The position numbers were made by a program, and so were the translations under genes. From the NCBI GenBank assembly GCA_015063385.1, contig SVUG01000016.1:1-38029 (forward strand): 38,029 nucleotides of DNA, written 5' to 3'. The notes beneath the pieces were generated by a model. That model was not told the DNA's origin, ran no database searches, and saw only the letters and a program-made list of their open reading frames with translations. This DNA comes from Oscillospiraceae bacterium. GTDB taxonomy: Bacteria; Bacillota; Clostridia; Oscillospirales; CAG-272. This document shows, piece after piece, positions 1 through 38,029 of the stretch (positions within the stretch are counted from its first letter, which is position 1; each line of letters opens with the position of its first letter).

Positions 1-35
1 ACCGTTGCAAGAATAATCTTCCTCTTTTTAGTCAT
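1..35 (-). CDS. 5' end of an unidentified gene, cut by the window edge
   Basis: On the reverse strand an ATG at 33-35 opens a frame reading MTKKRKIILATV before the window ends. A strong ribosome binding site (AGGAGGGG) lies about 7 bases upstream, and a promoter sits at 104-132. The lysine-rich start followed by hydrophobic residues looks like the beginning of a signal peptide or membrane protein. Twelve residues are too few to name a family. Confidence 0.6.
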   Translation of the reverse strand, partial: MTKKRKIILAT

Positions 36-103
36 AAAGATCCCCTCCTAATTTGTTAATCATCTTAAAAGTGGCTGTCAAATTCTTATTTATCGGTGAG
101 TTT

Positions 104-132
104 ATTATATCACATAATCCATTGAAAATCAA
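104..132 (-). promoter_or_regulatory. Sigma-A promoter for the gene leaving the window at position 1
   Basis: Reverse-strand -35 box TTGATT (127-132) and -10 box TATAAT (104-109) are 17 bases apart. The start codon is about 70 bases downstream. The three TTGAACGA repeats at 157-203 lie just upstream of the -35 box. Confidence 0.65.
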
Positions 133-156
133 TAATTCTTTTAAGCGAATCAATAA

Positions 157-203
157 TTGAACGATACCCCATAAATTGAACGAAAGGGGTATAAAGTGAA
201 CGA
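157..203. repeat. Three TTGAACGA direct repeats with an embedded inverted repeat
   Basis: TTGAACGA occurs at 157-164 and 176-183, with a variant GTGAACGA at 196-203; the spacings are 19 and 20 bases, close to two helical turns. Between them ATACCCC (164-170 region) is complementary to GGGGTAT (186-192 region). The array sits about 25 bases upstream of a reverse-strand -35 box, so it could be an activator site. Multiple terminal repeats are also typical of IS21-type element ends, but no transposase is visible on either side. Confidence 0.5.
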
Positions 204-224
204 TTTATATTTTACGGCTAAAAG

Positions 225-270
225 CAAAAAAGGCTTGCAAGGACGAAAACTATCCCGGCAAGCCTAAATT
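225..270 (-). terminator. Rho-independent terminator-like hairpin
   Basis: AGGCTTGC (231-238) pairs with GCAAGCCT (258-265) in an 8-bp stem with an 18-19 base loop. On the reverse strand it is followed at once by a run of T. It would stop transcripts coming leftward from the RNA-element region. No gene explains the stretch 271-317. Confidence 0.55.
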
Positions 271-317
271 TTTGCTGTAAAACCTATGAAAAAGGGCAAA
301 ATACCCCTATTTGGGCA

Positions 318-360
318 ATAAAAAAGCCATAATCCGATATTTTTCGTATCAATATTATGG
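318..360 (-). terminator. Terminator after structured RNA copy 1 (reverse-strand reading)
   Basis: CCATAAT (327-333) pairs with ATTATGG (354-360) and GATA pairs with TATC inside; reading leftward the hairpin is followed by CTTTTTTATT. This would end a reverse-strand transcript that passes through copy 1. Confidence 0.55.
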
Positions 361-371
361 TTTCTTTATGG

Positions 372-460
372 TGCGGGAAATGTCAGGCGTTTAGAAAACT
401 CTTAATAAGAGTTTTTAGCCTGAAGACCGAAGGCTTGCCTGAGGTCTGTCACGTTTCCTC
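372..460. ncRNA. Structured RNA element, copy 1 of a tandem pair
   Basis: About 86 bases fold into a closed three-way junction. The closing stem is GGGAAA (375-380) with TTTCCT (454-459). Hairpin A pairs TCAGGC (383-388) with GCCTGA (418-423) and AAAACTC (395-401) with GAGTTTT (409-415) around a TTAATAA loop. Hairpin B pairs AGACC (424-428) with GGTCT (443-447), then a tandem GA/GA internal loop, then AGG/CCT around CTTG. Compared with copy 2, paired positions change together (see the finding). On the forward strand the first closing pair is a G-U; on the reverse strand it would be an A-C mismatch, which mildly favours the forward strand. No forward promoter was found, however, and tRNA-Leu lies upstream in the reverse direction. 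The family is not one I can name. Confidence 0.6.
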
Positions 461-463
461 CGA

Positions 464-500
464 CAAAAAAGAGGCTGACCTTTGGTCAACCTTTTTTCTT
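464..500. terminator. Bidirectional terminator between the two RNA copies
   Basis: An interrupted stem AAAAAAGAGG-TGACC / GGTCA-CCTTTTTT with a TTT loop gives a T-run on either strand. It separates copy 1 from copy 2, so each copy is bounded by terminators. Confidence 0.65.
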
Positions 501-502
501 TA

Positions 503-592
503 TGCGGGAAATGTCAGGCGTTTAGAAAACTCTTAATAAGAGTTTTTAGCCTGAAGTCCGAAAGCCTGTCTTGAGGACTGTCACGTTTCCCC
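503..592. ncRNA. Structured RNA element, copy 2 of a tandem pair
   Basis: The first 54 bases are identical to copy 1 (closing-stem 5' strand and all of hairpin A); the rest diverges but keeps the fold. Closing stem is GGGAAA (506-511) with TTTCCC (586-591). Hairpin B pairs AGTCC (555-559) with GGACT (575-579), then the same GA/GA tandem, then AAG (562-564) with CTT (570-572) around CCTGT. The changes relative to copy 1 preserve pairing. A terminator hairpin follows at 601-628, and tRNA-Leu lies immediately beyond it. Confidence 0.6.
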
Positions 593-600
593 CCAAAGCA

Positions 601-628
601 AAAAGCAGACCATTTTGGTCTGCCTTTT
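601..628 (-). terminator. Terminator downstream of tRNA-Leu
   Basis: GCAGACC (605-611) pairs with GGTCTGC (617-623) around a 5-base loop. Read leftward it is followed by CTTTTTG and starts about 10 bases after the tRNA CCA end. It is also followed by T-rich sequence on the forward strand, so it could serve copy 2 in that direction. Confidence 0.7.
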
Positions 629-632
629 GTTT

Positions 633-716
633 TGGTGCGGGAAACGGGACTTGAACCCGTACATCAAAGATACACGCCCCTCAAACGTGCGCGTCTGCCG
701 ATTCCGCCACTCCCGC
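633..716 (-). tRNA. tRNA-Leu, anticodon GAG, CCA end encoded
   Basis: The reverse strand gives acceptor GCGGGAG paired with TTCCCGC, followed by A and an encoded CCA (633-635). The anticodon stem CACGT/GCGTG encloses TTGAGGG, so the anticodon is GAG (Leu, reading CUU/CUC). The long variable arm and the T-arm GGGTTCAAGTCCCG are typical of a class II leucine tRNA. A near-consensus promoter lies at 729-757 and a terminator at 601-628, so it can be an independent unit. Confidence 0.95.
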
Positions 717-728
717 GAACGCTTTATT

Positions 729-757
729 ATTATACTGTATTTATTTTTATTTGTCAA
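729..757 (-). promoter_or_regulatory. Promoter of tRNA-Leu
   Basis: Reverse-strand TTGACA (752-757), a 17-base spacer and TATAAT (729-734): a perfect consensus, with the tRNA 5' end 12 bases beyond the -10 box. That fits strong constitutive tRNA expression. Confidence 0.85.
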
Positions 758-800
758 GAGCTTTTTGAGAAAAAATTGTATTTTTAAATTATTTTTTCAA

Positions 801-840
801 GAAACCCGAGGAGAGCCTTAATATGCTGCTCCTCGGGCTT
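801..840 (-). terminator. Terminator of the GH5 gene
   Basis: CCCGAGGAG (805-813) pairs with CTCCTCGGG (829-837), with an extra AGC/GCT inside the loop. Read leftward it is followed by TTTCTTG; it lies 45 bases past the stop codon of the GH5 gene. Confidence 0.7.
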
Positions 841-883
841 TGCTTGCGGTCTTTAAAAATACATAATTTATATTAGCTTAATA

Positions 884-2320
884 TTATTCAGCTGATTTTT
901 GCTTGTCAAAATATTTTGTCAGCACATTATATAGCAATCCGTTGTCGTATATTTTATAGCTTCCCTCCTGACCTGCATATTCCGTATGCTCATTACTCCA
1001 AGCCGCCATTATTTCATCATAGGTAGCGCTACGCAAATCAAGCTTAAGCCTATAATCCTCTATAGGTGTATTCAAATCATTCTGAAGATTCAGTTTATTG
1101 ACGACGATGCCCCATGAGTTATCCCAGTATCCTACAGACACAATCTTATAGCTCCAGACAGTCCAGCCCCAGCCGAGAGAATCGAACTTGCCAAGGTATT
1201 CCTCCCACGCGCCCTCGTTTCCAAAAAAGCTAAACTCGCCGACAAATTTAGGCACGTCGAAGTCTGTATCAAAAATGCTCATAAGTGCAAACTGCAATCC
1301 GTAGAACATGGAATTGGAAATACCCTTGTCGTGATTCCAGTTGTAGAAGTGATACTGATAAAGAACGTTTTCCCAGCCGTATTTTTCAGGACTCGGAAGC
1401 GAGCAGGTGTACCATACGCCCTCTATTGAAATAACGTGATTACTATCAACCTCGCGGATTGCCTGATACATCCTATCCAAAACCGCCCACTGCTTTGGTC
1501 CGGTGCCAATTTCGTGACGATTAGTAGGCTCATTCACAAGGTCGTAGGCAAGAATTGTCGATGCGAGATCGGGACGGTCTTCTATATAATGCAAAGCGAT
1601 ATTTTTCCAAAGCGTACACATTGATTCAATATAGGTTTCGTTGTCCCAAAATTCAATTCGTCTTGTGCCTGAATGCTCAAATCCCGACTGTCCACCAACT
1701 ACACCGTGCATATCAATAATTACCTTTAAGCCGTGATTTTTAGCAAGGTCAAGGAAATGGTCCAGCTTCTCAAACGCATCGTCACGCATAGTAAGAGCAT
1801 CATCAGGTCCTTCCATGAAGTTTCGGTAGTACACGGGAAGACGAATGGTGTTTAATCCGATATCACTTATGAGTTGAAAATCGGCATCGGTACAATAAGA
1901 GTAGAAATATGCATCATTTAGTGCCTTAATCTCACCAGGGGTAAAGCGCTCTGCAAGAATGGCATCCATTTCCTCCTGGAAAATCTCCTTGTACTCCTCT
2001 ACTATGCCCTGCTCATTAACCTTTTTAAAGCTGCCGTTCCGCTTATAAAGCGCGCCAACGGAATTAACGGTCATCCAGCCTTCAGAAATAAAGAGATTGC
2101 CGTAGTTGATGCCTTTAATATCGAAACGTTTTCCATTCTCGTCATAAAGTCCTTTACCAACGGCTGTGACGGTATTATATTCGTTCGGCTCGATTTCTAT
2201 TACTTCGGGGGCTTCATAGGTGTAATTTGATGCGTAAATATTGCCATAGGTCAAAACGCCTGCTATGATTAAAATAATTACACCCAAAGCTATTAAAATT
2301 GCTATAAGCGCCTTTTTCAT
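884..2320 (-). CDS. Glycoside hydrolase family 5 (cellulase-like), membrane-anchored
   Basis: A 478-residue protein with a single N-terminal hydrophobic segment (about residues 4-26) and no obvious cleavage site, so probably a signal anchor displaying the enzyme outside. The rest is a GH5-type TIM barrel. Visible landmarks are TIRLP (R160), IDMH (H205), DLVNEPTN with acid/base E264, YQYHFYNW (H324) and the nucleophile motif VGEFSFFG with E362. Family knowledge predicts retaining hydrolysis of a beta-1,4-glucan or mannan; the substrate cannot be told from sequence. It has its own promoter, a GGAGG ribosome binding site 7 bases upstream, and a terminator, so it is monocistronic. It sits beside a secreted serpin read in the same direction, with no shared transcript implied. 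Confidence 0.88.
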   Translation of the reverse strand: MKKALIAILIALGVIILIIAGVLTYGNIYASNYTYEAPEVIEIEPNEYNTVTAVGKGLYDENGKRFDIKGINYGNLFISEGWMTVNSVGALYKRNGSFKKVNEQGIVEEYKEIFQEEMDAILAERFTPGEIKALNDAYFYSYCTDADFQLISDIGLNTIRLPVYYRNFMEGPDDALTMRDDAFEKLDHFLDLAKNHGLKVIIDMHGVVGGQSGFEHSGTRRIEFWDNETYIESMCTLWKNIALHYIEDRPDLASTILAYDLVNEPTNRHEIGTGPKQWAVLDRMYQAIREVDSNHVISIEGVWYTCSLPSPEKYGWENVLYQYHFYNWNHDKGISNSMFYGLQFALMSIFDTDFDVPKFVGEFSFFGNEGAWEEYLGKFDSLGWGWTVWSYKIVSVGYWDNSWGIVVNKLNLQNDLNTPIEDYRLKLDLRSATYDEIMAAWSNEHTEYAGQEGSYKIYDNGLLYNVLTKYFDKQKSAE

Positions 2321-2356
2321 ATTGTTTCCTCCGTGCTTTAATTTTTCTTTAACTAA

Positions 2357-2385
2357 ATTATACCATTTTTGATTACTGGTGTCAA
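2357..2385 (-). promoter_or_regulatory. Promoter of the GH5 gene
   Basis: Reverse-strand TTGACA (2380-2385), 17-base spacer, TATAAT (2357-2362): full consensus, about 30 bases before the ribosome binding site. Confidence 0.85.
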
Positions 2386-2442
2386 TTTATTTGCCAATCA
2401 TTTTTATACAAAGATAAAGTATAAAAATTGTAAATAATAGAT

Positions 2443-2465
2443 AAGGGAGCGTTTTTCGCTCCCTT
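2443..2465 (-). terminator. Hairpin after the serpin gene
   Basis: A 9-bp perfect stem AAGGGAGCG/CGCTCCCTT with a TTTTT loop, 8 bases past the serpin stop. The following sequence is only moderately T-rich on the reverse strand, so it may be a weak terminator. Confidence 0.5.
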
Positions 2466-2472
2466 AAATAAT

Positions 2473-3732
2473 TCAATTATTCAGGTCGGTCATCGTTCCG
2501 ATGAAAAGAGGTATATTGTTTTCGCAATCAATAATCATATATACGAAAGGTCTGTCAAGGTAAACCACCTTTGGTTCATCAGATGGCGCTGCAGAGCCTG
2601 CCTTCATTTCAACGACTGTGGCAGCTCCCGCTTTCGTACCGCGCTCGGCAACCTCGATAAAGGTCTTGTGAAGTACTCTGCCGATATAGATATTCTGGTC
2701 CTCGTAGCTGCCAAGTCTTGAAAAATCGGCAAACGTGACGTTAAAGGCGGTTGGCATACCCATGTCGGAAAGAATCTTGGACATTTCAACCTCGTACTCG
2801 GTTTTGAACTTAGGAATAGCCGTCCTTACCGTAGTACGCGTAGGATTTGCAAGCATCGTATGAAGCTTCTCACCGTTGAGTGACGAGATATACTCGCTAA
2901 CACTTACACCCTCGTCCGGAAGCAAGGCTGCAAAGGCGTACTTTCTTCCGCTATAATACTTGATAAATCCACTTGCATCTTCATCAGAAAGATAAGAGCC
3001 CTCGCTGGAGTACATAAACTTCGCGTCTTGTCTCTCACCGTTCTCCTTGGTAAATATACCGTCACGCACCTGCTCCTTTTTATAATACTCAGGCCACTCC
3101 GCCTCAAAGGCAAGTGTGTTGATAAGATACATAATTGCGTGGTCGGGGATTCTGTCGAGTATTTTAGGTATCATACCGTCTGTGTTTTTATAAACCCAAC
3201 TGTTAATGTCCCTTTTAGTTTGATTGCTAAATGGCGTCTTGTATATTTCTGCCCCGTAATAATCGGCGTTTTTCTGCAAAAACGTTTTGTTAACCGTAAG
3301 TTTATCATCATTGGTGAACCATATTGAATTAGCCACGCTCAGCTTATATTTATCGCCATTCGGTAAGGAATTCAGATAGGTATAGAGGTAGAGATTAAGC
3401 TCGTCAGAGGTTATGCCTAGTACCTGCTCCATCTCCGAAAGCGTGTGACCGCTCGCACCGTTTGCAGTCATGGCAAGCGCTGCAATAACCGACACTGGAG
3501 ATATCAGGGTGTTTTTGCCACTTTCCTCGGTGGAGCTCAATAGACGCACGGCAAAATCGGTGACGGCTGCGTTATGGCTTGAAATATCATCAAGCGGTGT
3601 GACGCTGCACGATTTGACACCGTCCATAAGGTTCTCTGCCGAAATGGGAAGAGCGCACCCCGAAAGGTTAATGATAATAGAGACTAAAAGGAAAAATGCG
3701 ATTATAGAGACGCTGATTTTTCTGTTTTTCAT
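2473..3732 (-). CDS. Serpin-family protease inhibitor, lipoprotein
   Basis: A 419-residue serpin with a lipoprotein signal: a hydrophobic stretch ending in LSGC puts the lipidated cysteine at residue 26. The serpin core is recognisable from NTLISPVSVIAALAM, VANSIWF, NTLAFEAEW and the C-terminal signature DRPFVYMIIDCENNIPLF. The reactive-loop hinge reads ERGTKAGAATVVE: a Gly and Thr followed by small residues, the pattern of inhibitory serpins whose loop inserts into sheet A. The P1 residue falls in the KAGSAAPS stretch, so a protease preferring small residues is the likely target, though the exact scissile bond is unclear. Ribosome binding site AAAGGGG is 6 bases upstream. A divergent promoter pair separates it from the gene at 3884. 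Confidence 0.92.
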   Translation of the reverse strand: MKNRKISVSIIAFFLLVSIIINLSGCALPISAENLMDGVKSCSVTPLDDISSHNAAVTDFAVRLLSSTEESGKNTLISPVSVIAALAMTANGASGHTLSEMEQVLGITSDELNLYLYTYLNSLPNGDKYKLSVANSIWFTNDDKLTVNKTFLQKNADYYGAEIYKTPFSNQTKRDINSWVYKNTDGMIPKILDRIPDHAIMYLINTLAFEAEWPEYYKKEQVRDGIFTKENGERQDAKFMYSSEGSYLSDEDASGFIKYYSGRKYAFAALLPDEGVSVSEYISSLNGEKLHTMLANPTRTTVRTAIPKFKTEYEVEMSKILSDMGMPTAFNVTFADFSRLGSYEDQNIYIGRVLHKTFIEVAERGTKAGAATVVEMKAGSAAPSDEPKVVYLDRPFVYMIIDCENNIPLFIGTMTDLNN

Positions 3733-3796
3733 AACAATCCCCTTTCTTCTTTATCATATAAGACGAGAATTTTTGCGAAAGGTTGCATTTTTTATA

Positions 3797-3825
3797 ATTT
3801 TACCATATTTCTTACCTGATGTAAA
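3797..3825 (-). promoter_or_regulatory. Promoter of the serpin gene
   Basis: Reverse-strand TTTACA (3820-3825), 17-base spacer, TAAAAT (3797-3802). It lies back-to-back with the forward promoter at 3834-3862; the two -35 boxes are 8 bases apart, so the divergent promoters may compete. Confidence 0.65.
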
Positions 3826-3833
3826 GTTTTTGA

Positions 3834-3862
3834 TTGCAAATTATTCGGTTTTATGTTAAAAT
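3834..3862 (+). promoter_or_regulatory. Promoter of the small gene at 3884
   Basis: TTGCAA (3834-3839), 17-base spacer, TAAAAT (3857-3862). The start codon is only 22 bases beyond the -10 box, so the leader is very short. Confidence 0.65.
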
Positions 3863-3883
3863 AATAAAAAAAGGCGGTGAGTT

Positions 3884-4114
3884 ATGTTTTTAAAGAATCT
3901 TTTTAAGAAAAAAAGTAAGTACCCTGAAATCGCAAAATACCACGAGGACGACCTCGTCACGTTCAGATACCGAGGCGACCTATCATTCGGCTACGTTTAC
4001 GATGCAAAGCTCGACGATGACGGCAAGGTCAGCTATACTATTCAGCTCGGCGGGCAATGTCCTGCCTTGCTCTACGATTTCAAGGAAGAAAACATAATAG
4101 GTCTGAAAAAATAA
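3884..4114 (+). CDS. Small basic protein of unknown function
   Basis: 76 residues with start ATG and an AAGGCGGTGA ribosome binding site at the right distance. The N-terminus is lysine-rich (LKNLFKKKSKY). The rest alternates beta-like segments (DLVTFRYRG, FGYVYDAKLD, KVSYTIQLGG, ALLYDF), suggesting a small SH3/KOW-like barrel; this is inference from pattern only. There is no signal peptide or membrane helix. It is followed at once by a long perfect hairpin and then tspO on the same strand, so it may share a transcript with tspO. I do not recognise a family. Confidence 0.7.
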   Translation: MFLKNLFKKKSKYPEIAKYHEDDLVTFRYRGDLSFGYVYDAKLDDDGKVSYTIQLGGQCPALLYDFKEENIIGLKK

Positions 4115-4117
4115 CAT

Positions 4118-4162
4118 ATACCTCCGTATCTGTGCATAAAATAGCAGTGAATACGGAGGTAT
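4118..4162 (+). promoter_or_regulatory. Perfect 12-bp hairpin that masks the tspO ribosome binding site
   Basis: ATACCTCCGTAT (4118-4129) is the exact inverse complement of ATACGGAGGTAT (4151-4162), with a 21-base loop. The 3' arm contains the GGAGG (4155-4159) that serves tspO, 7 bases before its ATG, and is followed by TTTTT. The same structure can therefore act as a terminator for the upstream gene and as a translational lock on tspO. No separate promoter for tspO is visible. Confidence 0.7.
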
Positions 4163-4166
4163 TTTT

Positions 4167-4655
4167 ATGTGGAATAAAATTAAGCAATATCTACCTGCCT
4201 ATATAATAGGAATAGCAATACCGCTGACGGTTGGAATTTTGGCTGCAGCACTGACACGCGACAGCATGGATATTTACGGTACACTCGTGACTCCGCCACT
4301 TGCCCCGCCCGCAATCCTTTTTCCTATTGTCTGGAGCATCCTATACGTGCTGATGGGAATAAGCTCGGCAGGAGTTTACACTAATCGGGAATTAAACCCC
4401 GAGGCTGCACGCAAGGGACTTGAATACTACGCTATAAGCCTCGCCTTGAATTTCCTGTGGAGTATTATCTTTTTCGGGCTAAGCGCCGCTCTGCCTGCAT
4501 TTATCTGCCTATTATTTTTACTTTACTATATAATACGCACTATACTCGAATACAAAAAAGTCAAGTCGTGGTGCGCTTATTTGCAGATTCCGTATGCCGT
4601 TTGGGTAGCGTTTGCAGGATATCTTAACGCAGGAATATGGCTTCTAAATCAGTAA
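4167..4655 (+). CDS. tspO: TspO/MBR family membrane protein
   Basis: A 162-residue protein with five predicted membrane helices, the normal size for TspO. Family motifs are present: PPLAPPAILFPIVWSILY near residues 43-60, ALNFLWSIIFFG around 92-103 and PYAVWVAFAGYLNAGIW near the end. The family binds tetrapyrroles such as protoporphyrin or haem and is linked to stress signalling; the actual ligand here is unknown. Its ribosome binding site is buried in a perfect 12-bp hairpin just upstream, which suggests control of translation. The stop codon at 4653-4655 abuts, with no gap, the stop codon of the convergent LysM-CAP gene. Confidence 0.93.
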   Translation: MWNKIKQYLPAYIIGIAIPLTVGILAAALTRDSMDIYGTLVTPPLAPPAILFPIVWSILYVLMGISSAGVYTNRELNPEAARKGLEYYAISLALNFLWSIIFFGLSAALPAFICLLFLLYYIIRTILEYKKVKSWCAYLQIPYAVWVAFAGYLNAGIWLLNQ

Positions 4656-5264
4656 TTATCTACCGACAAACATCTGCGTCCAATAGCTTCCGTTTTCAAC
4701 GTATCCGACACCGATATGCGTAAATGATTTGTTAAGTATGTTCGCACGATGTCCCGGGGAATTCATCCACCCCTCTACAACAGCTGCAGGGCTTTTATAT
4801 CCCCTAGCGATGTTTTCACCTGCAGTCTTGTACGATATTCCAAAGCTTTTCATCATATTAAAAGGAGTTCCATAGGTAGGACTTGTATGTGAAAAATATT
4901 TATTTTTCTGCATATCCTCCGACTTATATCTTGCAACCCTTGAAAGCTGCCAGTCGTATTCAAGGGCGCTTATGCCCTGCTTGGCTCGTTCAATGTTAAC
5001 GAGTCGAACTACCTCGCGCTCGTATGCATCAGTGCTCGCGTTGACAGATGGAATATTTATTATCTGACCGGGATAAATCAGGTTGTAGTTCTTAATAGTG
5101 GGATTGGCTGCTTTTATTTCGGATAATCCAACCTGATAGGACACTGCAATTTTCCATAGGCTATCGCCCTTTTTTACCGTATGAGTGCTAACTGCTGATG
5201 CAGCAGTCACCAAAGAGAGCGCAAGAGCAAGCGTTAGGACTGTTAATAATAGAATCTTTTTCAT
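4656..5264 (-). CDS. Secreted LysM and CAP/SCP domain protein (YkwD/SafA-like)
   Basis: A 202-residue protein: signal peptide (about residues 1-24, ending ASA), one LysM domain (about 28-72: THTVKKGDSLWKIA ... YPGQIINIP) that should bind peptidoglycan, then a CAP domain (about 80-200). The CAP motifs HTSPTYGTPF, AGENIARGY, GWMNSPGHRANIL and HIGVGYV are all present. In Firmicutes this arrangement occurs in cell-wall and spore-coat-associated proteins; the biochemical role is unsettled. The ribosome binding site is GAAAGGAAAG. The promoter at 5367-5395 is followed by a GC-rich hairpin with a T-tract in the leader. The gene is convergent with tspO and no terminator lies between the two stops. 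Confidence 0.92.
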   Translation of the reverse strand: MKKILLLTVLTLALALSLVTAASAVSTHTVKKGDSLWKIAVSYQVGLSEIKAANPTIKNYNLIYPGQIINIPSVNASTDAYEREVVRLVNIERAKQGISALEYDWQLSRVARYKSEDMQKNKYFSHTSPTYGTPFNMMKSFGISYKTAGENIARGYKSPAAVVEGWMNSPGHRANILNKSFTHIGVGYVENGSYWTQMFVGR

Positions 5265-5322
5265 TTTTCTTTCCTTTCTGTGTTGTTTAACTTCGGCGGG
5301 CCGACTGATTTTTCACCTCCTT

Positions 5323-5360
5323 TAAATAAAATAAAAACGCGGCCCAACATTTTCTGCCGC
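5323..5360 (-). promoter_or_regulatory. Terminator-like hairpin at the very 5' end of the LysM-CAP transcript
   Basis: On the reverse strand GCGGC (5356-5360) pairs with GCCGC (5339-5343), followed by GTTTTTATTTT. It begins about 7 bases after the -10 box, so the transcript would start with it. Just downstream is an AAAGGAGGTGA sequence with no usable start codon, then a CGGCCC stretch (5297-5302 region) complementary to part of the hairpin. Attenuation or 5' protection are both possible. Confidence 0.45.
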
Positions 5361-5366
5361 ATAATA

Positions 5367-5395
5367 AGTATACCATATTTGAGATTTAATGTCAA
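5367..5395 (-). promoter_or_regulatory. Promoter of the LysM-CAP gene
   Basis: Reverse-strand TTGACA (5390-5395), 17-base spacer, TATACT (5367-5372). The leader to the ATG is about 95 bases, long for this window. Confidence 0.8.
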
Positions 5396-5412
5396 ATGCA
5401 ATATATGGAAAA

Positions 5413-5437
5413 AGGGATAGAGAGTGGCTCTATCCCT
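5413..5437 (-). terminator. Terminator of the topoisomerase-gpmI-acyltransferase operon
   Basis: AGGGATAGAG (5413-5422) pairs with CTCTATCCCT (5428-5437) around a 5-base loop, followed on the reverse strand by TTTTCC. It lies 7 bases past the acyltransferase stop. Confidence 0.85.
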
Positions 5438-5443
5438 CTATTT

Positions 5444-6655
5444 TTAGGTTTCATGCTTTAATTTAAAAATTGCTTTAATTGTAAATATCCATTTCATAAC
5501 AATTTCAGGATTGTCGGGAACTATTCTGTAAATATGCTCACCGTGCTGAATTTCAAAATATCCGCCCGGACGGAAAGGAAGAATCGGGAATGATGCAGTG
5601 GCTATTTTATCAACATACGGCATACCGTCAATAATACCGTCTATCATAAAATAATCGAAATTTAAGGTTATATTTCCCTCTCCTACCGTTTCATATCTGT
5701 GCCTTTTATCGTTAATTGTACGAATAATTGCGTGCGTTTCGTATGAAAAATCAGGAGCTGCCTTGACGTCATCATACACCGACTGCTCAATATATGCATG
5801 CCAGTCGCTAGGATATTTATACAACGGCTCACCTCCGCCAACGAGAGAAAGTATACCGTAGTTATCACTTTTTACGGTATATCCACAGGCTTTACAAGTA
5901 AGCTTATTTTTGTTTCTGACCTTTATGGTAAACTCTCTTTCGCATAGAGGACATTTATACAGCACGTACTGAAGCCCCTCAACGTTGTCGCCGTTTTTAT
6001 AATATACCCTTTGCTTTTCGTTTTCACGGTATGCATCAAAGGAAAGATGCTCCTCAACGAGCGCTGCTGCCTCCTCGTCGGAAAGTGCGGCAAAATCCTC
6101 CTTGGAAGCAAGCTTGTAAAGCTCAATGGTTATTCTACCCTTGCGCTTTACCTTTTCCCATTTGGGATTTGTAAGATACGTACCGTTGACCTTTGCAACG
6201 TAAATATCGGTACTGAACCATTTTAAAACCTTGGCAGTAGCTATCGGTATAGGCGTTGACGTTCCGCTTTCGGTCATAAGGCCTGCCGGATATAGCATAA
6301 GGGGCTCATTGTGGTCAAGAACCGACTTCATACGACGCATATCAAGAGCACTGGTCTGAAACTGATTTTTGCCTATCGCTCCGCACATTTCCATAAGGGG
6401 AGCTATCGGCATGGAATCCATCATAGCCTTACTCACTACAAAGTGCGTTTTAGGAGGAACTACCGAATAAGCCGGCAAAACGTCTATTATCGACTCATGA
6501 TTTGCAATTATCACACATTTACCCGTCTTGCCTTTGAGGTCATTACGCAAAATTTTTACATTATAAAAGAATCTGCACAAAAACCGAGAAATTCCTCTTG
6601 CTAAGCCGAATATAAATGGATTCGGTTCTCTGAAGGATTTTTTCTTTTTACTCAT
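5444..6655 (-). CDS. PlsC-like acyltransferase with a C-terminal zinc-ribbon extension
   Basis: 403 residues. The N-terminal half is a 1-acyl-glycerol-3-phosphate acyltransferase fold: NHESIID gives the catalytic H53-x4-D58, and LMLYPAGLMTESG (about 119-131) occupies the position of the acceptor-binding FPEGTRS motif but is altered. The second half is unusual: two cysteine pairs, CPLC (C235, C238) and CKAC (C254, C257), form a zinc-ribbon-like knuckle, followed by about 140 residues of unassigned beta-rich sequence. Typical PlsC proteins are 200-260 residues, so this is a fusion. It is the last gene of the operon with gpmI (49-base gap). No clear ribosome binding site precedes the ATG. A role in phospholipid synthesis is inferred. 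Confidence 0.82.
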   Translation of the reverse strand: MSKKKKSFREPNPFIFGLARGISRFLCRFFYNVKILRNDLKGKTGKCVIIANHESIIDVLPAYSVVPPKTHFVVSKAMMDSMPIAPLMEMCGAIGKNQFQTSALDMRRMKSVLDHNEPLMLYPAGLMTESGTSTPIPIATAKVLKWFSTDIYVAKVNGTYLTNPKWEKVKRKGRITIELYKLASKEDFAALSDEEAAALVEEHLSFDAYRENEKQRVYYKNGDNVEGLQYVLYKCPLCEREFTIKVRNKNKLTCKACGYTVKSDNYGILSLVGGGEPLYKYPSDWHAYIEQSVYDDVKAAPDFSYETHAIIRTINDKRHRYETVGEGNITLNFDYFMIDGIIDGMPYVDKIATASFPILPFRPGGYFEIQHGEHIYRIVPDNPEIVMKWIFTIKAIFKLKHET

Positions 6656-6704
6656 AAAATGTTATATTTCAATTTGTGCGGTGTTTTGTACCACCCAAAT
6701 ACTT

Positions 6705-8360
6705 TTATTTGACTTCAATCATCGACTCATCCCAGATAGAAGGAGCGTCGAAGCCGAGCATATTAACCGTAGTTGCGGCAACGTTGGAGAGTCCGAAATC
6801 AGCTCTACCCTGTTTTAAGATATATTTATCTGCAGTAAAGTTATCGTAAACGATAAAGGGAACGGGATTGAGTGTGTGGCTGGTCTTTGCCTTGAATGAG
6901 CCGTCCTTGTTCGCCTTGGGAGCACCGGTCTTCTTATCAAGCTCGTACATCTCATCGGCATTACCGTGGTCGGCAGTGATAAGGGCTGCGCCCTCAAGCT
7001 CGTCAACAACCTTGAGTATTCTTGCAAGCTGAAGGTCGAGTGCCTCCATAGAGCACTCAGTAGCAAGGAACGAGCCTGTATGACCTACCATATCGCCGTT
7101 GGGGAAATTAACGCGAAGGTACTTATACTCGCCGCTTCTCATACATTCGATAAGCTTATCGGTGATTTCAGCGCACTTCATCCAAGGTCTCTGCTCAAAG
7201 GGAACGACGTCGGAGGGAATCTCAATATAGGTTTCAAGCTCCTCGGAGAACTTGCCCGACTTATTACCGTTCCAGAAGTAAGTGACGTGACCGTACTTCT
7301 GCGTCTCGGAGATAGCAAGCTCCTTAACGCCTGCCGAAACGAGATACTCGGTCATAGTATTGGTAATTTCGGGGGGAGAAACGAGATAACGGCTGGGGAT
7401 ATGAAGGTCGCCGTCGTACTCGAGCATACCTGCGTAAAGAACTGCAGGAACTCTCTTGCGGTCGAATTTATCAAAATCAGCGCCCGACTCGAACGCCTTG
7501 GAAATCTCAATAGAACGGTCACCGCGGAAGTTGAAGAATATTACACTGTCACCGTCGTTAATTGTACCTACGGGCGCACCGTCCTTTGCAATTACGAAAG
7601 GAGGGAGGTCCTGGTCGATAACCTTGTACTCTGCTCTATACGCGTTGATTGCTTCCTCGGCAGATGCAAACTGTCTTCCCTCTCCGAGAACGTGAGTTTT
7701 CCAGCCTGCCTCAACCATAGCCCAGTTAGCCTCGTATCTGTCCATAGTAATCTGCATTCTGCCACCGCCCGAGGCAATAGCAATATCGAAGCTGTCAGAG
7801 CGGAGGTCCGCGATATAATCCTCGAAAGGAAGCACGTAGTCAAGCGCGCTGGTCTCACCAACGTCACGGCCGTCAAGAAGAATGTGAACTCTTACCTTGC
7901 GGGCGCCGTCAGCCTTTGCTCTTTCGATAAGCGCTTTAAGATGGTCGATGTGGGAGTGAACGTTTCCGTCGGAGAAAAGACCGAGGAAATGGAGAGTCGA
8001 ATTGTTTGCCTTGACACCGCCAATAAGAGTCTGCCAGGTTTCAGATTCAAAAATCTTGCCTGTCTCAATAGACTGAGAAACGAGCTTTGCGCCCTGCGCA
8101 AACACCTGTCCTGAGCCAAGTGCGTTGTGTCCGACCTCGGAATTACCCATATCGTCGTCACCGGGGAGACCTACGGCAGTACCGTGCGCCTTGATAGCAA
8201 CGGTGGGATAATTCTTCATAAGCATATCAAGAGTGGGAGTGTGAGCTGCAGCAACTGCGTTCGCACCGTTGTCGGGAGCGATGCCTACACCGTCCATAAC
8301 TATTGTAAGAAGCGGGCCCTTTACGCCCTCAAATTTTGTGGATTTTTCAAGCTTAACCAT
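6705..8360 (-). CDS. gpmI: 2,3-bisphosphoglycerate-independent phosphoglycerate mutase
   Basis: Interconverts 3- and 2-phosphoglycerate in glycolysis using two metal ions. The chosen ATG at 8358-8360 follows AGAAAGGC; a longer frame starting at 8390 would overlap the upstream gene and lacks a site. The protein is 551 residues, somewhat longer than the usual 510. Landmarks: MDGVG (metal ligand D23), DMGNSEVGH with the phosphorylated S74, LDGRDVGETSALDY, RYEANW, NFPNGDMVGHTG, TADHGNADEM and KTSHTLNPVPF. All catalytic motifs look intact. It begins 16 bases after the topoisomerase-like gene and precedes the acyltransferase, so it is probably co-transcribed from the promoter at 10402-10430. Confidence 0.96.
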   Translation of the reverse strand: MVKLEKSTKFEGVKGPLLTIVMDGVGIAPDNGANAVAAAHTPTLDMLMKNYPTVAIKAHGTAVGLPGDDDMGNSEVGHNALGSGQVFAQGAKLVSQSIETGKIFESETWQTLIGGVKANNSTLHFLGLFSDGNVHSHIDHLKALIERAKADGARKVRVHILLDGRDVGETSALDYVLPFEDYIADLRSDSFDIAIASGGGRMQITMDRYEANWAMVEAGWKTHVLGEGRQFASAEEAINAYRAEYKVIDQDLPPFVIAKDGAPVGTINDGDSVIFFNFRGDRSIEISKAFESGADFDKFDRKRVPAVLYAGMLEYDGDLHIPSRYLVSPPEITNTMTEYLVSAGVKELAISETQKYGHVTYFWNGNKSGKFSEELETYIEIPSDVVPFEQRPWMKCAEITDKLIECMRSGEYKYLRVNFPNGDMVGHTGSFLATECSMEALDLQLARILKVVDELEGAALITADHGNADEMYELDKKTGAPKANKDGSFKAKTSHTLNPVPFIVYDNFTADKYILKQGRADFGLSNVAATTVNMLGFDAPSIWDESMIEVK

Positions 8361-8376
8361 TTTTATTGCCTTTCTT

Positions 8377-10371
8377 TTATATATCGGCATCCTTGATATA
8401 AAGGTGGCCGAAATCGGTTATAAATTTCTTTCTTTCCTGGAGCGCATCGCCAAGAAGCACGTCAAACATTTTTGCCGTAGCCTCGGCATCGGTGGGAGTG
8501 ACCGCTATAAGTCTGCGTGTCTGTGGACACATCGTAGTACGCCACATCATGTCAGGCTCGTTCTCGCCAAGTCCCTTGGAGCGCTGAATCGTGTATTTTT
8601 TGCTGCCGAGCTTGGACAGAATTTCCGTCTTTTCCTGCTCGTTATATGCAAAATAGGTTTCATTACCCGACGTAATCTCAAAGAGAGGTGATTCAGCAAT
8701 GTAAATCTTGCCCTTTTCGATAAGAGTCGGAAGGAGGCGATAGAACATCGTAAGAAGCAGCGTTCTTATCTGGAAGCCGTCCTCATCAGCATCGGTGCAG
8801 ATAATGATTTTGTTCCATTTAAGCAGGTCGTAATTAAAGGTGGTAAGGTCGGATTTCTTTCCGGTTTTAACCTCAACTCCGCAGCCGATAACCTTGAGTA
8901 AATCTACGATAATATCACTGGCAAAAATCTTATCATAGGTGCTCTTCATACAGTTAAGAGTCTTACCTCTGACAGGAATTATCGCCTGGAATTCCGCATT
9001 TCTGCCAAGCTTACAGCTCGACATAGCAGAGTCACCCTCTACTATATAGACCTCTCGGATTGACGGGTCTTTTGAGCGGCAAGGAACGAATTTCTCAACT
9101 CGGTTGGAAACGTCCATCGTGCCTGTCAGCTTCTTCTTAATGTCAACCTTGGTCTTCTCTGCCGATTCTCTGGCGCGCTTGTTTACAAGCACCTGATTTA
9201 TTATCGTGTTTGCGCTCGACTGATTTTCAGTGAGGTAAATCTCAAGATTGGTTTTAATAAACTCGGTGAGCGCCTTCTGAATAAAGGCGTTGGTTATAGC
9301 CTTCTTCGTCTGGTTCTCGTAAGAGGTCTGCGTTGAAGCCGAATTGACTATTACAGCAAGGTTGTCAGCAATATCGGCAAAGGATATTTTGGACTCGTTT
9401 TTGGTATATTTATTCTGTGCCTTAATATATTTATCTATCGCGTAGGTGAAAGCGTTTTTAACTGCCTTATCGGGTGCTCCTCCGTATTCAAGGAACGAAG
9501 AGTTGTGGTAATATTCCGTCATACCCGTTTTGGCAAAGCAGAAGGTTATCTCCGCCTTCAGCTTATAATCGGGCATATCCTCACGGTCGCGGCCCTTAGT
9601 CTCAAGATTCCAAAGGACAGGCTGTGTGGTTGCAATTCCCTCGGTGATTTCAGCAATATAATCGGCAACTCCGCGCTCGTAGTAGAACTCGGATTTGTCA
9701 AATTTGCCCTTTTCGTTTTCTACTTCAAGGATAAACTTGATTCCGGCATTAACAAACGCCTGACGGCGAAGTGTCGCGCTAAGGAACTCAACGGGAATGT
9801 CAATTTCCTTGAACACCTTAAGGTCGGGACGCCATTTGATAACAGTGCCGCGACGCTTCATGCCGGGCTCAATATCGGTGACGGTAAGGCCACCCTTAAC
9901 GTTGCCGCTCTTAAAGTTAATCTCGGAAAGAGTTTTTCCGTTATACGATCGAACGCTCATATACTCTGAAGAATACTGCGTTGCGGTCGCACCGAGTCCG
10001 TTAAGACCGAGCGAAAACTCATAAGCCGAGTTGCCATCGTTATTATCGTACTTACCGCCCGCATAAAGCTCGCAGAAAACGAGTTCCCAGTTATATCGCT
10101 TTTCCTTTTCGTTATATCCCAGCGGTACACCTCGTCCAAAGTCCTCAACCTCAATAGAAAGGTCACGGTACTTCTTGACGATTATCTTATCGCCGTAGCC
10201 CTCTCTCGCCTCGTCGACGGAATTGGCAAGTATTTCAATGAAGGAGTGCTGACATCCGATCAGGTCGTCGGAGCCGAAGATAACCGCAGGTCTTTTTCTT
10301 ACTCTGTCAGCACCTTTTAAGCTCTTGATACTTTGATCGTCATACTCTTTTTTAGCTATTTTGGTTGCCAC
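8377..10371 (-). CDS. Divergent type IIA topoisomerase B subunit (ParE/GyrB-like)
   Basis: A 664-residue ATPase/toprim subunit. GHKL motifs: EILANSVDEA with N50, DFGRGVP with D77 and the glycine lid GLNGLGAT at about 122-129. Toprim motifs: VEGDSA with E445 and DADEDG at 527-532, followed by QIRTLLLTMFYRL; the C-terminus has RSKGLGENEP and TTMCPQTRRL. Several normally invariant positions differ from classical GyrB/ParE (for example GLNGLGAT instead of GLHGVGAS), so it belongs to a divergent clade. GTG at 10371 is 7 bases after GGGAGG, whereas the ATG at 10377 is only one base after it, so GTG is preferred. Its A-subunit partner is not next to it: downstream is gpmI and upstream is a divergent rlu gene. 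First gene of a three-gene operon. Confidence 0.9.
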   Translation of the reverse strand: MATKIAKKEYDDQSIKSLKGADRVRKRPAVIFGSDDLIGCQHSFIEILANSVDEAREGYGDKIIVKKYRDLSIEVEDFGRGVPLGYNEKEKRYNWELVFCELYAGGKYDNNDGNSAYEFSLGLNGLGATATQYSSEYMSVRSYNGKTLSEINFKSGNVKGGLTVTDIEPGMKRRGTVIKWRPDLKVFKEIDIPVEFLSATLRRQAFVNAGIKFILEVENEKGKFDKSEFYYERGVADYIAEITEGIATTQPVLWNLETKGRDREDMPDYKLKAEITFCFAKTGMTEYYHNSSFLEYGGAPDKAVKNAFTYAIDKYIKAQNKYTKNESKISFADIADNLAVIVNSASTQTSYENQTKKAITNAFIQKALTEFIKTNLEIYLTENQSSANTIINQVLVNKRARESAEKTKVDIKKKLTGTMDVSNRVEKFVPCRSKDPSIREVYIVEGDSAMSSCKLGRNAEFQAIIPVRGKTLNCMKSTYDKIFASDIIVDLLKVIGCGVEVKTGKKSDLTTFNYDLLKWNKIIICTDADEDGFQIRTLLLTMFYRLLPTLIEKGKIYIAESPLFEITSGNETYFAYNEQEKTEILSKLGSKKYTIQRSKGLGENEPDMMWRTTMCPQTRRLIAVTPTDAEATAKMFDVLLGDALQERKKFITDFGHLYIKDADI

Positions 10372-10401
10372 TTTCATTCCTCCCGTAAATTTCCAGAGTA
10401 T

Positions 10402-10430
10402 ATTATAACACGCGCGTTTGCTTTTGTCAA
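10402..10430 (-). promoter_or_regulatory. Promoter of the topoisomerase-gpmI-acyltransferase operon
   Basis: Reverse-strand TTGACA (10425-10430), 17-base spacer, TATAAT (10402-10407): full consensus, 31 bases before the GTG start. Confidence 0.85.
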
Positions 10431-10473
10431 GAACGAAAAACATTTAGCCAAAGCACTAAAATGCTCATTTTTC

Positions 10474-10502
10474 TTGACATTGGGCTTCTTCAATGTTATA
10501 CT
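10474..10502 (+). promoter_or_regulatory. Promoter of the RluA-family gene
   Basis: TTGACA (10474-10479), 17-base spacer, TATACT (10497-10502), about 30 bases before the ATG at 10533. Confidence 0.8.
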
Positions 10503-10532
10503 TTAACATACCGAAGAACGAAAGGAGAGCTT

Positions 10533-11360
10533 ATGGAAAAGATAGTTGAAATACGGGCAAGCGGGGACGGCTTCCCCATGCTGATGCGCGACTTTTTGCA
10601 CTCTCTTAAGCTCTCCACGACCGTAATCAAGGAGGCTAAACGCGCGGGAATCTTCTTAAACGGAGTGCCCGTGACGGTAAGAGCCACTGTAAATCAGTCG
10701 GATTTGGTCGAGGTATACGTATCAGAGTCAAGAAGCGATGGGATTCCGCCGATGGACATTCCGCTGACGGTTTTATACGAGGACGACGACGTGCTTGCCG
10801 TAGACAAGCCGACGAATATGCCAACTCACCCATCAAAAGGAAACAATCTGCCTACGCTCGCCAACGCCGTTATGGCATACTACGGAGGTAATTTCGTATT
10901 CCGCTCTGTCAACCGACTTGACAGGGATACCTCGGGCGTTGTTATAATTGCGAAAAATAAATTAAGTGCTTCCGCGCTTTCGAGGAGCATGAAGAACGGT
11001 GAATGGCAAAAAACCTATCACGCATTAGTTTCGGGAGTACCAAAAGAAAAAAGCGCAATAATCGACGCTCCGATTGAGAGAGTCTGCGAGGGGAATATCA
11101 AAAGGTGCGTGAGAGAGGACGGCAAGAGAGCTATTACCGAATACAAAACCGTCGAGGAGTACGGGGACTCTGCCCTGCTTGAAATATCATTAAAAACCGG
11201 CAGAACACACCAAATCAGAGTTCATATGGCGCACCTCGGACATCCTCTGGTATCGGATTTTTTATACGGAACGCCCTCTGAAAAGGAATATTATCTCAGA
11301 TGCAAGGAGATAACCTTTCCGCATCCAAAAAGCAACAAAAAACTTATTATCAAGGCATAA
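10533..11360 (+). CDS. RluA-family RNA pseudouridine synthase
   Basis: Converts specific uridines in rRNA or tRNA to pseudouridine. ATG at 10533 follows GAAAGGAGAGC and gives 275 residues; an upstream frame start at 10461 would lie before the promoter. The N-terminal segment (about 18-62) resembles the S4-like RNA-binding region of RluD-type enzymes. The catalytic motif is VNRLDRDTSGVV with nucleophile D130, and the later motifs KTGRTHQIRVHMAHLGHPL and KTYHALV are present. Which uridine it modifies cannot be told. It is monocistronic, with its own promoter and a terminator shared with the convergent ligA. Confidence 0.93.
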   Translation: MEKIVEIRASGDGFPMLMRDFLHSLKLSTTVIKEAKRAGIFLNGVPVTVRATVNQSDLVEVYVSESRSDGIPPMDIPLTVLYEDDDVLAVDKPTNMPTHPSKGNNLPTLANAVMAYYGGNFVFRSVNRLDRDTSGVVIIAKNKLSASALSRSMKNGEWQKTYHALVSGVPKEKSAIIDAPIERVCEGNIKRCVREDGKRAITEYKTVEEYGDSALLEISLKTGRTHQIRVHMAHLGHPLVSDFLYGTPSEKEYYLRCKEITFPHPKSNKKLIIKA

Positions 11361-11406
11361 AAACACCGCGTTTGACAACTTTAGTTTGCAAACACGGTGT
11401 TTTTTG
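11359..11406. terminator. Bidirectional terminator between the rlu gene and ligA
   Basis: AAACACCG pairs with CGGTGTTT, with an inner GTTTG (11370-11374) / CAAAC (11389-11393) pairing; T-tract follows on the forward strand and A-rich sequence precedes it. It sits between the two convergent stop codons. Confidence 0.75.
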
Positions 11407-11413
11407 GTTGAAT

Positions 11414-13444
<2,031 letters not shown>

Positions 13445-13461
13445 CTAAAAATTACCTTTTT

Positions 13462-13490
13462 ATTGTACCACGAAGCCCTGCTTTTGTCAA
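13462..13490 (-). promoter_or_regulatory. Promoter of ligA
   Basis: Reverse-strand TTGACA (13485-13490), 17-base spacer, TACAAT (13462-13467). Confidence 0.8.
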
Positions 13491-13581
13491 GGCGGGATTT
13501 TTTGAATAATATCGTTTGATTTTTGTCAAAAAATATGTGATTTTACTAAAAAAATCCCAAAAAATGAATTTATTTTTAGGA

Positions 13582-13609
13582 TTGACATTCATCAAAATAA
13601 GAGTATAAT
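13582..13609 (+). promoter_or_regulatory. Promoter of the YitT-family gene
   Basis: TTGACA (13582-13587), 16-base spacer, TATAAT (13604-13609), 30 bases before the ATG. The AT-rich 90 bases between this and the ligA promoter show no other feature. Confidence 0.8.
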
Positions 13610-13639
13610 TAGTTTGATTAAAAACACAGAGGTTTTCTT

Positions 13640-14518
13640 ATGAAAATAACATCAGACAAGCTTAAACGATTCGCTTTTCTCAACTTTGGCATTCTGCTTA
13701 TGTCGGTGGGAATCTATTTCTTCAAAAATCCTAACGGCTTTGCAACCGGAGGAGTCAGCGGTATTTCAATTATACTGCATAACGTCTTTCCTAGCATAAC
13801 GACCGCCACTTATATGCTGGTTATAAACGCACTGCTCATTATTATCGGACTTATATGCTTAGGTCGCGAGTGCGGTATATGGACTGTCTACTGCTCACTT
13901 TTAATGTCATTTGAAACCTGGCTGTTTGAATTGATTTTACCTATTTATGTCCCTCTTACAGAATATCCCCTGCTCGAACTGGTGTATGCAGTGCTGCTCA
14001 CGGGTATCGGCTCGGCAATAATCTTCAAATGCAAAGCCTCCTCGGGCGGTACGGATATCATTGCATTGATACTTAAAAAGCACACGAGTATGAACGTCGG
14101 TACGGCGCTTCTGTGCACCGACTTTATTATCGCGGCATCGACGTTTTTCCTCACTGCTGACGGAATTTCTTTTGATGCACAGACTGGCCTTTTCTCCCTG
14201 CTCGGTCTTTTCGCAAAGGTCTTCGTAGTTGATGATATTATAGACTCAATTAACCTGTGTAAATCATTTACCATTATTACTACACGGCCGGATGAAATTG
14301 AGGAATTCATAAAGCGTGAGATTAAACACAGTGCAACGACATACGAAGCACAGGGCTCGTACTCTCACGAGGGCAGGAGAGTTATTATGACCGTATGCCG
14401 CAGAAGCGAAGCAATAAGACTTCGCAAAAAGGTATACGAAATCGACCCGCACGCCTTTATGATTATAACTAAAACAAGCGAAATTCTTGGCAAAGGCTTT
14501 AGGGACAACGTCAATTAA
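13640..14518 (+). CDS. YitT-family membrane protein with DUF2179 domain
   Basis: 292 residues. About five membrane helices occupy residues 10-200, including the family stretch GFATGGVSGISIILHN near 33-48 and ASSGGTDIIALILKK around 132-146. The C-terminal 80 residues (SFTIITTRPDEIEEFI ... DPHAFMIITKTSEILG) match the cytoplasmic DUF2179 domain. The family is widespread in Firmicutes and its function is not settled, though transport is commonly assumed. Ribosome binding site AGAGG is 7 bases upstream. Monocistronic, with a strong terminator shared with the convergent aminotransferase. Confidence 0.9.
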   Translation: MKITSDKLKRFAFLNFGILLMSVGIYFFKNPNGFATGGVSGISIILHNVFPSITTATYMLVINALLIIIGLICLGRECGIWTVYCSLLMSFETWLFELILPIYVPLTEYPLLELVYAVLLTGIGSAIIFKCKASSGGTDIIALILKKHTSMNVGTALLCTDFIIAASTFFLTADGISFDAQTGLFSLLGLFAKVFVVDDIIDSINLCKSFTIITTRPDEIEEFIKREIKHSATTYEAQGSYSHEGRRVIMTVCRRSEAIRLRKKVYEIDPHAFMIITKTSEILGKGFRDNVN

Positions 14519-14541
14519 ATTTCAAAAAGCGATACATAAAA

Positions 14542-14576
14542 CGCGGCAGAGCAAAAACTCTGCCGCGCTGTTTTTT
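14542..14576. terminator. Bidirectional terminator
   Basis: A 10-bp GC-rich stem CGCGGCAGAG (14542-14551) / CTCTGCCGCG (14558-14567) with a CAAAAA loop. T6 follows on the forward strand; the reverse side reads TTTTATG. It serves the YitT-family gene and the convergent aminotransferase. Confidence 0.88.
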
Positions 14577-15852
14577 ATGATGCCATATATTTTTCAAGTG
14601 CTGCCATACGAGTCGTAAGAGCAAGAATCTTTGTTGCTATCTCAATCTCATCGTCGGTGGGATATGTGGGAGCGATTCGAAGGTTCTTATCCTCCGGGTC
14701 AACTCCATAAGGATAGGTAGCTCCGACTGCAGTAAGCGTGACGCCTGCTTCCTGCATAAGCTCGTATACTCTCTTTGCTGTTCCGGGAAGCACGTCAAGC
14801 GAGATGAAATATCCGCCGCGGGGCTTGGTCCAACTTGCGATTCCAAGTCCGTCAAGCACGGAAAGCGACTCGAGAGTTATGTCGAACTTTCTTCCTATAA
14901 ACTCGGCAAGCTTCATCATATGCTTATGAACCGCTTCCTTATCCTTGAAATAGGTGGTATGACGAAGCTGGTTAAGCTTATCGTAGCCGATAGTCTGTAC
15001 GCCAAGATACTTGGAAATCTGCTTAAGGTTGGCGGGAGAGGCCGCCATCATAGCAACGCCTGCGCCGGGGAAAGTAATTTTCGACGTAGAGGAAAAATAG
15101 AAAATTCTGTCAAGATTTCCGAACTTCTCTGCCTCATCGAATATGTCAAGCAGATGATCGGTTTCCTCACCCAAATCATGCACTGCGTATGCGTTATCCC
15201 ACATAATTCTGAAATCAGGTGCGGCGCATTTCATGCTTGCGAGGCGGCGAACGGTGTCGTCGGAATACGTGTTGCCCGTGGGGTTTGAATACTTCGGCAC
15301 ACACCAGATACCCTTGACCTTGGGGTCTTTTACAAGCTCCTCTACCATATCCATATCTGGACCTATAGGAGTCATAGGAACTGACAAAAGCTCGAAGCCA
15401 AGATACTCGGTCATTTTAAAGTGGCGGTCATATCCGGGAACTACGCAAATCCACTTCAGCCCCTCCTCCTTGCACCAAGGACGCTCCGAGCCGAGAACGC
15501 CGAAGAGCATTGCTCGAGAGAGCGCGTCGTACATAAGCTGAAGCGATGAGTTTCCACCGACTGCAATGTACTCGGTCTTTACACCGAGAAAATCCGAAAA
15601 GAGCTTCTTCATCTCCGGAATTCCGTCAAGAACTCCGTAATTTCGGCAGTCAACGCCATTCTCGGAGAAGCACTTCTCACGCGGTCTTGCCTCGGAGAGA
15701 AGCGGCAGGCTTATATCAAGCTGGTCGGAATTAGGCTTACCTCTGGAGAGGTCAAGCTTCTTTCCGCTTTTTTTATATTCATCGTACTCTTTTTTAAGAG
15801 CGTCGTATTCCTTTTGCAGTTCTTCTTTTGAATATTCGCTGTACTTCTTCAT
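14575..15852 (-). CDS. PLP-dependent aminotransferase of the MocR-type / Rv3722c-like family
   Basis: A fold-type I aminotransferase of 425 residues. The N-terminal LDLSRGKPNSDQLD is the hallmark of the family that includes the mycobacterial aspartate aminotransferase Rv3722c. Cofactor residues are recognisable: GGNSSLQLM, VPKYSNPTGNTYS, IMWDNAYAVHD and FSSTSKITFPG with the Schiff-base lysine K258. Aspartate is the likely amino donor by family, but this is not shown. ATG at 15852 follows AAAAGG; a TTG 30 bases upstream lacks a site. There is a lysine- and glutamate-rich helical N-terminus. Own promoter; shared terminator at the 3' side. Confidence 0.9.
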   Translation of the reverse strand: MKKYSEYSKEELQKEYDALKKEYDEYKKSGKKLDLSRGKPNSDQLDISLPLLSEARPREKCFSENGVDCRNYGVLDGIPEMKKLFSDFLGVKTEYIAVGGNSSLQLMYDALSRAMLFGVLGSERPWCKEEGLKWICVVPGYDRHFKMTEYLGFELLSVPMTPIGPDMDMVEELVKDPKVKGIWCVPKYSNPTGNTYSDDTVRRLASMKCAAPDFRIMWDNAYAVHDLGEETDHLLDIFDEAEKFGNLDRIFYFSSTSKITFPGAGVAMMAASPANLKQISKYLGVQTIGYDKLNQLRHTTYFKDKEAVHKHMMKLAEFIGRKFDITLESLSVLDGLGIASWTKPRGGYFISLDVLPGTAKRVYELMQEAGVTLTAVGATYPYGVDPEDKNLRIAPTYPTDDEIEIATKILALTTRMAALEKYMAS

Positions 15853-15926
15853 TTTCTGATACCTTTTTGAATATTTTTGCAATAAAAAAATCTTTATCTT
15901 TCGTTTTTAGGCGAAAATACCTCTAT

Positions 15927-15955
15927 ATTATAGTATATTTTGAAAGTTTTTTCAA
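15927..15955 (-). promoter_or_regulatory. Promoter of the aminotransferase gene
   Basis: Reverse-strand TTGAAA (15950-15955), 17-base spacer, TATAAT (15927-15932), giving a leader of roughly 65 bases. Confidence 0.75.
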
Positions 15956-16065
15956 GTGATTTTGCAAATTTTCTTAAAATAATTTATTTTTTCTTGTTTT
16001 TGCTGATAGTTTGCTTATAATTTTGTCAAAAAAGCAGAAAAATATTTCTTTAATTTTAAAAAAAC

Positions 16066-16094
16066 TTGACAAATTTTACTCTCTGTTGTATAAT
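16066..16094 (+). promoter_or_regulatory. Promoter of proS
   Basis: TTGACA (16066-16071), 17-base spacer, TATAAT (16089-16094). The leader is only about 40 bases, too short for a T-box riboswitch. A weaker second candidate (TTGTTT, 16-base gap, TATAAT at 16016-16021) lies upstream. The rest of the 15853-16140 gap is AT-rich with no other feature seen. Confidence 0.85.
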
Positions 16095-16140
16095 CTATGC
16101 TGATGTTTTAGATTTATTTTGAAAGGATTTATATTATTTT

Positions 16141-17592
16141 ATGGCAGCAAATGCACAGAAAGACAAAAAAATGGTGACTGAAATCACCGCTATGGACGAG
16201 GATTTCGCCAAGTGGTATACAGATATCTGCAAAAAGGCTGACCTTATCGACTATTCCAGCGTTAAGGGCTGCATGATTATCCGCCCCTACGGATACGCTA
16301 TTTGGGAGAATATACAGAAGAATCTTGACAATCGCTTCAAGGCGCTCGGTCACGAGAACGTATACATGCCCATGTTTATCCCCGAATCTCTTCTGCAAAG
16401 AGAAAAGGATCACGTTGCGGGATTTGCGCCCGAGGTCGCTTGGGTCACTCACGGCGGTGAGGAAAAATTGACCGAGCGTCTTTGCGTTCGTCCTACCTCG
16501 GAAACACTTTTCTGCGAGCATTACGCAAATATTATCCGCTCGTACAGAGACCTCCCCAAGCTTTACAACCAGTGGTGCTCTGTCGTTCGTTGGGAAAAGA
16601 CCACTCGTCCCTTCCTTCGTAGCCGTGAATTCCTCTGGCAAGAGGGACACACCATGCACGCAACCGCGGAGGAAGCAAGAGCAGAAACGGTTCAGATGCT
16701 TAACGTTTATGCAGATTTCCATGAGAACGACCTTGCAATCCCCGTTATCAAGGGTGTAAAGACCCCCTCTGATAAGTTTGCAGGCGCTGAGGACACCTAC
16801 GCCATTGAGGCGCTTATGCATGACGGTAAGGCACTTCAGGCAGCTACCTCGCATTATTTTGGTGACGGATTCGCACGCGCGTTTGATATAACCTACACAT
16901 CCAAAGAAAATACTCTAGAATATCCTCATCAGACCTCTTGGGGCTGTACCACGAGAATGATTGGCGGTATTATTATGACTCACGGTGACGACAACGGTCT
17001 TGTTCTCCCCCCTGCCGTTGCTCCCATTCAGGTCGTTATTATTCCCGTTGCGCAGCATAAGGAGGGAGTTCTTGAAAAGGCAAACGAGCTTAAGGACAGA
17101 CTTGCCGCTATTGGTGTTAGAGTTAAGCTTGACGACAGCGACCAATCGCCCGGATGGAAGTACTCCGAGTATGAGATGAAGGGTGTTCCGCTTCGCGTAG
17201 AGATAGGTCCTCGTGATATTGAGGGAGGACAGTTCGTAGTCGTCACAAGACACAACAGAGAAAAGACCTTTGCGCCTATTGCAGAGCTTGAGGAAATTAT
17301 TAAATCCAAGCTCGTTGAGGTTCGCGACGGAATGTACGCAAAGGCTCTTGCAAACCGCGAGAGAAGAACCTATGCTTGTAAGACCATTGACGAAATCAAC
17401 GCTTCCCTTACCGCAGGTGACGGCTTCGTAAAGGCTATGTGGTGCGGTGAGGAGGAATGCGAGGACAAGGTTAAGGAATTGACCGGTGTCGGCTCTCGTT
17501 GCATTCCCTTCGAGCAGGAAAACATCTCAGACAAGTGCGTATGCTGCGGCCGTGAGGCTAAAAAGCTTGTTTATTGGGGCAAGGCATACTAA
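16141..17592 (+). CDS. proS: Prolyl-tRNA synthetase, archaeal/eukaryotic type (ProS type 3)
   Basis: 483 residues; charges tRNA-Pro. It lacks the large editing insertion of the bacterial-type enzyme and carries the C-terminal zinc domain of the archaeal type. Motif 1 region [10 protein letters not shown] (about 76-85), motif 2 [22 protein letters not shown] (about 150-171), motif 3 [17 protein letters not shown] (about 275-291), anticodon-binding domain from about 297, and cysteines at about 435, 440, 454, 466, 468 and 469. Usual C-terminal aromatic end (YWGKAY). The AAAGGA ribosome binding site is 13 bases from the ATG, longer than usual. The absence of cis editing makes trans editing of mischarged tRNA relevant; alaX at 28175 is an alanyl-editing gene in the same window. 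Confidence 0.97.
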
Positions 17593-17622
17593 TTCAGATT
17601 ACATTATTAAAAGGAGGTAAAA

Positions 17623-18372
17623 ATGCTAAAGGACAAAGAAATAGTATCCTTCCGCGTTTCAGACGGAAACACGGTTAAGCTAGAGCACAGAAGCACTCTT
17701 ACCTCTACTGTTGAGCTCGCGCGCGAATATGCACGCGCGGGTTATCCTGACAGATACGTGATTTTCACCGAACGCCAGGGTGAATCTGAGAGCGGTTTAT
17801 ATATGTCGTGTATACTTCGTCCGTCTATATTTCCCTCTCAGGCAGGCCTTATCGGACCTCTGGCAACGGTTGCCTTTGCTGCTGCTCTTGAGGAGCATAC
17901 CTCAAAGAAGCTTGGTATCGGCTGGGTGAGCGATATTTACTGCGACGGTATCAAGGTTGGTGGATGCTCGGTTGAGGGAAAGCTCGACAATTTTACCTCT
18001 TACGAATACATGATAATCACCTTTGCGGTAAAGATTGACGAAAGGATTTTCCCCCCAAGGCTTACTGATATGGTAAGAACGGTCTTTGAGGCTGATAACA
18101 CTTCCGTAGCTATGATTATAGCAAGGACCGTGCTCAACAAATTCTTTATGATTTATCGCGATCTCAAGTCGCCTGAAAAGCATATGGATGCATATAAAGC
18201 AAAATTTGCACTGGCAGGTAAAAAAATCAAGTATTTGAGCGACGGCAAAAAGAGGCTCGCACGCGTAGTTGACATAGACAAGAAAAACTGCACGCTCATC
18301 ATTGAAGCGAAGGATTCCAGCATACTTAGAATTTCTTCACCGTCTATGGTCATAATTCCCAACAAATTATAA
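17623..18372 (+). CDS. Divergent biotin-protein-ligase-like protein (BirA/LplA fold)
   Basis: 249 residues, no N-terminal HTH. The pattern of biotin-protein ligases is recognisable: RSTLTSTVELAREYA (about 23-37), GLYMSCILRP (58-67), a hydrophobic helix LATVAFAAALEE, then GWVSDIYCDGIKVGGCSVEG (100-119), which aligns with the WPNDI-KKxGG-E core and puts K111 at the catalytic lysine. The glycine-arginine loop that binds the adenylate (GRGRxGRxW) is replaced by RQGESESG (51-58), so activity is doubtful. The C-terminal 50 residues resemble the small SH3-like cap. It follows proS by 30 bases with an AAAGGAGG site and ends in a strong terminator, so probably co-transcribed with proS. Confidence 0.7.
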   Translation: MLKDKEIVSFRVSDGNTVKLEHRSTLTSTVELAREYARAGYPDRYVIFTERQGESESGLYMSCILRPSIFPSQAGLIGPLATVAFAAALEEHTSKKLGIGWVSDIYCDGIKVGGCSVEGKLDNFTSYEYMIITFAVKIDERIFPPRLTDMVRTVFEADNTSVAMIIARTVLNKFFMIYRDLKSPEKHMDAYKAKFALAGKKIKYLSDGKKRLARVVDIDKKNCTLIIEAKDSSILRISSPSMVIIPNKL

Positions 18373-18375
18373 TAT

Positions 18376-18408
18376 AAAAGGCGTCTGCTGATATTGCAGA
18401 CGCCTTTT
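18376..18408 (+). terminator. Terminator of the proS unit
   Basis: A 13-bp perfect stem AAAAGGCGTCTGC / GCAGACGCCTTTT with a 7-base loop directly after the ligase-like gene stop. Confidence 0.88.
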
Positions 18409-18414
18409 ACTATT

Positions 18415-18447
18415 AAAAATACCGCACGTTGCCGTGCGGTATTTTTT
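18415..18447. terminator. Second terminator, serving the convergent LRR gene
   Basis: A 12-bp perfect stem AAATACCGCACG (18417-18428) / CGTGCGGTATTT (18433-18444) with a TTGC loop. T-rich on both sides, so bidirectional. It lies 7 bases past the stop of the reverse-strand LRR gene. Confidence 0.88.
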
Positions 18448-18453
18448 TGAGAT

Positions 18454-21400
18454 TTATTCTTCTTCCTTCTTTGCGGTACAGCCCGGAATTACGCAGGTAT
18501 CAGACTCCGTACCGTCGTCATTAATGAATTTATGCTCATTAACAGTAGAATCGGGAATCTCTCTGGTATCAAGAGCTCCGCAATTACCTATAGTGCATTT
18601 CGCGCTCTCGGTAGCATTTTTCACACAGGTACCATTTTCATTGTTAACGTATTCACCAAAAACGTGGGTGCAGCCCCAAATAACGTATTCATTACCGCAC
18701 TTGGTCCAGTACTTGTTCTCTACTATCATCGTTCCTACTACTTTGCCCTCATGATTAAGAACATTCTCCTTGGGAGCAGAAGAGGATTTGAAGTATACGG
18801 ATGCGCCCTTAAGATCAAGACCTACAGAGGTATTGTTCCAAGCAGCCTCAGCCGATTCAACAAATATGTACTTTATGTTGCAATTCTTGAAAACGTTAGG
18901 ATTGATATGCTGAATGGTACGGGCAATGAATACTCTTTCAATGTTAGTGCAATCATCAAGTGCACCGTCTGCTATGTTGTAAATTTTATTAACGGTTTCA
19001 AACATCAGCTTATTGCAGGTATTGTTAACCTTGATAAGATGACCATCAACGATAAGCATACCCTTTGCATCGTACTTTGTGCCTTCGCCGCCTGCCTTGG
19101 TTACTATGCCGGTTCCCTCAAATGCGGTTTTAGGAATAATTTTGGTCGCCGCGGGAATAGAGAGGTTCATAACGCCTTCGTAGCCATAGAAAGCATAGGT
19201 CGATATCGAAGTTATATTAGATGCAAACGACACCGACTTTATCTTACTCTTAGCCGCATACCAAGGAGCCTGGTCAGCGGATGCGAAATTGTGCATCACG
19301 TTATCACCGCCGACGAAGATCTTGCCGTCAGTGAGAGACCAAGCAATCTTTTTATTAGCATCGTCAGCATAAGACATCCAATAATTACCGTCATCACCCG
19401 TTCCGCTTTCCACCTTGGAATATACGGTTGCACGAGTATCGGTAAGTTTATTAAGATCGCTACAGTTGCTCTGAATATTTCCGTTGTAATAAATGCTCAC
19501 TAAAGAGGTACAGCCGATAAATGCCTGGGGATCTATTCCCTTAAGAGATGCGGGAAGAAGGATTTCTTTAATACTTGAAAGACTTGCAAAGGTATATTTA
19601 CCGATATATTCAACGCCCTCGGAAACGGTCACACCTGTGATAGAAGAAACGCTCTCAAGCTTTCCTGTCCAAAGGGGAGTAGCATCTAAGGATTCATAGA
19701 AGTCCCACATACGGTATGCAGAATCAAGTCTTGCGGCCTTCAAATCCGCGAGATTTTCTTCCGCAAGCTTATTTCCTGCCGCTATAATTCTGGTTTTTAT
19801 CTGATCGTAGGTTTCGGTTGTTTTGTTTTGAGCAATAAGATAACGCGCATAAACATCAAGCTCAACGTCAGTGAGAACGTAGCCGCCCTCCTGCGCTTTT
19901 CTTGTTTCTATATCTGCGTCAATCTTACTTGAAATTACTTCAATGGATTCTGTATAAATCGTAAGAACTCCATTTGAAAGCGCCCAAAGAATACCGCCCT
20001 CGTGGTTGAGAATCTTACCACGGTCGCAGGTATAAGCCTTGTCACTCGTAATAGAATCACCAACAGCAATAGCATTAGAACCGAAGAAGCCGGAGAAGCT
20101 CATGTTGTGATAGGTGATGTTTCTTTGCTGATTAATATGATCTGCGGTAATCAGACCCTTAAGACTGGGCTGTCCGTTAGCATCGTACTTAAGAACGCCG
20201 TTCTCATATACCGGCTCGGCATAAACGAAAATAGTAGCAATAGGCTCTGGAAGGTTAGCATACTTATAAGAAAGAGTAAAACAATGCTGTATCGGAGTTT
20301 TCTCTCCCTCTACGTAGTGCCAATAGTTTCCAAGCTGCTTTGTTTCACTATAATAGAATATAATAGGTTTATCCGCAAACCAAGAGTTATCAAGTCCGAC
20401 CTTTATGGATTCAAACTCGGCCTTGCTTTCTCCACCATAGTACACTTTAGAAAGTGCGTGAGAATAGTTAGTGCTTCCCTTTCCACCGGGATGGAATGCC
20501 GCAAGCCCTATTTCTTTAAGCGTTTTTGGAACTACTATGGTTCTGATCTTGTTCGAACCGTAAAACGCTCTCTCTGCCAAAGCAGTAAGACCGTCGTTAA
20601 GAACAACCTCATTAAGCTTTGTTGTATTGAAGGCATTCTTTTCGATACGGGTAAGTTTTTCAGGAGCAACAAATTTAGTAATAGAACACTTTTGGAAAGC
20701 AGCCTCTCCTATTCTGGTGATACTGTCGGCAAGAGTTATGGTCTTTACTGCAGCCAAACCGTTGAAGGAGTTGTTTCCGACGTATGTAATTCCATCCTCA
20801 ATTACTATTGCGGTAATATTGTCCACATGCTTATACCAAGGAAGATCAAGCTCGTTGGCATCCTGAGCGTCAAACATAGGACCGCTACCGGAAATGGTAA
20901 GGATATAATTATAAATGGTTTCTCCCGTGTCTTCGTCAACCGATTCACTTCCCTCGATAGGAGTGAGCTTCCAATGTGCATTAGCACCGGCGAGATCGCC
21001 TCTTGAACAATATATGTCGATATCACCTGAAATGGTGGATAGACTGTTATAATCAATTTTTGTTCCCTCTACACCGGTTTGGGTTGACTTATCCCACTCG
21101 GTATACCACTCCGCGAAAGAAAATCCACGGTATGTAAGATTAGGAATTTGATTTTTGATTTCCTGAGTCACAACGGGATTATCTTTAGGAACATAGAAAG
21201 ATTTAACCGTCACTACCTTAGAGCTTATCTCAACTCTGCCGGTGGAATTGGCCATCTTTGCAGTGTAGCTATAAAGAAAACGAACTCTGTAAGAATTCTC
21301 AATATCCTCAATAGTGTCAGCAGCGGCTACGGCGGTCGATTCATCAGAACCGTCAAGCATCGCCCTCGTGCCCGCTACCTCGCTGTGATGTTCCGCATCA

Positions 21401-21486
21401 TTTGCCGTCGCATTGCAGGATACGCAAGCAAACACGCACACGAAAGCAAGTAGCATTGAAACTGCTATTTTAATGTGATTTTTCAT
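18454..21486 (-). CDS. BspA-type leucine-rich-repeat surface lipoprotein
   Basis: 1010 residues. An N-terminal lipoprotein signal ends at CVSC (lipid cysteine C24). Three clusters of LRR_5/BspA repeats occur at about 222-380, 608-690 and 735-905, with the usual units such as ITRIGEAAFQKC and IKEILLPASLKGI. Between them are beta-rich segments of the type WALSNGVLTIYT and HWKLTPIEGS that accompany BspA repeats. The tail (928-1003) is cysteine-rich (CGN, CTHVFGEY, CVKN, CTIGNCG, CVIPGC). Such proteins are thought to mediate adhesion in gut bacteria and protists; the ligand is unknown. Ribosome binding site AAGGAG; consensus-like promoter at 21533-21561. Confidence 0.9.
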   Translation of the reverse strand: MKNHIKIAVSMLLAFVCVFACVSCNATANDAEHHSEVAGTRAMLDGSDESTAVAAADTIEDIENSYRVRFLYSYTAKMANSTGRVEISSKVVTVKSFYVPKDNPVVTQEIKNQIPNLTYRGFSFAEWYTEWDKSTQTGVEGTKIDYNSLSTISGDIDIYCSRGDLAGANAHWKLTPIEGSESVDEDTGETIYNYILTISGSGPMFDAQDANELDLPWYKHVDNITAIVIEDGITYVGNNSFNGLAAVKTITLADSITRIGEAAFQKCSITKFVAPEKLTRIEKNAFNTTKLNEVVLNDGLTALAERAFYGSNKIRTIVVPKTLKEIGLAAFHPGGKGSTNYSHALSKVYYGGESKAEFESIKVGLDNSWFADKPIIFYYSETKQLGNYWHYVEGEKTPIQHCFTLSYKYANLPEPIATIFVYAEPVYENGVLKYDANGQPSLKGLITADHINQQRNITYHNMSFSGFFGSNAIAVGDSITSDKAYTCDRGKILNHEGGILWALSNGVLTIYTESIEVISSKIDADIETRKAQEGGYVLTDVELDVYARYLIAQNKTTETYDQIKTRIIAAGNKLAEENLADLKAARLDSAYRMWDFYESLDATPLWTGKLESVSSITGVTVSEGVEYIGKYTFASLSSIKEILLPASLKGIDPQAFIGCTSLVSIYYNGNIQSNCSDLNKLTDTRATVYSKVESGTGDDGNYWMSYADDANKKIAWSLTDGKIFVGGDNVMHNFASADQAPWYAAKSKIKSVSFASNITSISTYAFYGYEGVMNLSIPAATKIIPKTAFEGTGIVTKAGGEGTKYDAKGMLIVDGHLIKVNNTCNKLMFETVNKIYNIADGALDDCTNIERVFIARTIQHINPNVFKNCNIKYIFVESAEAAWNNTSVGLDLKGASVYFKSSSAPKENVLNHEGKVVGTMIVENKYWTKCGNEYVIWGCTHVFGEYVNNENGTCVKNATESAKCTIGNCGALDTREIPDSTVNEHKFINDDGTESDTCVIPGCTAKKEEE

Positions 21487-21532
21487 ACCTTCTCCTTATT
21501 TTGAGAATTTATTCCGACTTTTCGGTATTATA

Positions 21533-21561
21533 ATTATAACATATAAAGATTTTATTTTCAA
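21533..21561 (-). promoter_or_regulatory. Promoter of the LRR lipoprotein gene
   Basis: Reverse-strand TTGAAA (21556-21561), 17-base spacer, TATAAT (21533-21538). Confidence 0.75.
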
Positions 21562-21621
21562 GTATTGAAAAGCCGTAAAAGTTTTTTTATGATTTTTGTA
21601 TACTTAACGCGAGGTTTTTTT

Positions 21622-22233
21622 ATGCACAATAACGAAAAAAACGCTGTTTTGGAAGCTCTCTTACGCATTGTAAACCAATTTTTGCCTGTGTTGTTCTGGA
21701 TTACACTTATTTTCGGCTTTGAAGAACCGAGGATCGCCGTACACACGATTATATCCGCATTTATACACGAGTCCGGTCACGTTATATATTTAAAGGTCAG
21801 AGGAATTACTGAATCGCGACTGCGAGGTGACGTTTCGGGCTTCAGGATACGCTCCTGCAGCGTGCTTTCCTATCGAGACGAAATTATGCTATACCTATGT
21901 GGTCCTATGGCAAATATTTTAGCCGCACTGCTTCTATCCCCCGTACATACAGAATGGGCGACTCTTTTATCTGCGTTAAATATTGCAACTGCCGTGTCAA
22001 ATTTATTGCCCGTTGAGGGATACGACGGATACGGCGCTCTGCACGCGCTTGCAGAAAAAAGAAATCCTCACGGACTTTGCGTGAGGATTCTTGATATAAT
22101 TTCAGCCGCAATTATCTTTTCCTTCTGCATTTTATCAATTTATTTTATCGACAGATTTGGCGCAGGATACTGGATTTTTGCACTTTTCTTCGCTTCAATG
22201 CTTAAGCAGCTCAACAAGTGGTTGAAAATATAA
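21622..22233 (+). CDS. M50-family site-2-type membrane metalloprotease
   Basis: 203 residues from an ATG at 21622 with GAGG 8 bases upstream; an in-frame TTG at 21565 has no site. IHESGH gives the zinc-binding HExxH (H49, E50, H53) inside the first membrane region, and NLLPVEGYDGYGAL (N127, P130, D135) gives the third zinc ligand in the NxxPxxxxDG pattern. About four to five membrane helices, no PDZ domain. Size and layout resemble the SpoIVFB branch, which cleaves membrane-tethered regulators, but there is no SpoIVFA-like neighbour, so sporulation involvement is only a guess. Divergent from the LRR gene; a TATACT (21599-21604) without a good -35 may be its promoter. Confidence 0.85.
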   Translation: MHNNEKNAVLEALLRIVNQFLPVLFWITLIFGFEEPRIAVHTIISAFIHESGHVIYLKVRGITESRLRGDVSGFRIRSCSVLSYRDEIMLYLCGPMANILAALLLSPVHTEWATLLSALNIATAVSNLLPVEGYDGYGALHALAEKRNPHGLCVRILDIISAAIIFSFCILSIYFIDRFGAGYWIFALFFASMLKQLNKWLKI

Positions 22234-22249
22234 AAACCTTGAATTAAGG

Positions 22250-22299
22250 AGATTTTGGAAGATTTTAGGAGATTTTGGGAGTTTTTTCAAGTTTTTTCT
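22250..22299. repeat. Five T-tract units with an exact 10-bp period
   Basis: Starting at 22250, 22260, 22270, 22280 and 22290, five consecutive decamers begin AG followed by a tract of 4-6 T; the second and third G/A positions drift. Phased T-tracts at helical repeat are the classic cause of intrinsic DNA curvature. The block lies between the M50 stop and the pot promoter, about 75 bases upstream of its -35 box. The remainder of the 260-base gap contains a small ATCCGT/ACGGAT inverted repeat (22307-22324), the promoter and leader hairpins. Confidence 0.6.
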
Positions 22300-22373
22300 T
22301 CGGAGAATCCGTTAAAATACGGATAAAGACGGCTAAATGCGAATTTTTTTAAAAAGAAAATATGAAAAAACTA

Positions 22374-22402
22374 TTGCAAAAGCAAAATGTTTTTGTTATA
22401 AT
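22374..22402 (+). promoter_or_regulatory. Promoter of potABCD
   Basis: TTGCAA (22374-22379), 17-base spacer, TATAAT (22397-22402), leaving a leader of about 85 bases before potA. Confidence 0.78.
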
Positions 22403-22406
22403 TAAC

Positions 22407-22467
22407 GCTGTCAAGTTGCAGTCGTTTTTTGACGGCTATTGACAAATAAAGGCACTATCGGTGCTTT
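22407..22467 (+). promoter_or_regulatory. Two hairpins in the potA leader
   Basis: GCTGTCAA (22407-22414) pairs with TTGACGGC (22429-22436), one wobble pair, 14-base loop. A second imperfect hairpin pairs AAAG-CAC (22448-22455) with GTG-CTTT (22461-22467). They start at the expected transcription start. Neither ends in a T-tract. They may affect stability or translation of the polyamine operon; no known riboswitch is recognised. Confidence 0.4.
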
Positions 22468-22493
22468 CGGAAAGGATTTGAGATTTTAAGAAA

Positions 22494-23612
22494 ATGGCAA
22501 AGCTCATTGAGTTGAAAGGAATTTCAAAATCTTACGACGGCGAAAAGGTTATAGATTCTATGAATCTCTACATAAGAGACGGAGAATTCATTACACTGCT
22601 CGGCCCGTCCGGTTGCGGTAAAACCACAACGCTTAGAATTATCGGCGGTTTTGAAATGGCTGACGAAGGCAGTCTTTATTTTGACGGGACGGAAATAAGT
22701 GACGTCCCCGCGTATAAAAGACATATAAACACCGTATTCCAGAAATACGCCTTGTTCCCTCATCTTAATGTTTATGAAAATATTGCATTTCCCCTCAGGC
22801 TGAAAAAGACGTCCGAGGAGGATATAAAACGCCGTGTGACCGATATGCTGAAAATGGTTGCGCTCTCCGGATTTGAAAACAAGAGCGTCAGCACGCTATC
22901 CGGTGGTCAGCAGCAGCGCGTTGCTATAGCGCGTGCGCTCATTTCGCATCCCAAGGTATTGCTTCTTGACGAGCCGCTTGGCGCGCTCGACCTAAAGCTG
23001 CGCAAGGATATGCAGAACGAGCTTAAGACCATTCAGCAGGCTATTGGAATTACTTTCGTATACGTCACCCACGACCAAGAGGAAGCTCTTTCCATGTCCG
23101 ACACGGTTGTGGTTATGGCAGACGGAGAAATTCAGCAGATTGGCACTCCCACGGATATATATAATGAACCTAAAAACGCTTTCGTTGCCGATTTTATCGG
23201 TGAGAGTAATATAATTGACGGTGTGATGCTTGAGGACAAGCGTGTACGCTTCTCTTCCCACACCTTTGAGTGCGTTGACGGCGGTTATGATAAAAACGAA
23301 CAGGTTGACGTGGTTGTACGACCTGAGGACGTTGACGTAGTTGCACCCGAGGCAGGTATGCTGACCGGCAAGGTGACCAGTGTCACATTCAAGGGCGTAC
23401 ATTACGAGATCATCGTCGACATCAAGGGCTTCAAGTGGATGATTCAGTCCACCGATTACGTTGAGCCCGAAGCTACTATCGGTCTTTTCATTGAGCCCGA
23501 GGCTATTCACGTTATGAAAAAGTCCAAGTATTCAGGCAAGTTTGGCGACTACTCTTCATTCTCTGACGAGCTCGACCAGCTTTCCGACGTGGATACCGCG
23601 GAGGAATTCTGA
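22494..23612 (+). CDS. potA: Spermidine/putrescine ABC transporter ATPase PotA
   Basis: 372-residue ATPase that powers polyamine import. Walker [10 protein letters not shown] (37-45), Q-loop Q83, signature LSGGQQQR (135-142), Walker B VLLLDE (155-160), D-loop GALD and the switch histidine in VTHDQEEAL are all intact. The C-terminal part from about 240 is a TOBE-type regulatory domain ([21 protein letters not shown]). It heads a tight operon potA-potB-potC-potD. The only good AAAGGA lies 17 bases from the ATG, so translation may start weakly or depend on the leader structure. Confidence 0.95.
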
Positions 23613-23614
23613 CG

Positions 23615-24427
23615 ATGAAGAAGCAGCATTCAATAATGCGCTCTATATCGGCTGCTCCGCATATCTTCTGGTCGGTGCTTTTCATAGTTCTGCCCTTGAT
23701 TATCGTCTTGTTTTATGCTTTTACAGACGCTGAAGGACAGTTCTCGTTTGAAAATATAGCATCGCTCACAGAGTATGCACCGATATTCGGCCTGTCACTT
23801 GAGCTGTCGATTATTGCGACGTTCATCTGCCTTTTGGTCGGATATCCGCTGGCTTATATAATTGCGCGCTCAAAGCCTGAGCATCAGAAGCTTCTCGTGA
23901 TGCTCCTCATGCTCCCTATGTGGACAAACCTTCTTATCAGAACCTACTCGATAATGGCAATTCTCGACGACGGCGGTCTGCTCAACACCATACTCGGCAC
24001 CACCATGCACATCGTTGGCACAAAGGGTGCGGTAATCTTCGGTATGGTTTACGACTTCCTGCCTTATATGGTTCTTCCTATCTATACCTGCATTTCCAAA
24101 ATCGACAATCGTATGTGGGAAGCAGCAAGTGACCTTGGATGCAGTCCCATTCAGGTTATGACCAAGGTTATAATTCCCCTCTCTATGTCGGGAGTTATTT
24201 CAGGCGTGACCATGGTACTCGTCCCCTCTATCAGCACGTTCTATATTTCGCAGAAGCTTGGCGGCGGTACTTTCGAGCTTATCGGTGATACTATAGAAAG
24301 GCAGTTCGTCACCGGTGCGTATAACGTCGGCGGTGCAATTTCCCTCGTAATGATGATTCTGATACTTATCTCGATTGGTATTATGAATAGATTCTCAGAG
24401 GGGGATGAGGGAGGTATCATAGTATGA
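23615..24427 (+). CDS. potB: Polyamine ABC transporter permease PotB
   Basis: 270 residues with six predicted membrane helices and the permease EAA-type loop EAASDLGCSPIQVMTKVIIPLSMSG (split here: E/A-A-x3-G near residue 168). Starts 2 bases after potA with GGAGG inside the end of potA. Works with PotC as the membrane channel. Its stop overlaps the potC start by 4 bases (ATGA), which indicates translational coupling. Confidence 0.94.
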   Translation: MKKQHSIMRSISAAPHIFWSVLFIVLPLIIVLFYAFTDAEGQFSFENIASLTEYAPIFGLSLELSIIATFICLLVGYPLAYIIARSKPEHQKLLVMLLMLPMWTNLLIRTYSIMAILDDGGLLNTILGTTMHIVGTKGAVIFGMVYDFLPYMVLPIYTCISKIDNRMWEAASDLGCSPIQVMTKVIIPLSMSGVISGVTMVLVPSISTFYISQKLGGGTFELIGDTIERQFVTGAYNVGGAISLVMMILILISIGIMNRFSEGDEGGIIV

Positions 24428-25254
24428 AAAAATACGCTTCCCGAATTTACGTTTGCCTTATTTTTGCAATCCTTTATATACCTATACTTACGCTTATCCT
24501 GTTTTCATTTAACAACACGGAGAGCACGGCTAATTTTACCGGATTCAGCTTTGAGTGGTATATAAAGCTGTTCTCTGACGAAAGCGCCTTTCTTGCGCTG
24601 AGAAACACTCTGATTCTCGCGGTTTCCTCGGCTGTTATTTCCACCGTTATAGGTACGGCGGCGGCAGAGGGCATTTACCGTATGAAATCAAAATGGCTCA
24701 AGGGTGCTATTAATTCTGTCACCAATATTCCTATGATGAACCCTGATATCGTGACGGGTGTATCGTTTATGCTCTTCTTTGCCGCAGTGGTTGCACTGCT
24801 TGGCATCGAGGATTACGATTCAATAGGATTTTGGGCGATGCTTATCGCTCATACGACGTTCTGTCTGCCCTACGTCATTCTCTCTGTGCTGCCCAGAATC
24901 AACGAGCTCGGAGAATCGCTCACCGAAGCGGCGCTCGACCTCGGCTGCACGCCCGCGCAGGCATTCTTCAAGGTCAAGCTTCCAAATATTATGCCCGGTG
25001 TGCTTTCAGGCATGGTTATGGCGTTTACATTATCTCTTGACGACTTCGTTATCTCATATTTCGTCAGTCCGTCTAATTTCCAGACGCTTCCGCTTCTTAT
25101 TTATTCAATGACCAAGAAGACGGTTAAGCCTGATATGTACGCGCTTTCGACAATAATTATCGTTTCGGTATTTACTCTGCTTATAATTTCTAATCTGAAA
25201 AGTGCAAGAAAATCAGCGCCCGATAGACGCAGAAAGGCAGGTAAGGTTAAATGA
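24424..25254 (+). CDS. potC: Polyamine ABC transporter permease PotC
   Basis: 276 residues, six predicted membrane helices, the EAA loop around EAALDLGCTPAQAFFKV followed by LPNIMPGVLSG. SLDDFVISYFVS in the fifth helix region is characteristic of PotC. Overlaps potB by 4 bases upstream and potD by 4 bases downstream, so the three are translationally coupled. The C-terminus is strongly basic (ARKSAPDRRRKAGKVK), consistent with a cytoplasmic tail. Confidence 0.94.
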   Translation: MKKYASRIYVCLIFAILYIPILTLILFSFNNTESTANFTGFSFEWYIKLFSDESAFLALRNTLILAVSSAVISTVIGTAAAEGIYRMKSKWLKGAINSVTNIPMMNPDIVTGVSFMLFFAAVVALLGIEDYDSIGFWAMLIAHTTFCLPYVILSVLPRINELGESLTEAALDLGCTPAQAFFKVKLPNIMPGVLSGMVMAFTLSLDDFVISYFVSPSNFQTLPLLIYSMTKKTVKPDMYALSTIIIVSVFTLLIISNLKSARKSAPDRRRKAGKVK

Positions 25255-26603
25255 AGCTTGTAAAGAAAATCATTCTTACCACCCTGCTTTCAGCTATGGC
25301 GCTCGCGATATGCTCCTGCGACTCGGGAAATAATTCTGAGAAGAAATATCCCACGAAAACGCTCAACGTTTACAACTGGGGCGAGTATATTTCCGACGAA
25401 GATGATGAGGAATGTGGCCTTTTCGACGTCAACTCTGCGTTTGAAGAATACTTTAACGAGCATTTAGCAGATAAATATCAGTGCTATATCAAGGTTAATT
25501 ATTCTACCTATGCGACCAACGAGGATATGTATGCTAAAATCACGAACAGTGCCGTTGCATACGACGTCATAATTCCCTCGGATTATATGATTGAGAAGCT
25601 GATATCGGCTGATTTGCTCTACGAAATAGACAAGTCGCTTCTTTCAAACTATTCAAATATAAACGAGGATTTCAAGGGGCTTTACTACGACCCCGAGGAC
25701 AAGTATTCTGTTCCCTACACCTACGGAATGCTCGGTATTATTTGCAACACCGAGTTCGTATCCAGCGAGGACATTGAGGCTGAGAGCTGGGATTTGCTTT
25801 GGAACGAAAAGTACAAGGGTAAGATTTTACAGTTCAACAATCCGCGTGACGCATTCGGTACGGCGATGTACCGCACCGGACTTGACATTAATTCCTCTGA
25901 CCCTGAGGTATGGGAGCAGGCACTCTCGCTTCTCAAGGAGCAGAAGCCGCTACTGCAGGGATACGTAAACGACGAAATCTTCAACAAAATGAAGGGTGCG
26001 TCGGCTTATATTGCTCCCTATTTTGCAGGTGATTTCTTGACTATGGCTGCGGCAAATGAGGATTTGTGCTTCTACTATCCTAAGGAGGGCACGAACTACT
26101 TCGTTGACGCTATGTGTATTCCCAAGACGGCTAAGGCGGAAAATATTGCTTTTGCTCACGAGTATATTAACTTTATGCTCTCCGAGGAGGTAGCGACCGC
26201 AAACGCCCTTTACATTGGATACGCCTCTCCTAACAGGGCTGTCACTGAAAGTCAGTATTACAAGGATATGCTCGCTTTCAACTACGATACCGATTTCGTA
26301 TCGGCTTGGGACGTGCTTTACGGCAAGACCAAGGAGGAGGCTAACGCGAATTATCCTCACAACCCTGCTTACAAGGATTTCTACAAGGACGAGAGCGTTA
26401 ACATTCAAGTGCTCGTCAACACCCTTTGGGAATCGCTTAAGACCGAGAACTCAACAGAGCTTTGGGTACACATAACGAGCGGTGTTATCGTTGCAGGCGT
26501 TTTGGCACTTGCAATATACTCCACTTATACGAAGAAAAAGCGTTCCAAGGACTACCGACTCCGCGATAAAGAAATCGCAAAAGCGAGAAAAATGCAATCT
26601 TAA
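25251..26603 (+). CDS. potD: Polyamine-binding lipoprotein PotD with an extra C-terminal membrane helix
   Basis: 450 residues. The N-terminal lipoprotein signal ends at ICSC (C23). The binding-protein core matches PotD: LNVYNWGEYIS, YDVIIPSDYMIEKL, VPYTYGMLGIICN, WDLLW..YKGKI, YIAPYFAGD and FVDAMCIPKTAK. After the core a hydrophobic segment (about residues 403-421, HITSGVIVAGVLALAIYST) is followed by KKKRSK and a basic tail. This is an additional membrane anchor not usual for PotD, which is normally about 350 residues. The protein would be held at both ends. Last gene of the operon, followed by a terminator. Confidence 0.93.
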   Translation: MKLVKKIILTTLLSAMALAICSCDSGNNSEKKYPTKTLNVYNWGEYISDEDDEECGLFDVNSAFEEYFNEHLADKYQCYIKVNYSTYATNEDMYAKITNSAVAYDVIIPSDYMIEKLISADLLYEIDKSLLSNYSNINEDFKGLYYDPEDKYSVPYTYGMLGIICNTEFVSSEDIEAESWDLLWNEKYKGKILQFNNPRDAFGTAMYRTGLDINSSDPEVWEQALSLLKEQKPLLQGYVNDEIFNKMKGASAYIAPYFAGDFLTMAAANEDLCFYYPKEGTNYFVDAMCIPKTAKAENIAFAHEYINFMLSEEVATANALYIGYASPNRAVTESQYYKDMLAFNYDTDFVSAWDVLYGKTKEEANANYPHNPAYKDFYKDESVNIQVLVNTLWESLKTENSTELWVHITSGVIVAGVLALAIYSTYTKKKRSKDYRLRDKEIAKARKMQS

Positions 26604-26625
26604 GTTTACTTTTGTCGCAAAAAAC

Positions 26626-26653
26626 AACACCGACAGGCTTTCCTGTCGGTGTT
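26626..26653. terminator. Bidirectional terminator after potD
   Basis: A 12-bp perfect stem AACACCGACAGG / CCTGTCGGTGTT with a CTTT loop. T-rich on both sides, so it also serves the convergent radical SAM gene. Confidence 0.88.
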
Positions 26654-26679
26654 TTAATTTGTATTTCAAGTTATTTTTT

Positions 26680-27570
26680 CTACACCCCCGTATTGTCAAA
26701 CGGTGGAATAAAGCTCTCTTTTGCCGTACCGAATTCTTGTGTAAAACCGTTATTCAACCCTATTTTTTCGGCGTATTCAACCAGCTCGCCATACTCGGCG
26801 TGCGTGACTCTGCGATTTAGGGGCGCTGTCATGTTTTTCATCGGAGTATACTGATTCATAAGACTGATGTAAATGGAGTCACCATATATATCAAACAGAT
26901 ATTTTAGTGATAGCTTCGCCTCGGCAACATGCCCCGGGAGTAGCAGAATACGAGCTACAACTCCGCGCGTCATCAGACCGTTTTCGTCAATTTTGGCATG
27001 CCCTGTCTGCCTCACCATTTCAGCAATAGCGGCACGAGCAACCTCTGGGTAATCCGCTGCACCGCACATCGCTTTTGCAGTGGAAGTGCGATAATACTTG
27101 AAATCCGGCAGATATACGTTAATAAGACCGTCAAGCATCTTCAAGGTTTCAACATTATCGTACGTTCCGGTGTTATATACGATTGGCAAAGTAAGTCCTG
27201 CGGTCTTTGCAAGAATAATTGCCTCTTTTATTGATGGAACGTAGTGAGTCGGGGTGACGAGATTTATGTTATGCGCACCGTGGCTTTGTAAATCGAGCAT
27301 TATTTCTGCAAGGCGAGGTATACTGATTTCCTTACCAGATATTCCACGGGAAATTTCTCTGTTCTGACAAAAAACGCAGGCAAGCGAGCAGCCTGAAAAG
27401 AAGATAGTGCCCGAACCGCGAGTGCCCGAAATCACCGGCTCTTCCCAATGATGAAGCGCGGCACGTGATACAAAGAGGGCTGCAGACATCTTGCAAAATC
27501 CCGTTTTTTCATTTCTATTGGCAAGACAACCTCTGGCACAGAGATTACATTGGCTATACAAATTTTGCAA
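26680..27570 (-). CDS. Radical SAM protein of the PflX-like family (COG1313-type)
   Basis: The SAM-binding cluster motif GCSLACVFCQN supplies the three ligands C61, C65 and C68 (numbered from the TTG start). Upstream, C8-x2-C11-x3-C15-x10-C26 (CNLCARGC ... GFC) forms the extra N-terminal cysteine cluster typical of the PflX group. The family resembles pyruvate-formate-lyase activases but its substrate is unknown. Start choice: TTG at 27570 has AGGGGGA 6-7 bases upstream; an ATG at 27603 adds 11 residues, lacks a site and lies inside the divergent promoter. I prefer the TTG (296 residues) but the longer form (307) cannot be excluded. Confidence 0.85.
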   Translation of the reverse strand: MQNLYSQCNLCARGCLANRNEKTGFCKMSAALFVSRAALHHWEEPVISGTRGSGTIFFSGCSLACVFCQNREISRGISGKEISIPRLAEIMLDLQSHGAHNINLVTPTHYVPSIKEAIILAKTAGLTLPIVYNTGTYDNVETLKMLDGLINVYLPDFKYYRTSTAKAMCGAADYPEVARAAIAEMVRQTGHAKIDENGLMTRGVVARILLLPGHVAEAKLSLKYLFDIYGDSIYISLMNQYTPMKNMTAPLNRRVTHAEYGELVEYAEKIGLNNGFTQEFGTAKESFIPPFDNTGV

Positions 27571-27596
27571 ACTACTTCCCCCTTTTTCGTTTTCTA

Positions 27597-27625
27597 TTGA
27601 CATATTGCGATATTTGTGTTAAAAT
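27597..27625 (+). promoter_or_regulatory. Promoter of the dCMP deaminase gene
   Basis: TTGACA (27597-27602), 17-base spacer, TAAAAT (27620-27625). It overlaps the longer possible start of the divergent radical SAM gene. Confidence 0.75.
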
Positions 27626-27657
27626 TAGTTATATTTATTTTTTCTTGGAGAACTACG

Positions 27658-28143
27658 ATGGATAAAAGAGCTGACTATATTTCTTGGGACGAGTATTTCA
27701 TGGGCGTTGCCCTCCTCGCATCGCAGAGATCAAAGGACCCCTCTACACAGGTCGGTGCCTGCATAGTAGACGAGGATAAGAGAATACTCTCGACAGGCTA
27801 CAACGGATTCCCACACGGTTGCTCCGACGATGAGTTCCCTTGGAACAGAGATGAAAGTCTCGGCGAAACGAAATATCAGTTCGTCGTTCACGCTGAGCTG
27901 AACGCCATTCTCAATGCAAGTGGAAAGAAGCTTTCGGGTGCAATAGTATACGTCGGTCTTTTCCCCTGCAACGAATGTGCAAAGGCTATTATTCAGTCGG
28001 GTATAAAAGAGGTGGTTTATCTCTCGGATAAGTACCACAACACCCCTTCTATGAGCGCCTCGCGCAGAATGCTTGAAGCGGCAGGTGTAAAGTGCCGTCA
28101 GATTAAGCCGACCAAGGCGAGCATTGTTTTAAGCTTCAACTAA
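27658..28143 (+). CDS. dCMP deaminase family protein (ComEB-like)
   Basis: 161 residues from an ATG with GGAG 8 bases upstream; a TTG 42 bases earlier has no site. Zinc-dependent deaminase motifs HAE (H78, E80) and PCNEC (C104, C107) are intact, and the DPSTQVGACIV and GYNGFPHGCSDDEFPW stretches are those of dCMP deaminases, which make dUMP for thymidylate synthesis. Monocistronic, with own promoter and terminator. Confidence 0.92.
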   Translation: MDKRADYISWDEYFMGVALLASQRSKDPSTQVGACIVDEDKRILSTGYNGFPHGCSDDEFPWNRDESLGETKYQFVVHAELNAILNASGKKLSGAIVYVGLFPCNECAKAIIQSGIKEVVYLSDKYHNTPSMSASRRMLEAAGVKCRQIKPTKASIVLSFN

Positions 28144-28149
28144 AATTTG

Positions 28150-28177
28150 GGTGCTGCATTTGCAGCACCTTTTTTTA
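28150..28177 (+). terminator. Terminator of the dCMP deaminase gene
   Basis: GGTGCTGC (28150-28157) / GCAGCACC (28162-28169) with an ATTT loop then T7. The T-tract runs into the stop codon of the convergent alaX. Confidence 0.88.
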
Positions 28178-29317
28178 TTTCATAAAATAGTCTTTTATTT
28201 TTGAAAGGGAGACAAGGAATGAGCCTTGTATCATATTCGGCTTGCCTCCGCCTCTACCGGAAAGCTCGGAGTTGATTTTTGATACCTCTTCACGAAGATT
28301 TACGCTTGACGATGAAATAACGTATTTGTAGTCACCGTCTACGCCCGAGAGTGCGACCAAAATACCGGAAACCTTTGGTGCTGCAACATTTGAAAAGGCG
28401 ATAAGCTCCGGAATGGAAAACTCCGGGAAATTGACGACAAGATTACCGCTCGTCGTGGGTATCAGACTTCCCTCTTTTTCAGCAAGATTTAATCGACAAA
28501 TCTTTAATTCCTGCTTTATGCGCTCGGATTCTCCCATATATCGCCCGAGCACCTCTGCCGTTTCGTGCTGAGGCGCAGAGGTCAAGGCTGATATTTTTTT
28601 GATATTCTCATATTTTGTACGGTAATCAACAAGAGCACGCTTACCCGCTACCATCCAGATTCTAGTTCCACCGCGATGCTTCATAAAATCAAGCACCTTG
28701 ATAAGTCCTATCTCGCCCGTATATGAAACGTGAGGAGCGCAGCAGGCGCAGGAATCGTAATCACCTATTTTTACTATGCGAACCCCCTCGGTTAAATCAA
28801 GCTTGGAACGATATTCCATATGCGAAATCTCGTCGGGTGTCGGGAAAAAGGTGTCAATCTTCACATTGGCAAAAACCGCCTCATTGGCAAGCATTTCTAT
28901 AGTGTCGAGCTGCTCGCGGTCGAGCACTCCGTCAACGTCAAAGGTGACCTCGTCGTCGCCGAGATGGAAGCCCACGTTAGACAGTCCGTAAAGCTTATGT
29001 ATGAATCCGCACAGTATATGCTCTGCGGTATGGCACTGCATCTTGACAAATCTCTCCTCAAAGTCGATAGTACAGTGCGCAGGATTATCATTAGGTGCTT
29101 TATCGGTAATATGATATATTACACTGTTTTCCTCACGAACGTCAAGCACTCGGGCATCACCGATAAATCCCGTGTCAGCGCTCTGCCCTCCCTCCTCGGG
29201 GAAAAATGCGGTTTCAGACAGCACTACGGAAAATTTGCCGTCACACGCAGAAACCGAGAGCACGTCTGCATCAAATTCCTTGATATATGCATCAAGATAA
29301 TAAAGCTTTTTAGTCAT
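28175..29317 (-). CDS. alaX: Alanyl-tRNA editing protein, AlaX-L type
   Basis: 380 residues: a free-standing homologue of the alanyl-tRNA synthetase editing domain that hydrolyses mischarged tRNA-Ala in trans. AFFPEEGGQ (about 37-45), zinc site HTAEH (H96, H100) and the second half of the site CCAPH (C192, H196) are intact. The C-terminal part (about 230-380) includes a helical linker and a DHHA1-like domain ending with the glycine-rich SGRGGGKPNMIQG. Starts 8 bases after the rlu gene, with AAGGTG as the site, so both share a transcript. Confidence 0.93.
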   Translation of the reverse strand: MTKKLYYLDAYIKEFDADVLSVSACDGKFSVVLSETAFFPEEGGQSADTGFIGDARVLDVREENSVIYHITDKAPNDNPAHCTIDFEERFVKMQCHTAEHILCGFIHKLYGLSNVGFHLGDDEVTFDVDGVLDREQLDTIEMLANEAVFANVKIDTFFPTPDEISHMEYRSKLDLTEGVRIVKIGDYDSCACCAPHVSYTGEIGLIKVLDFMKHRGGTRIWMVAGKRALVDYRTKYENIKKISALTSAPQHETAEVLGRYMGESERIKQELKICRLNLAEKEGSLIPTTSGNLVVNFPEFSIPELIAFSNVAAPKVSGILVALSGVDGDYKYVISSSSVNLREEVSKINSELSGRGGGKPNMIQGSFLVSLSKIKDYFMK

Positions 29318-29325
29318 AATTCACC

Positions 29326-30003
29326 TTAATTTATCTCGTATTTTTCTTTAGCAAAGAGCGACCAGGGTATCTCTGAAAGGTCGGGTAGCATAGCAGTGTC
29401 ACATTTTAAGCCATCAGTATCGAAAGCAACGCGAAAGGCAAAAAGCGCAGGCGAGCTTCCTCTATGTGTGCTTCCGTATTTCTTATCTGCAAAAAGCGGC
29501 ATTCCGCGAGAGGAAAACTGCGCTCTTATCTGATGGAATCTGCCGGTGTGCAGCCTGATTTTAACTAAAGATATCGGCTTGCCCTTATAGGTCTGCGTGT
29601 CAATCGCTTTATATTCAAGGCTCGCGCGTTTTGCACCCTTTTTCGTCGCATCTACCACGAGCGCCTTTCCCATAGTTGAATCCTTAAGAAGATAGTCAAC
29701 CATTTCACCAGATTGTGCAGCACCGCTTACCACGGCAAAATATTCCTTGCAAAGCTCGCCGTCGGAAACAATAGCCGAGAGAGCAGCTGCACTTTTTTTA
29801 TTTCTCGCAAACGCCAAAAGTCCGCCTACAACTCTGTCAAGACGGTGCACAAGGTATAGCTCCCGAGGCTCACCAAGGCGAAAAAGCTCCTCTGAAAGCT
29901 CAAGCATAGCATCCTTATCGCCACTTTTATCGCTCTGCGACGGAGTGCCTGCGGGTTTGTAGGCTATCAAAAAGTCGGGTGATTTGTAAACAATCCTTGT
30001 CAT
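29326..30003 (-). CDS. RNA pseudouridine synthase, small RluA-family member
   Basis: 225 residues without an S4 domain. Catalytic motif VHRLDRVVGGLL with nucleophile D56; the usual TSG after the Asp is VGG here. KIRLHTGRFHQIRAQFSSRGMPL is the conserved second motif. Target uridine unknown. The leader has a TCGGAGG/CCTCCGA hairpin close to the AGGGG ribosome binding site. First gene of an operon with alaX, so both products act on RNA, though this is only context. Confidence 0.88.
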   Translation of the reverse strand: MTRIVYKSPDFLIAYKPAGTPSQSDKSGDKDAMLELSEELFRLGEPRELYLVHRLDRVVGGLLAFARNKKSAAALSAIVSDGELCKEYFAVVSGAAQSGEMVDYLLKDSTMGKALVVDATKKGAKRASLEYKAIDTQTYKGKPISLVKIRLHTGRFHQIRAQFSSRGMPLFADKKYGSTHRGSSPALFAFRVAFDTDGLKCDTAMLPDLSEIPWSLFAKEKYEIN

Positions 30004-30022
30004 ATTACCCCTAAAATATATT

Positions 30023-30053
30023 TCGGAGGCCGTGTTTTTAACTCGACCTCCGA
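30023..30053 (-). promoter_or_regulatory. Leader hairpin upstream of the rlu-alaX operon
   Basis: On the reverse strand TCGGAGG pairs with CCTCCGA (7 bp, 17-base loop), about 12 bases before the AGGGG ribosome binding site. The sequence that follows is ATATATTTT rather than a T-run, so control of translation is as likely as termination. Confidence 0.45.
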
Positions 30054-30102
30054 TTTGCTTATTATTATTTTAAACTTGTTCTCACGGAGATTATTTGCTT
30101 AT

Positions 30103-30131
30103 AGTATAGCATATTCTATCCGTAATTTCAA
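30103..30131 (-). promoter_or_regulatory. Promoter of the rlu-alaX operon
   Basis: Reverse-strand TTGAAA (30126-30131), 17-base spacer, TATACT (30103-30108). The -35 box overlaps the stop codon of the upstream MBG-repeat gene, and no terminator lies between them. Confidence 0.7.
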
Positions 30132-33100
30132 GTATCAGTATTATTTTTGTCCTTTGGCTTTAAAGTGACGGTTTTAATTGCTTCACCACCTGTCAGCGCT
30201 ATCATTTTTACTGCTGAAAGGCTGAAATCGTTTGCATAGACCGTAAGCGGCTTATCAATTATTCCTCTTGCCAGAACCTTTATATAGGCGGTGTCGTAGG
30301 GCACGAGGCTTTTGCTTTTCAAAACGTTGACGTCTATTCGTTCTCCCGAGGAAAAATTCTCGCTGAGAGTATCAACGTTTATAATACTTTTCGAGCTGCC
30401 GTCGGTATATATACCCTCTCCCCCCTTACGAACGAGATTTTTTGCAAGAGAGTCTGTAATTAGCTCGTCGGCACGCTTGGCATCGACGCTCAATACGTCG
30501 GAGTCGATTGGTATATCCTCGACGTCGTCGTTTTCCTCACCCGGCTCGCCCTCTTCCGTAGTTTCATCCGCATCATTCTCGGATAAATCAGGCTCAACTG
30601 TCGCCTGCTCTGTCGCTTCGTCATTTTGATTTGTGGCGCTCGGCTCGGAATCGAGGTTAGTATTTACTTTAAACCTATTAGGATAAACGGTTGGTGATAC
30701 CCTTCTCGGTGGATTTATCTCAATATGCCTGTTCAGCCATCTGCACTTAACTATTGCCACGGCATTTACTATTTTATGCCTATAAATAACACACCACGCA
30801 GCTCCGGCTACAAGCGCAAAAACAAGAAGAATCCATAAAATCAGCCTTATCACACCCTTGATGGACGGATATGAAAGTCTTTCTATTGCACCACCTGTTT
30901 GTACTACCGTGTAATTAGGGTTTTCAGAGCGATATCTTACAGTATCAGCATCTATATAAGAGCTGAGTATCAACTCGTCATCACCTATTGCTCCACCATC
31001 GGTTATCGTATAAGACGGCTTCTCAACTTTATCCCAAAGGTGCACAGAAACGTTCGGTACTGATATATAAACGGCTTTAGGAAGAATTCTAAATATCGCA
31101 GTGCATCTGTCGTTGCCACTCTCATCAAAGGTGTAATTGTCAGAATCCGTAAGTATTGCACTTATCAGATACGTGCCTGCCAAAATCTGTGTACCGCTGA
31201 ATTCGAGTCGATAAAGCTCGGAATCACATATAGGAATCTGCTCGCTTCCGTTATATACTGAGTTTATTGTAGGAATAGGAAGAATCTGCTTTTTTATAAT
31301 AAATTCGCATGGCGGTATAATCGGCTCGTTGTAATTTTCGGTGTCGTATTTTATTACCGCACTCACACTGTAGCTTCCCGCCTTGATGGCGCCTGCGCCT
31401 ATATATTCGCTGACAATTATTCCCTCGGGCAAGCCCTTAAGTGTCGGGGATTTCGGTGTGCCGTCGTAGCTTTGAATCGAATTGTCCCAAAATGCTCCGC
31501 TGAGGTCGTAATCAGCCTTGCTTACCGTTATCGTAATATCAAAAACGAAATCGTTGTAGATAAAGCTTATAGTATTATCGGAAAGCTTAAGGAAATCTCC
31601 GCTTTGATAAGCTACAGCAACCAGAGAGCTATCTAACGGCGGGCTGCTGCCATCGTTATGAAGAAGATAGGCGTTAAAATCGCGTGAGGTAATCCTGTCA
31701 AAGACCTTTAGTGTGTCTTTTTTTATTTCTACGAAAAGCCCCGTAGGAACAACCTCGACCAGCTCAAAGGCAATCGGTGAGGATGTAAGTCCTGAATAAT
31801 TATCACAATCTACAATGAACACGACCGCGTAATATACACCGCGCGCGGTTGGCATGGAAATCTCGTTTTTACACTCGGAATCGGTAAAATATTTAAATGC
31901 CGCCTTTCCAAATTTAGCCTCGGCAGTAATTCGCGGACCGCTACCCTCATATCCGGTTTCAGAAGTCGGAGTGATAACCCATGAGTTTTCCGCTTTGAGT
32001 ATTTCAAACTCGAAATCTTTGTTTTCTACCAGGAAATCGCTGTTTTCTGCCGTTGCTACCGCTTTATATACACCCACGTTAATACCGCCGCCGCTGACCG
32101 ATATCTGACATTCCGAGGACGTCGCGCTCGGCGTAATGCGTTCACCGCTGTAGTATAGACGCGAGTCCGACCAGTTGACAAAAATAGGCTTTGGAGTTAT
32201 CTTTACGCTCGCCGTTAGACTATCGGGCGGAAGATAATTTTTGCTCTTGGTGCTAAAGGATACGGTGACGATAATCTCTCCCTCTGATACGTGCGTCGCT
32301 CCGCCTGAAAAGCTGTACTCTAGCCTTATCCCATCAGCGCCTGTCGGCATCGTACCCACAAGCGTGGGATAATGAATATTTCCATCGTATACCGACTCAC
32401 CGGAAATAAAGCTGACGCCCGACATATCATATTTTGCAGGAAGGATACTCCAGGTGTGTATAGGAATTATTGGGGGATTATAATTGCGCTCATCGTATGC
32501 GAGCGTTGCACTAACGGTATAGCTGCCCGCACTTCTGGCACGGTCGTTGCTATATCCCACTATACTTACACCGTCAGGCAAGCCTGAGAGGTATACCCTT
32601 TTCTGTGTTCCGTCATAGACGAATTCGCTCTCGCTCCAGAAAGCGCCCGATGTGTCGTAATCCGCCTTTTTTATTTCAAAAGCTACCGTAGTATTTTTAA
32701 AGCTATAATTAGGGTCGCTAACCGACGCCTTTGCAACGTAAGAGCTGCCCGCCTCTGTTGCCGCTCCTGAAACAAGGACAAAAACCTTAACTCCGTTAAC
32801 GTCGGTATAATATGCCGTAGGAAGCTTGCTCTTACCGTCATATACAAATGAAAGCTCGCTCCAGACCAGCTCACTTTCAAGCGGCAGAATGGTCATCGTG
32901 ACGATTTTGGATTCGGGAGTCAGGTAGTCGCGGCTGTCGGTAGAAAAATCAAGCGTGATTGAATAAACACCTACCGATGAGCCTCCACCTACAACCTTAA
33001 TATCAAGCGGTATACCGTCAAGGCCTACTATGTTAGGCAAAGCGTCTGTATAGCTTCTGAACTTACCGTTATATACCACAGAAAAGCTGTTTGGAGCTAA

Positions 33101-33487
33101 GGCTGAAAGGTCGTAAGGAATACGCTCAACCGTGACGGGCAAACTTACGCTCTTGCCGCCGTATGATATCGTCACGCTCTCGTCCCCAACTCTGAGTCGC
33201 TCGTCCTGACGATATGAAATCTCCAGCATATTATTAGCTATCGGAGTGTCCGTGCCATCATCGTAAACCGCTCGCACACATAGACCGCTTGTGTCAAGCA
33301 ATTCAAAGGCTCGATATACGGTTTTTTCGGGAAAAGTCTGAATATAGAGCCTGTCCACTCGCGCTGACGCAGCCGTTGCTTTCACAGCGTCTGCATTATT
33401 TGCTCGGCAAGTGTCAGCATACGATACAACGCTAGAAAAAGCAGCCAAAAAGACGAAAATGACAAGTATTGTTATTATTTTCTTCAT
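30128..33487 (-). CDS. Membrane-anchored MBG-repeat surface protein with a uL15-like cytoplasmic tail
   Basis: 1119 residues from the ATG at 33487, which follows AGAGGAGA; an ATG 21 bases earlier has a weaker site and would spoil the signal peptide. Signal peptide 1-24 (ends VSYA). A bacterial Ig-like domain (about 45-123) is followed by about seven MBG/YDG repeats, each starting (V/F)Y(N/D)G, at about 139, 215, 290, 366, 445, 673 and 744, with a second Ig-like unit near 580-656. One membrane helix (about 879-902, LILWILLVFALVAGAAWCV). The cytoplasmic part has an acidic linker (about 970-1010) and then, at about 1034-1106, INVDTLSENF ... YIKVLARGIIDKPLTVYAN ... AVKMIALTGGEA, which follows the C-terminal half of ribosomal protein uL15. 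Function unknown. Own promoter. Confidence 0.85.
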   Translation of the reverse strand: MKKIITILVIFVFLAAFSSVVSYADTCRANNADAVKATAASARVDRLYIQTFPEKTVYRAFELLDTSGLCVRAVYDDGTDTPIANNMLEISYRQDERLRVGDESVTISYGGKSVSLPVTVERIPYDLSALAPNSFSVVYNGKFRSYTDALPNIVGLDGIPLDIKVVGGGSSVGVYSITLDFSTDSRDYLTPESKIVTMTILPLESELVWSELSFVYDGKSKLPTAYYTDVNGVKVFVLVSGAATEAGSSYVAKASVSDPNYSFKNTTVAFEIKKADYDTSGAFWSESEFVYDGTQKRVYLSGLPDGVSIVGYSNDRARSAGSYTVSATLAYDERNYNPPIIPIHTWSILPAKYDMSGVSFISGESVYDGNIHYPTLVGTMPTGADGIRLEYSFSGGATHVSEGEIIVTVSFSTKSKNYLPPDSLTASVKITPKPIFVNWSDSRLYYSGERITPSATSSECQISVSGGGINVGVYKAVATAENSDFLVENKDFEFEILKAENSWVITPTSETGYEGSGPRITAEAKFGKAAFKYFTDSECKNEISMPTARGVYYAVVFIVDCDNYSGLTSSPIAFELVEVVPTGLFVEIKKDTLKVFDRITSRDFNAYLLHNDGSSPPLDSSLVAVAYQSGDFLKLSDNTISFIYNDFVFDITITVSKADYDLSGAFWDNSIQSYDGTPKSPTLKGLPEGIIVSEYIGAGAIKAGSYSVSAVIKYDTENYNEPIIPPCEFIIKKQILPIPTINSVYNGSEQIPICDSELYRLEFSGTQILAGTYLISAILTDSDNYTFDESGNDRCTAIFRILPKAVYISVPNVSVHLWDKVEKPSYTITDGGAIGDDELILSSYIDADTVRYRSENPNYTVVQTGGAIERLSYPSIKGVIRLILWILLVFALVAGAAWCVIYRHKIVNAVAIVKCRWLNRHIEINPPRRVSPTVYPNRFKVNTNLDSEPSATNQNDEATEQATVEPDLSENDADETTEEGEPGEENDDVEDIPIDSDVLSVDAKRADELITDSLAKNLVRKGGEGIYTDGSSKSIINVDTLSENFSSGERIDVNVLKSKSLVPYDTAYIKVLARGIIDKPLTVYANDFSLSAVKMIALTGGEAIKTVTLKPKDKNNTDT

Positions 33488-33531
33488 TGGGTTCTCCTCT
33501 TTTACCATATTTTTCCTATTTGGTCTGAGTT

Positions 33532-33560
33532 ATTATACCACTAAATAAGATGTTCTTCAA
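33532..33560 (-). promoter_or_regulatory. Promoter of the MBG-repeat protein gene
   Basis: Reverse-strand TTGAAG (33555-33560), 17-base spacer, TATAAT (33532-33537). The stretch 33561-33640 upstream holds nothing recognised apart from an AGAAAGGAGAG on the forward strand with no start codon after it. Confidence 0.75.
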
Positions 33561-33644
33561 CAGAAAGGAGAGTTAACTTTTCGGGTAAAGCTGACAGGTT
33601 GCGGCTTCGTTGTAGATTCTTTGATTCAAACTATGTTTTTGCGA

Positions 33645-33686
33645 CAAAAAAAGAGGACGACCCCGATGTGCTGCGAGGTCGTCCTC
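33645..33686 (-). terminator. Terminator of the thioredoxin-FTR operon
   Basis: A 10-bp perfect stem GAGGACGACC (33653-33662) / GGTCGTCCTC (33677-33686), followed on the reverse strand by T7. Confidence 0.88.
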
Positions 33687-33700
33687 AACGTATTTAACCG

Positions 33701-33898
33701 TTATTTTTCCTTGTAATAAAGCATGCAATGGCAGTAGCCCTCATAATCGGGGTCGGCAATCTGGTCGCGAAACTCGCGGCACATGCACTTGTTCTCCTCT
33801 ACGCGCTCAAGACGGCACGGACAATATCCCCCTGTACGCTTGAGTCCCTCTTTAATTGCATCTACTATTTCACTGTTTTCGTTAAATTTGATTTTCAT
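33701..33898 (-). CDS. Minimal ferredoxin-thioredoxin-reductase catalytic-chain-like protein
   Basis: 65 residues with three Cys-x-Cys motifs: CPC (C26, C28), CMC (C38, C40) and CHC (C56, C58), plus REFRDQI and GYCHCMLYYK, which match the FTR catalytic beta chain. That enzyme uses a 4Fe-4S cluster beside a disulfide to pass electrons from ferredoxin to thioredoxin. All six cysteines are kept, but in the classical chain the gaps are about 16 and 8 residues and here they are 9 and 15, and the protein is shorter than the usual ~100. It overlaps the thioredoxin gene by 4 bases (ATGA) and is translated after it. An FTR variable (alpha) chain is not visible, as is common in anaerobes. Confidence 0.82.
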   Translation of the reverse strand: MKIKFNENSEIVDAIKEGLKRTGGYCPCRLERVEENKCMCREFRDQIADPDYEGYCHCMLYYKEK

Positions 33899-34206
33899 AA
33901 GTTTTCCTCTATCTTTCCCTGCAAGGTTGATTTAGGAACGTATCCCACTGATACGTCGGCAAAGGTATTGTCCTTGACAAAGGCTATCATAGGAATACTC
34001 GTGACGTTAAATGCGCGAGCAAGCTCGGGTTCTTCGTCGACGTTGATTTTGCAGAATTTCACATTGGGATTCTCAGCCTCAAGCTCCGCCAGCACGGGCG
34101 CAAGCATACGGCAAGGACCGCACCAATCGGCATACAGGTCTATTACTACAAGCCCCTTATACTCCTCCACCTCATTTTGAAAGTTCTCTTTATTTATAAT
34201 TATCAT
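33895..34206 (-). CDS. Thioredoxin
   Basis: 103 residues. Active site WCGPC at about 28-32, cis-proline in TSIPMIAF, and the usual central strands (VVIDLYADW, KFCKINVDE). Normal size and complete. First gene of a two-gene operon whose second gene is the FTR-like protein, so ferredoxin-driven reduction of this thioredoxin is the natural inference. GAGG ribosome binding site 8 bases upstream; promoter at 34234-34262. Confidence 0.96.
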   Translation of the reverse strand: MIIINKENFQNEVEEYKGLVVIDLYADWCGPCRMLAPVLAELEAENPNVKFCKINVDEEPELARAFNVTSIPMIAFVKDNTFADVSVGYVPKSTLQGKIEENL

Positions 34207-34233
34207 TTTATTTACCTCGCTTTTATTATCTTC

Positions 34234-34262
34234 ATTTTAACAGAAAGTTTGCTATTTGTAAA
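34234..34262 (-). promoter_or_regulatory. Promoter of the thioredoxin-FTR operon
   Basis: Reverse-strand TTTACA (34257-34262), 17-base spacer, TAAAAT (34234-34239). Confidence 0.72.
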
Positions 34263-34291
34263 GTGTTTTTTTATTTTTTACATTTTATTCT

Positions 34292-34320
34292 TTGACATAA
34301 CGGCTCTTTTGGTGTAAAAT
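34292..34320 (+). promoter_or_regulatory. Promoter of the acyl-ACP thioesterase gene
   Basis: TTGACA (34292-34297), 17-base spacer, TAAAAT (34315-34320). Divergent from the thioredoxin promoter 30 bases away. Confidence 0.78.
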
Positions 34321-34351
34321 ATAACTACATTTTATAAAGAAGGAAAAAAAT

Positions 34352-35062
34352 ATGAATTTCTACAGCATTAAAACTCACGTAAATATACACGACGTTGACT
34401 ACAACGGAATTGCAAAAACATCGTCCATACTCAGCTATATACAGTCTGCCGCACAGGCTCAGTTAAATGACAATGGAATGTCATACGAGCAGCTTCGTGA
34501 GCGTTCACGAGCCTTTCTGTTATCGAGGCTGAAGCTTGAGGTTTTGAAGCCGCTTCGCGCATACACTCCCCTTACCGCTATCACCTATCCCTGCGATAGC
34601 AGAGGATATAGCTTCCTGCGTTGCTACGCGCTTGAATGTGACGGCGAAACGGTAGCAAGAGCCATTTCTGCGTGGGCGCTTGTAGATACCAACACAAAGT
34701 CACTCGTGCGAGTGGACAACTTCAATCTCGGTCTGCCTACCCTGCCTCGCGGTGACTTGGTGCTTGAGCATATGCGCATGCCGTCTTCTCTTGTTGATAT
34801 CGGCGGCTACGGAGTTCACTACGGTGACGTAGACCAGAACAGACATATGAACAACACAAAATACCCTGATATGTATTCAAACTTTTTACCCCTTAATAAT
34901 AAAATGATTCGCTCTATAACCATTAACTATTCAAACGAAGCAGGAATTGGCGACAAGCTCAGAGTTCAGCGTGCACAGGAAAACGGATTTTTCTATTTCA
35001 GAACAATGCGAAGCGACGGAAAAATCAACTCTGAGGCTCAAATCGAGCTTATGGATATATAA
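34352..35062 (+). CDS. Acyl-ACP thioesterase (FatA/FatB-like, bacterial)
   Basis: 236 residues in two hotdog halves. First half: DVDYNGIAKTSSILSYIQSAAQAQ (about 14-37). Second half: YGDVDQNRHMNNTKY, with D161, N163 and H165 as the likely catalytic set. The family releases fatty acids from acyl carrier protein. AAGGA ribosome binding site; own promoter. The terminator lies about 100 bases downstream, past an AT-rich stretch with nothing else seen. Confidence 0.9.
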   Translation: MNFYSIKTHVNIHDVDYNGIAKTSSILSYIQSAAQAQLNDNGMSYEQLRERSRAFLLSRLKLEVLKPLRAYTPLTAITYPCDSRGYSFLRCYALECDGETVARAISAWALVDTNTKSLVRVDNFNLGLPTLPRGDLVLEHMRMPSSLVDIGGYGVHYGDVDQNRHMNNTKYPDMYSNFLPLNNKMIRSITINYSNEAGIGDKLRVQRAQENGFFYFRTMRSDGKINSEAQIELMDI

Positions 35063-35162
35063 TATTGCAAAAATTGCTTTCAATATGTCAAAATAGCAGA
35101 AACTACGATTATTTTTGAAAAATTCGACATTTTTCACATTCATTTTTTGACCTTCTCATTCA

Positions 35163-35210
35163 AAAACCGCACCCCAACTTCATCTTTTAGGGTGCGGTTT
35201 TCTTTTATTT
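35163..35210 (+). terminator. Terminator of the thioesterase gene
   Basis: A 12-bp perfect stem AAAACCGCACCC (35163-35174) / GGGTGCGGTTTT (35190-35201) followed by CTTTTATTT. Confidence 0.85.
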
Positions 35211-35345
35211 GCATTGATTTTAGCAACTTTTACAATGTATGCAAATTAGGACAAAAACAGTGCTTTTTTTCTCCCTTATTTCTCAACGACAAATTAACTT
35301 TGACTGTGATAAAATATAGTAAAAGCAAAAAACGGGAGAAACTAT

Positions 35346-35642
35346 ATGCCAAATAAAAAGACAGATTACGACGTAATACGCAGGGAGGAACGCACAGAGG
35401 ATGAGCATCGCTATCTCTACGAGCTACTCATGCGTCGAGGAGAAAACGTAGCCTGCTGGCGCATGCCGTTATACTCTATCAGAGTTAATATGACTGATGA
35501 ATACGGCAACGAGGGTACGGCTGATGCTCAGGACGTATTTTCAGACGAAGAGAAGGCGCTGGGCTTTTTTGAGAAGCTGGTAAGAAATCTCGCAACTCCC
35601 ATCGACCTCCCCTACGTGCTAGAGGACGAAATGTTGGGATAA
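35346..35642 (+). CDS. Small acidic protein of unknown function
   Basis: 98 residues, ATG after CGGGAG. No signal peptide, no membrane helix, no cysteine pair. A charged N-terminal helix (RREERTEDEHRYLYELLMRRG) is followed by a beta-like part (YSIRVNMTDEYGNEGTADAQDVF) and a helix with a hydrophobic face (EEKALGFFEKLVRNLA), then an acidic end. It resembles small Clostridia proteins of unknown role; I cannot assign a family. A TAAAAT 20-30 bases upstream with a TGTG extension is a possible promoter without a good -35. Confidence 0.72.
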   Translation: MPNKKTDYDVIRREERTEDEHRYLYELLMRRGENVACWRMPLYSIRVNMTDEYGNEGTADAQDVFSDEEKALGFFEKLVRNLATPIDLPYVLEDEMLG

Positions 35643-35646
35643 AGGC

Positions 35647-35675
35647 TTGAAATAAGGCGCTGCTTGTGGTATAAT
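35647..35675 (+). promoter_or_regulatory. Promoter of gpsA
   Basis: TTGAAA (35647-35652), 17-base spacer, TATAAT (35670-35675). It begins 5 bases after the preceding stop codon. The leader contains a 6-bp CAAGAG/CTCTTG inverted repeat. Confidence 0.78.
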
Positions 35676-35740
35676 AAATTTAGGCAAGAGAGAGGTATAC
35701 GAGCCACTCTTGAATATAACTTTAAACCACGAGGAGTTTT

Positions 35741-36748
35741 ATGAAAATAGGAATACTTGGAGCCGGCACGTGGGGAATCGCGCTTGCAGCCCTACTCGCA
35801 AACAACAATCACAACGTCGTAGTATGGTCGGCTTTGCCTGACGAAATAGATGAGCTCAAAAGCACGTGTAGACACAAGAATCTGCCGGGTGCAAAGCTCC
35901 CTAGAAATATAAATTACACAAAGGATATCGAAGAGGCGGCATTAGCCGAAATGATACTTTTCGTAGTTCCCTCCTCCTTTATACGAAGCACTGCCAAGAA
36001 AATCAGTCCGTATATTCACGACGGTGTGATAATTGTAAGTGCGGCAAAAGGTGTAGAAAAGGACACGCTGCTCACAATGACAGACGTAATAGACGACGAG
36101 CTTTCAAGCTGCGGTGTGACTGAAAAATACCACCTTGCAGCGCTCTCGGGTCCCACTCATGCCGAGGAGGTAGCTCTAGGAATTCCCACCTCGATAGTTG
36201 CAGCGTGCGAGGACGAGGAGGTTTCTGTCAGAATTGCTGACGCTTTTTCGAATTCATGTATGCGAGCTTATACAAACACAGACGTGCTGGGCGTTGAAAT
36301 ATCGGGCGCGATGAAGAATATTATTGCTCTTGCCGCCGGCATTAACAACGGAATGGGGCTCGGCGATAACTCAAAGGCTATGCTGATGACTCGCGGAATT
36401 GCTGAGATAACAAGGCTCGGACTTGCAATGGGCTGTAAAAGGCGCACTTTTATGGGGCTTGCGGGAATTGGCGATCTCATAGTCACATGTACCTCGCGCC
36501 ACAGCCGAAACAACCGATGCGGTGAGCTTATCGGCATGGGTAAATCCTACGAGGAGGCATCAAGTGAAATCGGAATGGTTGTCGAGGGATATCACGCGCT
36601 TGAGGCGGCTATGGCTCTTTCCAAAAAGTATGAAGTAGAGCTCCCTATTACCGAGGCAGTATACAAGGTAATAAAGGAAGGGCTTTCTCCAAAAGAGGCT
36701 ATGCTTTCACTTATGGTCAGAGATTTGAAAAGCGAGCTGGACACGTAA
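35741..36748 (+). CDS. gpsA: NAD(P)-dependent glycerol-3-phosphate dehydrogenase
   Basis: 335 residues. The Rossmann motif GAGTWG (7-12) binds the cofactor; AAKGVE (K103) and GAMKNIIALAAG (K192) carry the catalytic lysines; SGPTHAEEVALG and GLGDNSKAMLMTRG are family signatures. It makes sn-glycerol-3-phosphate for phospholipids, upstream of acyltransferases such as the PlsC-like one at 5444. GGAG ribosome binding site; own promoter and strong terminator. Confidence 0.97.
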   Translation: MKIGILGAGTWGIALAALLANNNHNVVVWSALPDEIDELKSTCRHKNLPGAKLPRNINYTKDIEEAALAEMILFVVPSSFIRSTAKKISPYIHDGVIIVSAAKGVEKDTLLTMTDVIDDELSSCGVTEKYHLAALSGPTHAEEVALGIPTSIVAACEDEEVSVRIADAFSNSCMRAYTNTDVLGVEISGAMKNIIALAAGINNGMGLGDNSKAMLMTRGIAEITRLGLAMGCKRRTFMGLAGIGDLIVTCTSRHSRNNRCGELIGMGKSYEEASSEIGMVVEGYHALEAAMALSKKYEVELPITEAVYKVIKEGLSPKEAMLSLMVRDLKSELDT

Positions 36749-36793
36749 AAAAAGAACCGATATAATAGGGTTGTACCCTAAAGGACAGTTTTC

Positions 36794-36833
36794 AAAAACA
36801 CGGCATATCTCGAAAGAGGTATGCCGTGTTTTT
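36794..36833 (+). terminator. Terminator of gpsA
   Basis: A long stem AAAACACGGCATA / TATGCCGTGTTTT continues through TCTC/GAGG to a GAAA tetraloop, then T-rich sequence. Between here and 36896 there is only a CTTGTCA/TGACAAG inverted repeat (36858-36878). Confidence 0.9.
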
Positions 36834-36895
36834 GCGTTTGTGGACACAAATGCAGTGCTTGTCAGGAAAATTGACAAGACATAGATGAACAAAAA

Positions 36896-36947
36896 AAGGC
36901 TCCCTTGTGTAAAGGGAGCTGTCAGCGAAGCTGACTGAGGGATTGTT
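36896..36947. repeat. Left inverted repeat of the DUF559 cassette
   Basis: About 52 bases folding as two hairpins: GGCTCCCTT / AAAGGGAGC and GTCAGC / GCTGAC, then TGAGGGATTGTT. It matches the right repeat in inverted orientation. The last codons and stop of the DUF559 gene (36922 onward) are inside this repeat. Confidence 0.75.
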
Positions 36948-37290
36948 CTACGAGTCGATCAATATATTCGCAAACACCTCGAAAGTTTTTGTGTATTTCT
37001 GTATTCGGTATTCTGATAACGGTCAATCCGTATTCTTCAAGAAAAGCGGTTCTTTCTTCATCATGTAGCTTTCCTTCTTCGGTATAGTGCCCCGAACCGT
37101 AAAGCTCTATGACGAGCTTTGCTTCTGCGCAGTAGAAATCCGCAATATACTTTCCGAGAACCTTTTGGCGAGAAAAGCGAGTGGGATATAAGCGCAAAAA
37201 ATCATACCAAAGATGCTTTTCTTCTTTTGTCATGTTTTTTCGTAGCATTCTTGCGGTAGGAACGATATCTTTATTGTGTTTTCGCTGCAT
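36922..37290 (-). CDS. DUF559 endonuclease-like protein inside a repeat-bounded cassette
   Basis: 122 residues, a full-length DUF559/COG2852 protein related to the Vsr-type restriction-like fold. LRKNMTKEEKHLWYDFLR leads into RFSRQKVLGKYIADFYC (D51) and AKLVIELYGSGHY (E62, H68), then RTAFLEEYGLTVIRI. In many family members the VIEL is followed by DG; here it is YG (Y64), so one acidic position is missing. The ATG follows GGAGGGATTGTA supplied by the right repeat, and the C-terminus VEQSLSQLR is encoded by the left repeat. Role unproven; DNA cleavage or repair is the usual guess. Confidence 0.88.
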   Translation of the reverse strand: MQRKHNKDIVPTARMLRKNMTKEEKHLWYDFLRLYPTRFSRQKVLGKYIADFYCAEAKLVIELYGSGHYTEEGKLHDEERTAFLEEYGLTVIRIPNTEIHKNFRGVCEYIDRLVEQSLSQLR

Positions 37291-37291
37291 T

Positions 37292-37346
37292 ACAATCCCT
37301 CCGTCACGCTAACGCGTGCCACCTCCCTTTACACAAGGGAGGCTTA
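37292..37346. repeat. Right inverted repeat of the DUF559 cassette
   Basis: Inverse complement of the left repeat over about 52 bases with matched changes: GCCTCCCTT/AAAGGGAGG for the first hairpin and CACGC/GCGTG for the second, then GGAGGGATTGTA. It ends one base before the ATG of the nuclease gene and contains its ribosome binding site. Confidence 0.75.
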
Positions 37347-37367
37347 GATTAAAGCGACTATCTATTT

Positions 37368-37928
37368 TTATTTATTCATTATGCTGAAAAGATTTTCCGC
37401 TGCCTTTGAATTGGCTTTTTCGACCACCACTTTTGTACTGCCATCTGCATAATCAACCTTAAAGACCAGTTTAACATTCGATTCATCGCTCCCCAAAAAA
37501 CCGATGAGTGCGCCGATGCTTCCGAAGAAGGCTCCACCTATAATTGCTTTTGAGAATCGTTCTCCTGCAGTTCCTCCAGACGCATTTAATAACTCTACAT
37601 GTATAGGAGTATTATTTTTTGCTTTTTCTTTTGATTTTGCGTCTTTTCTTTCAGCCTCTTCTTTTTTGTGTTGTGAAAGCGATATTTCCATCTCAATAAG
37701 AGTTTTGTGTGAAAATGATATTGGAACGGTTACGTTAGGATCAATTTCTACATAGTTAGTGCAATTATCGCATTCAGGAAGAGGAATTCCAATTGCCCAA
37801 TATCCATCCTTTTTATCATACTGCTTGCGGATATCTTTATTACTGACACAAGGACATGCTTTGTCCCCGTAGTATTTACATCTATTTCCGTCTTCTAAAT
37901 ATTTCTTTGCTTTGATACCCCAGTTCAT
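37368..37928 (-). CDS. Cysteine-containing glycine-zipper protein of unknown function
   Basis: 186 residues from an ATG with AAAGGAG 7 bases upstream; a TTG 18 bases earlier lies over that site. The N-terminal 60 residues carry cysteines C17, C25, C27, C53 and C56 (CPC, CDNC), a possible metal site. The middle is a lysine/glutamate-rich helix (about 80-105, likely coiled). The C-terminal part has a glycine-zipper hydrophobic stretch (about 128-147, IIGGAFFGSIGALIGFLG) and a beta-type end (VKLVFKVDYADGSTKVVVE). No signal peptide. I do not recognise a family. Confidence 0.75.
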   Translation of the reverse strand: MNWGIKAKKYLEDGNRCKYYGDKACPCVSNKDIRKQYDKKDGYWAIGIPLPECDNCTNYVEIDPNVTVPISFSHKTLIEMEISLSQHKKEEAERKDAKSKEKAKNNTPIHVELLNASGGTAGERFSKAIIGGAFFGSIGALIGFLGSDESNVKLVFKVDYADGSTKVVVEKANSKAAENLFSIMNK

Positions 37929-37960
37929 TATTTCGCTCCTTTCCAAAATCCCGTATCATC

Positions 37961-37989
37961 ATTATATCACAAAAACCGCAGAAAATCAA
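37961..37989 (-). promoter_or_regulatory. Promoter of the glycine-zipper protein gene
   Basis: Reverse-strand TTGATT (37984-37989), 17-base spacer, TATAAT (37961-37966). The -35 box lies in the loop of the terminator hairpin at 37971-37999. Confidence 0.7.
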
Positions 37990-37999
37990 TCTGCGGTTT
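37971..37999 (-). terminator. Terminator of a gene outside the window
   Basis: AAACCGCAGA (37973-37982) pairs with TCTGCGGTTT (37990-37999), a 10-bp stem with a 7-base loop, followed on the reverse strand by TTTTT. It should end a reverse-strand gene that starts beyond 38029. Confidence 0.75.
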
Positions 38000-38029
38000 C
38001 TATGTTTTTAATTTCTTTATCAGGAACAA

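Follow-up and report, generated by a model that had tools for sequence, protein, structure and literature searches.

Folded non-coding repeat units downstream of a tRNA-Leu gene in a gut member of the Clostridia

The tyrT repeats of Escherichia coli are a long-known oddity. In E. coli tyrV/rttR the 178-bp unit occurs three times, each time with a direct and exact 19-nt repeat of the tRNA-Tyr tail; an exact-word search also identified a 10-nt inverted arm, GGGGAAGGAT, in unit 1 (5/2000 shuffles), and a 19-nt scan of rttR at 11/19 yielded no inverted copy. The rttR gene carries an ncRNA annotation, and Rfam assigns its repeats to RF00391, a family listed as Cis-reg. The rtT core is present in 4692 of 5426 E. 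coli genomes, at a median of 3 places, and the tandem-GA motif occurs in 3/3 RtT units (0/3 in a stricter 3-bp test, the inner stem of RtT being shorter).

In the available parts of two reports, RtT is described as having a tandem GA and a covarying fold (PMC7657543, PMC8250186), and the accessible portion of a third places rtT-like elements before gatY, rbfA and cvpA and counts them among the BIMEs (PMC2965389). Partial texts likewise describe the integron attC as folding into a duplex-like site from the bottom strand only (PMC2727003) and the 3' end of rpsI as the place where a streptococcal IME integrates (PMC5090054).

Here we analyse a stretch of 38,029 nucleotides (the window) from a gut Clostridia bacterium, in which a leucine tRNA gene lies 5' of folded non-coding repeat units; among the matches listed by a search of mainly open-access literature, none dealt with such arrays in Clostridia. 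A preliminary description had recognised a tandem pair beside tRNA-Leu, and we confirm it as two copies of ~93 nt at 369-461 and 500-593. Counting on the sequence gives the same 54-base common run (TGCGGG...CTGAAG), and both paired changes named for hairpin B (AGACC/GGTCT to AGTCC/GGACT and AGG/CCT to AAG/CTT) are there, as are the GA/GA loops and the GGAAA/TTTCC stem of the copies. A hairpin scan places terminator-like hairpins on their flanks, as had been proposed, and the notion of a unit-like array is borne out. The parts mapped are as follows.

729..757, minus strand: putative tRNA promoter TTGACA-17-TATAAT, 12/12 match, sigma-70-type, called from the consensus only
633..716, minus strand: tRNA-Leu(GAG), the host gene (ARAGORN; RF00005)
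598..632, minus strand: terminator Ta, after the tRNA, assigned by place; its hairpin 605-623 scored on the plus strand
500..593, plus strand (better-folding strand): copy 2, folded element of the tRNA-proximal unit; model R1 104.1 bits, the score of a training row, since the R1 alignment includes copy 2
578..592, minus strand: inverted tRNA 3' end of copy 2, from sequence comparison with the tRNA tail
503..511, minus strand: direct tRNA 3' end of copy 2, TTTCCCGCA, without CCA
464..500, minus strand: terminator Tb, between the copies, from hairpin scan and place
369..461, plus strand: copy 1, folded element of the tRNA-distal unit; model R1 111.1 bits
383..423, plus strand: hairpin A of copy 1 (copy 2: 514-554); helices 2 and 3 of the covariation analysis
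424..447, plus strand: hairpin B of copy 1, with tandem GA (copy 2: 555-579); helix 4 of the covariation analysis
446..461, minus strand: inverted tRNA 3' end of copy 1, pairing with 376-382 as stem P1
369..380, minus strand: direct tRNA 3' end of copy 1, TTTCCCGCACCA
320..360, minus strand: terminator Tc, which lies directly 3' of the tRNA in the unit-free relative L059

The intergenic part of the window at 76-264, before a minus-strand gene, also recurs in other genomes (L064, 88.9% over 189 nt; L075, 90.6% over 117 nt).

In the direction of the tRNA, the array runs tRNA-CCA, Ta, copy 2, Tb, copy 1, Tc, and one unit of ~132 bp consists of a terminator, an inverted tRNA tail, two hairpins and a direct tRNA tail. 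The copies start 131 nt apart and are 89% identical without gaps over 80 nt. On the tRNA strand each opens with the tRNA 3' end in inverted form (GGAAACGTGAC / GGAAACGTGACAG) and closes with it in direct form, TTTCCCGCACCA in copy 1 and only TTTCCCGCA in copy 2; the length of the exact tail copy differs among units, and copy 2 does not have the CCA. These inverted and direct copies, which the preliminary description had overlooked, link the window array to the tyrT/RtT repeats of E. coli. The paired tails form stem P1 of a three-way fold, completed by hairpin A (AAAAC...GTTTT, with a side loop of the GTTAAG type) and by hairpin B with the tandem GA. The gaps between units, ~40 nt, are occupied by terminators; the hairpin of the Tb region scores on both strands and is longer on the minus (tRNA) strand. 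Among 17 class A units, the class of the window copies, 14 are preceded by a terminator-like hairpin on the host strand (in three of these the scan stopped at the anticodon arm of the tRNA itself and the hairpin behind it was found by eye), seven also have one on the other strand, and for three the scan gave none on the host strand before the unit.

In folding, both strands of the two copies beat shuffled sequences, the plus strand with z-scores of -3.9 and -4.3 versus -2.7 and -2.6 for the minus strand, so the better-folding strand of the window is antisense to the tRNA. In an alignment of 17 homologues (A2), 95.3% of the cells pair, compared with at most 49.5% in slid versions, and 13 of the 30 pairs have changed on both sides. 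Double-change cells number 62, a figure that 500 shuffles, averaging 20.2 (sd 3.4), never reach; the count of further pair types is unremarkable (30 versus 27.9, matched by 87/500 shuffles). These counts are not to be read as probabilities, because the A2 rows are relatives of each other and also supplied the structure. In the four-unit array of genome G062, hairpin B is retained at the same place with wholly different sequences. The claim of a selected RNA fold is thereby upheld as regards a selected single-strand fold, and not as regards its RNA nature.

The fold is also stranded. The 39 distinct hits of the model contain 96 GT cells, 56 of which come from two conserved pairs, and 13 CA cells. 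The model strand is the better folder in 35 of these hits, with a mean advantage of 4.05 kcal/mol, in a test that is biased toward that strand as the model was built in this orientation; all 17 A2 rows, which came from a strand-blind search, favour it too. At all 16 strong-hit class A loci with a tRNA on the stretch, the folding strand is opposite to the tRNA; the weak hit L165 is on the tRNA strand. Of 34 strong class A units, 18 have a tandem-GA hairpin (by sequence, the two window copies are among them), as do 16 of 21 units of a second class, E (in one of them elsewhere in the unit), compared with none on the opposite strand of either class, ~1.5% of shuffles and 0/9 class B units. We conclude that a selected, stranded single-strand fold of the array is supported. 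A tRNA-like RNA on the tRNA strand was dropped for class A on account of the GT/CA counts and the folding.

A DNA search of 69 genomes of the genus gave clear hits (E < 1e-4) in eight; at E <= 1 there were 33 genomes, the remainder being short matches. Model R1 added genomes G055 and G062 and had hits in 15 of 295 genomes of the family (8/71 genera; E <= 0.01, the weakest doubtful) and in 19 of 394 genomes of the order (9/168 genera; E <= 0.001). The hosts include the tmRNA gene (L187, inverted copy GCGAGGGGAGTTGAA, direct copy CCCTCGCCTCCACCA), rpsI (L157 and L158, where the gene ahead of the array matches Ribosomal_S9) and tRNA genes for Arg, Leu, Pro, Thr and Ser. A complete tRNA or tmRNA is present at nine of the 14 loci L175-L188. 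An assembly artefact was set aside because the pattern recurs in many genomes, including G573 (3 contigs, 99% complete). At L175, positions 1790-2830, one array terminator holds in its loop an insert of ~1 kb, which has a 238-aa ORF and is bordered by CCGTTGG at both sides.

Class E belongs to other families. Its hairpin A and tandem-GA hairpin lie on the host sense strand at 11/11 loci whose stretch includes a tRNA or tmRNA, and of the 21 units that a class E motif picked out at 14 of 17 loci, 21/21 fold better on that strand. The folded strand is therefore not bound to one direction of transcription, and the occurrence of one core in opposite orientations to the host argues for, without proving, an element acting at the DNA level.

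Rfam agrees with the preliminary statement that no published family is recognisable: at gathering thresholds the window gives tRNA only and the homologous loci tRNA and tmRNA, all other matches being below threshold, and no family covers the units by sequence. RF00391 in particular is absent from the window, the loci and all 69 genus genomes, the E. coli control being positive.

The tails follow the neighbouring gene, reading GGGAAA at tRNA-Leu(GAG) and GGGGAC at tRNA-Leu(CAG); at L018, where the tRNA-Leu(GAG) has TCTCCC, the unit tail is GGGAGA. In 20 chosen pairs of host and array, the own host was the best fit for the direct copy in 17 and for the inverted copy in 10. In the own genome, 40 tRNAs have at least 200 nt downstream; 15 of them are followed by an inverted match of at least 11/16 to their own tail (3.9% for the tails of other tRNAs) and seven by a direct match of at least 12/16 (4.3%), some of the latter being neighbouring tRNAs. 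There are 30 tRNA-Leu(GAG) loci in the genus, six of them too short; among the 24 scored, ten have a direct copy, three an inverted one and 12 either (at most 2/200 shuffles).

Cores of class B, one of the classes named by eye, carry GGTTCGCATACC; the tRNA genes ahead of them are those for fMet, Val, Ser, Cys, Gln, Tyr, Arg and Thr. In the own genome, fold-back units of classes B/C were seen behind other tRNA genes at L086, L105, L110, L122, L119 and L096 and likewise at L117, L090, L091, L111 and L095, with inverted and sometimes direct tails of their own tRNAs. A second unit type of ~200 nt occurs behind tRNA-Leu(GAG) at L016 (~1000-1450), where the units are tandem and also end in CCGTTTCCCGCACCA, and at L044 (~1140-1330). 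Behind tRNA-Leu in other genomes of the genus (L063, L064, L074, L076 and L077) there are strings of short hairpins (ATGAAATC... or GATGATATAC...) unlike the units studied. The end of L010 and the start of L011 (G000 C5 and C14) are contig ends with the same units of tRNA-Leu(CAG); the assembly thus seems to have been broken by the array, and the unit numbers in drafts are lower bounds.

A relative without units is available for comparison. At L059 (G025), the CCA of tRNA-Leu runs straight into the terminator found past both copies in the window, and the window has exactly 264 nt extra between CCA and Tc; the likeness was seen in two stretches, one of 92 nt (window 288-378, 90.2% identity) and one of 162 nt that spans the tRNA (84%). 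L051, L053 and L055 are alike upstream (84-87% over 1,355 nt) and differ right past the CCA, the L055 sequence ending 81 nt on; L009, 78-79% identical upstream over ~345 nt, also continues with a different sequence right past the CCA. Copy 1 is identical at 92 of 93 positions to a unit at another tRNA-Leu locus (G000:C8), compared with 92-93% identity to its neighbour copy. Simple local tandem duplication is disfavoured, because copy 1 is closer to the unit at the other locus; the near-identity across loci and the differences past the CCA would fit units that move, or undergo conversion, from one tRNA end to another.

Searches for an enzyme covered the array flanks and whole genomes. No integrase or recombinase was found among ten chosen neighbours, each the longest ORF on one side of an array: eight have other Pfam domains and two have no Pfam match. 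Outside these ten, L015 carries at 1-345 the tail of a large serine recombinase directly 5' of a class A unit; Pfam gave nothing for this tail, NCBIfam one hit at chance level and PHROG two weak ones, and a 541-aa relative has Resolvase, Recombinase and zinc-ribbon domains. A serine recombinase was rejected as the driver, matches to this tail occurring in only 4/69 genus genomes and being absent from G000. The own genome (88% complete) has one Y1_Tnp transposase, around which the flanks read contain no unit, and no reverse transcriptase (PF00078, RVT_1), which speaks against a reverse transcriptase, group II intron or retron as the agent. Integron integrase (TIGR02249) was found in 0/69 genomes at E 1e-30, where the control was equally silent in all 14 genomes. 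Phage or plasmid origin was also set aside: queries that were exact or short gave no match to phages or viral contigs and two weak matches to plasmids (E 0.8).

The interpretation we prefer, with a probability of roughly 45%, is that the copies belong to an array built up by accretion from mobile non-coding "gene-tail cassettes", the folded strand of which would be acted on in trans. Each ~132-bp unit would have entered after the CCA of the tRNA and before the old terminator, with no damage to the tRNA, and would have brought a terminator, an inverted host 3' end, the two-hairpin core and a direct host 3' end. When one strand folds, stem P1 would rebuild the duplex of the 3' end of the host gene, so an enzyme acting in trans could treat the fold as that end and insert or exchange units, by the logic of the folded integron attC site; a tyrosine recombinase or an HUH transposase acting on hairpins would be candidates. 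The anatomy, the covarying fold, its strandedness, the host-matching direct copies and the 264-nt difference are direct observations behind this interpretation, as are the near-identical units at different loci and the variants at several tRNAs, tmRNA and rpsI; we infer that the fold acts as DNA. Against mobile cassettes speak the failure to find a recombinase beside the arrays, the inverted arm fitting its own host best in only 10/20 pairs, G-U pairs and tandem GA that suit RNA as well as DNA, the variable length of the exact tail, the missing CCA of copy 2 and the phage and viral-contig searches that gave no match; no circle, excised unit or shift in copy number was seen. It is possible, though rather doubtful, that these arrays belong to an integron-like system working on the cell's own tRNA, tmRNA and ribosomal-protein genes, with arms adapting to new hosts and E. 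coli tyrT/RtT as one enterobacterial case; cassettes folded as single-stranded DNA would then enter a host 3' end in any number, and since they carry a terminator the host gene would keep working.

The main rival, which we consider unlikely, is a processed structured RNA that would act as a small RNA or as an attenuator, comparable to the rtT RNA in the tyrT transcript of E. coli, and would be made by read-through from the host in the sense-strand class or by antisense transcription in the window class. The fold with its G-U pairs and tandem GA is typical of RNA, the ncRNA annotation of rttR and its match to RF00391 (Cis-reg) agree with this, and an attenuator role has been proposed for rtT-like elements in the accessible portion of PMC2965389. 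However, the folding strand of the window is antisense to the tRNA, terminators lie between the units, orientation to the host differs between classes A and E, and an RNA as such does not need host-matched tails; nor was a plus-strand promoter above shuffle level found, the sole candidate upstream of the copies matching at 9/12, about as in shuffles.

Fold-back synthesis, in which a polymerase switching template at terminator palindromes or hairpins copies the tail, slippage enlarges the array and the fold is mostly a by-product, would work at any terminator-bearing gene, and the inverted tails do begin right past the terminator, some continuing its palindrome (L060, 16/16 inverted match). We regard it as improbable, as it leaves unexplained the cores common to unrelated loci and families, the compensatory changes in both hairpins and the fixed orientation within each class. 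Least probable of all is that units are kept as insulation, stacked terminators behind strong tRNA promoters with the remainder as tolerated repeat DNA: this fits the host-strand hairpins before 14/17 class A units and the bidirectional terminator activity reported for BIMEs (PMC2965389, available part), but such hairpins were not found by the scan before the other 3/17, and neither the tail copies nor the conserved three-way fold nor the stranded core is needed for insulation.

If, as mobile gene-tail cassettes would require, the folded strand is a substrate of recombination, tRNA genes would be platforms for cassette arrays without coding cargo. The E. coli tyrT oddity becomes a varied class, found in several families of a Clostridia order at the ends of tRNA, tmRNA and rpsI genes. 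Its variety, host-matched tails, shared fold and unit-free site make the purpose and the mover of tRNA-tail repeats testable in many genomes.

Among described systems, integron attC arrays, as far as the available part of PMC2727003 describes them, resemble the window array in growing at one fixed end, in the palindromic site closing each unit and in a strand-specific fold by which a single strand imitates a duplex site; the window units differ in having no cargo gene and in arms that copy the host gene, not R/L boxes. Attachment sites of ICEs, IMEs and prophages share the kinds of host (3' ends of tRNA, tmRNA and rpsI) and a direct 3'-end copy that keeps the gene whole, the far-side direct copy fitting its own host best in 17/20, but the present units are gene-free, measure 130-250 bp and have an extra inverted copy and a conserved fold. 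With REP/BIME-RAYT elements they have in common short, non-coding, palindromic sequences and strand-specific hairpins, whereas the window-type units are tied to host-gene tails and the flanks of the Y1 transposase are without a unit. RtT, the closest known system, is likewise a tandem array downstream of a tRNA gene in which every unit carries the tRNA 3' end, and it has an inverted arm and a covarying fold with a tandem-GA hairpin (in the window class, 18/34 class A units). In contrast to RtT, the window units have no sequence match to RF00391, the Clostridia units carry terminators and use many kinds of host gene, and the window fold is antisense. In sequence the window array is not RtT, and in its design it belongs to the same kind.
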